Positions 1-64,000 are shown, counted from the stretch's first letter. The stretch: 64,000 bases of DNA from Acidibrevibacterium fodinaquatile (GCF_003352165.1 NZ_CP029176.1:3603501-3667500), one strand, 5' to 3'. Notes: generated by a model from the sequence alone, not told the origin. Numbers and translations: made by a program.

Positions 1-1
1 C

Positions 2-898
2 CGCCTGGCGCGCCGGTGGCTCGAAGCCGGCGCGGGCCTCCATCGCGAGGCCGAACTGCCGAAATATGCCAGCCACAGCCTTACCATCGCCGCCGCCGCC
101 AACCCGCCCACGCTCAATCGCGAGGCGCCGGGTTTTGGCCGCAAGGCCGTGCTCTATGCCACTTGCTTTGGCAATTACAACGATACCAGCGTCGGGCTCG
201 CGACGCGCGCCGTGCTCGCGCGAAATGGCGTCGAGACCGAAATCGTCTATCCACGCTGCTGCGGCATGCCGCTTTTGGAACAGGGATTGCTCGGCGAGGT
301 TGCAGCGCAGGCGCAAGAGGTCGCGGCTGCCCTCGCCCCCTGGATCGCGCGCGGCTATGATGTCATTGCCCTCGTCCCCTCCTGCGCCTTGATGCTGAAA
401 TTCGAATGGCCGCTGCTGCTGCCCGAGAACGAGGGGGTGCGGCGCCTTGCCGATGCAACCTATGACGTCAGCGAATATATCGTCGATATCGCGCGCAAAA
501 ACGGCCTCGCCCCCGGTTTGCAGCCGGTTCCGGGCGGCGTCACGGTGCATATGGCCTGCCATGCGCGGGCGCAAAACATGGGCCAGAAAGCCGCCGAGAT
601 GCTGCGCCTGATCCCCGAGATCGATGTCACCGTGATCGAGCGCTGCTCCGGCCACGGCGGGGCCTGGGGGTTCAAGCGCGAGAATTTTCCGGTCGCCCTC
701 AAAGTCGGCCGCCCGGCCGCGCGCGCGGCAAAAAGCGCCGGCCAGCGCTTTGTGACGTCGGAATGCCCGCTCGCCGGCACGCATCTCGGCCAGACCATGG
801 CGCGCGACACGACGAGCGACGGCCCCGTGCCGGAGCTTCTTTCCCATCCCATCCGGCTCCTTGCCCGCAGCTACGGCTTGGATCCCGAAGCCGCCTGA
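2..898 (+). CDS. CCG-domain Fe-S oxidoreductase, GlpC/HdrB-like (5' truncated by window edge)
   Basis: The reading frame is open from the first bases of the window, so the gene starts upstream; the internal GTG at 149 is not a good start because coding continues through it. The visible part carries two cysteine-rich CCG-type modules. The first has a Cys in YATCFGNYND followed by CCGMP. The second has H-x-A-C-H and then ERCSGHGG, with Ser where the second Cys of a classical CCG would be. Such modules bind 4Fe-4S clusters in heterodisulfide reductase HdrB and in GlpC. The following gene encodes a DUF3501 protein. From family knowledge, rubrerythrin, a GlpC-like protein and DUF3501 often occur together, suggesting a redox or peroxide-related role. 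The exact electron donor and acceptor cannot be read from sequence. Confidence 0.85.
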   Translation, partial: RLARRWLEAGAGLHREAELPKYASHSLTIAAAANPPTLNREAPGFGRKAVLYATCFGNYNDTSVGLATRAVLARNGVETEIVYPRCCGMPLLEQGLLGEVAAQAQEVAAALAPWIARGYDVIALVPSCALMLKFEWPLLLPENEGVRRLADATYDVSEYIVDIARKNGLAPGLQPVPGGVTVHMACHARAQNMGQKAAEMLRLIPEIDVTVIERCSGHGGAWGFKRENFPVALKVGRPAARAAKSAGQRFVTSECPLAGTHLGQTMARDTTSDGPVPELLSHPIRLLARSYGLDPEAA

Positions 899-918
899 TT
901 ATCACAGCGGAGATGTCA

Positions 919-1506
919 ATGACCCGCAAGCACGCGATCACCGAGGCGGATATCCTACCGCCGGAAATCTACGCCGCCACGCGGGCCGAGCGCCGGCGCG
1001 CGATGGTTGCGCTGAAGCGTGGCCGCCGCGTCGCGGTCGGCCCGTTCGTCACCTTCTTCTTCGAGAATTACGATACGATGTGGTTTCAAATTCACGAAAT
1101 GCTGCACATCGAAAAAGGCGGTCCCGCGCAGATCGCCGACGAACTCGCGGCCTATAATCCGCTCGTGCCAAACGGCACCGAGCTGGTCGCGACCTTCATG
1201 ATCGAAATCGACGATCCAGACCGGCGCAAAGCCGAACTCGCGCGTCTCGGCGGGATCGAGGAAACCGCGTTTCTGAGCTTCGCCGGCGAAACCATCGCAA
1301 GCCAACCCGAGACCGATCAGGACCGCACCACCGCCGAGGGCAAGGCCTCCTCGGTGCAGTTCGTGCATTTTCCTTTCACCGCGGCTGCGATCGCCAAATT
1401 CAAAACCGCGAACGATATCATGCTCGGCTTCCGCCACCCCAACTACCCACACATGACCACGCTCACGCCGGCTCTCCGCGATACGCTGGCCAGCGATTTC
1501 GCCTAA
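919..1506 (+). CDS. DUF3501 family protein
   Basis: A protein of 195 residues, 20 bases after the Fe-S oxidoreductase and probably co-transcribed with it. I chose ATG 919 over ATG 913 because an AGCGGAG ribosome-binding site lies six bases upstream of 919 and directly abuts 913. Conserved-looking blocks are the N-terminal ITEADILPPEIY, a central FFFENYDTMWFQIHEML, and a C-terminal QFVHFPFT. These match my memory of DUF3501, a soluble family of unknown function found beside rubrerythrin and CCG-domain oxidoreductases. No catalytic motif, signal peptide or membrane segment is visible. Function is unknown; the operon suggests a role with the Fe-S protein. Confidence 0.85.
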   Translation: MTRKHAITEADILPPEIYAATRAERRRAMVALKRGRRVAVGPFVTFFFENYDTMWFQIHEMLHIEKGGPAQIADELAAYNPLVPNGTELVATFMIEIDDPDRRKAELARLGGIEETAFLSFAGETIASQPETDQDRTTAEGKASSVQFVHFPFTAAAIAKFKTANDIMLGFRHPNYPHMTTLTPALRDTLASDFA

Positions 1507-1557
1507 GGGCCGTGCCCCCAAACCCGGATGAACCAGACCCGCGTTTCGGGACGGTTT

Positions 1558-1600
1558 CCAAAGGCATTGCCTTTGGTGGGGTCAGGGGCAAAGCCCCTGA
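1558..1600. terminator. Double-hairpin bidirectional terminator or intergenic repeat
   Basis: Two perfect hairpins lie between converging genes. CCAAAGGC-ATT-GCCTTTGG (1558-1576) is followed by TCAGGGGC-AAA-GCCCCTGA (1582-1600). Neither is followed by a clear U tract, so a Rho-independent role is uncertain. The position, 50 bases after the DUF3501 stop and 24 bases before the FkbH stop on the other strand, fits a two-way transcription barrier. The tidy AAA and ATT loops look like a dispersed genomic repeat, but no second copy occurs in this window. Confidence 0.55.
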
Positions 1601-1623
1601 TCTGATAGCGGCGCAAGCCGGGA

Positions 1624-3444
1624 TTACGCCAGCGCGATCGCCGTGATGATATCGTCGCCGGCATCGACCGCCCGCACCCAGAATTGCGCGCCGCCTTCGC
1701 CCGCGCCATCTTCCGCAAAGCCGAGACGCGGATAGAGATCGGCGACGACGCCGTTTTTCGCCGTCGGGCGATATTCGCCGCGCAGACGGGCAAACCCGCG
1801 CGCGCTGGCGAGCGCGAGCAGATGGCGGAGGATGAACCCCTCGGCGGTGCGCGAAAAAACCCGGCAACTCATCAGCCAGCTCACGATATGGAGCGTCTTC
1901 CCGTCCTCCGCCGGCTGCGCGATCAGGGTCGAGACCAGGCCGTGATCGCCGAATTTGTCGCGCAGATGAAAGGCGAGCACGATGGCATTGTCATCGCCGA
2001 GGAAGGCGCGGATTTCCGCTTCCGAAAACCGCCGCGTGGTGACGTTGAACTGGTTGGTTTTCTGTTCGAGCTGCGCGACGCGGGCGATATCGCCCTCCTC
2101 CGGCCGCCAGATCCGCCCGCGCATGGCGAGGCCATCGAGATAGCTCCCGAGATCGGTCGCCCCGCGCGCTTCCGCCGCCGCCGCCTCGCGCGCCGCATAA
2201 GCCTCGGCGCGGGCGAGGTCTTCGGCGGTGTAGCTCTCGAGATAGAGCCAGCGCGTGGCATCCAGCCGCTCTATGAACTTGCCAGGATCGTCGCCGAGCG
2301 GCACCACCGCGACCTCGGGCAGCGCGCCGGCGACGAGGTCACATTCGGCGGGGTTGTCGTCGAGGAAAACCAGCGAATCGAGCCCGAGATTGAGCGCCTT
2401 AGCGATGCGTTTGATCCCGTCCGCCTTGTTTTCCCAGGAGCATTCGAACGCCGCGAAATCCTCGCGCCGGAGCACGCTCGCGGAATGGGTGAAGCCGGTC
2501 GCGGCGATCTCCGGGTCGTTCTTGCTGCAGACCGCGAGCACGATGCCGCGGGCGCGGAGGTCGCGAAGATAGCTCTGCCAGTCGGCGAAAGCCTCGCCGG
2601 CGGGTGAGCCTGGCCCAAGCGTGATGCCGCCGACCCCGTCATCGCCGATGACGCCGCCCCAGAGCGTGTTGTCGAGATCGAGCACCAGCGCCTTCTTCGC
2701 CCGGCCGAACGCGGCGCGGAAGGCGGCGCGGAAATAGGCGACGTAATCGGGCAAAAAGCGCTGATCGAAGCCGATGCGGGCGGCGTAGTAATTGGCCGGG
2801 CTCGCGAAACGGGTGAACCCCGCCTCCGCCGCCAGGCGGTCGGTCTCGATCCAGGAAACGCGCCCGCGCCCGGTGGCCAGCAGCGCCGCGTTGAGGGCGG
2901 CGACCTGGCGTTCCGGCGCGGCGTCGGCGAAGCGCTCGGCAGGGCCGCAAAAGCGCATCGGCGGCGGCGCCATCAGGTGCTGGAGAATGCGGCAATGCCC
3001 GCCACGCGCCAGCGCCGTCCACAGATTTTCGAACAAGGCGACCTTGTCGGCGCGCGCCGCGGCAACCGCCTCCGCGCTGGCGCCGATCGGCAGGGGATCG
3101 ACACCGTCGCGCCAATCGGTTGCGACCAGAACGCCATCGGCGGCGAAGCGGTGAAGCGGCGAGCCGGGATCGAGCGCTTCCTGGATCAGCGAGCCGAACG
3201 GCGCCTGATAGATCACCGGCCACACCCCTTCGAGGACGAGGGCGCAGGCGACCGCGCGGGTGATGAAATCGGTGGTCAGGCTGCCGAGGATGGCGATGCG
3301 CTGGACCGCGACCCCGGGCGGCGGTTCGGCGGCATCCAGAATCTCGCCGCCGGTCGCGAAAATCACCGGCAAGGTGAGCGCCTTGGCGCCGAGCCGGGCG
3401 CGGAGCGCGGGAAAATCGACAGCCGTCGCGGTCTCGTCACGCAT
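1624..3444 (-). CDS. FkbH-like HAD-IIIC family protein
   Basis: A 606-residue protein with the FkbH architecture: an N-terminal region of about 240 residues, a HAD phosphatase core opening with the DxDxT motif in LDLDNTLWGGVIGDDG (about residues 250-265) and continuing through VCSKNDP and FLDDNPAE, then a C-terminal GNAT-like part (about 450-606) containing EQKTNQFNVTTRR and LMSCRVFSR. From family knowledge, FkbH enzymes take 1,3-bisphosphoglycerate, dephosphorylate it and load the glyceryl group onto an acyl carrier protein. The gene immediately upstream on the same strand encodes such a carrier protein, which supports the call. There is no polyketide synthase, ketosynthase or O-methyltransferase nearby, so the final acceptor of the glyceryl unit is unknown. 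Confidence 0.88.
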   Translation of the reverse strand: MRDETATAVDFPALRARLGAKALTLPVIFATGGEILDAAEPPPGVAVQRIAILGSLTTDFITRAVACALVLEGVWPVIYQAPFGSLIQEALDPGSPLHRFAADGVLVATDWRDGVDPLPIGASAEAVAAARADKVALFENLWTALARGGHCRILQHLMAPPPMRFCGPAERFADAAPERQVAALNAALLATGRGRVSWIETDRLAAEAGFTRFASPANYYAARIGFDQRFLPDYVAYFRAAFRAAFGRAKKALVLDLDNTLWGGVIGDDGVGGITLGPGSPAGEAFADWQSYLRDLRARGIVLAVCSKNDPEIAATGFTHSASVLRREDFAAFECSWENKADGIKRIAKALNLGLDSLVFLDDNPAECDLVAGALPEVAVVPLGDDPGKFIERLDATRWLYLESYTAEDLARAEAYAAREAAAAEARGATDLGSYLDGLAMRGRIWRPEEGDIARVAQLEQKTNQFNVTTRRFSEAEIRAFLGDDNAIVLAFHLRDKFGDHGLVSTLIAQPAEDGKTLHIVSWLMSCRVFSRTAEGFILRHLLALASARGFARLRGEYRPTAKNGVVADLYPRLGFAEDGAGEGGAQFWVRAVDAGDDIITAIALA

Positions 3445-3474
3445 GGCGGGGCTCCGTGGGAGGGAGGGAGACGG

Positions 3475-3714
3475 TCAGAGCGTCACGTCGATCCCGTGCC
3501 GGGCCAGCGCGGCCGCGATCTTGGCGACGCTATTGGCTTCGCTGATTTCCTGGGCGCTGAATTCGACGCCGAAACCGCTCTCGATCTCACCCATCAGCAC
3601 CACTTGGCGCAGACTGTCCCAATTCTTGGTGTTTTCGGCGCTCGACTCGGCATTCAGGCTGGCGCGGTCGAGACTGAGGGTCTCAGCGATCAGGCCAAGC
3701 AAATCTCCACTCAT
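3475..3714 (-). CDS. Acyl carrier protein (partner of FkbH-like enzyme)
   Basis: A 79-residue carrier protein starting MSGDLLGLIAETL. The phosphopantetheine attachment serine is in NWDSLRQVVLM, the DSL motif. ATG 3714 was preferred over a longer frame starting at 3777 because an AAGGAAC ribosome-binding site precedes 3714 and the longer N-terminus would be unlike an ACP. It lies 30 bases upstream of the FkbH-like gene on the same strand, so the two are almost certainly one transcript. By family knowledge it would carry a glyceryl or other acyl group as a thioester. The housekeeping acpP for fatty acid synthesis is normally beside fabF, so this is a specialised ACP. Confidence 0.9.
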   Translation of the reverse strand: MSGDLLGLIAETLSLDRASLNAESSAENTKNWDSLRQVVLMGEIESGFGVEFSAQEISEANSVAKIAAALARHGIDVTL

Positions 3715-3907
3715 GAACCCGTTCCTTCGAAGGATTTTATGACGAAAGAAGCTACCCGCAACCGCGCTGCGCCGCAATCTTATTGACGCTGATGTTGACG
3801 CCGCCGGCGCCGTCCGGGCCCGGACGCCGGTTTTTCGCCCCTTCCACCCTTGCCGCTTCGGTGCTAGAGCCCGGCGCGATCATGATCCATCGCCCGGCTT
3901 TCCCCCG

Positions 3908-4603
3908 ATGATCGCGCCCGCCGCCGCCGACCTTGCCGCCGGCCCGCTCGTCTTGGCGCTGCCCAAGGGGCGGATCCTTGCCGAATGCGGCGGGTTTCTC
4001 GCCCGCGCCGGGGTCCACCCGGCCGCAGATTACACCGATGAGGATAGCCGCCGGCTGCGTTTTCCGACCGATGATCCCGGGCTTGACGTGGTGCGCGTGC
4101 GTCCTTTCGATGTCGCGACCTTCGTTGCCTTCGGCGCCGCCGCCCTCGGCATTTGCGGCGCCGACGTGCTGATGGAATTCGATTATCCGGACATTTATGC
4201 GCCGCTCGATCTCGCCATCGGCCGCTGCCGCATCGCCGTCGCCGCGCCCGCGGGCGGCGCGGGGTTCGAGACGCCGGCCCGGCTGTCGCGGGTGCGGGTC
4301 GCGACCAAATACCCGAACGTCACCGCCCGCCATTTCGCGGCGCGCGGCATCCAGGCCGAGATCGTCCATCTCAACGGCGCCATGGAACTGGCGCCCGGGC
4401 TCGGGCTCGCGCCGCTGATCGTCGATCTGGTGCAGACCGGCTCGACGCTGAAGGCCAATGGTCTCGCCGAAATCGAAGTGATCGCCGACGTCACCAGCCG
4501 CCTCATCGTCAACCGCACGGCGCTCAAGACGCGGCCGGACGTGATCGGGGCTTGGATCGCACGCTTTCGCGCCGCCCTCGCAACCTCGGTCGCAGCGGCC
4601 TGA
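3908..4603 (+). CDS. hisG: ATP phosphoribosyltransferase, short form
   Basis: A 231-residue HisG, the short catalytic form that lacks the C-terminal regulatory domain and needs HisZ, which is not in this window. It condenses ATP with PRPP in the first step of histidine biosynthesis. Recognisable blocks are LALPKGRILAE near the N-terminus, CGADVLMEF in the middle, and LIVDLVQTGSTLKANGL, which contains the PRPP-binding loop. It overlaps hisD in a TGATG arrangement, so the two are translationally coupled. The start at 3908 is 193 bases from the divergent ACP gene, leaving room for a shared promoter region, though no clear promoter boxes were identified. Confidence 0.95.
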   Translation: MIAPAAADLAAGPLVLALPKGRILAECGGFLARAGVHPAADYTDEDSRRLRFPTDDPGLDVVRVRPFDVATFVAFGAAALGICGADVLMEFDYPDIYAPLDLAIGRCRIAVAAPAGGAGFETPARLSRVRVATKYPNVTARHFAARGIQAEIVHLNGAMELAPGLGLAPLIVDLVQTGSTLKANGLAEIEVIADVTSRLIVNRTALKTRPDVIGAWIARFRAALATSVAAA

Positions 4604-5913
4604 TGCGGCGCCTGGCAACCCGCGATCCGGGGTTTGCGGCCGCGTTCGCGGCGCTGCTCGGCGAGACGCGGGCCGAGGCCGAAAATCTGCGCGCGCCGGT
4701 CGCTGAGATCATTCGCGCGGTACGCGCGCGCGGCGATGAGGCGCTCGCCGAATTCACCGCCCGCTTCGATGGCTTCACCCCCGGCGCGCCGCCGCTCCGC
4801 GTCAGCGCCGATGAGATCGCGGCGGCGCGGGCCAGCCTGAGCCCGGGCCTCGCCGAGGCCCTCGATCTCGCCGCCTCCCGCATCGCGGCGTTCCATGAGC
4901 GGCAAAGACCCGCCGATTTCGCGCAAACCGATGCGACCGGGCTCCGCCTTGGTCTGCGCTGGACGGCGCTCGATGCGGTCGGGCTCTATGTGCCGGGCGG
5001 GAAAGCCTCTTATCCCTCCTCGGTGCTGATGAACGCGATCCCGGCGCGGATCGCCGGTGTCGCGCGCATCGCGATGTGCGTCCCGGCGCCGGGCGGCGCC
5101 CTCAACCCGCTGGTGCTTGCCGCCGCCGCGCGCGCTGGCGTCAGCGAAATCTGGCGGATCGGCGGTGCGCAGGCGATCGCGGCGCTGGCTTACGGGACGG
5201 CGAGCATCGCCCCGGTTGATCGCATCGTCGGGCCGGGCAACGCCTATGTCGCCGAAGCCAAGCGGCAAGTGCATGGCGATGTCGGGATCGATGCCATCGC
5301 CGGTCCCTCCGAGGTGGTGGTGCTGGCCGACGCCGCCAATGACCCGCGCCATGTCGCGATCGATCTCCTGGCGCAAGCCGAGCATGACGAGGCGGCGCAA
5401 GCGATCCTGATCACCGATGACGCCGGCTTCGCCGAGCGTGTCATTGCCGCCGTCGCCGAAGCCTTGCCGCAGCTGCCGCGCGCCGCGATCGCCGCGGCAA
5501 GCTGGCGCGATCACGGCGCGGTGATCGTGGTCGCCGACTGGGTGGAGGCGGCGGGCCTCGTTGATCGCCTGGCGCCTGAACATCTCGAACTGATGCTCGC
5601 CGAGCCCGAAGCCGTGTTCGCCCGCATCCGCCATGCCGGCGCGGCATTTCTCGGCCGGTTTTGTCCCGAGGCGCTGGGCGACTACATCGCCGGGCCCAAT
5701 CACGTGCTGCCGACCTCGCGCAGCGCGCGCTTCGCCTCCGGCCTCTCGGTCTATGATTTTCTCAAGCGCACGACCTGGATCGCCGCCGATGACGCGGCGC
5801 CGCTTGCGGCCCTGGCGCCGGCGGCGATCGCGCTTGCCGAGGCCGAGGGGCTTGACGCCCATGCGAGAAGCCTCGCGCTGCGCCTGCCACGCCGCTCGCT
5901 GGCGGGGCGATGA
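4603..5913 (+). CDS. hisD: Histidinol dehydrogenase
   Basis: A 436-residue zinc- and NAD-dependent enzyme that oxidises histidinol to histidine in two steps. Family blocks are plain: GLYVPGGKASYPSSVLMN, GPGNAYVAEAKRQVHG, DAIAGPSEVVVLAD, LAQAEHDEAAQAILIT, LAPEHLEL and GDYIAGPNHVLPTS. Glu and His of the AEHDE and APEHLEL blocks belong to the active site in characterised HisD. The ATG at 4603 shares its A with the last base of the hisG stop codon. A longer frame upstream would run through hisG and is a shadow. No hisE, hisI or hisF follows; the next gene is unrelated. Confidence 0.96.
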   Translation: MRRLATRDPGFAAAFAALLGETRAEAENLRAPVAEIIRAVRARGDEALAEFTARFDGFTPGAPPLRVSADEIAAARASLSPGLAEALDLAASRIAAFHERQRPADFAQTDATGLRLGLRWTALDAVGLYVPGGKASYPSSVLMNAIPARIAGVARIAMCVPAPGGALNPLVLAAAARAGVSEIWRIGGAQAIAALAYGTASIAPVDRIVGPGNAYVAEAKRQVHGDVGIDAIAGPSEVVVLADAANDPRHVAIDLLAQAEHDEAAQAILITDDAGFAERVIAAVAEALPQLPRAAIAAASWRDHGAVIVVADWVEAAGLVDRLAPEHLELMLAEPEAVFARIRHAGAAFLGRFCPEALGDYIAGPNHVLPTSRSARFASGLSVYDFLKRTTWIAADDAAPLAALAPAAIALAEAEGLDAHARSLALRLPRRSLAGR

Positions 5914-6055
5914 GGCTCATAGCCACCATGGCCTCTGCCGCCGCGAATTGACCGCAAGACGGCGTCGCCCTAGCGTTTCCACCACACGCTGCACGCTCGG
6001 TCAGCGACAATGGGGGAAATGTCAGGGCAATGCCTGGCCAGGGTGAATTCGCGCG

Positions 6056-6925
6056 ATGAAGCCGGTGCCTTTCACGTATCGGCGGGCCGCCTCGGTCGCC
6101 GAGGCCTGTGCCTGGCGCGCCGAGGATCCGCAAGCGGTGCTGATCGCCGGCGGGCAGTCGCTGATGCCGATGCTGGCGATGCGCCTGGTGCGGCCGAGCC
6201 AGGTCATCGATATCGGCCGTATCCCGGAACTCGATGCCATTCGCGTCGAAACCGACCATGTCTTCATCGGCGCGACCACCCGCCAAGAAACCGCCGAGCA
6301 GAGCCCGATCATCGCCGAGGAATTGCCGCTGCTGGCGCGTGCCCTACCCTGGATCGGCCATCCGCCGACGCGAAGGCGCGGCACCATCGGCGGCTCGATC
6401 GCCAATGCCGATCCGGCGGCGGAAATCGCGCTGATCGCGGTGACGCTCGGCGCCGAGATCACGATCGCCGGCGCCGCGGATGGGCGTGCCTCGCTCCCGG
6501 CGGCGGAATTTTTCCTCGCCCCGATGGTGACTACCCTTCCCGAGGGTGCGATGGTCACCGGCCTCAGGCTCCCCCGCATGCCGCGGCCGCGCACCGGCAG
6601 CGGTTTCGCCGAAATCGCCCGCCGCCACGGCGATTTTGCGCTCGCGGCGGCGGCGGCCGTGCTCAGCCTCGATTCCGCCGGCGCCATCGCCGGGATCGCG
6701 GTCGCGATCGGTGGCGCGACCCCGGTGCCGACGAAACTCGCGCTCGATCGACTGATCGGGCTCCGGCCCGAGGATCAGCGGATCGCGCCGGCGATCGCGC
6801 AAGCGCTGGCGCCGCTCGACATGATGACCGACCTGCACGCGTCCGCCCCCTATCGCCGGCGCGCCGCGGAACGACTGGCGGGGACGGTGATCGCGATGGC
6901 GGCGGCGGAAGCAGCGGCGCGATGA
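6056..6925 (+). CDS. FAD-binding subunit of a molybdenum hydroxylase (xanthine dehydrogenase/CO dehydrogenase medium subunit family)
   Basis: A 289-residue protein of the CoxM/CutM/XdhB FAD-binding type. The FAD-binding loop AGGQSLMPMLAMRLVRP (about residues 32-48) and the second motif GTIGGSIANADPAAE (about 108-122) are intact. Family members pass electrons from the iron-sulphur subunit to FAD in three-subunit molybdenum hydroxylases. The small 2Fe-2S subunit and the large molybdopterin subunit are absent on both sides, so this copy is isolated. It may partner subunits encoded elsewhere or be a leftover from a rearranged operon. Start at ATG 6056 gives the usual family length; no strong ribosome-binding site is seen. 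Confidence 0.88.
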   Translation: MKPVPFTYRRAASVAEACAWRAEDPQAVLIAGGQSLMPMLAMRLVRPSQVIDIGRIPELDAIRVETDHVFIGATTRQETAEQSPIIAEELPLLARALPWIGHPPTRRRGTIGGSIANADPAAEIALIAVTLGAEITIAGAADGRASLPAAEFFLAPMVTTLPEGAMVTGLRLPRMPRPRTGSGFAEIARRHGDFALAAAAAVLSLDSAGAIAGIAVAIGGATPVPTKLALDRLIGLRPEDQRIAPAIAQALAPLDMMTDLHASAPYRRRAAERLAGTVIAMAAAEAAAR

Positions 6926-6981
6926 CCGCGCTGCGCCTGCCATGCTAAACCCATGGCGCGGAAGAGAAGGATAGGCAAGAT

Positions 6982-7032
6982 AGCTTCTTTTTCTGAAGAA
7001 AAAGAAGCAAAAAGACTTTCGTTCCGTTTTCT
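6982..7032 (-). repeat. Hairpin-2 half of the composite intergenic repeat (reverse orientation)
   Basis: A perfect 12-bp hairpin, GCTTCTTTTTCT then GA then the complementary arm (6983-7008), followed by a tail that matches, in reverse complement, the copy near 62925-62966. The shared segment covers about 50 bases with only a few differences in the tail. The copy lies just before the 2-hydroxycarboxylate carrier gene and could act as a terminator for the upstream gene or as a 5' RNA structure. Confidence 0.75.
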
Positions 7033-7105
7033 TGACGCAATCCTCCTGGCCTTGACCCCGACGTCACCATCCGCGACTCTCGCGGCGGCAAGAGCGGAGG
7101 AAAAC

Positions 7106-8470
7106 GTGACCCAAAGGGGCATGAGTCAGACGGGATCGGCCGAGCACGTCCCGCCAAAAACCGGCGCGCGGGCGCTCTGGTGGCGGCTGGTCGATGGCAA
7201 GGTTGGCATCATTCCGCTGCCGCTCTATCCGGTCATCCTGGTCTTGATCGCGGCCCTCGTTGGGCTCGGCAAAGTGCCGCCCGATCTCACCACCATGATC
7301 CCGCTGATCGCCCTTGGCGCCTTCACGGCGGCGGAGATCGGCAAGCGCGTGCCAGGGCTCGCCCGCATTGGCGGGCCCGCGATCCTCACCGTGTTCCTGC
7401 CGTCCTATCTCGTGCACGCGCATCTGATGCCGGAAAAAACCATCAGCGCGATCAGCGTTTTCTCCAAACAGTCGAATTTTCTCTATCTCTTCATCGCCTG
7501 CATCATCGTCGGCAGCATTCTCGGGATGCATCGGCGGGTGCTGATCGCGGGATTTTTGAAAATCTTCGTCCCGCTTTTCGCCGGCTCGCTCGCCGCCTTG
7601 ATCGCCGGCACCCTCGTGGGAACCCTGCTCGGACTCGGCTGGCGCCACAGTTTATTCTTCATCGTCATCCCGATCATGGGCGGCGGCATCGGTGAGGGCG
7701 CGCTGCCGCTCTCGCTCGGCTACGCCACCGTGCTGCATGCCAAGCAAGGCGACATGTTCGCGACCATCTTACCGGCGGTGCTGCTCGGCAATCTCGCCGC
7801 TTTGCTGATTTCAGGCGCGCTCGCAACTTTTGCCAGCCGCCGCCCGGCGCTCACCGGCTACGGCCGTCTGCAGCCCGAGGCCGCCGGCGATGCGCTCGCG
7901 CTACCGCCCGATCCCGAGGATCTGCCAACCGGCCATCCGCCCGATGCGACGACCGTGGCGGCGGCCGGGATCACCGCGATCACACTTTATCTGGTCGGCA
8001 TCGTGGTCCAGGACGTCAGCGGCTTTCCCGCCCCGGTGCTGATGCTGGCGCTTGCCGTCGGCCTCAAGCTCGCCCGCGCGGTTTCCGCCCGCCTGCGCGA
8101 AGGGGCCGGCGTGATCTATGGGTTTTTTGCCCAATGCGTTACCTATCCGCTGATTTTTGCCATCGGCGTCGCGATGACGCCCTGGGACAAGCTGGTCGCG
8201 GCGTTGCAACCCGAAATCATCGCGGTGATCGTGGTGACGGTCGCGACCATCATCGCCGTCGGTTTCTTCGTCGGACGTCTGGTCGGCCTCTATCCGATCG
8301 AGGCGGCTATTGTGAATGCCTGCCATAGCGGCCAGGGCGGCACCGGCGACGTCATGATCCTGAGCGCCGCGAACCGCATGGAACTGATGCCGTTCGCGCA
8401 GATCGCAACGCGCATCGGCGGTGCCATCACCGTCACCCTCGCTCTCACCGCGCTCCGGATGATGACCTAA
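7106..8470 (+). CDS. 2-hydroxycarboxylate transporter family (CitS/CimH/MaeN-like) sodium or proton symporter
   Basis: About 454 residues and strongly hydrophobic, with many predicted membrane spans. The two signature re-entrant loops of the 2HCT family are present: GGGIGEGALPLSLGYA in the N-terminal half and NACHSGQGGTGDVMILSA near the C-terminus, followed by LMPFAQIATRIGGA. Family members import citrate, malate or other 2-hydroxycarboxylates. I chose GTG 7106 because GGAGG lies five bases upstream; ATG 7121 is the alternative. A longer frame from 6953 reads through the hairpin repeat and is unlikely. The CoA-transferase gene begins at the base after its stop codon, so substrate uptake and activation are probably coupled. 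Confidence 0.9.
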   Translation: MTQRGMSQTGSAEHVPPKTGARALWWRLVDGKVGIIPLPLYPVILVLIAALVGLGKVPPDLTTMIPLIALGAFTAAEIGKRVPGLARIGGPAILTVFLPSYLVHAHLMPEKTISAISVFSKQSNFLYLFIACIIVGSILGMHRRVLIAGFLKIFVPLFAGSLAALIAGTLVGTLLGLGWRHSLFFIVIPIMGGGIGEGALPLSLGYATVLHAKQGDMFATILPAVLLGNLAALLISGALATFASRRPALTGYGRLQPEAAGDALALPPDPEDLPTGHPPDATTVAAAGITAITLYLVGIVVQDVSGFPAPVLMLALAVGLKLARAVSARLREGAGVIYGFFAQCVTYPLIFAIGVAMTPWDKLVAALQPEIIAVIVVTVATIIAVGFFVGRLVGLYPIEAAIVNACHSGQGGTGDVMILSAANRMELMPFAQIATRIGGAITVTLALTALRMMT

Positions 8471-9724
8471 ATGATCACCGAGAAACCGTTTTCGCCGGAT
8501 CTGCCGGCGCCGCTCGACGGGATACGCGTCCTCGATCTCTCACGCCTCGTCGCCGGCAATATGCTGAGCCTGCAACTCGCTGATCACGGCGCCGAAGTGA
8601 TCAAGATCGAGGATCCGAAGACCGGCGATCCGCTGCGCGCGTGGCGCGATCAGGGGCAGAGTTTCCATTGGAAGATCTACGCCCGCAACAAGAAGTCGCT
8701 GGCGCTCGATCTCCGCGCCGACGAGGGGAAGGCGCTTTTGCTTCGCCTCACGGCGCGCGCGGATGTTCTGATCGAGAATTTCCGCCCTGGCACGCTGGAA
8801 AAAATGGGACTCGCGCCGGCGCTCCTCCATGAGCGCAATCCGCGCCTGGTCATCGTGCGCATTTCCGGCTTCGGCCAGACCGGCCCCTATCGCGGCCAGC
8901 CCGGCTTTGGCACCCTGGTCGAGGCGATGTCGGGGTTCGCGGCGAAAAACGGCTTCCCCGAGCGCGAGCCGCTGCTGCCGCCGCTCGCCCTCGCCGACAT
9001 GCTCGCCGGGCTCTACGGCGCCTTTGGTGTCATGGTTGCACTCCGGGTTGCCGCAGCCAGCGGACGCGGGCAGGTGATCGATCTTTCACTGCTCGAAGCG
9101 GTCCATTCGGTTCTCGGGCCCGATGCCGCGATCTTCGCGCGCACCGGGCGTAAGCCGGCGCGCACCGGCAACCGTTCGGCGACCACCGCGCCGCGCAACG
9201 TCTTTCGCACCCGTGACAACCGCTTCATCGCCATCTCCGCCTCCATCCAGAGCATGGCCGAGCGGCTGTTCCGCGCCATTGGCCGGCCCGACATGATCGA
9301 TGATCCGCGCTTTCGCACCAACACCGAGCGGCTGCGCCATGTCGAAGCCTGCGAACAGCCGATCGCGGATTTCATCGCCACGCGCGATGCGGCGGAAGCT
9401 TTGGCGGTGTTCGCTGCCGCCGAGGTGACTGCGGCCCTCGTTTACGATATCGAACAGTTCCTCGCCGACCCGCATGTCGGCGAACGAGGGGTCATCGTCG
9501 CGGTGCCGGATGAGGACAGGGAAAACCGGGAGGCGGCCCGCGCGCCGCAGACGATCTTGATGCATGATGTCCTGCCGCGGCTTTCGGCAACGCCCGGCCA
9601 GTTGCGCCGCGCCGCCCCTGCGCTCGGCGCCGATACACGCGTGCTGCTCGCCGAAATCGGCTGCACCGGCGCCGACTATGATGATCTTCTGGCGCGCGAG
9701 ATCATCCGGGAGAGCCGCTCATGA
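8471..9724 (+). CDS. Class III (CaiB/BaiF family) CoA-transferase
   Basis: A 417-residue protein with the family N-terminus LDLSRLVAGNMLSLQLADHG followed by KIEDP, and the segment LALADMLAGLYGAFG that contains the catalytic Asp which forms the acyl anhydride in this family. These enzymes move CoA from a donor such as succinyl-CoA to a carboxylic acid. Its ATG directly follows the carrier stop codon, and its TGA overlaps the ATG of the lyase gene. The context points to a 2-hydroxy- or branched dicarboxylic acid as acceptor, for example malate, citramalate or itaconate. The exact substrate cannot be read from the sequence. Confidence 0.92.
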   Translation: MITEKPFSPDLPAPLDGIRVLDLSRLVAGNMLSLQLADHGAEVIKIEDPKTGDPLRAWRDQGQSFHWKIYARNKKSLALDLRADEGKALLLRLTARADVLIENFRPGTLEKMGLAPALLHERNPRLVIVRISGFGQTGPYRGQPGFGTLVEAMSGFAAKNGFPEREPLLPPLALADMLAGLYGAFGVMVALRVAAASGRGQVIDLSLLEAVHSVLGPDAAIFARTGRKPARTGNRSATTAPRNVFRTRDNRFIAISASIQSMAERLFRAIGRPDMIDDPRFRTNTERLRHVEACEQPIADFIATRDAAEALAVFAAAEVTAALVYDIEQFLADPHVGERGVIVAVPDEDRENREAARAPQTILMHDVLPRLSATPGQLRRAAPALGADTRVLLAEIGCTGADYDDLLAREIIRESRS

Positions 9725-10620
9725 GTACGAAATCATTGCCACTTTGGCGCTCGCTTTTGTACGTTCCGGTGACGAACCCGCGTTTCGTCGAAAAATCGGC
9801 GACCAGCGGCGCCGATGCGATCATTCTCGATCTCGAGGACTCGATCGCGGAGGCGGAAAAGCCGCGCGCCCGCACGCTGCTCGCCGCCGCCGCGAGGCAA
9901 GCCGCCTCCGGCGGCGCCGCGATCGTGGTGCGCGTCAACCGGCCCTGGCGCGCCCTCATCGCCGATCTCGAAGCCGCCGTGATGGCCGGCATTGCCGCCC
10001 TCATGCTGCCCAAGATCGAGAGCGCCGAGCAGGTTGAGGCGATCGCCGAAATCGTCACCGAAATGGAGGCCGAACGCGGCCTGGCGCCGGGCAAGATCGG
10101 CCTGATCCCGATGATCGAGACGGCGCGCGGTTTTTTCCGTGCTGAGGCGATCGCGCGGGCCGATGCGCGGAACGTCGCCCTCACGCTCGGGGCAGAGGAT
10201 TTTGCCCTTTCGCTCGGCATGGAGCCGGAAGCGGAGGGATTGTTCTATCCCAAGCAGCAGATGATCATCGCCGCCCGTGCCGCCGGGATCGTGCCGCTCG
10301 GCTTTATCGGCACCGTCGCCGATTTCTCCGACCTCGCGGCGCTCCGCGCGACGTTGCGGCGCTCGCGCCGGCTCGGGTTCCTCGGCGCGAGCGCGATCCA
10401 TCCGACGCAGATAGCGGTGATCAACGAGGAATACTCACCCTCGGACGCGGAGATCGACCGCGCCGGCCGGTTGCTCGCGGCTTATGACGCCGGCATTGCC
10501 GCCGGTAAAGGCGCGGTTGCCTTCGAGGGCAGGATGATCGATGCGCCGGTGGTCGCGCGCGCCCGCCAGACCCTGGCGCGCGCGGGGGCGATCGCGGCGC
10601 TTGCCGCGAAAAGCGGTTGA
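9721..10620 (+). CDS. CitE-type lyase (HpcH/HpaI superfamily): malyl-CoA, citramalyl-CoA or similar lyase
   Basis: A 299-residue TIM-barrel lyase. Visible motifs are LDLEDSIAEAEKPRAR, the Arg in VVRVNRPW, LPKIES, LIPMIETARGFF and LGAEDFALSLGME. These supply the Mg-binding acidic residues and the CoA-binding positions in the CitE/Mcl/Ccl group. Members cleave 3-hydroxyacyl-CoA thioesters to acetyl-CoA plus glyoxylate, pyruvate or oxaloacetate. There is no citrate lyase alpha or gamma subunit here, so a stand-alone CoA-thioester lyase is more likely than citrate lyase itself. The ATGA overlap with the CoA-transferase gene makes a transferase-then-lyase sequence likely. Confidence 0.9.
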   Translation: MSTKSLPLWRSLLYVPVTNPRFVEKSATSGADAIILDLEDSIAEAEKPRARTLLAAAARQAASGGAAIVVRVNRPWRALIADLEAAVMAGIAALMLPKIESAEQVEAIAEIVTEMEAERGLAPGKIGLIPMIETARGFFRAEAIARADARNVALTLGAEDFALSLGMEPEAEGLFYPKQQMIIAARAAGIVPLGFIGTVADFSDLAALRATLRRSRRLGFLGASAIHPTQIAVINEEYSPSDAEIDRAGRLLAAYDAGIAAGKGAVAFEGRMIDAPVVARARQTLARAGAIAALAAKSG

Positions 10621-10810
10621 GGCGGAAGCCGCCGGCCGCACCGCGATCTTCATCACCCATTCGATCAGCGAGGCGCTGGAGATCGGCGAGCGCCTCGTCG
10701 TCCTGCGGCGGCCGGCGCGGATCGCCTATAACGTTCGCCTCGATGCCAACGCCGGCACTGCCGAACAGGCTGCGATCCACGCCCGCATCCGCGCCGCGCT
10801 CGCCGCCTGA
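10616..10810 (+). pseudogene. C-terminal remnant of an ABC transporter ATP-binding protein
   Basis: A frame of about 64 codons reads AGRTAIFITHSISEALEIGE followed by RLVVLRRPARI and ends AALAA. This is the H-loop (the His in ITHS) and the tail of a nitrate/sulphonate/taurine-type ABC ATPase. The Walker A, signature and Walker B regions are missing, and coding from the lyase gene runs into it. It lies between an intact operon and the left end of the integrative element, so it is probably debris of a deletion. Confidence 0.7.
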
Positions 10811-10881
10811 TGCGTTGGTCCGCGACGGCGCCTCTCCGGCCGCCGATCAAGATTTAACCCATTGAAATTATTGGCCGGAAT

Positions 10882-10931
10882 AGTATTGGTCGGGCAGGCG
10901 GGATTTGAACCCACGACCCCCAGTCCCCCAG
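10882..10931. repeat. Left attachment core (att direct repeat)
   Basis: Fifty bases identical to 29447-29496. They correspond to the 3' part of tRNA-Pro plus five flanking bases. To the right the sequence departs from the tRNA at 10932, so this copy is only the duplicated tRNA end. Confidence 0.92.
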
Positions 10932-11175
10932 CCGGGAGGGACTAGGAGACGCCCGGCGCCGGGAGCGGACGTCAGTTACCGGAAGCCTTCGGCGCCAATG
11001 GGTTGGCAATGACGCGCGCGGACTCCCAACGCCACCAGATGCCGCTAATCTCCTCGCCGGTTGGTCCGCCGTTGGTCCGCGGTGACCATCTGACTGCGGA
11101 AACTCGGGTGAAGCCTGGCGCGCGCCGAAGGCGGATGCGCGCACGAACGCGGGAAAGGTATAATATACACTATGT

Positions 11176-11290
11176 GTGTATCACAACATCACACATATAT
11201 ATATCCTATTGATCCATCACACTTTTGTGCCCGTTTTGTCGGTATTTCGAAACGGATCACACCGCATCACATCACATCACACGCATCACA
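11176..11290. promoter_or_regulatory. AT-rich block with eight ATCACA repeats upstream of the integrase
   Basis: ATCACA occurs at 11180, 11188, 11216, 11256, 11266, 11271, 11276 and 11285, the last five closely packed. The block is strikingly AT-rich for this genome. Position between the att core and the integrase gene fits arm-type integrase or excisionase binding sites, or a regulated integrase promoter. Function is inferred from place only. Confidence 0.6.
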
Positions 11291-11365
11291 TAAGCAATTT
11301 CAAAGACTTATTGTATACCAGACCGGAGATTTGGCGCCCAGCCGTCTCGAAGTAGGCCAGCACCT

Positions 11366-12724
11366 ATGACCAAAGCGGGCCAAATCCGGCTGACCGATAC
11401 CGCCGTGAAGGCGCTCAAATGCCCGCCGGGCAAGCGCGATTGCCTCGTGTTTGACGATCGAATTGCGGGGTTCGGGGTGCGCGTGATGGCTTCCGGCGTG
11501 AAAACCTTCTTGCTGCAATACCAGCTCGGCGGCCGCGGCGGCCGGCGCGAGCGCTATGTGATCGGGCGCCACATGGAGACGCGGATCGCCGACGGGGCGG
11601 CGGTGGTGGTCACGGCGGCTTGGGCGCGCGCCGAAGCCGAGCGCGCTCGCGGCCTCGTCCGCGACGGGCGCAGCCCAAAGACTGCCCGCGTCGGTGCGCC
11701 GAAACAGCGTGTCTATACCTTCGCGCAGCTAGTCGAGGATTGGCGCGCCGGGGCCCTGGTGCGCGCCAGCCCGCGTTACCGCGACGAGGCGCCGGCTTCG
11801 ATCCGGCGATTTTTTGCCGAGCTGCTGCCGTGCGCAGCTTCCTCCCTGGTGCGCGCGCAAGTCCGCGAGATCGTGCAGGCGCATGCGTCGAGCGCGCCGA
11901 TCGGCACGCGCCGCGCGGTGAGCGCCGCTCGCGCCGCGTTCAATTGGGCGCTCAATGAGCGTGACCTCAAAGCGGCCGGTAATCCCTTCGAGCGCGTCAA
12001 TCGCGGAACGGAAGATAGCCGCCAGCGTGTCTTGACGGACGCCGAGCTCGGCGAAGCCTGGCGCGCAGCGCGGGCGCTGGCGCCTCCTTTCGGGGCGTTC
12101 GTGCAACTGCTGATCCTCACCTTGCAGCGCCGAAGCGAACTCGCTGGCATGCGTTGGGACGAGTTGGCGCCGGATTTCTCGGTTTGGACCCTCCCCGCGG
12201 CACGGGCGAAGAACAGCGAGGCGCACCTCGTCCATCTGGTCGACGCGGCGCGCGAGGTGCTGCGGCGGCTGCCGCGTGGCGCCGGCAGCCCGCTTGTCTT
12301 CCCGGCGACGCGAAGCCGCCTCGGCGCCGGCACGGCGCGCCCGATCTCCGGCTTTTCAGATGTGAAAGAGCGGCTGCTCGAGCAAATCCGAGCCGAGCGG
12401 GCGCGGCGGCGCAATTCGCCTCTGGCAGAGACGCCGGTGCCGGATTGGCGCTTTCACGATCTCCGCCGCACGGGGGTGACGATGATGGCGCGCCTCGGGA
12501 TCAGCCCTGCCGTCGCCGACCGCATCCTCAACCACGTCGAACAGCGCAAGGCGACGACGATTGCCGAGGTTTACCAGCGGCACCAGTTTTTGCCCGAACG
12601 CGAGGCGGCGATGGAAATCTGGGCCGCGCACGTGCTGCGTGTCGCGGGCGCCGACGCGCCGGATGCCGAAGCGACGCGCCGAGACTGGGAACGCCCCCCG
12701 GACCCGGGGCATCGTTCCGCATAG
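11366..12724 (+). CDS. int: P4-type tyrosine integrase
   Basis: A 452-residue site-specific recombinase. The N-terminal DUF4102-like arm-binding domain is seen in RLTDTAVKALKCPPGKRD and FGVRVMASGVKTFLLQYQLG. The catalytic domain has Arg255 in LTLQRRSEL, Lys282 in ARAKNSEAH, His364-x-x-Arg367 in FHDLRRTG, His390 in RILNHVE and the nucleophile Tyr403 in EVYQRHQ, so the full catalytic set is present. It lies beside the left att core and is the enzyme expected to insert the element into tRNA-Pro. ATG 11366 follows the AT-rich repeat block, which probably holds its promoter. Confidence 0.95.
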   Translation: MTKAGQIRLTDTAVKALKCPPGKRDCLVFDDRIAGFGVRVMASGVKTFLLQYQLGGRGGRRERYVIGRHMETRIADGAAVVVTAAWARAEAERARGLVRDGRSPKTARVGAPKQRVYTFAQLVEDWRAGALVRASPRYRDEAPASIRRFFAELLPCAASSLVRAQVREIVQAHASSAPIGTRRAVSAARAAFNWALNERDLKAAGNPFERVNRGTEDSRQRVLTDAELGEAWRAARALAPPFGAFVQLLILTLQRRSELAGMRWDELAPDFSVWTLPAARAKNSEAHLVHLVDAAREVLRRLPRGAGSPLVFPATRSRLGAGTARPISGFSDVKERLLEQIRAERARRRNSPLAETPVPDWRFHDLRRTGVTMMARLGISPAVADRILNHVEQRKATTIAEVYQRHQFLPEREAAMEIWAAHVLRVAGADAPDAEATRRDWERPPDPGHRSA

Positions 12725-12760
12725 TTCGGGCTTGGTGGCCTCTGGCGCTCCGCCGCGAGC

Positions 12761-13090
12761 CTAAATGCCGCCCGGCATACTCCGAAACTGCGCCTTAGAG
12801 GCCATATCTACTCCGAGGGATGCCATGGCGAGCGCTGTAGCCAGGCGCCGATCCTGAACCCGTGACACCCACCCCGTGAAAATGACGCCGCCGGCGCTTG
12901 CGAGGCCACCGGCAATGCCCAGCATGGCGGCCGCCTTGTCGTCCGCGCGGTAACCGCAAATTCCGGCGCCTATGGAAAACACCGCCGCTCCAATCGGCAG
13001 CACCCAAGAGAGCCGAGTGAGCCAAAGCAACATTCGCGGGCTCGGCTCGGGCCGAGGCCAGATCAGCAGGTTGTCGTCGACAACAGACAC
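12761..13090 (-). CDS. Small membrane protein, unknown function
   Basis: A 109-residue frame on the minus strand, convergent with the integrase. I chose GTG 13090, which follows GGAGGA nine bases upstream; the frame extends further upstream but would then cover the spacer. Two hydrophobic segments are visible (about residues 20-42 and 50-72) with a short charged loop GYRADDKAAA between them, then a polar tail. The two-helix plan resembles small holin-like or phage-associated membrane proteins, but no family signature is recognised. It could equally be an immunity or exclusion protein of the element. Confidence 0.5.
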   Translation of the reverse strand: MSVVDDNLLIWPRPEPSPRMLLWLTRLSWVLPIGAAVFSIGAGICGYRADDKAAAMLGIAGGLASAGGVIFTGWVSRVQDRRLATALAMASLGVDMASKAQFRSMPGGI

Positions 13091-13314
13091 GGGCGCTTTT
13101 CCTCCGTCGCTGGGCGCCGGAAATAAGTCCGTAGGCGCCAAAGCCGAGACTCTACCAACTCCAGCGGCTTTGCGCTGCGCGGGGCGTGTCAAGTTTTTTT
13201 GTTGACAATCGGCGGCGATAGACCCAGCCTCTCCGCGCCCGCTAAATAGCGAGCGGCCGAGCGCGGTGCGCAAACACCGTTGCCCGGCCTAACCCGGACA
13301 GGAAAGACAGTTCC

Positions 13315-13977
13315 ATGTCGCAGGCTATTGACGCCCTTAGCACGCCCTCCGCGTGCATGCCATCTCCCCATCAAATCGCTTTCCCGGACGCTCCCTTGTT
13401 TGATCTCCGCGCGCGGTGGGAGAGCGTTCGCGCCGACCGCGCGGGCCTTCCTGACGGCGCGGACGCGGCCCCGCTGGCGGCCGAAGAGGGGAGGGTGATC
13501 GAGCAAATCCTCGCCTTGCCGGCGCAAACGCTCGCCGGTGTCGGGGCGAAGATCGAGGCCGCTGTCGCGCTCGCGGGCGCCGCGGCGCCGGAGCGGCTGC
13601 GTCAGGTGATCGAGGACGGGGCGCCCGTGCTCGAGCGCGTTATTTCCGCCGTCCCGGGCTTCGCGAAGATCACGCCGATGGTTGCGGTCATGGCGCGGAT
13701 TCTGGCGGAGGCCGCGAGTCCGGAGGCCCCGGCGCAAGGCAACGACGCCGCGCCACCCGACGGCCGCACCGTGCCGAGCCGCGGCGAACCGATCGAAATC
13801 GAGGTTCTCTATCGCGCCTTGTGCGGCTGGGTCGCGGTGCTCGCCGCCCTGCAACTCTCGGTGGAACATAACATGCTGCCGCCAGCGGCGTTCGACCCGG
13901 TTCTCACCGAAATGGTGCAGTGGCGGAGGCTGGCTGGCGCGGCGCTTTCTGCGAAAGAACGCGGCGCGAATTTCTGA
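13315..13977 (+). CDS. Hypothetical protein of the element
   Basis: A 220-residue protein starting MSQAIDALSTPS, with AGGAAAG upstream of the ATG. It is Ala-rich and mostly helical by composition. Residues about 70-130 contain an amphipathic stretch with LPAQTLAGVGAKIEAAVALA and FAKITPMVAVMARILAEA, and a further hydrophobic segment LYRALCGWVAVLAALQL lies near 165-185. No catalytic motif is seen. It ends two bases before the start proposed for the next gene, so the two probably form an operon. Function unknown. Confidence 0.6.
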   Translation: MSQAIDALSTPSACMPSPHQIAFPDAPLFDLRARWESVRADRAGLPDGADAAPLAAEEGRVIEQILALPAQTLAGVGAKIEAAVALAGAAAPERLRQVIEDGAPVLERVISAVPGFAKITPMVAVMARILAEAASPEAPAQGNDAAPPDGRTVPSRGEPIEIEVLYRALCGWVAVLAALQLSVEHNMLPPAAFDPVLTEMVQWRRLAGAALSAKERGANF

Positions 13978-13979
13978 CG

Positions 13980-15497
13980 ATGCCAGCGGTATCGCGCGAA
14001 AGCCGCGGCGCCGGCGGCGCGCCGGCGGCGCTCGTGGCAGGTTTCTCCGCGCCGCGATCCTGCGCCGTGCGCTCGGCGGAAGCCGCGGGCGCGCGGCCGG
14101 GACTGCTGGCACCTTCTAACACGGTATTGCGTGCCACGGCGGCGGATGGCAGCCTTTGGCTTGGACTAAAGAGCGCGTCACGATTCGGGCGCGGAGATGC
14201 CTACCGGGGTGGCACGGTTTGGCCGCCGCAAGCCGGGACCTCACGCCCGGCCGCCACCCCGGCCCTCTCCCCGTGGGGGCGTGCGCGTGAGGGCACCGTG
14301 GAACCCGAGGAGCTCGAGGATTTTCCGAACCCGTTTACGCACGGCGTCCCGTTCGACCGCGAGCTCGTAGACCTGGCTGAGCCCGAGGCATGGCGCGCCT
14401 GGGTGTGCGCCTGCGCCGAATACGAGCGAGCGCGCCGTCAGCATGCCGAGGCGGAGCAGGCGCGCGAGCGGCGTGAACGGGCAAATCGCAACGCGCTCCG
14501 GCGCGGGAGCATCCCCGTCGGGATGCCCCTCGTCGACTTTTATGCAGTGTCGACCGGATCGCCGCCGCCCTTTATCTCGAACCCTTTTGGGCCCGCTTTG
14601 GAGCGGGCCGGAGACGAGAAGAGAGACCGCTGGCAACGCGCGGAGGCGAGCGTGCGCGCGCGGCTCGGCGACCGGAGCCTGCGGGCGTTCGGGCGCCCCG
14701 AGACGATTGCAGCGCCGCGCCGGTGGATCGCCCCGCACGTCGCGCAATATCTCAAGCCCGCGAAAGGGAACGCGGGCCCGGGCGTCGCCGAGTGTGGCAA
14801 TGCGCTATATGTCGAGACGACGGTTTTCGATAGTGTCGGCGTGCCGTTCGACCAGGCGGCCGTTGCCTACGAGGGTGAGGCTTCCTTCAGGTTTGCGCCT
14901 TGGCGCTCCAGCCCCATGCGTTCGCTCGGTCGTCTCGCGGCTGCCCGGCGTTGCGCCCGCGATACCGCGCGCGACCCTCGGGAAGAAGAGGCGCTGTCGG
15001 CGCTGCGCCTGGCGCTCGCCGATCGGCTTCGCGCCGGCACCCTGCTCGCCTTTCGCGAGGGGGCTTCCGAGCCCCTACCCGCCGAAGACTTCGCGCCCGG
15101 CGGGCGCCTCGGCGACGTTGGCCGCTGGGACGCCGAGCCTGGCATTCTCGTGCGGCCGCCCGAGCCGCCTTCGCGCACCCCATTCGTCGCCGTTGCTGAG
15201 CCGTCCCCGGCGCCAGTCCAGAAAAAAGGCAGGCCCGGCCGTGCCCCCCTGTTTGACTGGCAAGCGTTCTGGGAAGAGGGCGAGCGCTATTGCGAAGCGA
15301 CTCTGAAAGAGGCGCCAGGCCAGAAAATAACCCCAGGTGAGTTCAACGCGCACATGAAAGCGTGGGCCGGCGAAAATCTCCGCGTCGGCCGGGAGCGTCC
15401 GGGGAAAAAGACTTTGGAGCAAAAGCTCCGAGAGCTGCGGGCGGAGCTGGGAACAAAAATAAACGGTGGACGCGTCGCGCACCGCGGAGGCTGCTAA
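13980..15497 (+). CDS. Hypothetical protein with C-terminal basic DNA-binding-like tail
   Basis: A 505-residue frame from ATG 13980; GTG 14298 (giving about 399 residues) is an alternative, because the first 100 residues are low in complexity and unlike the rest. Residues after the GTG begin EPEELEDFPNPFTHGVPFDR. The last 75 residues read KKGRPGRAPLFDWQAFWEEG and then KKTLEQKLRELRAEL. This resembles the C-terminal helix-turn-helix-like segment found in many mobile-element proteins, where a basic GRP linker precedes a helical bundle. No enzyme motif is visible. The stop is 36 bases before the IS21 element, so the IS did not interrupt it. Function unknown. Confidence 0.6.
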   Translation: MPAVSRESRGAGGAPAALVAGFSAPRSCAVRSAEAAGARPGLLAPSNTVLRATAADGSLWLGLKSASRFGRGDAYRGGTVWPPQAGTSRPAATPALSPWGRAREGTVEPEELEDFPNPFTHGVPFDRELVDLAEPEAWRAWVCACAEYERARRQHAEAEQARERRERANRNALRRGSIPVGMPLVDFYAVSTGSPPPFISNPFGPALERAGDEKRDRWQRAEASVRARLGDRSLRAFGRPETIAAPRRWIAPHVAQYLKPAKGNAGPGVAECGNALYVETTVFDSVGVPFDQAAVAYEGEASFRFAPWRSSPMRSLGRLAAARRCARDTARDPREEEALSALRLALADRLRAGTLLAFREGASEPLPAEDFAPGGRLGDVGRWDAEPGILVRPPEPPSRTPFVAVAEPSPAPVQKKGRPGRAPLFDWQAFWEEGERYCEATLKEAPGQKITPGEFNAHMKAWAGENLRVGRERPGKKTLEQKLRELRAELGTKINGGRVAHRGGC

Positions 15498-15533
15498 CGC
15501 CGCCTAAGGCTTCTAGCAGCGTTAGCAGCCTCG

Positions 15534-15632
15534 TGCGGATTCCGATGAAGTCGGCCATGCATTCCAACTTGAAGCCGGCCACTGCTTCCGAACTGAAGCC
15601 GGCCGGGGTTCCGATTTGAAGCCGGCCACCTG
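15534..15632. repeat. IS21 left terminal repeat array
   Basis: Four spaced copies of a motif close to TTCCGAnnTGAAGCCGGCC, about 20-27 bases apart, which recur inverted at the right end. In IS21 such multiple terminal repeats bind the IstA transposase. Confidence 0.8.
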
Positions 15633-15682
15633 AGCGTCTTCGGTTGGGTCTGGTTGAATGATTATCGTGTCCTTGTTTTGGG

Positions 15683-16435
15683 TCAAGTTCGGGCGTGGGC
15701 CGGTGCCGGATCGCGCTTTTTACGGAGGCTCTCGCCGGTGAGTTCGATGCGGTAGGCGTTGTGGACGAGGCGGTCGAGGATGGCGTCGGCGATGGTGGGA
15801 TCGCCGATGATTTCGTACCAGCGCTCGACCGGCACTTGGCTGGTGATGATGACGGAGCGCATCTCGTGGCGGTCATCGATAATTTCCAGCAGATCGCGGC
15901 GTTGGTCCGCGTTCAGGGTCTCGGGGCCCCAATCGTCCAAAATCAACAGGTCGAGCCTGGCGATCTGGCGCAGTGTTCTGGCGTAACGGCCATCGGCGCG
16001 GGCCAGCGCCAGGGCAGAGAACAGCCGCGACACCCGGTGATAGGCGGTCGAGAGATCCTCGCGGCAAGCCTTCTGGCCCAGCGCGCAGGCCAGCCAGCTT
16101 TTGCCGACCCCGCAGGGGCCGGTAATGAGCAGATTATGCCGGGCGCGCACCCAGTCACAGCTGGCGAGTTTCAGGAACTGTGCCCGGTCGAGGCCGCGCG
16201 GGGCGCGGTAATCGACATCCTCGACGCTGGCGGACTGGCGCAATTTGGCCGCGCGGGCGCGGCTCTCGAAGCGTTTCTGCTGTCGCAACGTGGCCTCGTG
16301 CTCGAGCAATAAAGCCAGCCATTCGCCATGGGCCAAACCGGCAACCTCCGGCCGGGCGTCGAGGTCCTTGAAGGCTTTGGCCATGCCGTGCAGGCCGAGT
16401 TTGTGCAGCAGGTCGAGGGTCGGGTGGGTGAGCAT
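15683..16435 (-). CDS. istB: IS21 family helper ATPase IstB
   Basis: A 250-residue AAA+ ATPase with Walker A GPCGVGKS (residues 106-113) and Walker B in LLILDDWG. In IS21 it forms a clamp on target DNA and recruits the IstA transposase. The DnaC-like core IYRVSRL-type region and the C-terminal EIIGDPTIADAILDRL segment are typical of the family. Its start lies 21 bases after the istA stop, so both are made from one transcript. The gene looks intact. Confidence 0.95.
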   Translation of the reverse strand: MLTHPTLDLLHKLGLHGMAKAFKDLDARPEVAGLAHGEWLALLLEHEATLRQQKRFESRARAAKLRQSASVEDVDYRAPRGLDRAQFLKLASCDWVRARHNLLITGPCGVGKSWLACALGQKACREDLSTAYHRVSRLFSALALARADGRYARTLRQIARLDLLILDDWGPETLNADQRRDLLEIIDDRHEMRSVIITSQVPVERWYEIIGDPTIADAILDRLVHNAYRIELTGESLRKKRDPAPAHART

Positions 16436-16456
16436 GCTTGTTCCTTTCAGTGGAAA

Positions 16457-17998
16457 TCAGTGAAAATATTCGGCGCCGCGCAGATTGCTGTGGGTCAGCA
16501 CCGCCTGCGCCTCATCTGGCGGGCTGGCCGTCTGGTCGAGCTTGCTGGCGATGATCGAGGCAATGCTCTTGTAGTTGAACGCGCCAAAGGCGACCGCTCG
16601 GGCCGCCACCGCCTCGGCGCGCGGACGGTCCAACTCCTTGAACAGCCGCAGGATGCCAAGGCATGTCCGAAACCCCTGTTCCGGATGCGGCCGGTTGGCG
16701 AGGATGGCGATGATCAGCCCCTCGGTCTGCGGGCCGATCGATGCGCCCCATGAGCGGAACCGCTCCGGCGTCCATGCGGCGTAGCGCCGGTGCGCGCTCG
16801 GCATATGCTCAGGGGCAGTGCCGTGCCTTGGACCGCCATAGCGGCGCTGATGCACCGCGACCCGCTTGCCTTGGTGGAAGATCTCAACCATCCGCTCGGT
16901 GGCGCGGGTATCGACTTGCTGGCGGATCAGCTGATGCGGCACCGAGTAGAAAAAGCCGCAGACCTCGACATGATAATCCAGCGAGACGCGGGCAAAACCC
17001 CACTCCGCAAACTCATGGTCGGTCTCTGGCAATGCCGCCAAAGCCTGGCGTTCGATCGTCTCGAACAAATGCCGCCGGCTGACGCCGAGCCTGCGCATGA
17101 CATGCGCGTTGATCCGCTCCACCATGCCGGCAATCGCCTGGTTGGCTTCAGCCAGAGAGAAGAAAGTCTGCTGGCGCAACCGGCCCAGAATGTAGCTCTG
17201 GGCAAAGCGGACACCGGCTTCCACCTTCGCCTTGTCCTTCGGGCGCCGCGGCCGGGCCGGCAAAACACCAACACCGTAATGCGAGGCCATCCGGCCATAG
17301 CTCAGGTTGATCTCTGGATCGTAGAACGACGCCTTGTTGACGCCGGACTTCAGATTATCCGGCACGATCAGCCGCGGCACGCCGCCAAAAAACCGGAACA
17401 TGCGGCTATGCGCGCCGATCCAATCCGGCAGCGTCTGGGTCCAGCTCGCCTCCGCGTAGGTGTAGTTCGACGCGCCCAGCACCGCGACAAAAATCTCCGC
17501 CATGCGCACGATGCCAGTTGCGGGATCGGTGATGCCCAACTTTTTGCCGGAATAATCGACGAACACCTTGTCGCCCGCCCGGTGCTCCTGGCGCATGACC
17601 GGTGACAGCCGTGCCTCGAACTCCCTGAACAAATCGCAGAACCGGCTGTAGCTGTACCCTTCCGGATGCCCGGCGCGATATTCCTCCCACAGCACCATCA
17701 GGTTCACGCCCGGGCGCTTGAGCTCGCAGACCAGCTCGCTCCAGACCGGCTCGGCGCGCCGGCGCACCCCCCGCGGCGCGCCGCTGCGGGCAAACAGCCG
17801 CTCCTCCAAAACCGCATCACTGAGGTCGGCCGGCAACGGCCACGCCAGCCCCGCTGCCTGCGCCCGCTTCAGATTGTCCTGGATCGTGCTCCGCGCCACG
17901 CCCAGCATCCGCCCCATCGCCCTGGCGCTGATGCCGTCACTGGCCAGCCGTAAGGTTTGTCGTATCTGCCGCATCGTCAGCTCTCTCTTCGCCGGCAT
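16457..17998 (-). CDS. istA: IS21 family transposase IstA
   Basis: A 513-residue DDE transposase. An N-terminal helix-turn-helix is visible in TLRLASDGISARAMGRMLGV and VARSTIQDNL. The catalytic acids are likely the Asp in VFVDYSGKKLG, the Asp in RLIVPDNLKSGV and the Glu in KDKAKVEAGVRF. A C-terminal domain follows with CGFFYSVPHQLI. It is encoded upstream of istB on the same strand and completes the insertion sequence. No frameshift or internal stop is seen. Confidence 0.95.
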   Translation of the reverse strand: MPAKRELTMRQIRQTLRLASDGISARAMGRMLGVARSTIQDNLKRAQAAGLAWPLPADLSDAVLEERLFARSGAPRGVRRRAEPVWSELVCELKRPGVNLMVLWEEYRAGHPEGYSYSRFCDLFREFEARLSPVMRQEHRAGDKVFVDYSGKKLGITDPATGIVRMAEIFVAVLGASNYTYAEASWTQTLPDWIGAHSRMFRFFGGVPRLIVPDNLKSGVNKASFYDPEINLSYGRMASHYGVGVLPARPRRPKDKAKVEAGVRFAQSYILGRLRQQTFFSLAEANQAIAGMVERINAHVMRRLGVSRRHLFETIERQALAALPETDHEFAEWGFARVSLDYHVEVCGFFYSVPHQLIRQQVDTRATERMVEIFHQGKRVAVHQRRYGGPRHGTAPEHMPSAHRRYAAWTPERFRSWGASIGPQTEGLIIAILANRPHPEQGFRTCLGILRLFKELDRPRAEAVAARAVAFGAFNYKSIASIIASKLDQTASPPDEAQAVLTHSNLRGAEYFH

Positions 17999-18067
17999 CC
18001 AGCCCTCCTCGTTGATGGTAACGAGAGGACAGTTGCCCGAGTTGCTGACCCAGCCGAAAACGCTGAA

Positions 18068-18176
18068 AAATCCCCGCCAGGTGGCCGGAATTAAATCGGA
18101 ATGGTGGCCGGCTTCAAATCGGAACGCTGGCCGACATCAAATCGGAATCCCCGGCCGGCTTCCGTCGGAATCTGCA
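18068..18176. repeat. IS21 right terminal repeat array
   Basis: Four copies of the terminal motif in inverse orientation to those at 15534-15632, for example TGGCCGGCTTCAAATCGGAA, ending at the IS boundary next to the GCCTCG duplication. Confidence 0.8.
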
Positions 18177-18247
18177 GCCTCGCATCGCGTTACCTTTTCC
18201 GCTCACCATTCCGTGGCGCAATCCCGCGCTGTCAGGAGATTCCCGGA

Positions 18248-18556
18248 ATGAACTCTTCCACTCTTCGACGCCCGGCTTTGGAGGCTCACGGCCCAACGCC
18301 CGAGGCGCCTGAACCGAATTTTGCGCTTTCCCTCGCCGAACGTATCGCCCTCTTCGGCGACGAGGCGATCCTTTCGAGCCCTGAATTCGCCGCCATGCGC
18401 GGCGTCTCGGACCGTATCAATCACCGCGAGCGGTTGGCCGGCGCGGGGTGTCCCTATGTGCTCTTGTCCGCCAGGCGCATTGGCTACCGCTATGGCGACT
18501 GCAAGGCGTTTCTCCGCGGGCGCCGCGTCGGCGTCGTTCAGGGAGACGCGGCATGA
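18248..18556 (+). CDS. AlpA/excisionase-like helix-turn-helix protein
   Basis: A 102-residue protein with AGGAG ten bases before ATG 18248. The segment ILSSPEFAAMRGVSDRINHR followed by PYVLLSARRIGYRYGDCKAF has the shape of the short MerR-like helix-turn-helix of AlpA and phage excisionases (a target-binding helix, then P-Y-x-L-x-x-R-I-x-Y and a final D-x-x-x-F helix). Such proteins direct excision or switch on element genes. The position, in the element's operon ahead of the replication genes, fits. Its stop overlaps the ATG of the next gene. An upstream frame reads into the IS end and is not used. Confidence 0.65.
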   Translation: MNSSTLRRPALEAHGPTPEAPEPNFALSLAERIALFGDEAILSSPEFAAMRGVSDRINHRERLAGAGCPYVLLSARRIGYRYGDCKAFLRGRRVGVVQGDAA

Positions 18557-19053
18557 GCGCGCTGCCGCGCTGGGTGCGCCCTTATCAACTGCCCGGCGAC
18601 GGTGATCCGGACCCGCTCGGCGAGATTTGTTCCGATCTTATTGCCTGCGGGCCGCGGGTGGCCGCGTGGCTGCGCGACGACAGACACGCGAAACCGAACT
18701 TCCTCGACGGCGACGGCGAGTGGGCGCCGATCCGCGCACTCCTCGAGGCAGTCCCGCGGGAGTGTGCGTTGGCAGGCGAGAATTTTTTGGAACTCCGAGA
18801 GCGTCTCAGGGAACACCTCCGCAAGCCGGGCGCGCAACGAGGCGACGCGTGGCGGATGCTGCCAGAGTTGCCGACTGCACTCCGGTCCCTTCGGGCCATC
18901 TGGGATGCCGAATTTAGGCAGATACTTTTGAAGTTCGACCGAGCGATTGAGGCCGCCGAGGACGAGAACGCTGCGCTGTCTGCGCTCGACGGCGGCTACG
19001 CTGTTTTCGACGCCGACGGTGATCTGGTCGCCGCCCCCTCTCCCCCTCGCTGA
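18553..19053 (+). CDS. Hypothetical protein of the element
   Basis: A 166-residue protein starting MSALPRWVRPYQLPGDGDPD at ATG 18553, which overlaps the stop of the preceding gene in an ATGA junction; the frame continues upstream but the overlap decides the start. It is acidic and helical, with charged stretches such as LRERLREHLRKPG and FRQILLKFDRAIEAAEDE. No motif or membrane segment is recognised. It belongs to the excisionase-like/primase-like operon by spacing (12 bases to the next gene). Confidence 0.6.
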   Translation: MSALPRWVRPYQLPGDGDPDPLGEICSDLIACGPRVAAWLRDDRHAKPNFLDGDGEWAPIRALLEAVPRECALAGENFLELRERLREHLRKPGAQRGDAWRMLPELPTALRSLRAIWDAEFRQILLKFDRAIEAAEDENAALSALDGGYAVFDADGDLVAAPSPPR

Positions 19054-19065
19054 AAAGGAAAGAAA

Positions 19066-19875
19066 ATGCCTTTTACTCCAGTTTCTGGGATCATCCGCAC
19101 CTTCGCCAGCGCCCCAGCATCGCCATCGCCGGCGCCATCGCCGCCGGCGCAAGCGGCCAGTGAGGCGCCGAACAGTTTCGTCGGTGGCGGCCACGTCAGG
19201 GCGTCCTTGGCTGACCAAGCGCGGGCGAAAGAGGCGGCACTTCCGGCCGAGATTGCGCAGGAAATCACACACCTTCGCGGTGCCAAATCAGTCAAAGAGA
19301 TGCGCGCCGCGCTCCTGGTCGCTACCGCGCGCCTTCCAGAGCTACGAGAGCGCGTCGAAACACTCGTCGCCGAGCGCGTCGCTTATCTCCGCGGGGGCGC
19401 CCCGGACGGCGCGGCGGCCGTCGATGAAAAACTCGCGGTCTGGGGGCGCAGGGTTGAAGCTTACGACCTCTTGATAACCGAATTCGAAGCCGACATCCCA
19501 AAACAAGAGCGCGCCGACGCCGAGGCGCTTGCGAGATTTCGCGAGCGCGCGAAGGCATTGCTGGCGGGGCGCGAGGCCGCCGCCGAAAAAATCCTCGCTC
19601 TACGCCCGGCGGTGATTGACTTCGCGAATACGGTCCGCGCTTACGATGCGGCGGATCAAAAAGTCACGGCGCTTGCGCGCGAGATCGAGAAGGGTGGCTT
19701 CCGTCCGGACGAGACGGGCCTCGATTTTTCGCTGCCGCTCGTCACGGGCTGGCCTGCGGCGCGCCCGGCAATGGAGCCGCCGCACGTGCCCGGCGACATC
19801 GTCACGGGACTGCGCGTGCCGGGCATTGCGGCGCGGGGCGAAGAGCGTCCAGACTGGCTGTATCATCCGCGCTGA
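19066..19875 (+). CDS. Hypothetical coiled-coil protein of the element
   Basis: A 269-residue protein. The first 50 residues are rich in Pro, Ala and Ser (APASPSPAPSPPAQAA). Residues about 60-215 are strongly helical and charged with heptad-like spacing (EAALPAEIAQEITHLRGAKS, ARLPELRERVETLVAERV), suggesting a coiled coil. The tail has RVPGIAARGEERPDWLYHPR. No catalytic motif is seen. It sits eight bases upstream of the Toprim gene, so a role with the replication proteins is possible but unproven. Confidence 0.6.
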   Translation: MPFTPVSGIIRTFASAPASPSPAPSPPAQAASEAPNSFVGGGHVRASLADQARAKEAALPAEIAQEITHLRGAKSVKEMRAALLVATARLPELRERVETLVAERVAYLRGGAPDGAAAVDEKLAVWGRRVEAYDLLITEFEADIPKQERADAEALARFRERAKALLAGREAAAEKILALRPAVIDFANTVRAYDAADQKVTALAREIEKGGFRPDETGLDFSLPLVTGWPAARPAMEPPHVPGDIVTGLRVPGIAARGEERPDWLYHPR

Positions 19876-19883
19876 GCGGACAG

Positions 19884-20909
19884 ATGACGACGCGCGCACC
19901 TTCGCCCGCGGAGATTTCCCGCATGCTTGCCGAGCGGATGCCGTCGCTTGTCGCTGATCTCTGCCCTGCCGCGCGGCGCGAGGGGCACCTCGCACGGATC
20001 GGGAGCCCGGACGGCGAGCCCGGGCAATCCTGCGCGATCCACGTTGGGGGCGCCCGTGCTGGTCGGTGGCACGATTTCGCCTCCGGCCAGGGCGGCGACG
20101 CTCTTGACCTCATCGCCGCCGTCCGCCGGGTGGACCTGCGCGAGGCGATGGCATGGGCGCATAGCTGGCTAGGCACCGGCGCTGATCTTCCCCTGTCGCG
20201 AGAGCCCGCGGCGCCGCGCCCGGCGCCTCCCGCAGAAGACGCCGAGGCGCGGCGGCGGAGCGCGCTGAAAATCTGGCTCGCCGCGCGCGCTTCGCTCGCC
20301 GGCACGCCGGCGGAAGCGTATCTTGCCCGGCGTGGCATAGACCTCGCGGAACTGGCGCGGGCGCCGCGCGCGCTGCGCTTTCACCCGGGCCTTTGGTGCC
20401 GGGAGGCAGGCGCGCATCTCCCGGCCCTCGTCGCCGCCGTCATTCGCGGGGGCGACCTATGCGCAATTCATCGCACCTATCTCGCGGAAACGCAGCCCGG
20501 CAAGTGGACAAAGGCACGGCTCGCGAGCCCGAAGCGGAGCCTCGGCTCGCTCGCGGGGGGCGTCATTCCGCTTCAGCGCGGCGCCTCCGGCAGGCCGCTG
20601 CGCGCGGCGCCGGACGGCGACGCAGCGGTGATCGGCGAAGGGCTCGAAACCTGCCTTTCCATCGCCATCGCGTGCCCTGAATTCCGTGTTCTCTGCGCGG
20701 TCAGCCTCGGGAATCTGTGCGCGGCCGACCTCCCCCCGGCGGTGACGCGCATCATCCTCGCGGCGGACAATGACGTTGCGCCGGGCGCGCAAAAGCTGCT
20801 GCGCCGCGCAGCCCAGAACTTCATCGAACAAGGCCGGGAGGTGCGGATCGCCCGCTCGCCCGTCGGCAAAGATTTCAACGACTGCCTGAAAGAAAGTCAA
20901 AGCCAATGA
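19884..20909 (+). CDS. Toprim-domain primase-like protein (phage/plasmid DUF7146-type)
   Basis: A 341-residue protein. The N-terminal part has GRWHDFASGQGGDALDLI (about residues 60-77), typical of primase-like proteins of phages and plasmids. The C-terminal Toprim domain has the catalytic Glu252 in GEGLETCLSIA and the acidic pair Asp295 and Asp297 in ILAADND. A central segment TPAEAYLARRGID matches the helical linker of the group. It should make primers for element replication together with the DUF927 protein, whose gene it overlaps by four bases. No N-terminal zinc ribbon is apparent. Confidence 0.85.
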   Translation: MTTRAPSPAEISRMLAERMPSLVADLCPAARREGHLARIGSPDGEPGQSCAIHVGGARAGRWHDFASGQGGDALDLIAAVRRVDLREAMAWAHSWLGTGADLPLSREPAAPRPAPPAEDAEARRRSALKIWLAARASLAGTPAEAYLARRGIDLAELARAPRALRFHPGLWCREAGAHLPALVAAVIRGGDLCAIHRTYLAETQPGKWTKARLASPKRSLGSLAGGVIPLQRGASGRPLRAAPDGDAAVIGEGLETCLSIAIACPEFRVLCAVSLGNLCAADLPPAVTRIILAADNDVAPGAQKLLRRAAQNFIEQGREVRIARSPVGKDFNDCLKESQSQ

Positions 20910-22804
20910 GCGAAGACGCGATCAGCATCACTGAAGCAAGGAAACGCCGCAACGCAAAGGCCGGGGTGCGGCGCGCGGTGGAAGCGGCGCCCGTCGCCGA
21001 CCCCGCGGCGGCCGCCGACGCAGAGGCGCGCAGCGCCGCGCGCTTCACGATGACCGCGGACGGCCTGTATAAAAACGTGCCTGGCAAGCTTCCCGAAAGA
21101 ATCTGCGATCATTTCGACGTTCTCGGAGAGACCACGGAGCCGGCAAGCAAAGCTTGGGGTCTCCTCATCGCTTTTCGTGACCGCGACATGCGCGAGGTGC
21201 AATACGTTGCCGGGCGCGACGCATTCACTGGCGAAAGCCTCGAACTCACCCGCGCATTGGCGCGGCTCGGCTTTAGCATTCGCCCCGGCCGCACGGCGGC
21301 GAACGCGCTGGCGGAGTATCTTTTCTCAATCCAATCGGTGAAGCGTGCTTTTATCGTTGCGCAAAGCGGCTGGCATCTTATCGATAACGCCCGGCTGTTC
21401 GTGCTGCCGGACTTCGTCGCCGGCGACGGGGAAAGGCGGGTGATCCATCAATCACGTTTGAGCGGCGTCTCGCCCTTCGCCACGGCCGGCACGCTCGAAG
21501 CTTGGCGCGACAATGTCGCGGCGCTCGCCGTCGGTAATTCTCGCCTTACTTTGTCGATTTCGTGCGCCTTTGCCGGGCTTCTGCTCGACCTGGTTGGCGA
21601 AGATGGCGGCATCGTCCATCTCCGCGGTCACGCGAAAAGCGGTAAAACCACATGTCTCCGCGCTGCCGCCTCGGTGTGGGGATATCCCGGCGCCGGGCGC
21701 CGAACGAGCTTCATGCGCACCTGGCGCGCGACCTCGGTCGGTCTCGAGGAAATCGCCGCCATGCATTCCGACACGTTTTTGCCGCTCGACGAGCTCGGCG
21801 CGGCTGACGGGCGAGACGTCGGGGACGTGGTCTATTTTCTCTCCTCCGGCCAGGGTCGCGCGCGCGGCAGCCGCGGCGGCGGCTTGCGCGAGCCGCTTTA
21901 TTTCCGCGTCATGTCCCTCTCGTCGGGGGAAATCGGCCTTGCCGACAAAATGGAGGAGGCAGCCAAGGGCACGCGCGCCGGCCAGGAAATTCGCCTGCTC
22001 GATCTCGACGCGGTCGCCGACCGGGAAATTGGCGCGTTCGAGACCCTGCACGGGGCGCCCTCTCTCGCCGCTTTTGCCGCCGCTCTTGTCCGCGGCGCCG
22101 TGGAAAACCACGGGCAAGCCGGCCCGGCGTTCGCAGACTATTTGATCAAGCGGCTCCGCGACGATCCCGCCTTTGGTCCGGGCTTGGCGGACGACGCAAG
22201 CGCGCTTGCCGCGACCTGGCTGGGAAACGTCCCGAACGTGGGGGCGCAGGTTGCGACCGCGGCGCGCCGCTTCGCATTGGTCGCCATTGCCGGGAGCCTG
22301 GCAACGAAGGCCGGGCTCACCGGCTGGGGCGCGCCGGCGGCGCGGGAGGCCGCGCATAAATGCTTTCTCGCATGGCTTGACGGGCGCGGGTTTGCCGGCA
22401 GCCGTGAGGACGAAGACGCGATTTCGCGTCTCCGCGCCTTCTGCCAGACTCATGGCAAAGCTCGCTTCGAGGAATGGCCCGAGCCGCGTGGCGCGCAAGC
22501 GGAATTCGAGGCGCCGGAGGATCTGCGCGGAGACCGGGTGCAAGTCCATAACCGTGCCGGCTGGCGGCGCTGGATGCACAACGACGACGGCGGCCAATCT
22601 TGGCGCTATTACCTCACCGCGCCGGCGATGCGCGAGGCGCTGGCGGGCCTCGATTATCGGCGCTCGCTTCAGGTGTTGGCTGAGCGCGGCTTCGTCGGCA
22701 TCGACAAAGATCGCAAACCCGGCGGAACTGTGCGCGTGCCGGGATACGACACGCAACGCCTCTATATGGTTTTCCCGAAGCTTTTTGCGGATGCCCGCGA
22801 GTAA
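20906..22804 (+). CDS. DUF927 helicase-like protein
   Basis: A 632-residue P-loop protein. After an N-terminal domain (about residues 45-145) the DUF927 core contains Walker A GHAKSGKT (241-248) and Walker B with Asp295-Glu296 in FLPLDELGAA. The C-terminal half includes KCFLAWLDGRG and RVQVHNRAGWRRWM, as in plasmid and phage replicative helicase-like proteins. It overlaps the Toprim gene by an ATGA junction, giving a primase/helicase pair. That pairing suggests the element can replicate after excision. A truncated second copy of its N-terminal domain occurs at 23408-23836 on the other strand. Confidence 0.85.
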   Translation: MSEDAISITEARKRRNAKAGVRRAVEAAPVADPAAAADAEARSAARFTMTADGLYKNVPGKLPERICDHFDVLGETTEPASKAWGLLIAFRDRDMREVQYVAGRDAFTGESLELTRALARLGFSIRPGRTAANALAEYLFSIQSVKRAFIVAQSGWHLIDNARLFVLPDFVAGDGERRVIHQSRLSGVSPFATAGTLEAWRDNVAALAVGNSRLTLSISCAFAGLLLDLVGEDGGIVHLRGHAKSGKTTCLRAAASVWGYPGAGRRTSFMRTWRATSVGLEEIAAMHSDTFLPLDELGAADGRDVGDVVYFLSSGQGRARGSRGGGLREPLYFRVMSLSSGEIGLADKMEEAAKGTRAGQEIRLLDLDAVADREIGAFETLHGAPSLAAFAAALVRGAVENHGQAGPAFADYLIKRLRDDPAFGPGLADDASALAATWLGNVPNVGAQVATAARRFALVAIAGSLATKAGLTGWGAPAAREAAHKCFLAWLDGRGFAGSREDEDAISRLRAFCQTHGKARFEEWPEPRGAQAEFEAPEDLRGDRVQVHNRAGWRRWMHNDDGGQSWRYYLTAPAMREALAGLDYRRSLQVLAERGFVGIDKDRKPGGTVRVPGYDTQRLYMVFPKLFADARE

Positions 22805-22859
22805 CCCGCTTGCGCTGGGGACGCCCATCTTCTTCCGCTGCGCGGGTCGCTCGCGCGGA

Positions 22860-23414
22860 TTATGCCGAGGATGCGGGCAGCCAGCGATAAAGCGTTGGCA
22901 AAGACACGCCGAGGTTTTTTGCGACTTCCCGCGGCCGCACGCCGGACCCGAGCAGCGTGCGCGCGGCGTCCATCTTGCTCGGCGTCATCTTGCGCTTGCG
23001 GCCGCCAACGCGGCCGGCGGCGCGCGCCGCCGCGAGCCCGGCGCGGGTGCGCTCGACGATCATCTCGCGTTCCATCTCGGCGAGGCTCGCCATCACGTGA
23101 AAGAAGAACCGGCCGGCCGCGGTGCCGGTGTCGATCGCCTCGGTCAGGCTGCGGAAATGCACGTCCCGGTCACGTAACTGAAGCGTCACGCTGACGAGCT
23201 GCGAGACGCTGCGGCCGAGACGGTCGAGCTTCCAGACTACCAGCGTATCGCCGGCGCGCAGAAGGTCCAAGGCGTTGGCGAGGCCGGGGCGATCCTCTCG
23301 GGTGCCCCCGGCCTTATCTTCGACGACCCGCTCGCACCCGGCTTGCGCCAGCGCCGCGCGTTGGAGATCGAGATTTTGATCCTGCGTCGAAACCCGCGCA
23401 TAGCCGATCAGCAT
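22860..23414 (-). CDS. Serine recombinase (resolvase/invertase, TnpR/Pin type)
   Basis: A 184-residue small serine recombinase. The nucleophile is Ser9 in MLIGYARVSTQDQ. Other family blocks are VVWKLDRLGRSVSQL, AGRFFFHVMASLAEMERE and a C-terminal helix-turn-helix with RPREVAKNLGVSLPTLYRWL. Such enzymes resolve cointegrates or invert DNA at short crossover sites. It starts inside the end of the truncated DUF927 frame, which it may have truncated when it arrived. It converges with the intact DUF927 gene, 55 bases away. Confidence 0.93.
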   Translation of the reverse strand: MLIGYARVSTQDQNLDLQRAALAQAGCERVVEDKAGGTREDRPGLANALDLLRAGDTLVVWKLDRLGRSVSQLVSVTLQLRDRDVHFRSLTEAIDTGTAAGRFFFHVMASLAEMEREMIVERTRAGLAAARAAGRVGGRKRKMTPSKMDAARTLLGSGVRPREVAKNLGVSLPTLYRWLPASSA

Positions 23415-23836
23415 GCGCGCCCCGACGGATCGCTCTCCGGCTCGCCGAACGCCGCGAGATAGGCTTTCACTGCCCGTGCGGCGGCTCGGCTTGGGCGCAC
23501 AGTAAAGCCGCGCCGGGCGAGCAGCCGGGCGAGATCGAAGGGAGACCGGCGGAAGAGGCGGTGCGGCACCACAAGGCGCACCTCCTCGCGGTTTCGGTCA
23601 AGGAACCGGACCAGCATCCCCGAGGCGCGCGCCTCGGGGTCGTAAGCGTTGCCGAGCACGTCGATGCGGCCGCAAACCAGCTCGGGAAACCCACCAGGGC
23701 GAAGGCGGAGCAGCCCGTCGCCGGTCAGCCGGTAGCGCTCCCCGGTGGTTGCCTCGGCCGCCGCCACGGCTGCCTGAAGAGCGCTCTGAGCGCGCCGCGC
23801 GCTGCGCGCCTCCGCAAGATCGATCGTCGCCGCCAT
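23408..23836 (-). pseudogene. Truncated N-terminal domain of a second DUF927 protein
   Basis: A 142-residue frame whose residues about 35-130 align without gaps to residues about 46-143 of the intact DUF927 protein. Shared positions include the R-F/Y-x-x-T-x-DGL start, a central P-E-x-x-C-x-x-x-DVLG, and LARxGFxxRPxRxAAxAxxxYL. The ATPase core is missing: the frame stops where the resolvase gene begins. It is therefore a broken paralogue on the opposite strand. A short functional protein cannot be ruled out, because the remaining domain is complete. Confidence 0.7.
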
Positions 23837-23874
23837 TCCTGCCGCCCTCCGCGCGGTTTATCGAAACCCGTGCG

Positions 23875-23992
23875 AGGGTAAGGATTTGAGAAATCTATTT
23901 CAAGAAAGGATTTCGAGAACCGCGACGCCGCGATCTTCGGTCACACCCTAACCCCGCTCGCCACCCTCTCGAAAACGGCCGTTTACGAGAGG
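23875..23992. promoter_or_regulatory. Spacer with a 28-bp near-perfect palindrome and short repeats
   Basis: 23965-23992 reads CCTCTCG then AAAACGGCCGTTTA then CGAGAGG, a palindrome with one mismatched pair, centred on CGGCCG. Just left, AAGGATTT occurs twice around GAAATCTATTTC (23880-23915). The palindrome is 80 bases past the subtilase stop, fitting a terminator. The neighbouring resolvase makes a recombination site an alternative. Confidence 0.5.
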
Positions 23993-24073
23993 CGATCGGC
24001 GTTCGATGCGCGCGCGTGAATATGGCGCGCCGTTATAGGCACCAGGTCCGCGCAACAAGTGATTCAGTTTCGG

Positions 24074-26704
24074 CTAAGGCCTGGCGCGGATGCGGAGGGC
24101 TTGGCGCACTTCATCGTAGACCCGCACCGCCTCTCCGGCCTCGATGGTGACCGCGAGGCCATAGCGGATTGATTGATCAAGTGCGCCACCCTGCTCGCGG
24201 CAGAAGACCCGTAGCGCGAGCGTATTGCCGTCTACAAATGCAACGGCACGCTCGCCGGCGTAGCGGACGTGAAACAGCGATCCCCGCGGCACCGCTTTGT
24301 CTGAAGGCTGCCCGGCCACCCGCCTCACACCGAAGCCGGCCTCCGGACTGTCCGGAGCAACTTCCAGCTTTGCCCGGCGATAAGCCCTATGCCGGATATT
24401 CACCGGCGAGAACCAAGCCAGCGAGACCGTCAGTGCGCGCGGTTTACGCACGCGCTCAAGACTTGGCGGAAGCGGAATGCGATATAGGGCTGCCTGCTCA
24501 TCGGCCGGAATCTCGCCATAGCCGATCATCGTCGCGCGGTTCACGGCGCATTCCATAGCCTCATGAATCGCCGGTCGGCCGTAGCCCAACAGCCGGGCAA
24601 TGCCATCCCGGCGCACAACATGAGTTCCCTGCCCTTGCGGCTGCCAAGTCAGATCGAGCAGTTCACCGATGCTGCCCCATTGTGCCCGATGCACCAACAT
24701 CGCCTTGACGATCACCCCGTAGAAGGCCGGATCGACATCCTCCAACAGATTGCCATTGTCCGGATCGGAGAGCGCCTCGAAGATCCTATGTGCCGCCCGC
24801 GTGGCTAGCGCCGTCGCGGCGCTGGTCCCAGAACTGTAGCCCTCCCGGGTTAGGTCTCCCCGGGCATCCGGCACAGCGCAGCGCAAACCATAAAGCCGTC
24901 CTGGCCTCACGATATCCAGTCTAACGCCGGTCCCGCCATTTGGTGCGGCTCTAACCAACTCCCGGCCTCCGGGCATGAAGATGTCCGGCTTGACGACCTT
25001 CCGGTGCCCGAGCCCGAGCGCCGAGGAGATATTGGGGCCGGGCTTATCAGCGAAAGGCGAAAAAATTCCCTCGACTTTTATCGGCGGCGCGCCGTCCTCG
25101 TGCCAAGCACCGACGGTGACCGCATTCAGCGATTCCGCTGGAGATAACAGCGTGCGCATTGCTTGCTGCGCCCCCAGCGCGCGAAGGATAGCCGCCTCCC
25201 GGTCCGGCGCCGAGACCTTCTCGAACTCGATCAGTCCGGCAAAATCGGGGACGACAAGCGGTTCAATCACGTTACCAGCACTGACCAGGAACAAGATGCC
25301 GTATCTATCCGCGAGATAGTCAAGCAAGCGCCCCCACGGGCTCATCGGTCCCGTGAACGGCCGATTCCGATCCCCGAGCGACAGGTTGACGATGAACACA
25401 GCCGGCCCGGTCGCCTCACCCTCGTCATCGCCCTCCTTCATCCGGAGGACTGCCCGATAGATCAAGTCCAGCAGCAGCCGGTCGCGCAGCGGGCGTTCAT
25501 TGCCGCCGCCGCCCGGCGCATAGAGTACGGGCCGGAAATAAACCGGCCGGGACAACGGCTCCTCCCCGAGACTGCGATCACCATGCAGAATTAAGGATGC
25601 CATCTCCGTCCCATGCCGGCGTTCCGCGACCACGCTCATCGCGTCGAAATCATCAGGATCATCCAGCACGAGGCGCCCGGCCAGTAGTGCATGGTTCTGC
25701 ACCGGCATCGCGTCGAACACGGCGGCGATGGGAGGCAACAGCCGTGCTGGCTCGGGCGGCGGAGGGGCTTTGTCGTCAAGCGGCTCGCCCTCGATAGGAA
25801 ACTGGACAGTCGATTGCGGCCGCACCATCATAATGTCGTCGCAGATCGCCAAGCTGACTTCTTCCCGATTGATCAGCCGTTGCACCTCCGCGGCCGGAAG
25901 GTCCACCAGACGGCCCACATAGCCGATCTCAGCGATCTCGGACTGGTCAACGATCACGCCCTCGGCTGCTGCGATCGCCCGCGAGAAACTCGCCTGTATT
26001 GCGCTGCGTTTGGCGGCTGTGGCGGCATACCAGAGTTCGACTTCCACGCGCACAATGCCGTCCGCGCCCTGCGCGGCCAGCTCTTCTTCGAGATAACGAA
26101 TCGTCTCGCCCGGAACCCGGTCCTTTGGCCCCCAAGCGCGCAGCGTGCGCAGCTTCTTGAAAACGTCGAACCAGGGCGCGAAGCCAAAAGGTGGTTCTTC
26201 GCCTGCCTCATACCTTCGCCACAGCGAGAGTAAGTGCTGTAGCGCCTGAACATCAGGCATCGCCATATAGAGTCGGCCGGCGATCGGTTTGTCGTCGCGA
26301 ATACCCGGCGCCCGCCCCTTGCGCTTCTCTATCACCCCAAAATCGTCATCCGGCTCGAGGATCAACTCCTCATCCGCCAGAAAATCGAGACCATCGATCC
26401 GGGCGACCGCAGCGCTGAAATCGTCGATTGAGCCCGCCATCTCGAAAACAAGCGCACGCTCTGGCGCGATCCCGAGCGGGTCTTCACGCAAGGCTACCGG
26501 GTCGCGCTTCTGATCGAAGATATTTTGGAGCCGTTGGAAGGCGGGGCCGAGCCGTTCGCGTTGCCGGGCACGTGAGGGCGTCTGAATACTGCTTCCACCG
26601 CCGCCGCCATTCGGCCGCTTGTCACGCCCCGGCTTCGGAACCGGCAGAAGGGGGTATTCTTTCACGCGCAGCGTCCTCCCGAGCATGCGGCGAGGTTTTG
26701 GCAT
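24074..26704 (-). CDS. Subtilisin-like (S8 family) protease of an AAA-ATPase-linked operon
   Basis: An 876-residue protein with a complete subtilase triad: Asp331 in IAAVFDAMP, His364 in RRHGTEMAS and Ser628 in SSGTSAATALATRAA. The oxyanion Asn478 is in LFLVSAGN. About 300 residues precede the protease core and about 230 follow it. There is no signal peptide, so it acts in the cytosol. The N-terminus has a Gly/Pro-rich linker and then a domain containing RALVFEMAGSIDDFSAAV. It overlaps the end of the AAA ATPase gene by 83 bases (65 if Met7 is the start), implying coupled translation. By context the ATPase probably senses or unfolds and the protease cuts. The target is unknown; a defence or conflict role is inferred. 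Confidence 0.88.
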   Translation of the reverse strand: MPKPRRMLGRTLRVKEYPLLPVPKPGRDKRPNGGGGGSSIQTPSRARQRERLGPAFQRLQNIFDQKRDPVALREDPLGIAPERALVFEMAGSIDDFSAAVARIDGLDFLADEELILEPDDDFGVIEKRKGRAPGIRDDKPIAGRLYMAMPDVQALQHLLSLWRRYEAGEEPPFGFAPWFDVFKKLRTLRAWGPKDRVPGETIRYLEEELAAQGADGIVRVEVELWYAATAAKRSAIQASFSRAIAAAEGVIVDQSEIAEIGYVGRLVDLPAAEVQRLINREEVSLAICDDIMMVRPQSTVQFPIEGEPLDDKAPPPPEPARLLPPIAAVFDAMPVQNHALLAGRLVLDDPDDFDAMSVVAERRHGTEMASLILHGDRSLGEEPLSRPVYFRPVLYAPGGGGNERPLRDRLLLDLIYRAVLRMKEGDDEGEATGPAVFIVNLSLGDRNRPFTGPMSPWGRLLDYLADRYGILFLVSAGNVIEPLVVPDFAGLIEFEKVSAPDREAAILRALGAQQAMRTLLSPAESLNAVTVGAWHEDGAPPIKVEGIFSPFADKPGPNISSALGLGHRKVVKPDIFMPGGRELVRAAPNGGTGVRLDIVRPGRLYGLRCAVPDARGDLTREGYSSGTSAATALATRAAHRIFEALSDPDNGNLLEDVDPAFYGVIVKAMLVHRAQWGSIGELLDLTWQPQGQGTHVVRRDGIARLLGYGRPAIHEAMECAVNRATMIGYGEIPADEQAALYRIPLPPSLERVRKPRALTVSLAWFSPVNIRHRAYRRAKLEVAPDSPEAGFGVRRVAGQPSDKAVPRGSLFHVRYAGERAVAFVDGNTLALRVFCREQGGALDQSIRYGLAVTIEAGEAVRVYDEVRQALRIRARP

Positions 26705-27659
26705 TCCACATTTTCAGCCGTTCCTCGACGATCTTTCTCAGCGGCGTTTCTCCCATGGCCAGGACATGTCGGCGACGGACATCGAGACAGAACTCCTCCG
26801 CCTCAGCATAGCTGATCGCGCCAAGTGCCTTGACGATCATGCCGGGCGAACGACCCAGGGGTTCTTCCATGCGGTCGACAAAGCGCTGGAAATAAGCCGT
26901 CAATTCGGCCCGTGTCGGGGCCTTCAGCGATAGCCGGAGCTGGAACCGGCGCCAGACGGCGCGATCCAGCAGTTCGCTGTGGTTCGTTGCCGCTACAACG
27001 ACCGCGTAGCTGGGGAGATCGTCCATTTGCATTAGTAAAGAGGTCACGACGCGTTTGATTTCGCCCGTCTCATGTTCATCGCCGCGCTCCTTGCCGACGG
27101 CATCGAACTCGTCGAAAAACAGAACGCAGGGCGTTGTCCGCACGTAGTCGAACACGCGCCTTAGCCGGGCCGCCGTCTCGCCGAGATAGCTCCCGATCAT
27201 CGCGTCATAGCGGACGACGAAGAACGGAAGCGCCAATGCCTCTGCAATCGCCTCGGCGAGCGACGTCTTGCCGTTTCCGGGTGGTCCGGAAAGTAATATG
27301 CGATGACGGGGTTCGAGAGAATGCGCCCTGAGCACCGAGGCACGCTGTTGTTCCTCGATCAATTCCTCACAGGCGCGTCGGTTCAATTCTGAAAGGACCA
27401 AATCTTCGATCCGTTTCTCTGGTGTCAGCTCAAGGAGAAATTCCCTTTGCCGACCAGCGCCTGCGCCAAGAATCGCCGGCGCGTTAGGTCGATGGCCATT
27501 GCCGTTCACATGCAATGCCTTCGCCAGGCGATCCGCGAGAACATTGTGGCTTTTAGCCTTTTCCTCGGCGATGAGCGCCTCGGCAGTCGCGCGGACACTT
27601 CGCGAGTCGCCGCTCGATCCCGCCTTCACTAGCGAAATGAGCAGATCACTCCTTGCCAT
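26622..27659 (-). CDS. AAA+ ATPase paired with the subtilase
   Basis: A 345-residue AAA+ protein of the FtsH/spastin-like class. Walker A is GPPGNGKT (residues 125-132), Walker B is VLFFDEFD with Asp183 and Glu184, sensor 1 is Asn226 in AATNHSELLD, and Arg237-Arg238 are candidate arginine fingers. About 95 residues precede the ATPase domain. No membrane segment or protease motif is present. It starts inside the end of the ribbon-helix-helix gene and ends inside the subtilase gene, so the three are one coupled operon. A role in activating or feeding the subtilase is inferred. Confidence 0.92.
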   Translation of the reverse strand: MARSDLLISLVKAGSSGDSRSVRATAEALIAEEKAKSHNVLADRLAKALHVNGNGHRPNAPAILGAGAGRQREFLLELTPEKRIEDLVLSELNRRACEELIEEQQRASVLRAHSLEPRHRILLSGPPGNGKTSLAEAIAEALALPFFVVRYDAMIGSYLGETAARLRRVFDYVRTTPCVLFFDEFDAVGKERGDEHETGEIKRVVTSLLMQMDDLPSYAVVVAATNHSELLDRAVWRRFQLRLSLKAPTRAELTAYFQRFVDRMEEPLGRSPGMIVKALGAISYAEAEEFCLDVRRRHVLAMGETPLRKIVEERLKMWNAKTSPHAREDAARERIPPSAGSEAGA

Positions 27660-27864
27660 TGTTTAGTCCCCGCCTTGCTGCATTACGCTGACCGCACCTC
27701 TCACGATCGAGCTTTTCGACGACGGCCTCGAGAATCCAGGTATTTCGCGGCACGCGGACGGCTCGGACTTTGCGATCCCGATCGATATTGCTGACCAGCG
27801 CACGCGGGACGCGCACCGTCAGCACGGCAACTTCCTCACCAGTTTCTTTCTTTAGCCTCCCCAT
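27646..27864 (-). CDS. Small ribbon-helix-helix-like protein
   Basis: A 72-residue protein starting MGRLKKETGEEVAVLTVRVP. The pattern of a beta strand (AVLTVRVPRALV), a first helix and then NTWILEAVVEKLDRE looks like an Arc/CopG-type ribbon-helix-helix DNA-binding fold. ATG 27864 is preceded by an AGGCGGGG stretch; further Met codons upstream in the same frame lack a ribosome-binding site. It overlaps the AAA gene by 14 bases. As first gene of the AAA/subtilase operon it is likely an autorepressor, keeping a potentially harmful system silent. That role is inferred. Confidence 0.65.
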   Translation of the reverse strand: MGRLKKETGEEVAVLTVRVPRALVSNIDRDRKVRAVRVPRNTWILEAVVEKLDRERCGQRNAARRGLNNGKE

Positions 27865-28025
27865 GCCCCCGCCTACCATGCCAGATATGATTTTGCCATC
27901 AGATAGATGGTATTTTTCCCCGCTCCTGGCCGCCGCGGATCGCATGAGCGCGACGCTTCCCCGCGCCAGCAGGGTGGGAGGGGAGGGAACTCCCGTCCGT
28001 CAAGGACGTGAGGGACATCGTCGCG

Positions 28026-28394
28026 TCAGTCGGGGGTGAGGGCCGCGAGGGCGGCTTCCGGTGCCTTGGCGAGGATCCGAAGCAGGGCACGCGCCGGGCC
28101 GCGCGGGAGGCGTTTGCCTTGCTCCCAGTTCCGGACGGTCGCGACCGGCAAGCCTAAACGTGCGGCGAAAGCGTCTTGTGACAGCCCCACTTTGTGCCGG
28201 ACGTGGCGCGCCCAAGCGGCGGCATCCTCGCGCGCCTCCGCGTCGTCCTCGGTCTGATGGCGGGCGATATCGTCCTCGGTCGTGGCGTCGATGCGGGACC
28301 AATCCGCTTGGGGCGCGACCGGGGCCTCGCTGCCATCGGCGAGCAGGCGCGCCACGCGGCCATCTTCCCGCAAGCGTGCTTTAACCCTCGTCAT
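28026..28394 (-). CDS. Helix-turn-helix antitoxin (BrnA-position partner of BrnT)
   Basis: A 122-residue protein starting MTRVKARLREDGRV. The C-terminal half is a clear XRE-type helix-turn-helix: KVGLSQDAFAARLGLPVATV followed by RNWEQGKRLP. The N-terminal half is acidic (DATTEDDIARHQTEDDAEA) and may wrap the toxin. Its ATG lies within the end of the toxin gene, giving a 14-base overlap. Family knowledge: BrnT toxins often pair with ribbon-helix-helix BrnA, but helix-turn-helix partners also occur. It probably represses the operon. Confidence 0.8.
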   Translation of the reverse strand: MTRVKARLREDGRVARLLADGSEAPVAPQADWSRIDATTEDDIARHQTEDDAEAREDAAAWARHVRHKVGLSQDAFAARLGLPVATVRNWEQGKRLPRGPARALLRILAKAPEAALAALTPD

Positions 28395-28656
28395 GGTGCT
28401 TCCTTTCCTTCTCGCTCGCCTTGCGGGCCGAGATGATGCGCCAGCGTCCGGCGCGCGGGGTGTAGACGATGACAAAGAGGCGCCCCGCCACGCGGCCAAA
28501 GAGCCGAAATCGAGGCTCCCCGTAGTCAAAGCGGTGATCCGGTTCGACCCGTCGCCCGGGATCGGCGAAAGCGGGCAGCACGTCCGCGAAGGAAAATCCG
28601 CGCTCGCGCCGGCATTTCTCGCTCTTGGCGGCGTTCCATTCGAACTCCATCGGCAT
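28381..28656 (-). CDS. brnT: BrnT family toxin
   Basis: A 91-residue protein starting MPMEFEWNAAKSEKCRRERG. BrnT hallmarks are the N-terminal FEWNxAK, SFADVLPAF, the RFDYGEPRF turn and the C-terminal RIISARKASEKERK. BrnT folds like RelE and acts as an mRNA-cleaving toxin. Start could be Met at 28656 or 28650. Neither has a clear ribosome-binding site, and a TATATAAG box lies only a few bases upstream, so a leaderless transcript is possible. With the HTH antitoxin it forms a toxin-antitoxin pair likely to stabilise the element. Confidence 0.85.
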   Translation of the reverse strand: MPMEFEWNAAKSEKCRRERGFSFADVLPAFADPGRRVEPDHRFDYGEPRFRLFGRVAGRLFVIVYTPRAGRWRIISARKASEKERKHHDEG

Positions 28657-29446
28657 CGGCTTATATAGGCCGCTGGCGCAGGGATTGCGAGCGTCGCGTC
28701 TCGCGGTGCGCCTTGCGCGCTCGCCGGGGGAGTGCCAATGCGCCCGAAAGACGCCTCGACAAGATCGCGTCAGCACGCATCGCGCAGCATCGTGGACACC
28801 AAGCCGGACATCACAATAAGGGATAAGTCGCGTTTTATGCGATTTTGCCTCATGTTATACGATTGTGCCTCGTGTTATACGACTGCCAGAAAAAAAACCA
28901 AGGCTTTTCAATGGTGTAACATTGTGATGCGTGTTATGCGTTTTTTCGCGTAAAGTTCGTGAGTGCAATGCGCGCTATGCAATAAACGTGGTATTACAGT
29001 GAGATAGGCGCGAACAGGGCGCGCGGTAACGCGTTCTTGGACCGGTCGGCCCGGGTGTCCGCATCACACGCCGCGCGGGCTTCGCGCCGGGCGTCGCCGA
29101 CCTTGCGCGCCTCTCGAGGCGTGCCGCACGCGCTTCCTGAGATGCGTCCGACCGTCGGCACGCGCACCGGCGGCCGAGGCAGCGCGCGACCGCAAGGGGC
29201 TCGAGAAAGGCGCCTCGGCGCGGGTCCTTCCCGAGCAAAAAACGTCTCCGCGGGTAATTCGACCCCCGGGCGCGCGCGCGCTTTTTCAAAAAAAATCAGC
29301 GCGTTATGTTGCGGCTCGCGTTTGCATGGCGCGCGGCACGCGCGCGCGCATTAGCGCGGGAAAGCGCGAGGCGCCCCTTTGCGTTGGTCCGCCGTTGGTC
29401 CGCGAAGGCGTTTTTCCGGCGGCCGATCGAGATTTAACCCATTGAA
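28657..29446. other. Right-end non-coding region of the element
   Basis: No convincing gene is seen in these 790 bases. The region holds the toxin promoter side, an AT-rich repeat cluster (28826-28940), a very GC-rich stretch near 29080-29280, and the repeated TTGGTCCGC pair at 29384-29404 next to the right att core. It could contain attP arm sites or a replication origin. Confidence 0.5.
28826..28945. repeat. Iteron-like repeats with GTTATrCG core
   Basis: Two adjacent 20-base units, 28846-28865 and 28866-28885, share TGCCTCrTGTTATACGAyTG with two differences. Related cores occur at about 28831 (TTTTATGCGA) and 28930 (CGTGTTATGCG). The stretch is AT-rich. Such direct repeats are typical of replication initiator or repressor binding sites. 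Confidence 0.65.
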
Positions 29447-29496
29447 AGTATTGGTCGGGCAGGCGGGATTTGAACCCACGACCCCCAGTCCCCCAG
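29447..29496. repeat. Right attachment core (att direct repeat)
   Basis: Identical over 50 bases to 10882-10931. It lies within the 3' part of the intact tRNA-Pro gene, so integration restored a functional tRNA. Confidence 0.92.
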
Positions 29497-29528
29497 ACTG
29501 ATGCGCTACCAGGCTGCGCTACTGCCCG
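29452..29528 (-). tRNA. tRNA-Pro (anticodon GGG)
   Basis: Seventy-seven bases on the minus strand, starting CGGGCAGTAGCGCAGCCTGG and ending with an encoded CCA. The acceptor arms CGGGCAG and CTGCCCG pair fully. The anticodon stem TCAGT/ACTGG encloses the loop CTGGGGG, giving anticodon GGG. The T arm has GTTCAAATC. This gene is the integration site of the element to its left, and its 3' half is duplicated at 10887-10931. Confidence 0.97.
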
Positions 29529-29593
29529 ATCAAGCCGGCAAACGGCGCTCCCCCTCTAGCAGCGCCGCCCTGTGGCCGCAACGCGTCTCGCGC

Positions 29594-30055
29594 TCACATC
29601 CCGCCGGGAACCACTTGGCCGCGGATTTCGCCGCCGGGATGATCCTTGGTGTGGACGTTGATATACCACTCGCCCGCCATCAGCTCCTTGGCGTCAGCCT
29701 CGGAGAGTGTCGCCTCGCCGGTGATCGGGCCGGTGACGGCGCTGCCCTTCTTGCTCAGCCACAGCTTCACCCCGGCATTCTTGCCCGCGCCGGCAGGGCC
29801 ATGGAAATGCGCCATCGTCACTTCGCTGGAAAGATTCTCGTAGGTCACGTTCCAGGTCAGCTTGCGGCTCGCCGGATCATAGGTGAGATGCGCGACCCCG
29901 CTGCCTTTCGTCATGACCGGCGGTACCTGCTCGGCACCGCTGAGCTTGACGTCAAACGACATCGCCGCCGCCCGCGCGAGCCTAACCCCGCCGAGACCAA
30001 CGCCAACCGCACCGAGGATGCCGAAAAACGCCCGCCGAGACACTTCCTTCGCCAT
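29594..30055 (-). CDS. CHRD-domain protein with Tat-type signal
   Basis: A 153-residue exported protein starting MAKEVSRRAFFGILGAVG. The SRRAFFG motif followed by a hydrophobic stretch and ARAAAM indicates a twin-arginine signal peptide. The remainder is one CHRD domain: FDVKLSGAEQVPPV, a central MAHFHGPAGAGKNAGVKLWL and the end WYINVHTKDHPGGEIRGQV. CHRD domains occur in chordin and in bacterial periplasmic proteins of unknown function; the conserved His residues could bind metal. The start is set by AGGAGGGAGG upstream of ATG 30055. It stands alone beside tRNA-Pro. Confidence 0.9.
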   Translation of the reverse strand: MAKEVSRRAFFGILGAVGVGLGGVRLARAAAMSFDVKLSGAEQVPPVMTKGSGVAHLTYDPASRKLTWNVTYENLSSEVTMAHFHGPAGAGKNAGVKLWLSKKGSAVTGPITGEATLSEADAKELMAGEWYINVHTKDHPGGEIRGQVVPGGM

Positions 30056-30379
30056 CGTGACCTCCCTCCTATCGGGTTCCGGGGCGGCGATGATGGCGCA
30101 TCCGGGAGGCAAATGCCAGGGCTCGCTGATCAACAGGCCGAGCAACGCTTGACATCCCCGCGAGATCGCGCAAGTAATTGATTGTCATGGCGAAATCAAA
30201 GCAACGCCGCATCGCCGCGCGCCCGTTTCGCGGCGGCCCGGTTCTCCCCCGGCGCAGGCGTTGCCTCCGGCCAGACATTGCGCGTGGACGTCGCGCATGG
30301 ATGACGGGTTGGCCCTGGTCATGCCCTCTTCTTCGGTGCGCAGCCTAGCAGCACGCCGCCATAGCATAAGGTGATCCCC
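30056..30379. other. Divergent intergenic region, no gene
   Basis: The 324 bases between the CHRD gene and the crotonase gene contain no good coding frame. TTGACA at about 30150 could be a promoter -35 box, without a convincing -10. AAGGTGATC directly before ATG 30380 is the crotonase ribosome-binding site. Confidence 0.4.
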
Positions 30380-31228
30380 ATGGCCCTGAGCCACGACCGC
30401 AACGCCATTGATTTCGCCCAGTATCAGCCACGCCATTTCCGCTGGGCGTTGCGGGATCGGGTAGCCACCATCACTCTCGATCGGCCGGAGCGCAAAAATC
30501 CGCTGACCTTCGAGTCCTACGCCGAACTCCGCGATACGTTTCGCGCGCTGCTTTACGCTGATGCGGTGAAAACGGTGGTGATTACCGGCGCCGGTGGCAA
30601 TTTTTGCTCCGGCGGCGATGTCCACGAGATCATTGGCCCGCTGGTTCGCATGCAGGAGGCGGGAGACATGCAGGGTCTCCTCGACTTCACCCGCATGACC
30701 GGCGATCTCGTCAAGGCGATGCGCGCCTGCCCGCAGGTGATCATCGCCGCGATCGACGGCGTCTGCGCCGGCGCCGGCGCGATCATTGCCATGGCCTCCG
30801 ATCTTCGCCTCGGGACAGCGGCCAGCAAGGTCGCTTTTCTCTTCACCCGGGTCGGCCTCGCCGGCGCCGATATGGGGGCTTGTAATATCCTGCCGCGCCT
30901 CATCGGCGCCGGCCGCGCCGCCGAGCTGCTCTATACCGGCCGGGCGATGGACGGCGCCGAAGCCGAACGCTTCGGCTTCTTCAACCGCCTCGTCGCGCCC
31001 GAGACCCTGGCGGCCGAGGCCGAGGCCCTCGCCGCGTCTCTTGCCAATGGGCCAAGTTTCGCCCACGCAATGACCAAGCGCTGTCTGCACCAGGAATGGA
31101 ACATGGCGATCGACGAGGCGATCGAAGCGGAAGCTCAAGCCCAGGCGATTTGCATGCAGACCAAGGATTTTGGCCGCGCCTATCATGCGTTCGTCGCCAA
31201 GCAGAAGCCGGTATTCGCCGGCAACTGA
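30380..31228 (+). CDS. Enoyl-CoA hydratase/isomerase (crotonase) family protein
   Basis: A 282-residue crotonase. The CoA-binding and oxyanion segments are [15 protein letters not shown] (about residues 73-87) and [20 protein letters not shown] (about 120-139). The [16 protein letters not shown] start is typical. At the catalytic positions the sequence reads [20 protein letters not shown], so Asp-x-Gly replaces the Glu of classical hydratases, as in several aromatic-CoA and carnitinyl-CoA members. The exact substrate is unknown. ATG 30380 was preferred over GTG 30371 because the latter is part of the ribosome-binding site. It has no operon partner and is followed by a terminator facing the other way. 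Confidence 0.9.
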
Positions 31229-31250
31229 CCCAACGGCGTAATGCCTTGGC

Positions 31251-31279
31251 AAAAAAAACGCCCGGCGCGAGGCCGGGCG
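31251..31279 (-). terminator. Rho-independent terminator for minus-strand transcription
   Basis: Read on the minus strand, CGCCCGGC, a five-base loop and GCCGGGCG form a perfect 8-bp GC-rich hairpin followed by eight T. It lies 140 bases past the small secreted protein gene on that strand. Confidence 0.85.
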
Positions 31280-31422
31280 AGAGGCTTGGTTTCCGAAATC
31301 CGACACGGGCGGGAAACCCGCATCGCTCACCGAGGGGTGACACTCTTTCTTTCGCCCGCGCTGTCACGACGAGCGAAAAGGAGAAATGTCAGCGCGTCAC
31401 TGGGAATGAACGCACCCCTCCC

Positions 31423-31635
31423 TCAGCCATTTCCATTCGGAGATGACTGATCCGTATGGGCCGCGGGGGCGCGGCCATAGCCTTGCAAGGCGACCTGATA
31501 GGTATGTGCCTTGCCAATCTGATGAATGCTCGCCCGTGTCGCCGGTTGGCTGGCATCGGCCGGATGGGCTTGAAGGACGGCGCCTCCGGAGAGCAACCCT
31601 AGGGAGACACAAAGCACGACGAATGCGCGTTTCAT
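31423..31635 (-). CDS. Small secreted protein, unknown function
   Basis: A 70-residue protein starting MKRAFVVLCVSLGLLSGGAV, a clear Sec signal peptide with likely cleavage after LQA (about residue 25). The mature part is short and polar, HPADASQPATRASIHQIGKA and then TYQVALQGYGRAPAA. GAGGAG lies eight bases before ATG 31635. A downstream Rho-independent terminator supports a single-gene transcript. No family is recognised. Confidence 0.7.
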   Translation of the reverse strand: MKRAFVVLCVSLGLLSGGAVLQAHPADASQPATRASIHQIGKAHTYQVALQGYGRAPAAHTDQSSPNGNG

Positions 31636-31694
31636 AGACAGTCTCCTCACTCTGAGGTTGGCCGGCCCGTGATTTCTCGTATTACGACCGGCTG

Positions 31695-31720
31695 CATAAC
31701 CTATAATAACTTTTGTTATG
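31695..31720. promoter_or_regulatory. Inverted repeat CATAAC-N14-GTTATG overlapping a TATAAT box
   Basis: CATAAC at 31695-31700 and GTTATG at 31715-31720 flank CTATAATAAC. TATAAT at 31702-31707 is a perfect -10 box for rightward transcription toward aapJ, or in reverse an AT-rich promoter for the small secreted protein. The arrangement suggests a repressor site covering a promoter. Confidence 0.45.
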
Positions 31721-31855
31721 ACATGCAACGTGATTGACAGAAATTTGAACTAAGTTTCGCCGCTCGCGCCTTGCCGCACGGTGAGACTTGCGCGCCACCC
31801 GCGAAACCAGGCAGGCTATGAGCGTCGTCGTCATGTTTCGCTCATGAGGTGCCCT

Positions 31856-32911
31856 ATGCCGCCCGTCATTCCCCGCAGGCTTGGTCGCTTTGCGCTCGAC
31901 ATGGTGCTGTGGCTCGCGCTTTTCAGTGTTCTTTCCTTTGCCCCAGCGCGGGCGGCGGGCTCGGGCTCGCCGACCCTGGATGCGGTGCGCGCCCGCGGTG
32001 TGCTCGTCTGCGGCGTTGCCGGCAACGCCGCCGGCTTTTCGCTCCCCGATAGCCAAGGCGTGATGCAGGGGATCGACGCCGAGGGATGCCGCGCTATCGC
32101 CGCCGCCGTGCTCGGTGATCAACACAAGGTGAAATTCGTCCCGACCACCACCGAAAACCGCTTCACCGCCCTGCAATCGGGCGAGATCGACGTCTTGGTG
32201 CGCGAAACCACCTGGACCCTCGGGCGCGAGGCGAGCCTCGGTCTCGAATTCGGGGTCATCAATTTCTATGATGGCACTGGCTTCATGGTGAAAAAATCCT
32301 CGGGCGTGACCTCGGCCCGTGATCTCGACGGCGCCACCATCTGCGTCGAGCCGGGCACCTCGACCGAGCTTGCGATCGCCGATTATTTCCGCGTCAACAA
32401 CATGAAATACACGCCCGTCGAGATCCAGGATCTCCAGGAAATCCACAATGCCTTCCTCTCTGGGCGGTGTGATGCCTATTCCACCGACAGTTCGGCGCTT
32501 GCCGGATTTCGCTTCACGCAAGGCGCGCACGCCGATGATTTCCTCCTCCTCCCCGAGTTGATCAGCAAGGAGCCGCTCGGCCCGATGGTGCGCAAGGGCG
32601 ATGACAAATGGTTCGACATCATACGCTGGGTGTCATTTGCGCAAATCACCGGCGAGGAATATGGCGTGTCTTCGCGCAACGTCGATAGTTTCGCGAACAC
32701 CACCAATCCCGATATCCGTCGCCTGCTCGGGCTCGAAGGGGGCCTCGGCAAAGCCCTCGGCCTCGATGATAAATGGGCCTATGATATCCTGAAGCAGGTT
32801 GGCAATACCGGCGAAGTCTGGAACCGGACGATGGCGCCGCTCGGTCTGCCGCGGGGATTGAACGGGCTTTGGAATCGCGGCGGGTTGCTGTTCGCGCCAC
32901 CAATCCGCTGA
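31856..32911 (+). CDS. aapJ: General L-amino acid ABC transporter, periplasmic binding protein
   Basis: A 351-residue binding protein with an N-terminal signal (LALFSVLSFAPARAAG). Typical AapJ/BztA blocks are TLDAVRARGVLVCGV, TTENRFTALQSGEIDVLVRE, GATICVEPGTSTELAIADYF and VRKGDDKWFDIIRW. It captures L-amino acids in the periplasm for the permeases encoded next. ATG 31856 has GAGGTG five bases upstream, so it is preferred over ATG 31844. It is the first gene of the aapJQMP operon. Confidence 0.93.
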   Translation: MPPVIPRRLGRFALDMVLWLALFSVLSFAPARAAGSGSPTLDAVRARGVLVCGVAGNAAGFSLPDSQGVMQGIDAEGCRAIAAAVLGDQHKVKFVPTTTENRFTALQSGEIDVLVRETTWTLGREASLGLEFGVINFYDGTGFMVKKSSGVTSARDLDGATICVEPGTSTELAIADYFRVNNMKYTPVEIQDLQEIHNAFLSGRCDAYSTDSSALAGFRFTQGAHADDFLLLPELISKEPLGPMVRKGDDKWFDIIRWVSFAQITGEEYGVSSRNVDSFANTTNPDIRRLLGLEGGLGKALGLDDKWAYDILKQVGNTGEVWNRTMAPLGLPRGLNGLWNRGGLLFAPPIR

Positions 32912-32916
32912 CCAAA

Positions 32917-34062
32917 ATGCGCCGCCCGCCTTTCCGCATGCCGTCGCTTCGTTGGCAGGCGTTGGGATGGCAGGCGCTGGCGTTGGCCGCGGTCGCGCTG
33001 GTGATTGCGGCGTTCACGAAAAACGCGAGCCAGCACCTCGCCGCCCGCCATATCGCGACCGGATTCGGTTTTCTCCGGGAGGCAGCCCCGATCCCGATCG
33101 GCGAATCCTTGCTGTCCTACACGCCCTCGGTCAGCAGCTATGGCCGTGCGATCGTCATCGGCATTCTCAATACTTTGAAAGTCTCGATCCCGGGCTGTCT
33201 GCTCGCAACCTTGCTCGGCACCCTGATCGGGATCGCGCGGCTTTCGCCGATCCCACTGCTTGCGCGGCTTGCGGCGCTCTATGTCGAGACCTTGCGTGAC
33301 TTGCCGCTCTTGCTGCAATTGCTGTTTTGGTATGGCGTGTTTCAAACTTTGCCGGCGCCGCGCCAATCCCTTAAGCCGCTCCCTGGGATATTCCTCTCCA
33401 ATCGGGGCCTCCGTCTTCCCGCTCTCGTCTGGCAAAGCGGGTTCGGCGGGATTTTGCTCGCGGCCTTTGCCGGGCTCGTGCTCGCCGTCATACTCGCCCG
33501 CCGGACCGCCCTTAGCCCGCATCCGGCGCGTAGGTTCGCCGCCTTTCTTCCCATTCCGCTACTCCCTGCCTTGGCCTTCGCCATCTTGCGTCCGGCCGTT
33601 GTCATCGAATGGCCAGCGCTGCATGGCTTTAATTTCCAGGGCGGCATGATGGTCAGCCCGGAATATGCCGCCCTCGCGACAGGCCTCGTGCTCTATACGG
33701 CGAGCTATGTCGCGGAAATCGTCCGCGGTGGCTTGATATCGGTTGCGCGCGGCCAATGGGAGGCCGGGGCGGCGCTCGGGCTTTCGCGCGCCGCGGTGCT
33801 GCGTCTGATCGTTTTGCCGCAGGCACTCCGCCTCATCATTCCGCCGATGACCAGCCAATATCTCAACCTCGTCAAGAATTCCTCGCTCGCCGTCGCGATC
33901 GGCTATCAGGATCTGGTTTCGATCGCCGATACCGCGCTCAACCAGACCGGCCAAGCGATCGAGGGCATTGGCCTCATCATGGCGGTCTATCTCACCATCA
34001 GCCTCGGCATCAGCCTTGCGATGAATCTCTACAACGCGCGGCTTGCGCGGCGGACACGCTGA
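32917..34062 (+). CDS. aapQ: General L-amino acid ABC transporter permease AapQ
   Basis: A 381-residue membrane protein with multiple hydrophobic spans. The binding-protein-dependent permease motif EAGAALGLSRAAVLRLIVLP (EAA loop) is followed by QALRLIIPPMTSQYLNLVKN. ATG 32917 follows the aapJ stop by five bases; a longer frame from 32869 overlaps aapJ. It pairs with AapM as the membrane channel, as in Rhizobium Aap and Rhodobacter Bzt systems, whose binding protein and order match. Its stop overlaps the aapM start in a TGATG junction. Confidence 0.92.
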   Translation: MRRPPFRMPSLRWQALGWQALALAAVALVIAAFTKNASQHLAARHIATGFGFLREAAPIPIGESLLSYTPSVSSYGRAIVIGILNTLKVSIPGCLLATLLGTLIGIARLSPIPLLARLAALYVETLRDLPLLLQLLFWYGVFQTLPAPRQSLKPLPGIFLSNRGLRLPALVWQSGFGGILLAAFAGLVLAVILARRTALSPHPARRFAAFLPIPLLPALAFAILRPAVVIEWPALHGFNFQGGMMVSPEYAALATGLVLYTASYVAEIVRGGLISVARGQWEAGAALGLSRAAVLRLIVLPQALRLIIPPMTSQYLNLVKNSSLAVAIGYQDLVSIADTALNQTGQAIEGIGLIMAVYLTISLGISLAMNLYNARLARRTR

Positions 34063-35123
34063 TGGCGCGCCGTCTCATCTCGCCGCTCGTGACCCTCGTG
34101 CTGGCGCTCGTTCTTGCTGACATAGCCTGGCATTTTTTCTCCTGGGCGGTGCTGCATGCAATCTGGCGCCTGCCCACAAACGCCGCTCAGGCGCCCGATA
34201 CCGATCTCTGCCGCGCCGCGATCGGCCATGGCGCCTGCTGGGCGGTGATCGGCGAGAAATACCGTTTCATCTTGTTCGGGTTTTACCCGTACGGCGAGCA
34301 ATGGCGGCCGGCGCTCGCCATCGTCTGTTTCGTCGCGTTGTTCGGGGTTTCCCTGATGCCACGATTCTGGCGGCCGTCGCTGATTTTGCTGTGGATCGCG
34401 CTGCTGTCCGTGGTCGGCGTTCTGATGTGGGGTGGGGTGTTCGGCCTTGCCTTCGTCGCCGCCGATCAATGGGGCGGGCTGCCGATCACGCTCATTCTTG
34501 CAACGTTTGGCCTTGCCGCTGCATTTCCGCTCGCCGTTCTGGTCGCGCTGGCGCGGCGTGCCGAGGGGCTGCCGGTGATCCGCCTGCTCGCGGTGGCTTA
34601 TGTCGAGCTGGTCCGCGGCGTCCCCTTGATCAGCCTCCTTTTCATGGCGAGCGTGATGCTGCCATTGTTTTTGCCAACCGGATGGGACATCGACAAGCTG
34701 CTACGCGCTCAGCTCGCCTTCGTGCTCTTCGCCGGCGCCTATCTCGCCGAGGTCGTGCGCGCCGGCCTGGCCGCCCTGCCGCGCGGTCAATACGAAGCCG
34801 CCGCGGCGCTCGGCCTCTCTTATTGGCAGCAGACGCGCCTGGTCGTGCTGCCGCAGGCGCTGCGCCAGGTTATTCCGATGCTGGTCAACACCTTTATCGG
34901 ATTCTTCAAGGATACGTCTCTGGTTTTGATTATCGGCATTTTCGATCTGATGACCACCGGCCGCACCGCGACCCTCGAGCCCGCCTGGCAGGGGTTTGGC
35001 AATGAGGTCTATCTGCTGCTCGCCGCGATCTATTTCGGATTTTGCTTCACCATGGCGCGTATCAGCCGCACGCTCGAGCGCCGCCTCGCAACACCGCATC
35101 ACGAGATCGAGGAGCCGGCATGA
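34062..35123 (+). CDS. aapM: General L-amino acid ABC transporter permease AapM
   Basis: A 353-residue permease. The N-terminal membrane span is followed by a polar insert ([20 protein letters not shown]), as in AapM proteins. The EAA loop is [20 protein letters not shown] and is followed by [20 protein letters not shown]. The ATG overlaps the aapQ stop, and its stop overlaps the aapP start, so the transporter genes are translationally linked. Frames beginning earlier run antiphase through aapQ and are not used. Confidence 0.92.
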
Positions 35124-35881
35124 GCCCTTCTGCCACCGCCGCCGCGCCCGCCATCCTCATGGAGGCGGTAGAAAAATGGTATGGCCGCACGCATGTGCTG
35201 CGCGGCATTTCACTCGCCGTCGCCGCCGGCGAGCGGATCGTCATTTGCGGCCCTTCGGGCTCGGGCAAATCGACCCTGATCCGCTGCATCAATCGTCTCG
35301 AACGCCATGAGAAAGGCCGCATCCTCGTCGAAGGGCGGGAAATCTCCGATGAGCCCCGCACCCTCGCCCTGATCCGGCGCGAGGTCGGCATGGTATTCCA
35401 GTCTTTCAATCTCTTTCCTCACCTCACTGTGCTCGAGAATTGCACCCTGGCCCCGATCCGCGTACGTGGCCTCGCGCGCGCCGAGGCCGAAGCCCGCGCC
35501 ATGGAATATCTGACGCGCGTGCGCATTCCCGAGCAGGCGCGTAAATATCCGCCCCAGCTCTCCGGCGGCCAGCAGCAACGCGTCGCCATCGCCCGCGCGC
35601 TCTGCATGCAGCCGAAAATCATGCTGTTCGATGAGCCGACTTCAGCCCTCGATCCCGAAATGGTTCGCGAAGTGCTCGACGTCATGATCGAACTCGCCGA
35701 AAGCGGCATGACCATGCTGTGCGTCACCCATGAAATGGGGTTTGCCCGCCGCGTCGCCGACCGCATCCTGTTCATGGACCAGGGCGAGATCGTCGAGAGC
35801 GGCGCACCCGCGGAGATTTTCGATCGTCCGCGATCGGAGCGGCTGCGGATTTTTCTCGATCAGATTCTGCATCAGACCTGA
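35120..35881 (+). CDS. aapP: General L-amino acid ABC transporter ATP-binding protein
   Basis: A 253-residue ABC ATPase. Walker A is GPSGSGKST, the Q loop lies in [16 protein letters not shown], the signature is [15 protein letters not shown], Walker B is [13 protein letters not shown] and the H loop is CVTHEMGFA. This is the polar amino acid (GlnQ/AapP) subfamily. ATG 35120 overlaps the aapM stop. It completes the aapJQMP set and powers uptake. The start within aapM was decided by the ATGA overlap. Confidence 0.95.
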
Positions 35882-35897
35882 GTTTTTCGGCTCCTGA

Positions 35898-35911
35898 TTG
35901 ATCTGGATCAT
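35898..35911. promoter_or_regulatory. FNR/FixK-type box upstream of the Crp/Fnr gene
   Basis: TTGATctggATCAT fits the FNR consensus TTGAT-N4-ATCAA with one mismatch. It lies 36 bases before ATG 35947 and 17 bases after the aapP stop. It could mediate autoregulation of the following regulator or control by another oxygen-sensing family member. Confidence 0.6.
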
Positions 35912-35946
35912 GGCGCGGCGGCGCGGCTGGCCTTTAGCGTCGCAGC

Positions 35947-36696
35947 ATGGCAAAAATCGTATTCATGAAGGATCGTCAGCCAGCGGCGCAGCCGGCCGAG
36001 CGCCCGATGGTGCGCGGGGTTAGCCTGCGCGGCGGGGCGAGCGGCGGCCCGGTCCCGCTCCTCGATGCCGCTGAGCGCGAGGCGCTGGCCGCCATCGGCA
36101 CGGTCGTCCGTTTTCCGCGTGGTGCCATCCTCCACGACGAGGGCGAAAAAATCTCGGCGATTTTCAACATCACGGAAGGGGTCGTAAAAACCTACCGGAT
36201 GACCGAGGATGGCCGGCGCCATGTCCTCGCTTTCCTGTTTCCTGGCGATCTCGTCGGTCTTTATGCGGAGCATCGCTATCTCAACACCGCCGAAGCGGTG
36301 AACACGGTCACCGCCTATCGTCTGCCGATCGCGGCGTTGGAGAAGCTTCTCGAGCGCGACCCGGCGCTCAATTTGGCGTTTCTGAGCAAGGCTTGCCATG
36401 ATCTCCGCCAGACCCAGCGCCACGAAATCATGCTCGCGCGTCGCGAAGCGCGCCAGCGTTTGCTGATGTTTCTCGACATGCTGGCGCCGCAAGCGAGCGC
36501 CATCGCCGGCAACCCGCAGGGGGCGATCCTCTCGCTGCCGATGCGGCGGGTGGAGATCGCCGATTATCTCGGGCTGTCCGCCGAAGCCGTCAGCCGCGGC
36601 TTGCACGCGCTGGTGCGCGAGGGGAAACTCCGTCTGCATGGGCTGCACCAGATCGAAGTGCTCGATCGCGGCGACCTTGCGGCGCTGACCGGCTGA
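35947..36696 (+). CDS. Crp/Fnr family transcriptional regulator
   Basis: A 249-residue regulator with an N-terminal cyclic-nucleotide-binding-type beta barrel (FPRGAILHDEGEKISAIFNI, FPGDLVGLYAEHRY) and a C-terminal helix-turn-helix (RRVEIADYLGLSAEAVSRGL). The N-terminal Cys cluster that binds 4Fe-4S in FNR is absent, so it is nearer the FixK-like or nitrogen-oxide-sensing types than true FNR. Glu and Ser of the recognition helix (SAEAVSRGL) match the FNR DNA-reading pattern E-x-x-S-R, which agrees with the FNR-like box upstream. Direct targets are unknown. Confidence 0.9.
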   Translation: MAKIVFMKDRQPAAQPAERPMVRGVSLRGGASGGPVPLLDAAEREALAAIGTVVRFPRGAILHDEGEKISAIFNITEGVVKTYRMTEDGRRHVLAFLFPGDLVGLYAEHRYLNTAEAVNTVTAYRLPIAALEKLLERDPALNLAFLSKACHDLRQTQRHEIMLARREARQRLLMFLDMLAPQASAIAGNPQGAILSLPMRRVEIADYLGLSAEAVSRGLHALVREGKLRLHGLHQIEVLDRGDLAALTG

Positions 36697-37188
36697 TCAG
36701 CGCCGTGGCGCCTCGTCGCGCCGTTTCGGCCCGTAATCGCGCAGCACCTCGACCATCTGCCCCTCTCGCGCCGCCATCGCCGCCACCGGATACAGCCCGA
36801 CCCGATGGCCGGGACGGTAGAGGCTTTCGAACGCCTCACCCCCCGGCGCGAGTTCGTGCCCCGGCTCGGCCATGGCCAGCCCGAGCGAACGCGGCCCAGG
36901 CGCCGTCGCGAGCCGGCCGACCCGCAGGCGATAATCGCTGAAAATCTCCCACCGTCCCCGCATTTGCGCCGCTTGGTGATCGCCCTGTTCGCGCCAGGTG
37001 ATGAGCGCTGCCTCCGTCTCCCAGAACGACAGCGACAACAGCCAGCCCGGCCGCGCCAGCGCCGCAAAGCGCTCGACCGAGCGGAAGCCGGCGATCCCCT
37101 CGAGCACCCCGCGCAGCGACGCCGCCAGCGCGAGATAGGTCTCCTGCTGTCCCGGGGCCGGCAGCACTTCGAAAATCACCACGAACAT
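36697..37188 (-). CDS. Antibiotic biosynthesis monooxygenase (ABM) fold protein
   Basis: A 163-residue protein whose first half is a dimeric alpha-beta barrel: MFVVIFEVLPAPGQQETYLA, GFRSVERFAAL and the typical LLSLSFWETEAALITWR, then HQAAQMRGR. The second half has GHELAPGGEAFESLY and YPVAAMAAREGQ, possibly a degenerate second unit. Such proteins act as cofactor-free monooxygenases or stress proteins. Its stop is directly adjacent to the stop of the Crp/Fnr gene on the other strand. It is divergent from the efflux operon and shares the control region with it. Confidence 0.8.
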   Translation of the reverse strand: MFVVIFEVLPAPGQQETYLALAASLRGVLEGIAGFRSVERFAALARPGWLLSLSFWETEAALITWREQGDHQAAQMRGRWEIFSDYRLRVGRLATAPGPRSLGLAMAEPGHELAPGGEAFESLYRPGHRVGLYPVAAMAAREGQMVEVLRDYGPKRRDEAPRR

Positions 37189-37297
37189 GGCGCCTCCTTT
37201 GTTACATTACGACACATGAACGAGACGCACCCGCAATCCCGCCATGATAATGTGCCGTCGTTGACTCGCAAAAGCTTGCCGGTTAGCAGAGCCCGAT

Positions 37298-37314
37298 GAC
37301 CGAACCGTTCGGTC
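37298..37314. promoter_or_regulatory. Palindromic operator, TetR/AcrR-like, ahead of the RND operon
   Basis: GACCGAA-CCG-TTCGGTC is a perfect 7-bp inverted repeat. It lies 109 bases before the efflux adaptor start and 110 bases before the divergent monooxygenase-fold gene. The size and symmetry suit a TetR-type repressor, but no such gene is in the window. Confidence 0.5.
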
Positions 37315-37422
37315 GTATTGCTTCCCCCAGCGACGGCGAAATCTTGGCATGCCTCGCATGAGGGACATGTTAGAAGCGCTGATGCCACGCTTTACCCGGG
37401 ATCGATAGAACAGACCGCGACC

Positions 37423-38691
37423 ATGGACCAAAATCTCAGCGAAACCGAGACCAAAGCGGACCAGACGCGCGCCGACGCCCCCCGGCGGGTCGCGCCCGAC
37501 ATCGCCCCGCACGAGCCGATCACGCGCCCCCCGGCGACGCGGCGCCGGCTGCGGCGCGGGCTTGTTCTGGCGCTTTTTCTGTTGGCCGTCGGGCTTGGCG
37601 CGTGGTGGAAACTCGGGCCCGGCGCGGCCCATCACGCCGCCCCCCGCCCCGCCGGCCCGCTCGCTCAGCCGGTGCGCGAGGCCACGGCGATCGCCGGTGA
37701 TTTCCCGGTCGAGCTCGTCGAACTCGGCACCGTAACCCCGGTTTATACGGTCACGGTCATTTCGCAGATCGCCGGCTATTTGATGGATGTCGAGTTCAAG
37801 GAGGGCGACATCGTCCAGCAGGGCCAGGAGATCGCGCTCGTCGATCCTCGCCCCTACCAGGTGCTGCTCGAACAATATGAAGGCCAGCTCGCCGCTGATC
37901 AGGCGACGCTCGGCCAAGCGCGCATGGATCTCGAACGCTATCACACCCTCAACCGGCAGGATTCGATCGCCCGACAGACCTATGAAGATCAGGTCTTCGT
38001 AGTGAAACAATATGAAGGCAAGGTGAAGCTCGATCAGGCGCAAATCGACAACGCCAAGCTCGATCTGATTTATTGTCACATCGTCGCCCCGATCACCGGG
38101 CGGATCGGGCTTCGCCTCGTCGATCCCGGCAATTTCGTCCAGCCGAGCAGCGCGACCGGCATCGCGGTGATCGCGCAAGTGCAGCCCATCACTGTCATCT
38201 TCACTCTGCCCGAGGATAATGTGCCGGCGGTGCTCAGCGAACTCAAAAAACAGGGCAAGCTCAAGGTCGCCGCCTTCGACCGCAGCGATAGCACCCATCT
38301 CGCCGATGGCACCGTCTATGCCATCGACAGCGAGATCAATACCTCGACCGGCATGGTCAATCTCCGCGCGATGTTCGACAACAAGAACGAGGAACTCTTC
38401 GCCAATCAGTTCGTCAACGCCCATCTTCTCGTCAACACCCTCCATGGCGCGACCATCGTGCCGCATGCCGCGGTGCTCACCGGGATGCCGGGCAACTATG
38501 TCTATGTCATCAACCCGGATGACACGGTCAGCGCCCGCACCGTCACCATCGGCCCCGCGAACAAGGACGAAACCGTGATCACCTCTGGCCTGAAGCCGGG
38601 CGAGCATGTCGTCGTGGATGGCGCGGATCGGCTGCGCGACGGCAGCAAGGTGAAAATCATCGCGCCGCCCACCGCGTCCCCCGCGCCCTGA
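37423..38691 (+). CDS. mdtA: RND efflux periplasmic adaptor (MdtA-like)
   Basis: A 422-residue membrane fusion protein. Residues about 45-65 form the membrane anchor (RGLVLALFLLAVGLGAWW). Then come a lipoyl-type hairpin entry (TVISQIAGYLMDVEFKEGDI), a coiled coil (LEQYEGQLAADQATLGQA) and the barrel (APITGRIGLRLVDPGNFVQ). It links the inner-membrane pumps to the outer-membrane channel. ATG 37423 gives the anchor its usual position. It is first in an operon with two RND pumps and a NodT-type channel, like E. coli mdtABC with an added outer-membrane factor. Confidence 0.9.
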   Translation: MDQNLSETETKADQTRADAPRRVAPDIAPHEPITRPPATRRRLRRGLVLALFLLAVGLGAWWKLGPGAAHHAAPRPAGPLAQPVREATAIAGDFPVELVELGTVTPVYTVTVISQIAGYLMDVEFKEGDIVQQGQEIALVDPRPYQVLLEQYEGQLAADQATLGQARMDLERYHTLNRQDSIARQTYEDQVFVVKQYEGKVKLDQAQIDNAKLDLIYCHIVAPITGRIGLRLVDPGNFVQPSSATGIAVIAQVQPITVIFTLPEDNVPAVLSELKKQGKLKVAAFDRSDSTHLADGTVYAIDSEINTSTGMVNLRAMFDNKNEELFANQFVNAHLLVNTLHGATIVPHAAVLTGMPGNYVYVINPDDTVSARTVTIGPANKDETVITSGLKPGEHVVVDGADRLRDGSKVKIIAPPTASPAP

Positions 38692-38709
38692 GATCCCGGG
38701 TCCGCTCCG

Positions 38710-41700
38710 GTGAATCCCTCACGCCTCTTCATCCTGCGTCCGGTCGCGACAACGCTGTTGATGATCGCGATCATGCTCGCCGGTCTGGTTGCTTTCGGCT
38801 TCTTGCCGGTCTCGGCGCTGCCCGAGGTCGATTACCCGACCATCGAGGTGCAAACCTTCTATCCCGGCGCCAGCCCCGAGGTGATGACCACCTCGGTCAC
38901 CGCGCCGCTCGAGGAGCAGCTCGGCCAGATGCCGGGGCTCAATCAGATGCTCTCGGTCAACTCCGCCGGCGCCTCGATGATCACCCTGCAGTTCAATCTG
39001 TCGCTCGGCCTCGATATCGCTGAGGAGGAAGTGCAGGCGGCGATCAACGCCGCGAATAATCTTCTGCCCGCCGATCTCCCGGCGCCGCCGATCTATGCCA
39101 AGGTCAACCCGGCCGACGCGCCCATCCTTACGCTTGCGCTGACCTCGAAAACCCTGCCGCTGATCAAGCTCGAGGATCTCGCCGAAACCAGGCTCGCGCA
39201 GAAGCTTTCGGAAGTGTCTGGTGTCGGCCTTGTCACCATCGGCGGTGGCCATCGCCCGGCGGTCAGGGTGCAGATCAACCCGGTGGCGATGGCCGGCTAC
39301 GGTCTTAATATCGACGATCTTCGCACCACCATCACCAATATCAACATCAACCTCGCCAAAGGCGGGTTTGACGGCCCGGCCCGTGCCAGCACGATCAATG
39401 CCAACGACCAGTTGACGACCGCCGAGGACTATCGGCACGCCGTGGTCGCCTATCGCGCTGGCGCACCGGTTTATCTCTCGGACATCGCAACCGTGATCGA
39501 TGGCGCGGAAAACGACAAACTCGCCGCCTGGATGAACCGCGAGCCGGCGATCGTGCTCAATATCCAGCGCCAGCCCGGCGCCAATGTCATCGCCACCGTC
39601 AATCGCGTCAAAGCGCTGCTCCCCGATCTCAAAATGACCCTGCCGGCTGCGGTCGATATCGCCGTTCTTGCGGACCGCACGACCAGCATCCGCGCCTCGG
39701 TCCGTGATGTCGAGGTGGAGCTCGCGCTCGCCGTCGTCCTGGTCGTTTTGGTGATCTATGTGTTTCTCCAAAGCGTGGCGGCAACCGTGATCCCGAGTCT
39801 CGCGGTGCCGCTCTCGCTGGTCGGCACTTTCGGGTTCATGTATCTTGCCGGCTTCAGTCTCGATAATCTCTCGCTGATGTCGCTCACTATCGCGACGGGT
39901 TTCGTCGTCGACGACGCCATCGTGATGATCGAAAATGTCTCGCGTTTCATCGAAGCCGGTGAGACGCCACTGGCGGCGGCGCTCAAGGGATCGCAGCAGA
40001 TCGGCTTTACCATCGTCTCGCTCACCGTCTCGCTGATCGCGGTCTTGATCCCGCTTTTATTCATGGGCGATGTCGTCGGGCGGTTGTTTCATGAGTTCGC
40101 GATCACACTCGCGGTTACGATCATCATCTCCGCTTTCGTCTCGCTCACGCTCGTGCCGATGCTGTGCAATCGCCTGCTCCGCAGGCGCCCGGAAACGAGC
40201 GGCAAGGACGGCGGGTTTTTTGCCACGTTGCAGCGATTTTATGACCGCCTTCTTGGCGGCGTGCTTCGCCATCAGACCGTAACATTGCTGGTGGCACTCG
40301 CCACTCTGGCGCTCACCGCCGCGCTCTATATCTTCATTCCGAAGGGGTTTTTCCCGCTGCAAGACACAGGACTGATCCAGGGCATTTCGGAGGCGCCGGG
40401 AAATATATCGTTCTCGGCGATGGCCGCGCATCAACAGGCGCTCGCCGAGGCGATCCTGGCCGATCGTGACGTCCTGAGCCTCGCCTCGTTTATCGGCGTC
40501 GACGGCACGAACACCACCCTCAACCGCGGCCGCTTCCTGATCACGCTCCGCCCGCCGGATCAGCGGCAATTGGGGGTGCGGGATATCATCCGCCGTCTGC
40601 AGCAGGAAACGGCGAACGTCACCGGCATCACGCTCTATATGCAGCCGGCGCAAGATCTCACCATCGATAGCGCGATCAGCGCGACACAATATCAATTCGT
40701 GCTCGAAAATCCCGATCCCGCGCTGCTCTCGCTCTGGGTGCCGCGGCTGGTCGAGCGGCTCCGGCGCTCGCGCGCGCTCGCCGACGTGGTCAGCGATATG
40801 CAAAATGGCGGCCGCGCCGTGCAGGTCGAGATCGACCGCGCCACTGCTGCTCGCTTCGGTGTCACGCCGGCGACCATCGACAATGCGCTGTACGATGCTT
40901 TCGGCCAGCGCATCGTCTCCACTATTTTTACCCAATCGAACCAATATCGGGTGATCATGGAGGTCGCACCCCAAGCCCAACAATCCCTGGCCGATCTCGG
41001 CAAGATCTATCTTCCCTCGGCAACCGCGACCACCGGCGAGGTGCCGCTCTCGGCGATCGCAACGATCAGCGAGCGACCGGCGCCATTGCAGATCGATCAT
41101 CTGAGCCAGTTCCCGGCCAGTTTCATCTCCTTCAACCTCGCCGAAGGGGCCTCGCTCGGCGCGGCGGTCGGTGACATCAGAGACGCGGTCAAGGAAATTG
41201 GCCTGCCCGGGAGTTTCATGCTCCGCTTTCAGGGGGCGACGCTGGCTTTCAATGCCGCGCTCGGCAATGATCTTTTGCTGCTGCTTGCGGCGGTCATCAC
41301 GATGTATATCGTGCTCGGGGTTCTCTATGAGAGTTTCATCCATCCGGTGACGATTCTTTCCACCCTGCCGTCGGCGGGGATCGGCGCTCTCCTTGCGCTG
41401 ATGGTCGCGGGCAAGGATCTCGATGTCATCGGAATCATCGGGATCGTGCTCTTGATCGGCATCGTCAAGAAAAACGCCATCATGATGGTCGATTTCGCAT
41501 TGCAGGCCGAACGTGAGGGCGGGCTTTCGCCACGGCTCGCCATCCGCCAAGCGGCGCTGCTCCGGCTGCGTCCGATCCTGATGACCACGATGGCGGCCAT
41601 TCTCGGCGCCCTGCCCTTGATGTTCGCGCACGGCACTGGCGCTGAACTTCGCCGCCCGCTTGGTCTTGCGATCGTCGGCGGCCTGATCGTGAGCCAGGTT

Positions 41701-41799
41701 TTGACGCTGTTCACGACGCCGGTGATTTATCTCTTCTTCGACCGCCTGATCCACCCGCGCCGGGCCCGCGATCAAGCAACCCCAGAGCCGGCGCCATGA
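38710..41799 (+). CDS. mdtB: RND multidrug efflux pump subunit, MdtB-like
   Basis: A 1029-residue RND permease of the hydrophobe/amphiphile efflux class with the usual twelve membrane spans. Characteristic segments are [20 protein letters not shown] at the N-terminus, the TM4 region [20 protein letters not shown] with the proton-relay Asp pair, [13 protein letters not shown], and [20 protein letters not shown]. The GTG start at 38710 is 18 bases after the adaptor stop. It overlaps the next pump gene by four bases. Two different RND subunits in tandem suggest a heterotrimer like MdtB2-MdtC. Confidence 0.92.
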
Positions 41800-44700
41800 A
41801 CATCTCGGCGCTCTTCATTCGCCGTCCGGTGGCAACGACGCTGCTCACCCTCGCGATCGTGCTTGCCGGCATTCTCGGCTATTTCAAATTGCCGGTGGCG
41901 CCCCTGCCGGAGGTCGACTTTCCGGTGATCCTGGTGCAGGCGACACTGCCCGGCGCCAGCCCCCAGACCGTCGCCAGCAGTGTTGCAGCCCCACTCGAGA
42001 AACATCTCGGCCAGATCGCCGATATCGACGAAATGACGTCTCAGAGCTTTACCAGCACGACGCGGGTTGTGCTGCAATTCGGTCTCGACCGCAACATCGA
42101 TGGCGCAGCGCGCGATGTCGAGGCCGGGCTCAACGCCGCTCATGCCGACCTGCCGACCCAGCTTCGTCTCAATCCCGTCTACCACAAGATCAATCCCGCC
42201 GACGCGCCCATTCTGGTCATCGCCCTGACGTCGAAAACCCGCAAGCCGGGGCAAATTTTCGATGCCGCGGCCAATATCGTCCAGCAGCGGCTTTCTGAAC
42301 TGACCGGCATCGGCGAGGTCGATGTCGCGGGTGCGGCGCTGCCTTCGGTGCGTGTCGAACTCGACCCCGATCCGCTCGCGGCTTACGGCATCGGCCTTGA
42401 GGATATTCGCGCGGCCCTCGCGTCCGCGAATGCCGACAGCCCCAAGGGCGCGATCGAAATCGGCCCGAAACGCTATCAGGTCTATACCAACGATCAGGCG
42501 CTGCGCGCCGCCGATTACCGGCCGCTGGTCATCGCCTATCGCAACAACGCGCCGGTCTTTCTCACCGACGTTGGAGAGGTCGAGGATTCCGTCGAGGATT
42601 TGCGCAACGCGGCTCTCGCCAATGGCCAGCCGGCGGTGCTGGTCATCGTCTATCGCCAGCCCGGCGCCAATATCATCGAAGCGGTCGATTCGGTGCGCGG
42701 CGCCCTTCCCGCACTGCAAGCGGCTCTCCCTTCCGACATCGATGTCACGCTGATCGCCGACCGCACGCCGACGATTCGCGCCTCGCTGCAAGACACCCAA
42801 GCCGCACTTCTCATCGCGCTGGCGCTGGTGATCGGCGTCGTCTTCGTCTTTCTCCGCGACCCCCGCGCCGCCCTGATCCCGAGCGTCGTCGTGCCAGTCT
42901 CGATCATCAGCACGTTCGGGATTATGTATCTTTTCGGCTACAGCCTCGATAATCTCTCGCTGATGGCACTCACGATCGCGACCGGATTCGTTGTCGATGA
43001 CGCGATCGTGGTGCTCGAGAACATCAGCCGCCATATCGAGGCCGGCATGTCACGCCGGGAAGCGGCCTTGCTTGGGGCGCGTGAGGTCGGGTTCACGGTG
43101 CTTTCCATCAGCGTGTCTCTGGTCGCGGTATTTTTGCCTATTCTGCTCATGGGTGGACTGGTCGGACGTCTGTTTCGTGAGTTCGCGGTAACGCTGTCGC
43201 TCTCGATCATCGTCTCGCTGATCGTTTCATTGACGACGACGCCGATGCTCTGCGCGCAATTTCTGCGTAACCATCACAAGCAGGGCCGCATCGGGCGCGC
43301 GACCGAGGCGGTGTTCGATGCCGCCCTTGGCGCCTATCGCCGCACGCTGGCTATCGCGCTTCGCCATCCCGCCCTCATGCTGATCTCTTTGTTTATGACG
43401 ATCGCTTTTAATTTTTACCTCTTCACGGTCGTCCCCAAGGGCTTTTTCCCGCAGCAGGATACCGGCCGGCTGATCGGCACCCTCGTCGGCGATCAAACCA
43501 TTTCGTTTCAGGCGATGCGCGACAAGATGGTGCAATTCATGACCATCGTTCGCGCCGATCCGGCGGTCGAAAACATCGCCGGATTCACCGGCGGGCGACA
43601 GACCAATTCCGGGTTCTTCTTCGTCGCCCTCGAGCCGCGGGCCGCACGTCACGCTTCCGCCGATCAAGTCATCGCGCGGCTGCGCGGCAAACTCGCGCGC
43701 GTCGCCGGCGCGCAGCTCTACTTGCAGGTGGTGCAGGATATCCGCGCCGGCGGCCGCCAAAGCAACGCGCAATATCAATTCACCCTCCAGGATATCGATC
43801 CCGACGAGCTTTACGTCTGGACCCAGAAATTGACCGCGGCACTCGCTAAAAACCCTGCGCTCGCCGATGTCAGCTCCGATCAGCAGCAGGCGGGGAGCGA
43901 AACCTATTTGGAGATCGACCGCAAGACCGCAGCGCGTTTCGCCCTCTTCCAAAGCACGATCGATCAGAATCTCTATGATGCGTTTGGCCAGAGGCAGGTC
44001 TCGACGATCTACAACCCGCTCAATCAGTATCATGTCGTGATGGAGGTGGCACCGCGCTTCTGGCAGGATCGCACGGAGCTTCCGCGTTTCTATATCAGCC
44101 CGGTCGGCTCCTTCCCGAACGGCACATCACTCACCAATGCGGTGATCGGCACCGTCACCACGCCGCATGGCCGTATCGCCAATTCGCCTCTCTTCGTCGC
44201 TGGATCGAATTTCGATCCAACGCTCATCGGGCAGGACGCCGCCGCCGCCATCGCCACCAACGCGGCGCGCAACAGCCTCAACAACGCCATCGCCAATACC
44301 GGCGGCCATGCAGGCTCGACCGGGGCTGCGGTCAGCACGGCGCGCGAAAACATGGTGCCGCTTGCCGCCGTCGCGCATATGGTGGTGGGGAAAACGCCTG
44401 TCGTTGTCAATCATCAGGGGCAATTCGTCGCGACCACCATCTCGTTCAACCTGCCGCTCGGGCGTTCACTGGGTGGCGCGGTGCAGGCGATCGAGAGCAC
44501 CATGCGCGATCTCGGCATGCCGGCTTCGATTCATGGCAGCTTCGCCGGCACGGCCCGCATCTTTCAGCAATCACTGCGCTATGAGCCGGTATTGATCCTG
44601 GCAGCACTCGCCGCCGTTTATATCGTTCTCGGCATGCTCTATGAAAGCTATGTCCATCCGCTCACCATTCTCTCCACGCTTCCTTCCGCCGGAGTCGGTG

Positions 44701-45101
44701 CCATTCTCGCCTTGATGCTGACCGGACAGCAATTTACCATCATCGCCTTGATTGGCGTGATCCTGCTCATCGGCATCGTCAAAAAAAATGCGATCATGAT
44801 GATCGATTTCGCGCTCGAGGCCGAGCGGAGCCGTGGGCTCGATCCGCGCGCCGCGATCGCCGAGGCCTGCGCGCTGCGCTTTCGCCCGATCATGATGACC
44901 ACTTTCGCTGCCATCCTCGGCGCCCTGCCGCTGGCGATCGGCGGCGGTGATGGCGCCGAACTCCGTGCTCCGCTCGGGATTTCGATCATCGGTGGCCTGT
45001 TGGTCAGCCAAGTCTTGACGCTGTATACGACACCGATCGTCTATCTCGCGCTCGATCGGCTTCGCCTCAGCGTTTTGCGCCGCCGGCGGAGCGCGGCATG
45101 A
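41796..45101 (+). CDS. mdtC: RND multidrug efflux pump subunit, MdtC-like, with an enlarged periplasmic loop
   Basis: A 1101-residue RND permease homologous to the preceding gene product along its whole length. Shared blocks are [54 protein letters not shown] and [20 protein letters not shown]. It is about 72 residues longer, because residues about 770-848 hold an Ala/Asn-rich stretch ([20 protein letters not shown]) within the second porter/docking region. The ATG overlaps the stop of mdtB and its stop overlaps the channel gene, so the four genes are one operon. The pump exports small hydrophobic compounds; substrates are unknown. Confidence 0.92.
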
Positions 45102-46603
45102 AACCCGCGGTGATTTTTCTTGCGGTACTCGGGCTCGGCGGCTGCATGATCGGGCCGGATTACAAGCGGCCGTCGGCGCCGGTTGCGGTTTCCTACAAGG
45201 AATTGGCGGGCTGGCAACCAGCCGTGCCGCAGGATGAGCATGACCGCGGCGCCTGGTGGCTGATCTATCATGACCCGCTTCTCGATCAGCTCGAACGCCA
45301 GATCGACATTTCCAACTACACGCTCAAGCAAGCGGAGGCGAATTACCGCAATGCGCAGGCGATCGTGCAGGAAGCGCAGGCAAATTTGTTTCCGGTTTTG
45401 AACGCGACCGGCAATTTCCAGCGCACCGGGATCGGCGGCGGCAGCCACAGCATCGTTACCACCGGCAATGGCGTCGCGGTCTCTGGTGCTTCCGGCTTCG
45501 TCGGCAATCAATATACCCTGCAGGGAAATGGGAGCTGGGATCTCGATGTCTGGGGCGAGATCCGGCGCCAAATCGCAAGTGATGTGGATCTCGCGCAATA
45601 TAGCGCCGCCGAAGTCGCCGATGCCCGGCTTTCGGCGCAAGCCGCGCTGGCGACCGCTTATTTCAATTTGCGCGCAGAAGATTCGCTTGCCACCGTTTAT
45701 GAAAACAACGTCAAGCAATTCGCTGATGCGCTGCGTATCACCGAAAATGAATATCATGCCGGCTATGTCGCGCGCGGCGATGTTCTCACGGCGCAGACCG
45801 AATTGCAGACGACACAGGCGCAGCTTACCGCGGTCGGCGTTGCCCGCGCGCAGTATGAACACGCGATCGCGGTCTTGATCGGCAAGCCGCCGGCGGATCT
45901 CAGCATCGCCCCTGGCGCGCTGCCCAATGATGTGCCGGTGGTACCGCCCTCGCTCCCCTCGACATTGCTTCAGCGCCGCCCCGACATCGCCGCCGCCGAG
46001 CGCCAGATGGCGGCGGAGAATGAGCTGATCGGCGTCGCCCTCGCCGCTTTCTTTCCGCAAATCAGCCTCAGCAGCTTTTACGGCTATTCTGCCCCGCAAA
46101 TCGCTAATCTGATTGCGCTGCCGAACCGCCTCTGGGGGCTTGGCGCGGCCTTCAATGCGCCGATTTTCGAGGGCGGCGCGCAGATCGCCGCCGTTGTCGC
46201 CGCGCGCGCCAATTATGACGCGGCGGTCGCCAATTATCGCCAGACGGTGCTCACCGCCTTTCAACAAGTGGAAGATGAACTGGCAGCTCTGCGCATCCTG
46301 GCGCAGGAGAAAACCGAGCAGGATATCGCGGTGAAATCGGCGCAGGACAATGTCGCCTTCGCAATCAATGAATATAAGGCGGGCACTGTGATCTACACCA
46401 CGGTGCTCACCGATCAGGAACTCGAACTCAGCGATGAGGTCACCGATGTCGCCATCCAGCAGAGCCGCATGGTCGCCTCAGTCGCCCTTGTCGAGGCGCT
46501 CGGGGGCGGCTTCACGAGTGATGATCTGCCAGGCACGACGGCGATTCGCGGCCTGGATTTTTATCGCCCGGCGAATGTCATCGGCAGTAACGCCGCGGAG
46601 TAG
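45098..46603 (+). CDS. NodT-family outer membrane efflux lipoprotein (TolC-like)
   Basis: A 501-residue protein with a lipoprotein signal peptide (FLAVLGLGGCMIGPDYKRP, lipobox Cys at about residue 16). It contains two TolC-type repeats, seen in YTLKQAEANYRNAQAIVQEA and FQQVEDELAALRILAQEK, with helical tunnel segments. NodT-type proteins form the outer-membrane duct for RND pumps. It overlaps the mdtC-like gene by four bases and closes the operon, giving the cell a complete tripartite pump from a single transcript. Confidence 0.93.
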   Translation: MKPAVIFLAVLGLGGCMIGPDYKRPSAPVAVSYKELAGWQPAVPQDEHDRGAWWLIYHDPLLDQLERQIDISNYTLKQAEANYRNAQAIVQEAQANLFPVLNATGNFQRTGIGGGSHSIVTTGNGVAVSGASGFVGNQYTLQGNGSWDLDVWGEIRRQIASDVDLAQYSAAEVADARLSAQAALATAYFNLRAEDSLATVYENNVKQFADALRITENEYHAGYVARGDVLTAQTELQTTQAQLTAVGVARAQYEHAIAVLIGKPPADLSIAPGALPNDVPVVPPSLPSTLLQRRPDIAAAERQMAAENELIGVALAAFFPQISLSSFYGYSAPQIANLIALPNRLWGLGAAFNAPIFEGGAQIAAVVAARANYDAAVANYRQTVLTAFQQVEDELAALRILAQEKTEQDIAVKSAQDNVAFAINEYKAGTVIYTTVLTDQELELSDEVTDVAIQQSRMVASVALVEALGGGFTSDDLPGTTAIRGLDFYRPANVIGSNAAE

Positions 46604-46713
46604 CGCATCGCGGCAAAGCCTGGGTTCGCGGTCATTGGGCACAAAGGGGACTTATAAGAAGGCGTAACCTATTTGGTTTTATTTGGTTGTCAGCCGCACC
46701 ACGGTTGAATGAG

Positions 46714-46750
46714 ACACCCCGGAGGCGGAAAAATTCCGCCTTGGAGGTGT
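46714..46750 (+). promoter_or_regulatory. RNA hairpin that pairs a ribosome-binding site
   Basis: GGCGGAA-AAA-TTCCGCC (46724-46740) is enclosed by ACACC (46714-46718) pairing with GGTGT (46746-46750). The GGAGGT at 46743-46748, a good ribosome-binding site for ATG 46754, falls in the closing 3' arm. Confidence 0.45.
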
Positions 46751-46753
46751 GCG

Positions 46754-46993
46754 ATGGACAATCTTGAGGCAGGCAAGGAGCGGCTGGGCGCTCCGGAGCG
46801 ACCGTCAGAGTCTGGCGCAGCGCCCCCGGCCCAAGATACCGAACGCCACCGTCACCACCCTCGCGAACCCCACGACCCTTCAGGCCGCAGCGTTCAACCC
46901 GATCGGGATCGAACCCATGCGTGTCCCGTAAAGGTCACAACCAGATCGAAAATTTCGCCGATGATTGCCGGACGAATGTCGTCAGATCCGTGA
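46754..46993 (+). CDS. Possible 79-residue protein, doubtful
   Basis: A short frame starting MDNLEAGKERLGAPERPSES with GGAGG six bases before the ATG. The composition is rich in Pro, Arg and His with no hydrophobic core (DTERHRHHPREPHDPSGRS). An overlapping frame starting at 46749 also lacks features. The ribosome-binding site is the only support, and it may be an accident of the hairpin. Treat as a candidate only. Confidence 0.25.
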   Translation: MDNLEAGKERLGAPERPSESGAAPPAQDTERHRHHPREPHDPSGRSVQPDRDRTHACPVKVTTRSKISPMIAGRMSSDP

Positions 46994-47085
46994 ACATTTC
47001 GGGCCAAAAATTATCTTGAAACCCGCATCACGAATATGTTAACGATACCTTAACGTGACGTTTCTGCAGTCTCGGGAGAAGGCGG

Positions 47086-48126
47086 ATGACGAACGTGGTG
47101 CAGCCGGCAAACAGGTATATTTTTATGGCCGCGGCGGCAATGCTGCTCGCTGGCCTCGCATCGCCGGCTCGGGCCGGCGCGGTCGTCGATACCCTCTATT
47201 TCACCACCTATAGTGGTGGCGAAAATGTCTGGAGCGCCACCGCGACGTATAACGGCACTGGCAGTGCCGGCAATGGCACTTTCACCCTTACCACGCCGAC
47301 CGGAATCGCACAGACGCCAGGGGCGGACGGCATCGTCGAGAATCCCAATAACGGCCAGTTGCTGGTGGGTGGGCAGGGTACCGGCAATGTCTATCAGGTG
47401 AACCCGACCAACGGAAATTATGTCTCGCTTCCCGCCGGGATGAACACGTATGAAATCACCGTCGGCCCGAACGGCAATCATGTTTGGGGTGGCGGCAGCG
47501 AAGGCGGCGCCTCGACGATCACCAAGGTACCGCTCAACCCGACCGGCGGCACGCCGAAAGTGGTTACCGTCTCGGGCGCGAGCAGTGAAGTGACGCACAT
47601 CACCTTCGCACCCGGGCTTGCCCCCGGCATGGCGTTTTACACCGACGGAACCGATGGCGGGTTCGGCGATTTTGGCACTATCAATCTCGCAACCGGCGTC
47701 ACCACCGCGCTCCTCACCAACGTCCCTTACGCGCACGGCATGGTCTATGATCCGTTCACCGGCGATCTGATCCTCGCCGGCGGCGACATGATCGCGCAGG
47801 TCAGCACCTCGGGCACGGTTCTTTCCACTCTCGCCCTCAATCTGGGGCAGGAACTCGACCAAGGCGCCGTCACCGGCAACGGACAGCTGTACTGGGCCGA
47901 TAATACGGGCAATCTGGTGTTCATCGATTACGCCAATACCGGCCTCATTGGCGCATCCACCGATTTCGTTTCGAATAATTTCTTTATCAGCTCACTCGAT
48001 GATATCGCGCCCCTGGTCGGCAGCGGCGGCACCAATGTCCCCGAGCCGGCGACGCTCGGCCTCCTCGGGTTCGGGGTCACGGCGCTCGCGGCCCTTCGCC
48101 GCCGCGCCCAGTTGCGTTCGCGGTGA
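47086..48126 (+). CDS. PEP-CTERM sorting domain protein
   Basis: A 346-residue exported protein. The N-terminal signal is FMAAAAMLLAGLASPARAG. The body is a Gly/Thr/Asn-rich beta-propeller-like region with repeats such as NPNNGQLLVGGQGTGNVYQV and HGMVYDPFTGDLILAGGDM. The C-terminus is a textbook PEP-CTERM signal: VPEPATLGLLGFGVTALAAL followed by RRRAQ. An exosortase, not in this window, would cleave and anchor it, often for exopolysaccharide-linked surface display. GGGAGAAGG precedes ATG 47086. Its last 50 bases overlap the convergent RibD-like gene. Confidence 0.9.
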   Translation: MTNVVQPANRYIFMAAAAMLLAGLASPARAGAVVDTLYFTTYSGGENVWSATATYNGTGSAGNGTFTLTTPTGIAQTPGADGIVENPNNGQLLVGGQGTGNVYQVNPTNGNYVSLPAGMNTYEITVGPNGNHVWGGGSEGGASTITKVPLNPTGGTPKVVTVSGASSEVTHITFAPGLAPGMAFYTDGTDGGFGDFGTINLATGVTTALLTNVPYAHGMVYDPFTGDLILAGGDMIAQVSTSGTVLSTLALNLGQELDQGAVTGNGQLYWADNTGNLVFIDYANTGLIGASTDFVSNNFFISSLDDIAPLVGSGGTNVPEPATLGLLGFGVTALAALRRRAQLRSR

Positions 48127-48796
48127 GCACGATATCGAGCAGGAGATCCCCGCCCAAAGGATGAACCGTCCAGGCGAGCCGCCGCGCCTCGGCCGGGGTC
48201 GCGGCGGCGGGTAGCGCAAACGCCGGGATGCCGCCGCCGAGCAGAAGCGGCGCGAGGGTCACGTGCAGCCGGTCGAGCAGGCCGGCGGCGAGAAAGCGCG
48301 ATAGCGTCACCCCACCGCCTTCGACAAGCACGCGCCGCAAGCCGCGCAGAGCGAGCTGATCAAGCAAACGGCGGAGATCGAAAACGCCATCCGGGCACGA
48401 AACCCCGACGAGTTCGGCGGTGCCGTGGCGGGTTTCCCCGGCGATGTTCTCTGCCGCAACGCAAAGCAGCGTCGCGCCGCCATCCTGAAAGAGACAAAAT
48501 TCCACGCCGAGCCGCCGCCTCGGGTCGAGCACCACCCTGACCGGCGAGGGGCCGCGAACCCGCCGCGTGGTCAGGCGCGGGTCATCGGCGGCGACGGTGC
48601 TGGCGCCGACCAGGACGGCGTCGGCGCTGGCGCGGAGGCGATGGGTGTGATCGAGATCCTCCTCACCGCCAATCCAGCGCGAGGCGCCGGAGGGCGTCGC
48701 GATGCGGCCATCGAGGCTTTGGGCGATGCGGCCGAGGACGAAACGCGCGCCTTCCGCGACCGCGAGGAACGGCGACGCCGGCACCGCCCCGGCCAT
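48077..48796 (-). CDS. RibD C-terminal domain reductase (pyrimidine reductase/dihydrofolate reductase-like)
   Basis: A 239-residue single-domain protein of the RibD C-terminal group. Motifs are FVLGRIAQSLDGRIATPSG, the NADPH-binding DAVLVGASTVAADDPRLTTR, VRVVLDPRRRLG, VLVEGGGVTLSRFLAAGLLD and APLLLGGG. The deaminase domain of full RibD is absent. It may reduce the riboflavin precursor or a related pteridine or other compound. It starts seven bases after the glutathione transferase stop on the same strand. Its 3' end overlaps the PEP-CTERM gene by 50 bases, tail to tail. Confidence 0.87.
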   Translation of the reverse strand: MAGAVPASPFLAVAEGARFVLGRIAQSLDGRIATPSGASRWIGGEEDLDHTHRLRASADAVLVGASTVAADDPRLTTRRVRGPSPVRVVLDPRRRLGVEFCLFQDGGATLLCVAAENIAGETRHGTAELVGVSCPDGVFDLRRLLDQLALRGLRRVLVEGGGVTLSRFLAAGLLDRLHVTLAPLLLGGGIPAFALPAAATPAEARRLAWTVHPLGGDLLLDIVLTANATGRGGEGPRAP

Positions 48797-48803
48797 CGCC
48801 GTC

Positions 48804-49499
48804 TCAGCGCGCGCCGAACTGCTTGGCGCCGAACAGATTTTCGCGCTCCTGGTCGGTCATCGCGCCGCGGCGCTGATTTTCGCTCAGAACCTCGACGCCG
48901 CGCATCACGGCGGGGCGGGCGGCGATCGCGTCATGCCAGCGGCGAACATGCGGGTAATCGGCGAGGTCGATGCCGCGCCGCGACGGATTGCGCACCCAGG
49001 GGAAGGTCGCGATGTCGGCGATCGAGTAGTCCGCGCCGGCGAGGTAGTCGCTCTCCGAGAGACGCTTATCGAGCACGCGATGCAGGCGCTTGACCTCGTT
49101 GGTGTAGCGCTCGATGGCATAAGGAATCTTTTCCGGCGCGTAAGCGGCGAAATGATTATACTGGCCGAACATCGGCCCGACGCCGCCCATCTGGAACATC
49201 AGCCATTGGAGGCAAAGATAGCGCGCCGCCGGCTCGGCCGGGATCAATTTCCCGGTTTTTTCCGCGAGATAAATCAGGATCGCGCCAGATTCGAACAAGG
49301 CGAAACGCTTGCCCCCCGGCCCGTCGGGATCAATGATCGCCGGAATGCGGTGATTGGGGGTGATCGCGAGGAATTCGGGCTTGAACTGCTCCCCCTGGCC
49401 GATATTCACCGGCACGACTTTGTAAGGAAGCCCGATTTCCTCGAGCATAATATGCACTTTGTGCCCATTCGGGGTCGGCCAGGTCCAAACTTCGATCAT
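48804..49499 (-). CDS. Glutathione S-transferase family protein (YfcG/Nu-class-like)
   Basis: A 231-residue GST. The N-terminal thioredoxin-fold domain starts MIEVWTWPTPNGHKVHIMLE; TPNGHK resembles the Thr-Pro-Asn glutathione-binding site of YfcG-like enzymes, which act as disulphide-bond oxidoreductases. NHRIPAIIDPDG carries the cis-Pro, and ESGAILIYLAEKTG is the conserved Glu-Ser motif. The C-terminal helical domain includes YLAGADYSIADIATFPWV. It is probably co-transcribed with the reductase gene downstream. A composite hairpin repeat lies upstream. Confidence 0.92.
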   Translation of the reverse strand: MIEVWTWPTPNGHKVHIMLEEIGLPYKVVPVNIGQGEQFKPEFLAITPNHRIPAIIDPDGPGGKRFALFESGAILIYLAEKTGKLIPAEPAARYLCLQWLMFQMGGVGPMFGQYNHFAAYAPEKIPYAIERYTNEVKRLHRVLDKRLSESDYLAGADYSIADIATFPWVRNPSRRGIDLADYPHVRRWHDAIAARPAVMRGVEVLSENQRRGAMTDQERENLFGAKQFGAR

Positions 49500-49517
49500 G
49501 TGCTATTCCTTTCTTTA

Positions 49518-49583
49518 CGCGGCAGCGCCGCAGGCACTGCCCAACGGACAAAAGTTTTTTGGTTCTTTTTTACAAAAAAGAAC
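49518..49583 (-). repeat. Composite repeat, middle segment plus hairpin 1 (reverse orientation)
   Basis: GTTCTTTTTT-AC-AAAAAAGAAC (49562-49583) is a 10-bp perfect hairpin. Next to it GGCAGCGCC-GCA-GGCACTGCC (49521-49541) forms a second stem. The unit lies between the starts of the GST gene and the end of the aminotransferase gene, and reads as the reverse complement of the copy at 50911. Confidence 0.8.
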
Positions 49584-49600
49584 GAGTCTTCATCTCTGTC

Positions 49601-50797
49601 TCACGCCGGCAGCGCCAGAAAGTCGAGTGCCGCCTGGACGCCGCCGGCGCGGAACGGGATGCCGGCGCCAGCGAGGCCCATTTCCACCCCGGCCAGCGTT
49701 CCGATCAGATCGAGATCGCCGAAATGGCCGAGATGGCCGATCCGGAAGACCCGATCGGCGAGCGGGCCGAGACCGTTGCCGAGGCTCATGTTGAACCGCG
49801 CGAGGATGAGGGCGCGAAGACGATCGGCGCTTTCGCCCTCGGGCAGGCGGACGGCGGTCAGGCTCGCGGAATAATGGCGCGGCTCGGCGCACTGGATTTC
49901 GAGCCCCCAGGCGCGTACCGCGTGCCGGGTTGCCTCGGCGTGGCGGGCGTGGCGGGCAAAGACCGCGTCTAGCCCGATCTCGTGCAGCATCGAAAGCGCC
50001 GCGTCCAAGCCGTAGAGCAGGTTGGTCGCCGGCGTGTAGGGGAAAAAGCCGCGTTCATTGGCAGCGAGCATCGGCCGCCAATCCCAGTAGCTGCGGGCAA
50101 GGCGAGCATGCTCGGCGGCGGCCAGCGCCTTGCGACTGATCGCATTGAAAGAAAGACCTGGCGGCAACATCAGCCCTTTTTGCGAGCCGGCGATGGTGAC
50201 ATCGACGCCCCATTCATCATGGCGATACTCCATCGAGCCGAGTGAGGAGATGGTATCGACGAGTAGCAGGGCGGGATGCTGGGCGCGGTCCATCGCCTCG
50301 CGGATCGCCTGGATATCGCTGCGGCAGCCGGTCGAGGTTTCGTTATGGACGACGCAGACCGCCTTGATCTCGTGGTCGCGATCGGCGGTGAGCGCCTCGC
50401 CGATCAGCGCCGGATCGGCGCCGCGGCGCCAATCGGTGTCAAAAACCAAAGGCGCGAGGCCGAGACGCTCGGCCATCTCCTTCCAGAGTGTGGCGAACCA
50501 GCCGGTGCGGATCATCAGGATGCGATCGCCGGGTGAGAGCGTATTGACCAGCGCCGCCTCCCACGCCCCGGTGCCGGAGGCGGGATAGATGACCACCGGA
50601 GCCTCGGTGCCGAACACCGGGCGCAGATTGTCGAGCACGCGGCGGGCGAGGGCCGCGAAGTCCGGGCCGCGATGGTCGATGGTCGGGCGATCGATGGCGC
50701 GCAGGACGCGGTCGGGGACGTTGGTGGGGCCGGGAATTTGTAGGAAATGCCGCCCCTGATGCGCTTCCACCGGGGGGTGATTGTCGCGTTCGGACAT
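49601..50797 (-). CDS. Serine-glyoxylate / alanine-glyoxylate type aminotransferase (class V, PLP)
   Basis: A 398-residue class V aminotransferase. The N-terminal FLQIPGPTNVPDRVLRAID and HRGPDF are typical of AGXT/SgaA. The PLP Lys is in TIAGSQKGLMLPPGLSF, after LLLVDTISSLGSMEYRHDEW. The substrate segment FPYTPATNLLYGLDAAL also matches. It transfers an amino group to glyoxylate, giving glycine. GAGGAGCGAG precedes ATG 50797; the long frame upstream runs through the hairpin repeat. Neighbouring oxidoreductases suggest a glyoxylate/hydroxyacid cluster. Confidence 0.92.
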   Translation of the reverse strand: MSERDNHPPVEAHQGRHFLQIPGPTNVPDRVLRAIDRPTIDHRGPDFAALARRVLDNLRPVFGTEAPVVIYPASGTGAWEAALVNTLSPGDRILMIRTGWFATLWKEMAERLGLAPLVFDTDWRRGADPALIGEALTADRDHEIKAVCVVHNETSTGCRSDIQAIREAMDRAQHPALLLVDTISSLGSMEYRHDEWGVDVTIAGSQKGLMLPPGLSFNAISRKALAAAEHARLARSYWDWRPMLAANERGFFPYTPATNLLYGLDAALSMLHEIGLDAVFARHARHAEATRHAVRAWGLEIQCAEPRHYSASLTAVRLPEGESADRLRALILARFNMSLGNGLGPLADRVFRIGHLGHFGDLDLIGTLAGVEMGLAGAGIPFRAGGVQAALDFLALPA

Positions 50798-50910
50798 GAT
50801 CTCGCTCCTCGAACTTGGCGCATCCTGCCCCGCCGCGCCCGCCGCCGCCAATGAATTCCCCTCGTTCGTGCGAGAAGGTTTCCTTATTCGCTCGCAAGGA
50901 AAGGCAAGGA

Positions 50911-50988
50911 TGTTCTTTTTTGAAAAAAAGAACCAAAAAAACTTTGCCCAGCGGGCAGTGCCTGCGGCACCGCCCGCTCCGAGAAAAC
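50911..50988 (+). repeat. Composite repeat, hairpin 1 plus middle segment (forward orientation)
   Basis: GTTCTTTTTT-GA-AAAAAAGAAC (50912-50933), then a stem GCGGGC-A-GTGCC-TGC-GGCAC-C-GCCCGC (50951-50977), then CTCCGAGAAAAC. The second stem keeps its pairing relative to the copy at 49521 through changed bases on both sides. It is located between the aminotransferase promoter side and the end of the quinone-reductase-like gene. Confidence 0.82.
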
Positions 50989-50994
50989 CGCCGC

Positions 50995-52008
50995 TCAGGC
51001 CGGAGCGGCGCCGACGCGCACGAGGAGCTTGCCGAAATTGCGCCCGCCGAGAATGCCGATCAGCGCGTCGGGAGCGTTTTCGAGGCCATCGACGATGTCT
51101 TCGCGGTATTTCAGGCTGCCGTCCAGCACCCAGGGTGTCGCCAGCGCCCGCCATTCGGCGAAGCGCTCGGGCTTGTCGGAGACGATCAGGCCCTGAATGC
51201 GTAGCCGGTTGCGCACCACCATCATCAGATTGGGGCCGGGACGCGGCTCGGTGTCGTTATATTCGGCGACCATGCCGCACATCACCACCCGGCCGAAGGC
51301 GTTGAGCCGGGGGAAGACCAGGCGCTGCAGATCACCCCCGACATTCTCGAAATAGACATCGATCCCGTTCGGGCAAGCGTCATTCAACGCCGCCTTGAGA
51401 TCGAGGCTGCGATGATCGATGCATTCATCGAAGCCGAGCGTTTCCTGCACGAAGAGACATTTCTCCGGCCCGCCGGCAACACCGACGACGCGCGCCCCGG
51501 CTCGCTTGGCGAGCTGGCCGGCGACCGCGCCGACCGCGCCCGAGGCCGCCGAGATCACCACCGTCTCGCCCGCTTTCGGCTGGCCGATATCGGTCATCCC
51601 GGAATAGGCGGTGGTGCCGGGCATGCCGAGGACGCCGAGATAGGTGGAGAGCGGCGCGCCGTTTTTCGGCAGCTTCACCACCGCCTTCGCCGGTGCCACG
51701 AGATGGCTCGCCCAGCCGCGCGGGCCGACGACGACATCGCCTGGCGCAAAGCCAGGATCGCGCGAGGCGATCACCTCGCCGATGGTCTCGCCCTCCATCA
51801 TGCCGCCGATCGGCACCGGCGCGGCATAGGATTTCGCATCCGAAAGCCGCCCACGCATATAGGGATCGATCGAGAGAAAGAGGGTGCGGGTGAGAACCTG
51901 GCCCTCGGCGGGCTCAGGCATCGCGCTTTCCTCGATCGCGAAAATATCCGGCGTCGGCGCGCCCACCGGGCGACGACGGAGAACGACGACCTGGCGCTTG
52001 CTCATCAC
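50995..52008 (-). CDS. NADP-dependent medium-chain oxidoreductase (CurA/leukotriene B4 12-hydroxydehydrogenase-like)
   Basis: A 337-residue zinc-free MDR enzyme. Visible family features are TRTLFLSIDPYMRGRLSDAK near the N-terminus, LGVLGMPGTTAYSGM, the NADP-binding loop VISAASGAVGAVAGQLAKRA, and DVYFENVGGDLQRLVFPRLN. Relatives reduce double bonds of alpha,beta-unsaturated ketones and aldehydes. Its start overlaps the stop of the zinc alcohol dehydrogenase gene by four bases, so both belong to one transcript. A four-base overlap and the shared chemistry suggest a joint detoxification or catabolic role. Confidence 0.92.
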   Translation of the reverse strand: MMSKRQVVVLRRRPVGAPTPDIFAIEESAMPEPAEGQVLTRTLFLSIDPYMRGRLSDAKSYAAPVPIGGMMEGETIGEVIASRDPGFAPGDVVVGPRGWASHLVAPAKAVVKLPKNGAPLSTYLGVLGMPGTTAYSGMTDIGQPKAGETVVISAASGAVGAVAGQLAKRAGARVVGVAGGPEKCLFVQETLGFDECIDHRSLDLKAALNDACPNGIDVYFENVGGDLQRLVFPRLNAFGRVVMCGMVAEYNDTEPRPGPNLMMVVRNRLRIQGLIVSDKPERFAEWRALATPWVLDGSLKYREDIVDGLENAPDALIGILGGRNFGKLLVRVGAAPA

Positions 52009-53066
52009 GCGGCCTCCGCCCGGAGCACGAGGCGCCCCGTCACCTTGCCGTCACGAAGCCGCATCAGGGCCGCATTGGCGTCACGCTGGGGCACCTCGGT
52101 CACCGGCAGCGGCTTGACGGCGCCGGATTGAGCGAGCTTCACCAAGGCGCGGAGATCCTTGACGGTGCCGACATAGCTTCCCTGAACGGTCAGCGCCCGG
52201 ATCGGCATCAAGGGCAGCGGCAAAGAGAGTTCGCCGCCGAAAAGGCCGACCTGCACCAGCTTGCCGCCCTTGCGCAAGGCGTCGAAGGCAAAGCGCGCCG
52301 TCGCCGTGCCGTTGACGAGATCGATCACCGCCGCGACCGGCCCGCCGCACGCCTCGATGATGCGTTTGGCAACCCCTTCGCCGCTGCCATCGATGGTTTG
52401 GCTCGCGCCCTCGCGCCGAGCCGCTTCGCGCTTTTCGGCGCTGACATCGACGACGACGATATTCTTGTGCCCGAGCGCCTTTAAGATCTCGATCGCGTTC
52501 ATCCCGAGCCCGCCGGCACCGACCAGCACCACCGGCTCCTCGGGCGGCAGCGGCATGACCTTCTGGATCGCGGAATAGACGGTGATCCCCGAGCAGGCAT
52601 AGGTCGCCGCAACCGCCGGATCGAGGGTGCCGGGATCGACGAGATGGCGCGGATGCGGCGCTAAAACGTGCGTCGCGTAACCGCCATTCTGATAAACGCC
52701 GAGGCTTTTCGGCTTGAGGCACATATTATCCTCGTCCCCGAGACAGGCGGCGCAGGTGCCACAGCCGACCCAGGGGTAGACGATGCGAAGATCGCCCGGC
52801 TTCACGCCTTTGGCCTCCGGCCCGAGCTTGACCACCCGGCCGACGATTTCATGGCCCATGGCGAGCGGCAGCACGACGCCACGATCGACGAGCGACATTC
52901 GTTTGCCGCCGCCGAGATCATAAAAACCTTCCCAGATATGGAGATCGGAATGGCAGACGCCGCAATGCGTCGTCTCCAGGAGCACTTCCGTCCCTTTCGG
53001 CTCCGGGGTCGGAAGCTCCATTTCCTTGAGCGGGGCTCCGTTGGCAACCACGGCCCAGGCGCGCAT
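52005..53066 (-). CDS. Zinc-dependent alcohol dehydrogenase
   Basis: A 353-residue MDR alcohol dehydrogenase. The catalytic zinc ligands are Cys in THCGVCHSDLH and the His-Glu of GHEIVG; the structural zinc site is CGTCAACLGDEDNMC. The NAD-binding loop is VVLVGAGGLGMNAIEIL. Cofactor-binding Asp in NIVVVDVSAEK favours NAD. It acts on primary alcohols or aldehydes of unknown identity. ATG 53066 follows a short spacer after the D-2-hydroxyacid dehydrogenase gene. It is first of a two-gene unit with the CurA-like reductase. Confidence 0.93.
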   Translation of the reverse strand: MRAWAVVANGAPLKEMELPTPEPKGTEVLLETTHCGVCHSDLHIWEGFYDLGGGKRMSLVDRGVVLPLAMGHEIVGRVVKLGPEAKGVKPGDLRIVYPWVGCGTCAACLGDEDNMCLKPKSLGVYQNGGYATHVLAPHPRHLVDPGTLDPAVAATYACSGITVYSAIQKVMPLPPEEPVVLVGAGGLGMNAIEILKALGHKNIVVVDVSAEKREAARREGASQTIDGSGEGVAKRIIEACGGPVAAVIDLVNGTATARFAFDALRKGGKLVQVGLFGGELSLPLPLMPIRALTVQGSYVGTVKDLRALVKLAQSGAVKPLPVTEVPQRDANAALMRLRDGKVTGRLVLRAEAA

Positions 53067-53127
53067 CGTTTTCCTCCTCTAAGATCGGTCTCGGTTGCCG
53101 CCATGGGAGAACGCCGCGCCCCAGCCG

Positions 53128-54120
53128 TCAAGCGGAAGGCGCGATCGCCTCGGGATTGACGACCCGCATCGGTGCGCCGTCGAGGAAGGCCGCGATGTTT
53201 TCGATCGCCTCGCCATAGAACTGGCGGAAGATCGCGCCCGTCCCGAAGCCGAGATGCGGCGTGAGCACGGTGTTGGGCAAAGTGCGCAGCGGATGGTCGG
53301 CGGGCAGCGGCTCGGTATCGAAAACATCGAGTGCCGCGATGATGCGTCCCTCGCGGAGCGCCGCGACCAGCGCCGCCTCCTCGATCAGCGGGCCGCGCGC
53401 GGTGTTGACGACGATCGCCCCCGGCTTGAGCCGCGCCAACTCGGCAGCGCCGAGCACACCGCGGGTGCGGGCGGAGAGCACGAGATGGAGACTGATCGCA
53501 TCCGACTGTGCAAGCAGCGCCTCTTTCGTTGCATACTCCGCCCCGGCCTCGGCGGCGCGCTCTGGCGTCAGGTTGGCGCTCCAGGCGAGCACACGCATGC
53601 CCAGCGCGCGGCCGTAGCCGGCCATGCGCGCGCCGATCCGCCCGAGCCCGATCACGCCGAGCGTCGCACCGGCGAGCGTCTGGCCCAGCCCGACCCCCTC
53701 CTGGAAGCGCCCGGCACGGATCGCGGCATCGCCGGCCGGGACATGGCGCGCGGCGGCGAGCAGCAAGGCGAGCGCGAGTTCCGCCGTCGCCGCGCCTGAC
53801 GCGTCGCTCCCGGTGTTGCACACCAGCACGCCAGCTTTGGTGCAGGCGGCGAGATCGAGGGTGCCGGCGCGCGGCCCGGTCATGGCGATCAGCTTGAGGC
53901 GCGGCAGACGCGCGATGAGGGATGCGGGAAACGCCGTCCGCTCGCGCATCGGGAGCAGGATGTCGTAGGCCGCGAGGCGGGAAGCCGCCTCGTCTTCGGA
54001 GGCGAAGGCGGCCGGGAAAAAATCGACCGTCGCGCGGGCTTCGAGTGCCCGCCAATCGGCGCTAGCGCGGGCGATGCCCTGCCAATCATCGAGCACCGCG
54101 ATCTTGACCAATGACGCCAT
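53128..54120 (-). CDS. D-2-hydroxyacid dehydrogenase family protein
   Basis: A 330-residue enzyme. The NAD-binding motif is LGVIGLGRIGARMAGYGRAL. Active-site residues are the Arg in VVNTARGPLIEE, the Glu in DVFDTEPLPADHPL and the His in LTPHLGFGT. The substrate domain contains LIAMTGPRAGTLDLAAC. Close relatives reduce glyoxylate, hydroxypyruvate or other 2-oxoacids. AGAGGAAACC precedes ATG 54120; the frame extends upstream but would overlap the divergent dehydrogenase. Substrate is not determinable from the sequence. Confidence 0.9.
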   Translation of the reverse strand: MASLVKIAVLDDWQGIARASADWRALEARATVDFFPAAFASEDEAASRLAAYDILLPMRERTAFPASLIARLPRLKLIAMTGPRAGTLDLAACTKAGVLVCNTGSDASGAATAELALALLLAAARHVPAGDAAIRAGRFQEGVGLGQTLAGATLGVIGLGRIGARMAGYGRALGMRVLAWSANLTPERAAEAGAEYATKEALLAQSDAISLHLVLSARTRGVLGAAELARLKPGAIVVNTARGPLIEEAALVAALREGRIIAALDVFDTEPLPADHPLRTLPNTVLTPHLGFGTGAIFRQFYGEAIENIAAFLDGAPMRVVNPEAIAPSA

Positions 54121-54191
54121 CGGGTTTCCTCTTTGTCTCGGTTGCCGGGAGGTGCCGGCAGGGTGAACCGGGGAAAGAGGACTGGCAAGCG

Positions 54192-55136
54192 ATGGACGAA
54201 AAAAGCCAACGCCGAGTCGCGGTGATCGGGGCGGGGCTGATCGGACGCTCTTGGGCGATCGTCTTCGCGCGCGCCGGATTCGCCGTCGCGTTGTGGGACG
54301 CGGTGCCGGCGGCACTCCCGGCGGCGCGCGCGTTCATCGCGGCGCGGCTGCCCGAACTCGCCGAAGTCGGTCTCCTCGCCGATCCGCCGGCGACGGTGCT
54401 GGCGCGCATCACCCTCGCGCCCAGCCTCGCCGAAGCGCTCGCCGGCGCCGAATACGTCCAGGAAAACGGCCCCGAGCGGGTCGAGGCCAAAGCTGACCTG
54501 TTCGCCGAGCTGGACCGCCTCGCCGCCCCCGACGCCATCCTCGCGAGTTCGACCTCCGGCATCCCGGCGAGCCAGTTCACCGGCAATCTCGCCGGGCGGG
54601 GGCGCTGCCTCGTCGCGCATCCGGTCAATCCGCCTTATCTCGTGCCGGTGGTGGAACTCTGCCCGGCGCCGTGGACCGATCCCGCGGTGGTCGCGCGGGC
54701 GCGGGCGCTGATGGAGGCGGCCGGGCAGGTGCCGGCGACGGTGAACCGGGAGGTCACCGGCTTCGTCCTCAACCGGCTGCAAATGGCCCTGCTCGGCGAG
54801 GCGTTCCGGCTGGTGCGCGACGGGGTCGTCAGCGAGGAGGATCTCGACGCGACGATCAAGCACGGGCTTGGTCTGCGCTGGTCGTTCATGGGGCCGTTCG
54901 AGACCATAGACCTCAACGCGCCGGGCGGGCTCGCCGATTACGTCGCCCGCTATGGCGGGCTTTACAAGGAGGTTGAACGCGAGATGACGCCCTGTGACCT
55001 CACGCCCGACCTTGTCGCCCGGCTCGCCGCCCCCCGCCGCGCCGCGCTGCCGCTCGCCGACCACCCGGCCCGCCAGGCCTGGCGTGATCGGCGGCTGATG
55101 GCGCTGGCGGCGCACAAGGCCGAGCAGCCGGCATGA
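54192..55136 (+). CDS. 3-hydroxyacyl-CoA dehydrogenase family protein, L-gulonate/lambda-crystallin type
   Basis: A 314-residue NAD-dependent dehydrogenase. The N-terminal Rossmann motif is VAVIGAGLIGRSWAIVFARA. LASSTSGIPASQF and LVAHPVNPPYLVPVVELCPA carry the catalytic Ser and His in this family. NREVTGFVLNRLQMALLGEA begins the C-terminal helical domain. The HPVNPPYLVPVVELCP block is typical of L-gulonate 3-dehydrogenase, lambda-crystallin and L-carnitine dehydrogenases rather than fatty-acid beta-oxidation enzymes. ATG 54192 has AGAGGAC upstream. It overlaps the FAD oxidase gene by four bases. Confidence 0.9.
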   Translation: MDEKSQRRVAVIGAGLIGRSWAIVFARAGFAVALWDAVPAALPAARAFIAARLPELAEVGLLADPPATVLARITLAPSLAEALAGAEYVQENGPERVEAKADLFAELDRLAAPDAILASSTSGIPASQFTGNLAGRGRCLVAHPVNPPYLVPVVELCPAPWTDPAVVARARALMEAAGQVPATVNREVTGFVLNRLQMALLGEAFRLVRDGVVSEEDLDATIKHGLGLRWSFMGPFETIDLNAPGGLADYVARYGGLYKEVEREMTPCDLTPDLVARLAAPRRAALPLADHPARQAWRDRRLMALAAHKAEQPA

Positions 55137-56563
55137 ACGCGGCCGAGGCCCTCGCCGCGCTCGCCGAGTGCCTCGGGCCACGCGGGCTGATCACCGACCC
55201 CGCCGATATCGCGCCCTATGCCGAGGATTGGCGGCGGCTCTATCGCGGCCGCCCGCCCGCCGTGTTGCGCCCGGGGAGCACCGCCGAACTCGCCGCCGCC
55301 GTCCGCATCTGCGCCGAGGCCGGGCTTGGCATCGTGCCGCAGGGCGGCAATACCAGCATGGTCGGCGGCGCGACCCCGTCCGCGCACGGCGACGAGGTGG
55401 TTCTCACCCTGTCGCGGCTCAACCGCGTGCGCGCCATCGACCCGGTCGATCTCACCCTCACCATCGAGGCCGGGGCGACGGTCAAGGCGGCGCAGGATGC
55501 GGCGGCCGAGGCCGGCTGCCAGTTGCCGCTTTCGATCGCCTCGGAAGGGAGTGCCACCATCGGCGGCGTGCTCTCGACCAACGCCGGCGGCAATATGACG
55601 CTCCGCTTCGGCAATGCCCGCGATCTCGTGCTCGGCCTCGAGGTGGTGCTCGCCGATGGCCGGGTGTGGGAGGGGCTCCGGCGGTTGCGCAAAGACAATA
55701 CCGGCTATTGTCTCCGCCAGATTTTCCTCGGCGCCGAGGGCACGCTCGGCATCATCACCGCCGCCGTACTCAAGCTGGTGCCGGCGCCGCGCGAGCGCTT
55801 GGTTGCGTTTGCCTCGCTGCCGAACCCCGAGGCGGCGCTCGCGCTGCTGACCCGCTGCCAGCGTCATGACCCCTCGGCGCTGCTTGCCTTCGAATATATG
55901 GGGGGAGACGGCATGGACCTCGTGCTCCGCCACATCCCGGACACGCAGCTTCCCATCGCTGCCGCAGCGCATTACGTCTTGGCCGAATTCGCCTCGCCCC
56001 GCCGCGCGGCCGGGCTCGCTGAGGGCGTCGAGGAGATGCTGGCGCAAGCGATGGCGGCGGGCGAGGTGCTGGACGCGACGCTGGCGGCGAGCGAGGCGCA
56101 GGCGCGGGCGATGTGGCGGCTGCGCGAGGAGCACGCGGAGGCGCAAAAGCGCGCCGGCGCCAGCATCAAGAACGACGTCTCGGTACCGGTCTCGCTGGTG
56201 CCGCGCTTCCTGCGCGACGCCCCTGCCGCCTGTGCCGCACTCATGCCGGGGATCCGCGTCGTTGCCTTCGGCCATCTCGGCGACGGCAACATCCACTTCA
56301 ACCTGCGCCCGCCCGAGGGCATGGCGGACGAGGATTTCCTCGCCCAGGACCACGCCGTGATGGACGCCGTGCTCGGCGTCGTGCGGCGCTTGGGCGGCAG
56401 CTTCTCGGCCGAGCACGGAGTCGGCCAGCTCAAAACCTACCTGATGCCGGAATGGCGCGGCGGGGTCGAACTCGACCTCATGCGCGCGCTCAAGACGGCG
56501 TTCGACCCGCGCGGCCTCCTGAACCCAGGAAAGGTTTTGCCGCAGGCACACCCCAACGGATAA
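55133..56563 (+). CDS. FAD-linked oxidase, D-2-hydroxyacid dehydrogenase type (GlcD/D2HGDH/D-LDH-like)
   Basis: A 476-residue vanillyl-alcohol-oxidase-fold flavoprotein. The FAD-binding segment is VPQGGNTSMVGGATPSAHGD and SIASEGSATIGGVLSTNAGG follows. The C-terminal FAD-linked oxidase domain has FGHLGDGNIHFNLRPP and SAEHGVGQLKTYLM, with zinc or substrate-binding His residues. Members oxidise D-2-hydroxyglutarate, D-lactate, glycolate or related acids. The start overlaps the preceding dehydrogenase gene. The last eight residues and the stop codon lie in a copy of the intergenic hairpin repeat, so the C-terminus may have been shortened or extended by the repeat. Confidence 0.9.
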   Translation: MNAAEALAALAECLGPRGLITDPADIAPYAEDWRRLYRGRPPAVLRPGSTAELAAAVRICAEAGLGIVPQGGNTSMVGGATPSAHGDEVVLTLSRLNRVRAIDPVDLTLTIEAGATVKAAQDAAAEAGCQLPLSIASEGSATIGGVLSTNAGGNMTLRFGNARDLVLGLEVVLADGRVWEGLRRLRKDNTGYCLRQIFLGAEGTLGIITAAVLKLVPAPRERLVAFASLPNPEAALALLTRCQRHDPSALLAFEYMGGDGMDLVLRHIPDTQLPIAAAAHYVLAEFASPRRAAGLAEGVEEMLAQAMAAGEVLDATLAASEAQARAMWRLREEHAEAQKRAGASIKNDVSVPVSLVPRFLRDAPAACAALMPGIRVVAFGHLGDGNIHFNLRPPEGMADEDFLAQDHAVMDAVLGVVRRLGGSFSAEHGVGQLKTYLMPEWRGGVELDLMRALKTAFDPRGLLNPGKVLPQAHPNG

Positions 56564-56595
56564 ACGTTTTTTGGCTCTTTTTTTCAAAAAAGAGC
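56532..56595 (-). repeat. Composite repeat, hairpin 1 plus part of middle segment (reverse orientation)
   Basis: GCTCTTTTTT-TC-AAAAAAGAGC (56574-56595) is a 10-bp hairpin with the flanking TTTGCCGCAGGCACA and ACCCCAACGGATAA. Its arms differ from the other copies at paired positions (GCTC/GAGC versus GTTC/GAAC), so pairing is kept. It lies at and beyond the end of the FAD oxidase gene. Confidence 0.8.
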
Positions 56596-56790
56596 GCTTT
56601 TTTCTGCCTTTCGCCACTTTCTCGCACCGCCAAACGGCATGACGCCGCGCCCACGCGCCGGCGGGCGTCACGCCCTGCGCAAAAATACGCAGCCAAGTCG
56701 CTCGGCAGTTGCTTTCGCCGAAGTTCTGGCCCAGAAACCGGCGATCCCCACTTCGCTGGTTGCATCTGGGACGACGCAAAGCAGGCCGCC

Positions 56791-57930
56791 ATGCTCTCCG
56801 CGCTCCGACTTGGCCAGATCGACCGCTATCTCCTCGGCCAGCTCCTGGCCGGGCTGGTTGCCTCGACCGGTGGCCTGGTCGCGCTGATCTGGCTGACCCA
56901 GTCGCTCCGCTTCATCGATCTCGTCGTCAATCGCGGTCTCTCGCTGGTGGTGTTTCTCCAGCTCACCGGCCTTCTGATCCCGAGCTTCGTCGCCGTCATC
57001 CTGCCGATCACCACCTATGTCGTGGTGCAGTTCACCTATCAGCGCCTGGCGAGCGACCGCGAGCTGACGGTGATGCGTGCCGCCGGGCTTTCGGCTTACG
57101 CGCTTTCGCGCCCGGCGATGATGCTGGCGCTGATCTCGGTCGTCACCTGCTTTGTCCTCGATGTCTGGGTGGTGCCTTCGGCCTCGGCGGCGTTCCGCGA
57201 GGAACAGTTCCGCATCCGCAACCGCATGGCCGCCTTCATGCTCCAAGACGGCGTCTTCACCCAGGTCTCCGACGACATGACGGTCTATGTCCGTCGGCGC
57301 GATTCGGACGGCACGCTGCATGGCGTGATGATCGATGACGCGCGCCAGAAGAACGCGCATGCGACGATCCTCGCCCGCCGCGGCCGCTTCCTGCCCTCGA
57401 CCGATGCGCCGCGCGTGCTGCTGCTGGACGGCACCCGCCAGGAGATCGATCATCAGACCGGGCGGCTCAACATTCTCACGTTCGCGCAGAATGTCATCGA
57501 GCTTTCCTCCAACAAATCGACCGCGCAGCGCTTTCGCGACGCGACCGAGATGTCGCTCGGCGAATTGCTGCACCCCGACCCGGCGGTGGTCACGGCGCGC
57601 GATCGGCCGAAATTCGTCGTCGAGGCGCATCGCCGCCTGACCGCGCCGCTCACCGCCGCCTCCTTCGCCATGGTTGCCCTGGTCGCGGTGCTGCGCGGCG
57701 CGTTTCAGCGCCATGGCGGGCTTTTGCGCCCGTTCATCGCGGTGCTCGTCGTCGTCGGCCTGCTTGCCGCCGGTCTGATGATCGCCAATCTCGCGGCGCG
57801 CGTGCCGGCGCTGATCCCGCTGATCTGGGTGCATGCCATCGCGCCCGGCATGGTCTGCGCCTGGATGCTGTTCGTGCCCGAACTCCGTCTCGGCCGCCTT
57901 TCGTCCCTCGTCCCCGGGGCGGCGGCATGA
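56791..57930 (+). CDS. lptF: LPS export ABC transporter permease LptF
   Basis: A 379-residue inner-membrane protein of the YjgP/YjgQ family. The first membrane segment follows RYLLGQLLAGLVASTGGLVA. The cytoplasmic coupling part LASDRELTVMRAAGLSAYAL (E-x-x-x-x-x-x-AG) matches LptF. A periplasmic beta-jellyroll domain lies between spans 3 and 4, and three spans end the protein. ATG 56791 was chosen for length; the open frame extends far upstream but overlaps the oxidase gene and repeat. It moves lipopolysaccharide out of the inner membrane with LptG, LptB and LptC. It overlaps lptG by four bases. Confidence 0.95.
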   Translation: MLSALRLGQIDRYLLGQLLAGLVASTGGLVALIWLTQSLRFIDLVVNRGLSLVVFLQLTGLLIPSFVAVILPITTYVVVQFTYQRLASDRELTVMRAAGLSAYALSRPAMMLALISVVTCFVLDVWVVPSASAAFREEQFRIRNRMAAFMLQDGVFTQVSDDMTVYVRRRDSDGTLHGVMIDDARQKNAHATILARRGRFLPSTDAPRVLLLDGTRQEIDHQTGRLNILTFAQNVIELSSNKSTAQRFRDATEMSLGELLHPDPAVVTARDRPKFVVEAHRRLTAPLTAASFAMVALVAVLRGAFQRHGGLLRPFIAVLVVVGLLAAGLMIANLAARVPALIPLIWVHAIAPGMVCAWMLFVPELRLGRLSSLVPGAAA

Positions 57931-59039
57931 TCATCGCCGCGACCTTCCTCCGCTATATCTCGCGGGTGTTCGTCTTCGCCGTCCTCACCATGATCGCGGC
58001 GCTTTCCGGGCTCGTCGCGCTGTTTGACTTCATCGAGCTTTTGCGCCGCGCCGCGACCCGGCCGCAAGCGACCTTCGGCATCGTCTCCGAGATCGCGGCG
58101 CTGCGGCTGCCGTGGGAGGCGATGCAGATCCTGCCGTTTGCCGTGCTGCTCGGCGGGATTTCGGCGTTCTGGCGCCTGACCCGCTCGTCGGAGCTGATCG
58201 TTGCGCGGGCGACCGGGCTTTCGGCGTGGCAATTCCTCTCCGGCCCAACCTTGTGCGCGGCCTTGCTCGGCGCCATCGCGACGGCGGCGGTGACCCCGCT
58301 TTCGGCGGTGATGCTGGCCCGCGCCGAAGCGCTCGACAACCTCTATCTCACCTCGACCGGCGGGCCGCTGTCGCTCGCCGGCGGCCAGCTCTGGCTCCGC
58401 CAATCCGACCACGCGCTGGTGCCGGAGGGAGTTTCGATCATCCACGCCGAGCAAGTGGCGCTCACCCGCCGCGTGCTCTCGGTGAGCGAGGTCAGCGTTT
58501 TTCGCCTGGCGCCGCATGACCAGCTTTTGCAGCGCATCGAGGCGCAACGCGCGGTGCTCGATCACGGCACCTGGCGGCTGGAAGCGGCGCGGGTGGTTTC
58601 CACCGATCGGCCGCCCGAACCGGCGGGGACGATCCTGCTGCCGACCGATCTCACCGTCGCCCGCGTCGAGGAGAGCTTCGCCTCGCCGGACACGCTCTCG
58701 TTTTGGAAGCTGCCAGACTTCATCGCACTCCTCGAGCGCTCCGGGTTTTCCGCGATCCGCCATCGGCTGCGTTTCCAAAGCCTGCTCGCGCTGCCGGTCT
58801 TGGCGGCGACGATGACGCTGGTCGCGGCCGGGTTCTCGATGCGCCCGACGCGGCGCGGCGGCACCGCGCGGATGATCGGGAGCGGGGTTTCCGCCGGTTT
58901 CGCGCTGTTCATGGTCTCCAAGGTCGCCGAGGAATTCGGCGGCTCCGGCGCCTTGCCGATCGTCCTCGCCGCCTGGGCGCCGGCAGCGGCCGGGCTGATG
59001 CTGGCGATCGCGCTGCTGCTTCATCTGGAAGACGGCTGA
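57927..59039 (+). CDS. lptG: LPS export ABC transporter permease LptG
   Basis: A 370-residue partner of LptF with the same plan: RVFVFAVLTMIAALSGLVAL as first span, LTRSSELIVARATGLSAWQF as the coupling helix, a periplasmic domain, and C-terminal spans (ALPIVLAAWAPAAAGLMLAI). It completes the membrane part of the Lpt transporter. The gene begins in the lptF stop region (ATGA) and ends three bases before lptD, so bridge and outer-membrane components are produced from one transcript. Confidence 0.95.
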   Translation: MIIAATFLRYISRVFVFAVLTMIAALSGLVALFDFIELLRRAATRPQATFGIVSEIAALRLPWEAMQILPFAVLLGGISAFWRLTRSSELIVARATGLSAWQFLSGPTLCAALLGAIATAAVTPLSAVMLARAEALDNLYLTSTGGPLSLAGGQLWLRQSDHALVPEGVSIIHAEQVALTRRVLSVSEVSVFRLAPHDQLLQRIEAQRAVLDHGTWRLEAARVVSTDRPPEPAGTILLPTDLTVARVEESFASPDTLSFWKLPDFIALLERSGFSAIRHRLRFQSLLALPVLAATMTLVAAGFSMRPTRRGGTARMIGSGVSAGFALFMVSKVAEEFGGSGALPIVLAAWAPAAAGLMLAIALLLHLEDG

Positions 59040-59042
59040 GCG

Positions 59043-61310
59043 ATGCTGCGCCGGGCTTGGGGGGCTCTCCTCGCTACCCTTGCGGGCGCGATCGTGTTCA
59101 CGTTCGCGACAACCGCGCTCGCTCAGACCACCATTCCCGGCTTTACCCCGTTCACCAAGCCGCAATACGGCACCAGCCTGAACAAGGAGCCGATCAAGCC
59201 GAACGAGGCGGTTTCCTTCACCGCCGATCAGATCGCCTATGACCGCGACAACGGCATCGTCACCGCAACCGGCCATGTCGAGGCCTGGCAGAACGATCAC
59301 GTGCTCCGCGCCGACAAGATCGTCTTCGACCGCAACACCAATGTCGTCGCCGCGACCGGCCATGTCGTGCTGCTGGAGCCCGATGGCGAGGTTCTGTTCG
59401 CCGATTACGCCGAGCTGACACAGGGGATGCGCGAAGCGGTGCTGCGCGGCATGCGTATGCTGCTCGAGGAGAACACCCGCATCGCCGCCAACGGCGCGCG
59501 CCGCACCGATGGCCAATATAACGAGCTCAGCCGCATGGTCTATTCCGCCTGCACGCTGTGCAAGGACGATCCCACCAAGCCGCCGGTCTGGCAGATCGAT
59601 GCCTATTCGGCGGTCGATGACCTCCAGGCCAAGCGCATGGAGTTCCAGGACGCGACGGTAGAACTGCTCGGCGTGCCGATTTTCTACATGCCCTATTTTT
59701 CCACCGCCGACAGTTCCGTCAAACGCGAAAGCGGCTTTCTTGCCCCCGATGCCGGCTCCAACACCTTCATCGGCAGCTTCTTCGCGCTGCCTTATTACTA
59801 CGTCATCAATAATTATTCGGACATCACGATCACGCCCTGGATCGACAGCGGCATGGACCCTCAACTCGACACACTCTATCGGCAAAAATTCAATAACGGT
59901 CAGATTAAGTTGGAAACCGCCATCGCCTATGACGAGAATGCGATGCAGGGGCTGTTTTTCGGCTCCGGCGATTTCACCTACAACGAAAATTGGCGTTATG
60001 GCTTCAATATCAACGAAGCCAGTTCCGCCAATTACATGCGCGATTTCTTTATCTCCGGTTACGGTAACGATGTGCTTTCCAGCACAACCTACCTCGAAGG
60101 CTTCGGCCAGGGCGCTTATTCACGGCTCGATACGCAATTCTACGAAGGTCTGCTCAATATCGTGAATAACAAGGAACTGCCCTACGTCCTACCGCGTTAT
60201 CTTTATGACTATGTCGGCACGCCGGATTCGCTGGGCGGCTATTTCACCTTCACTGGCGGCGGCTTCGACGTGCTCCGCTTCATCGGCACCGATACCCAGC
60301 GGATCAACGGCACGCTCTCCTATAATTTGCCGGAAATGGGACCGCTCGGCCAGGAATGGAATTTTCTCGCCCGCTTCTATTCCGCCGGCTATCAGGCCCA
60401 GGGCCTCAACCAGATCCCCAATTTCAGCCCCTACACCCATTCCGACGTCGCCCAGGGCGAGCCGGTGGTGGCGGCGCGGATGAACTGGCCGTTCTCACGC
60501 ATCGATGGCGACGCGACGACGGTCCTGGAGCCGATCACCCAGTTCGTCATCCGCCCCGACGGCTACGGCTTCACCTCACCCTATCTCATCCCCAACGAGG
60601 ACAGCCTCGATCAGCTCTTCACCGACGCCAACCTGTTTTCGATCAACCGCTTGCCCGGCATCGACCGTCTCGGCGGCGGGTTGCGCGCCGATCTCGGGAT
60701 GCATTTCGCGTGGTTCGATGGCAGCCATGTTTTCGACGCTTTGATCGGCCAGTCCTATCGCTCGCAGACCGAATACCAGCTTTGGGGGCCGGGCACCGGG
60801 CTCGGCGGCAATATTTCCGACATCGTCGGGCGGGTCTATTATGAGCCGGCGGACTGGATGAACGTGACCTATCGCTTTCGCCTCAACCACGACACCGGCG
60901 AGACTGAGTTCAATGATACTCGCTTGACGGTCGGGCCGCCGAATTTCCGCGTCGATTTCGGTTATATCTATAGCAATCTCGACCCTTTCTACTTCTATAA
61001 CCAGTTGCCGACCATCCCGGCGCCATCTTATGCCCCCTATCAAGCGCTCAATTTCCCACGCAACGAGATTCTGGCCGGCCTGCAGACGAAATTCGGCAAT
61101 TGGCGCGCCGGCGGCTACATCCAACGCAACATGCAGCTCAATCAATTGGTCGCCTATGGCCTCGATGGCGGCTATGAAGACGATTGCTTCATCGTCGCGC
61201 TCAACTACTTCGATTTGTTCACGAACTATAACGGCATCAGCAATGTCCAGGCTTTGACCATCAATATGACCTTCAAAACCCTGGGACAATTCGGCGTCCC
61301 GTTGATGTAG
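59043..61310 (+). CDS. lptD: LPS-assembly protein LptD
   Basis: A 755-residue outer-membrane protein. A Sec signal peptide (LLATLAGAIVFTFATTALAQ) is followed by an LptA/OstA-like jellyroll domain (about residues 55-160) with DQIAYDRDNGIVTATGHVEA. A Cys pair lies in SACTLCKDD. The C-terminal beta barrel includes the segment DATVELLGVPIFYMPYFST that opens the barrel region in alphaproteobacterial LptD. It inserts lipopolysaccharide in the outer leaflet. The gene follows lptG directly and precedes surA, whose product folds LptD. Confidence 0.95.
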   Translation: MLRRAWGALLATLAGAIVFTFATTALAQTTIPGFTPFTKPQYGTSLNKEPIKPNEAVSFTADQIAYDRDNGIVTATGHVEAWQNDHVLRADKIVFDRNTNVVAATGHVVLLEPDGEVLFADYAELTQGMREAVLRGMRMLLEENTRIAANGARRTDGQYNELSRMVYSACTLCKDDPTKPPVWQIDAYSAVDDLQAKRMEFQDATVELLGVPIFYMPYFSTADSSVKRESGFLAPDAGSNTFIGSFFALPYYYVINNYSDITITPWIDSGMDPQLDTLYRQKFNNGQIKLETAIAYDENAMQGLFFGSGDFTYNENWRYGFNINEASSANYMRDFFISGYGNDVLSSTTYLEGFGQGAYSRLDTQFYEGLLNIVNNKELPYVLPRYLYDYVGTPDSLGGYFTFTGGGFDVLRFIGTDTQRINGTLSYNLPEMGPLGQEWNFLARFYSAGYQAQGLNQIPNFSPYTHSDVAQGEPVVAARMNWPFSRIDGDATTVLEPITQFVIRPDGYGFTSPYLIPNEDSLDQLFTDANLFSINRLPGIDRLGGGLRADLGMHFAWFDGSHVFDALIGQSYRSQTEYQLWGPGTGLGGNISDIVGRVYYEPADWMNVTYRFRLNHDTGETEFNDTRLTVGPPNFRVDFGYIYSNLDPFYFYNQLPTIPAPSYAPYQALNFPRNEILAGLQTKFGNWRAGGYIQRNMQLNQLVAYGLDGGYEDDCFIVALNYFDLFTNYNGISNVQALTINMTFKTLGQFGVPLM

Positions 61311-61409
61311 GGGCACGCCATGGCGAAATGTGCTATAGGCTGGCAAACCATGCCCCGGCGTGACTGGCTTGCCGGTCCGGGGGCGAGTTTGGGAGAGAGA
61401 GTTTCCCTG

Positions 61410-62831
61410 ATGCGACCGATCGTGCGGAAAATTTCCCTGCCCGCCTTGTCCGTGCTCTCGAGCCTGGGCTGGCTGATCGCAGCCCTGCCGGCGGGTGCGC
61501 AAACGCCGCCGCCGGCCGCCGCATCGCCTGCGGCGCCGGCCGCGGACAAACACGCCCCCGATCATTCCGCCGGGGCGCCCGCGAACGGCGGCAAAATCTC
61601 GGCCGATACGATCGACCCGGAAAAAGAATCCCGCATCGTCGCGGTCGTCAACGGCGATGTCATCAGCGCCCAGGACGTCGATAACCGTCGGCGCCTCTTT
61701 GCCCTCTCGAGCGGGCTTCCGATCACCCGCGAGGTGCTCGACCGGTTGACACCGCAGGTCGTGCGCGAGCTGATCGACGAGCGGCTCCGCCTGCAAGAGG
61801 TGCAGCGGCGCAAGATCGCCGTCACCAATAAGGACATCGCCGAGACCATCGCCAATCTCGAAAAGCGCAACAACATGCCGCCCGGGACGCTGGCGCGCCG
61901 CCTCGCCTCCGATGGCGCCGAGATCCACACGCTCTACGACCAAACCCGGGTGCAACTCGGCTGGTCGCGGGTCTTGCGCGAACAGATCGGCGTTGCCGAC
62001 CGCGTCACCCAGCAGGACGTGGAGGAGCAATTGCGCATGATCAAGGCCGAGACCGGCCAGATGGAATATCATGTGGCGGAGATCTTCCTCCCGATCGACG
62101 AGCCGGCCCGCGCCGCCGACACCCAGCGTTTCGCCGAAACCGTGATCCAGCAATTGCGCAGCGGCGCGCCCTTCGCCGTCGTCGCGGCGCAGTTCAGTCA
62201 GAGCCAGACGGCACTGCAAGGCGGCGATCTCGGCTGGGTGCGGCCCAACCAGCTCGAATCCCCGGTCGCTCACCTGGTCACCGAAATGCCGGTCGGCGCG
62301 ATCAGCAACCCGGTGCCGGTCGCCGGCGGGCTTTCCATCGTCACCCTGCTCGCCAAGCGCCAAATCGGCAACGACCCCGCGACCCTGCTCAAAATCCGCC
62401 AGGTATTCTTGAAATTCTCGACCCCGCTCGACCCCCAGAACCCGACGCAGCAACAGCACGACATGCTGCTCCGCGCGAAGGATATCTCGACCAACGTCCA
62501 TAGCTGCGACGCGATGGCGGCGGCTGACAAGGCGGCCGGCAATCCGCCGCGGCCCGATCCGCTCGAAGTCCGCCTCGAATCCGTCAATCCGCCCGAACTC
62601 CGCACCCTGCTCGGCAAGCTCACCGAAAACAAACCGAGCGAACCCCTGGTCACGCAGGAAGGGATCATGGTGGTCATCGTCTGCGCCCGCGAGGAGCGCA
62701 ATCTCGGCATGCCGTCCAAGGAAGAAATCGCCAATCAGCTCTCCAGCCAGCGCATCGAACTGATCTCGCGCCAGATGATGCGCGATCTCCATCGCCACGC
62801 CTCGATCGATCAGCGGATCGGCGGGGTGTGA
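61410..62831 (+). CDS. surA: Periplasmic peptidyl-prolyl isomerase / chaperone SurA
   Basis: A 473-residue protein. ATG 61410 starts a signal peptide (ISLPALSVLSSLGWLIAAL then PAGAQT); the frame extends to 61320 but would bury the signal. The N-terminal SurA chaperone domain reads RIVAVVNGDVISAQDVDNRR. One clear parvulin domain is visible, with EYHVAEIFLPIDEP and QGGDLGWVRPNQLES. A second, degenerate one follows. It helps outer-membrane proteins such as LptD to fold. In many alphaproteobacteria pdxA stands between surA and ksgA; here it is absent and a repeat array fills the space. Confidence 0.93.
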   Translation: MRPIVRKISLPALSVLSSLGWLIAALPAGAQTPPPAAASPAAPAADKHAPDHSAGAPANGGKISADTIDPEKESRIVAVVNGDVISAQDVDNRRRLFALSSGLPITREVLDRLTPQVVRELIDERLRLQEVQRRKIAVTNKDIAETIANLEKRNNMPPGTLARRLASDGAEIHTLYDQTRVQLGWSRVLREQIGVADRVTQQDVEEQLRMIKAETGQMEYHVAEIFLPIDEPARAADTQRFAETVIQQLRSGAPFAVVAAQFSQSQTALQGGDLGWVRPNQLESPVAHLVTEMPVGAISNPVPVAGGLSIVTLLAKRQIGNDPATLLKIRQVFLKFSTPLDPQNPTQQQHDMLLRAKDISTNVHSCDAMAAADKAAGNPPRPDPLEVRLESVNPPELRTLLGKLTENKPSEPLVTQEGIMVVIVCAREERNLGMPSKEEIANQLSSQRIELISRQMMRDLHRHASIDQRIGGV

Positions 62832-62843
62832 AAGCGCGAGAAA

Positions 62844-62966
62844 TGTTCTTTTTTGAAAAAAAGAACCAAAAAACTTTTACCCGTTGGGCAGTGCCTACGA
62901 GGAAGTTGCCGCTCCGAGAAAACGGGAGAGAAGTCTTTTTGCTTCTTTTTCTTCAGAAAAAGAAGG
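62844..62966 (+). repeat. Full-length composite repeat: hairpin 1, middle, hairpin 2
   Basis: Hairpin 1 is GTTCTTTTTT-GA-AAAAAAGAAC (62845-62866). The middle segment includes CCCGTTGGGCAGTGCCT and GCCGCTCCGAGAAAACGGGA. Hairpin 2 is CTTCTTTTTCT-TC-AGAAAAAGAAG (62942-62965). This is the only copy in the window with both hairpins. It occupies the whole gap between surA and ksgA. Confidence 0.85.
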
Positions 62967-62973
62967 CTCTTTC

Positions 62974-63804
62974 TTGACCGGCGACCCGCTCGCCGAGCCC
63001 CTTCGTGAGGTCATCGCCCGCCATGCGCTCGCCGCGCGCAAGGCGCTGGGGCAGCATTTTCTGCTCGATCTCAACCTCACCGCCCGCATCGCCGCCGCAG
63101 CCCCGCTGGCGGGCGCGCATGTGATCGAAGTCGGGCCGGGGCCGGGCGGGCTCACCCGCGCTTTGCTGGCGAGCGACGCCGCCAGCGTCACCGCGATCGA
63201 GATCGATCGCCGCGCGGTCGCGGCCCTCGCCGAATTGCAGCCGGCCGCCGGGGCGCGGCTTGCCGTGATCGAAGCGGATGCGCTCGGGCTCGACTATCCG
63301 GCGCTGACGCCGGCGCCGCGGGTGATCGTCGCCAATCTTCCCTATCATATCGCGACCCCGCTCCTGATCGGCTGGCTACGCACCGCCGACGCTTTCGCGT
63401 GTCTGGTGCTGATGTTTCAACTCGAGGTCGCGGAGCGGATTTGCGCCGCGCCGGGGAGCCCGGCTTATGGCCGGCTCGCGGTTCTCGCGCAGTTCGTCTG
63501 CCACGCCGAGCTTGTGCTCCGCCTGCCGCCGGCGGCCTTCACGCCGCCGCCCGCCGTCGCCTCGGCGGTGGTCCGGCTGACCCCGCATGCCAACCAGCCA
63601 CCGCCAGCGCTGCGCGCCGCCCTTGAGCGGGTCAGCGCTTACGCTTTCGGCCACCGCCGCAAGATGCTGCGCCGGGCACTCGCGCCACTTGGCGGCGCGG
63701 CGTTCCTCGCCAAGGCCGGGATCGACCCGACCCGCCGTGCCGAAACCCTGAGCATCGCCGAATTCACAAAGCTTGCCCGGGTGTTGATGGAAGAGACGAT
63801 TTAG
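62974..63804 (+). CDS. ksgA: 16S rRNA (adenine1518-N6/adenine1519-N6)-dimethyltransferase
   Basis: About 276 residues from TTG 62974, the usual KsgA length. The SAM motif I is HVIEVGPGPGGLTRALL and the catalytic motif IV is VANLPYHIATPL. The N-terminal AARKALGQHFLLDLNL and the C-terminal FGHRRKMLRRAL are typical. No ATG lies between the repeat and this conserved start; a frame from 62884 would translate the repeat itself. AGAAGG, the 3' arm of hairpin 2, sits seven bases before the TTG and is the likely ribosome-binding site. The enzyme methylates two adenines near the 3' end of 16S rRNA. Confidence 0.93.
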   Translation: MTGDPLAEPLREVIARHALAARKALGQHFLLDLNLTARIAAAAPLAGAHVIEVGPGPGGLTRALLASDAASVTAIEIDRRAVAALAELQPAAGARLAVIEADALGLDYPALTPAPRVIVANLPYHIATPLLIGWLRTADAFACLVLMFQLEVAERICAAPGSPAYGRLAVLAQFVCHAELVLRLPPAAFTPPPAVASAVVRLTPHANQPPPALRAALERVSAYAFGHRRKMLRRALAPLGGAAFLAKAGIDPTRRAETLSIAEFTKLARVLMEETI

Positions 63805-63898
63805 GCCCGAGTTTAACGATAGACCGGCATCCGTTCCCGCGGGGGAGTAGCCGTCCGCGATGGCTCGTGCTCGAGCGCCCTGACGATTCTCCGATTTG

Positions 63899-64000
63899 TC
63901 ATTGGCTTGCCCATAAAATCCGGTGCAGCCAGGTGATTTCGGCAAGTTCGAAACTGTAATCGGCATGGGCCGGGTTGAGGCTTTTCAGTTCCACCCGGCG
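63899..64000 (-). CDS. C-terminal end of a probable S24-family/helix-turn-helix regulator (truncated by window edge)
   Basis: The last 33 codons read RRVELKSLNPAHADYSFELA and end ITWLHRILWASQ before the stop. This ending strongly resembles the C-terminus of LexA/CI-like S24 peptidase-type regulators in alphaproteobacteria (V-E-L-x-S-L-N-P-A-H and W-x-x-R-I-x-W-A-S-Q). The start, the DNA-binding domain and the catalytic residues lie outside the window, so function is inferred from this tail only. It converges with ksgA across about 94 bases without a gene. Confidence 0.65.
   Translation of the reverse strand, partial: RRVELKSLNPAHADYSFELAEITWLHRILWASQ

What the first reader, a model, noticed from the sequence alone, without database searches (positions are those of the whole stretch)
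24074..27864. Ribbon-helix-helix / AAA+ ATPase / cytosolic subtilase operon on a mobile element: candidate conflict system
Seen: three overlapping genes (14 and 65-83 base overlaps). The first encodes a small RHH-like protein, the second a complete AAA+ ATPase (Walker A, Walker B, sensor Asn), and the third an 876-residue subtilase with intact Asp331/His364/Ser628 and no signal peptide. Known: protease and ATPase partners on mobile elements are common in anti-phage and abortive-infection systems. Inference: the ATPase senses or remodels a target, the protease then cleaves it, and the RHH protein keeps the operon quiet. I recall AAA/subtilase pairs in islands but cannot name a characterised system that matches this three-gene form.
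Basis: partly seen in the sequence, partly recalled or inferred. Interest (0 to 1): 0.75.

Follow-up and report, generated by a model that had tools for sequence, protein, structure and literature searches.

The report
IetAS protease toxin cassette with RHH gene
The three genes are a copy of a known bacterial toxin–antitoxin and anti-phage pair (IetAS: a self-poisoning protease held in check by an ATPase), here travelling on a mobile island together with a third, apparently undescribed DNA-binding gene that probably controls it.

Summary
The pair is not an unnamed system: PADLOC identifies both proteins over nearly full length as IetS (E 9e-294) and IetA (E 2e-149). Homologous pairs are toxin–antitoxin modules in published work (SGI1 sgiAT, a mycoplasma pair, pTiC58 ietAS), and IetAS is also catalogued as anti-phage.

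What is new is the small RHH-like gene. It is under strong purifying selection and overlaps ietA by 14 nt in 8 of 8 close homologues, spread over at least four families. It maps to one clade of alphaproteobacterial IetAS. In three clade members it is decayed or truncated while ietA and ietS stay intact, so it looks like a dispensable regulator, not the antitoxin. Its other relatives sit directly after ParA-type ATPases in plasmid partition cassettes.

The cassette is cargo on an ~18.6 kb tRNA-Pro island. A sister island at the same site in another species of the genus has the same backbone but lacks exactly this segment, and carries a MazE/MazF-like pair instead.

Best reading: a three-gene IetAS variant serving island stability and/or phage defence, with a partition-derived RHH autoregulator. 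Modest novelty.

The parts
24074..26704 (-). ietS: cytosolic subtilase (S8), predicted toxin; catalytic Asp331/His364/Ser628. The start used by relatives corresponds to about 26686.
   Evidence: PADLOC IetS PDLC04233 E 9.2e-294, residues 16-875; Pfam Peptidase_S8; triad conservation
26622..27659 (-). ietA: AAA+ ATPase, predicted antitoxin (Walker A GPPGNGKT from residue 125, Walker B LFFDEFDA from residue 180, sensor Asn in VAATN from residue 222)
   Evidence: PADLOC IetA PDLC04232 E 2.1e-149; Pfam AAA E 4e-31; motifs; best PDB sequence matches are p97/Cdc48-class AAA
27646..27864 (-). RHH-like gene, 72 aa, ends 14 nt inside ietA; predicted DNA-binding autoregulator
   Evidence: conserved in 8 of 8 close homologues; dN well below dS; homologue L039 weakly matches PF01402 RHH_1, E 0.016
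27894..27912 (.). candidate operator: imperfect inverted repeat TACCATC-TATCT-GATGGCA (minus strand) about 40 nt upstream of the RHH start; the TGATGGC half-site is exact at -37 in 4 of 6 loci and at -38 with one mismatch in a fifth
   Evidence: suggestive only, the inverted repeat alone is not above chance
23993..27976 (.). cassette present here and absent from the sister island at the same tRNA-Pro in the same genus
   Evidence: BLASTN against G004:C33 (L025): backbone matches stop at 23992 and resume at 27977
10882..10931 (.). island end: 50-bp direct repeat of the tRNA-Pro 3' end
29447..29496 (.). other island end: 50-bp direct repeat reaching into tRNA-Pro(ggg) 29452-29528
11366..12724 (+). 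tyrosine integrase (Arm-DNA-bind_3 + Phage_integrase) of the island
19884..22804 (+). Toprim/DUF7146 gene and DUF927 gene of the island backbone (primase/helicase-like)
28026..28776 (-). neighbouring BrnT toxin gene (28381-28776) and XRE-type HTH antitoxin-like gene (28026-28529)
   Evidence: PF04365 E 1e-21, HTH_3

Best explanation
The locus is an IetAS toxin-antitoxin/defence module in a three-gene form, carried as cargo on a tRNA-Pro integrative island. IetS is a cytosolic subtilisin-like protease that is toxic when free (inferred from homologues). IetA, a p97/Cdc48-like AAA+ ATPase made from the same message, holds it inactive (inferred from homologues). If the element is lost, or if an infection upsets IetA, the protease is released and digests host proteins, killing or arresting the cell; this keeps the island in the population and may limit phage (inferred). 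The RHH-like protein, encoded first and overlapping ietA, most likely binds TGATGGC-type half-sites just upstream and tunes expression of the operon (inferred). Its ancestry lies with RHH-like partners of ParA in plasmid partition cassettes (shown by similarity and gene order).
For: Near full-length IetS and IetA profile matches. Adjacency of the two families in 41 loci; loci with only one partner are mostly short or cut. Toxin and antitoxin roles shown for homologous pairs: SGI1 sgiAT, where deletion raises island loss when an IncA/C plasmid is present (PMC5006074), and the mycoplasma AAA/subtilase pair (PMC8562856). Cassette present or absent between sister islands, with MazE/MazF-like genes on the other. 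RHH purifying selection, clade restriction and decay in three members. ParA-RHH relatives. Conserved TGATGGC near -37.
Against: No function was tested for this copy. It does not reach the NCBIfam equivalog cut-offs of the anti-phage subfamily (50 of 900 bits for IteS, 240 of 510 for IteA). The RHH assignment rests on sequence pattern, on similarity to ParA-partner proteins and on one weak Pfam hit to a homologue; the AF2 monomer model has pLDDT 49. The operator is suggestive only.
Confidence: 0.8

Rival explanations
1. The module is chiefly an anti-phage abortive-infection system (as IetAS is catalogued): IetA senses a phage product or phage replication and releases IetS.
For: IetAS is listed as a defence system in PADLOC and NCBIfam and in surveys. 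Outgroup IetAS loci lie beside Gabija and type I RM genes. A review lists ietAS among systems linked to functional phage proteins such as DNA polymerase or SSB (PMC10286901).
Against: Neighbours in the window's own subclade are mainly conjugation, recombination and transposition genes, with one type III RM case. The sister island carries a MazE/MazF-like pair instead, a stability-type swap. The two roles are not exclusive.
Confidence: 0.35
2. The RHH protein, not IetA, is the antitoxin of IetS (as in many type II TA pairs), and IetA is an accessory.
For: RHH antitoxins are common (general knowledge); the gene leads the operon.
Against: The RHH gene is absent from most IetAS operons and is decayed or truncated in three clade members that keep intact ietA and ietS. 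IetA-type ATPases are the shown antitoxins.
Confidence: 0.05
3. One reading: IetA remodels a specific target which IetS then cleaves (a regulated protease, not a toxin restrained by its partner).
For: AAA-protease partnerships such as FtsH or ClpXP work this way (general knowledge); IetA resembles p97/Cdc48-class ATPases.
Against: Homologous proteases are toxic without the ATPase, and deleting the ATPase gene alone was lethal in JCVI-syn2.0 while deleting the protease or both was viable (PMC8562856).
Confidence: 0.12

Closest known systems
IetAS (pTiC58 ietA/ietS, Yamamoto 2009 as cited in PMC5006074; PADLOC IetA/IetS)
   Same: AAA+ ATPase gene followed by an overlapping or adjacent subtilase gene; near full-length profile match; mobile-element location
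   Different: A third, RHH-like gene leads the operon in this subclade; the proteins are distant from the NCBIfam anti-phage equivalogs. The pTiC58 proteins were not compared directly.
SGI1 sgiAT (S026-S025)
   Same: Same two protein families on an integrase-carrying chromosomal island; toxin-antitoxin activity shown; supports island maintenance (PMC5006074)
   Different: Described as a two-gene operon; its regulation was stated to be unidentified
Mycoplasma TA132/133 (AAA-ATPase / subtilisin-like protease)
   Same: Same pair; toxin and antitoxin roles confirmed (PMC8562856)
   Different: Two-gene; chromosomal in Mycoplasma
ParA-RHH plasmid partition-type cassettes (for example Methylobacterium nodulans pMNOD05, Ca. 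Bealeia plasmid)
   Same: Small proteins 36-39% identical in the alignment, sharing the PRNTWILxAxxEKL block, encoded directly after an ATPase gene
   Different: Partner is a ParA-type ATPase, not IetAS; gene order is ATPase then RHH, whereas here the RHH gene comes first

Membership tests
IetAS (PADLOC definition) | AAA+ ATPase matching an IetA profile | tested here: met
   PDLC04232 E 2.1e-149, residues 1-327 on profile 1-325 of 330
IetAS (PADLOC definition) | S8 protease matching an IetS profile with intact catalytic triad | tested here: met
   PDLC04233 E 9.2e-294; D331, H364, S628 conserved
IetAS (PADLOC definition) | ietA and ietS adjacent, same strand, ietA first | tested here: met
   83-nt overlap; same arrangement in relatives
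IetAS | IetS toxic, neutralised by IetA | not testable with these tools
   shown only for homologues
IetAS | anti-phage activity | not testable with these tools
   experiment needed
NCBIfam IteA/IteS anti-phage equivalogs (NF042959, NF042956) | score above the curated cut-offs | tested here: not met
   239.6 of 510 bits and 50.4 of 900 bits: not a member of the subfamily those models represent
Ribbon-helix-helix (Pfam RHH_1 / CopG-like) | significant profile match | tested here: inconclusive
   window protein: none; homologue L039: PF01402 E 0.016, below the curated cut-off
Ribbon-helix-helix | strand-helix-helix fold, dimer | tested here: inconclusive
   AF2 monomer shows helices 48-60 and 69-94 after an extended stretch, but pLDDT is only 49
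Type II TA with RHH antitoxin | RHH gene kept wherever the toxin is kept | tested here: not met
   RHH decayed, truncated or absent while ietA and ietS stay intact

The most novel reading that the evidence does not exclude
The RHH protein is a captured partition-type DNA binder that ties control of the IetS protease to the presence or copy number of the mobile element's own DNA. Loss of the element, or arrival of a competitor with the same sites, would be sensed through RHH titration and translated into protease release, giving a physical link between plasmid-type incompatibility and a protease toxin.
Probability: 0.1. Interest if true: 0.65.

Novelty: new variant of a known kind. Interest (0 to 1): 0.32.

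Why it matters
IetAS is widespread, but its control and mechanism are described as unknown (PMC5006074, PMC9958689). A clade in which a conserved gene with partition-type ancestry leads the operon offers a concrete handle on how the protease is kept silent and when it is let loose. The natural present/absent pair of sister islands, with a MazE/MazF-like pair on the other, supports treating IetAS as an interchangeable stability module.

Tried and rejected
AF2 of the RHH protein (pLDDT 49) and of IetS (pLDDT 35, shallow alignment) were too poor for fold searches, so none was run. PDB sequence search found no relative of the RHH or IetS profiles. No Rfam RNA in the island apart from the tRNA. The promoter scan gave nothing above chance. 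No relatives in the phage collection. Two viral-collection contigs carry the whole three-gene cassette, but whether these are true viruses was not checked. I looked for pTiC58 ietAS in two stretches of that record and did not reach it; I did not fetch more of that plasmid and relied on papers and profiles instead. Considered and rejected: RHH as the antitoxin; chance ORF (excluded by selection); secreted or housekeeping subtilase (no signal segment, IetS profile match). Gao 2020 and Yamamoto 2009 are not held in the library; what I say of them beyond citing papers is from memory. A full-text search for IetS together with ribbon-helix-helix found no paper.

Full report
OBSERVATION. The three ORFs exist as described, on the minus strand: RHH-like 27646-27864 within a longer ORF to 27945, AAA+ 26622-27659, subtilase 24074-26704. 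The 14-nt overlap is exact. The second overlap is 83 nt, or 65 nt from the start codon used by relatives. The catalytic Asp331, His364 and Ser628 are invariant among 11 aligned homologues, and the Walker A, Walker B and sensor-Asn motifs are conserved in IetA. The small ORF is a real gene: in its 39-residue core, dN is 0.06-0.21 in comparisons with the window, against dS of 1.2-2.0, and the Met at 27864 is the conserved start.

IDENTITY. PADLOC calls the protease IetS (PDLC04233, E 9e-294, residues 16-875) and the ATPase IetA (PDLC04232, E 2e-149). NCBIfam names the same families (IteS, IteA), but both proteins stay well below the equivalog cut-offs, so this is a separate subfamily from the one those models represent. 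ietA and ietS lie together in 41 loci, usually overlapping or within about 30 nt; loci with one partner only are mostly cut short.

WHAT IS KNOWN OF THE PAIR. In SGI1 the homologous pair sgiAT was shown to be a toxin (subtilase) and antitoxin (ATPase) that reduces loss of the island when an IncA/C plasmid is present. The authors cite pTiC58 ietAS as the closest system and state that regulation and inducers remain to be identified (PMC5006074). In mycoplasmas the same kind of pair was confirmed as toxin and antitoxin (PMC8562856). IetAS is also listed as an anti-phage system whose mechanism is undescribed (PMC9958689). I recall its experimental anti-phage test as Gao 2020, which was not available.

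THE THIRD GENE. All five close homologues found in genomes (L001-L005, 75-84% IetS identity, in Geminicoccaceae, Paracoccaceae, Roseobacteraceae and Acetobacteraceae) have the RHH-like gene in the same place, ending 14 nt inside ietA. So do two viral-collection contigs. With the window this makes 8 of 8. A more distant member (L039) has a 57-aa homologue that weakly matches PF01402 RHH_1 (E 0.016), and L032 has a more divergent RHH-like ORF with the same 14-nt overlap. On the IetA tree the RHH-bearing loci and three with truncated or broken remnants (L026, L027, L040) fall together: 9 rows with 99/96 support, 11 rows with only 80/52. About fifteen other IetAS loci with enough upstream sequence show no RHH, and a sister pair (L072, L073) has another, HTH-like ORF there. 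The RHH gene therefore looks like a single acquisition that can be lost, which suits a regulator and not the antitoxin.

ORIGIN OF THE RHH. Outside IetAS its closest relatives lie directly downstream of ParA-type ATPase genes on small plasmids and other replicons (L035-L038, L115, L117). The shared block is PRNTWILxAxxEKL. I infer recruitment from a partition-type RHH lineage. Upstream of the RHH start, a TGATGGC half-site is kept at -37 in four of six loci and, with one mismatch, at -38 in a fifth. In L002 the stretch cannot extend the RHH frame because stops intervene, so conservation there is at DNA level. The inverted repeat itself is not above chance in single sequences, so the operator is only a candidate.

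THE ISLAND. A perfect 50-bp repeat that includes the tRNA-Pro(ggg) 3' end lies at 10882-10931 and 29447-29496, with a tyrosine integrase just inside. The island includes an IS21 pair, Toprim/DUF7146 and DUF927 genes and a resolvase. Another species of the genus (G004) holds a sister island at the same tRNA gene, with main backbone stretches 87-91% identical. Its similarity stops at window 23992 and resumes at 27977, leaving out exactly the three-gene cassette. That island carries a MazE-like/PemK (MazF) pair with no counterpart here. This shows that the three genes form one unit of gain or loss, and suggests that islands of this type exchange TA modules.

CONTEXT. Neighbours in the RHH subclade include TrbL/TrbI or other type IV secretion genes (L002, L005, L032), a transposase (L003), recombinases and one type III RM system. 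Outgroup lineages have Gabija GajA and type I RM genes nearby. The sample is small and neighbour ORFs were called crudely, so this contrast is a lead, not a result.

MECHANISM. Most likely: IetA holds IetS inactive; loss of the element or an infection frees IetS, which damages the host; the RHH protein tunes the operon. Shown here: gene content, conservation, clade, cargo status. Shown elsewhere for homologues: toxin and antitoxin roles, island maintenance. Inferred: RHH function, trigger, target, and any anti-phage role of this copy.

VERDICT. A known kind of system in a three-gene variant. Interest is modest, and lies in the regulator.

Noticed in passing
28026-28776 (-): BrnT toxin plus XRE-type HTH antitoxin-like pair next to the cassette: a second TA module on the island. 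The sister island has only fragments of this region.
   Followed up: partly
L025:12922-13531 (G004:C33): Sister island at the same tRNA-Pro carries a MazE-like/PemK (MazF) pair that the window's island lacks: interchangeable TA cargo.
   Followed up: yes
15683-17998 (-): IS21-type transposase and IstB pair inside the island.
   Followed up: no
23408-23836 (-): Short second DUF927-like fragment (PF06048, just above cut-off) beside a resolvase, on the opposite strand to the full DUF927 gene at 20906-22804.
   Followed up: no
L072 and L073, upstream of ietA: A different, HTH-like ORF occupies the position of the RHH gene in another IetAS lineage, suggesting repeated recruitment of DNA-binding regulators.
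   Followed up: partly
L112 and L113 (viral-collection contigs): RHH homologues with the NTWILEA block but without an IetAS or ParA match in the stretch held; partners unknown.
   Followed up: no
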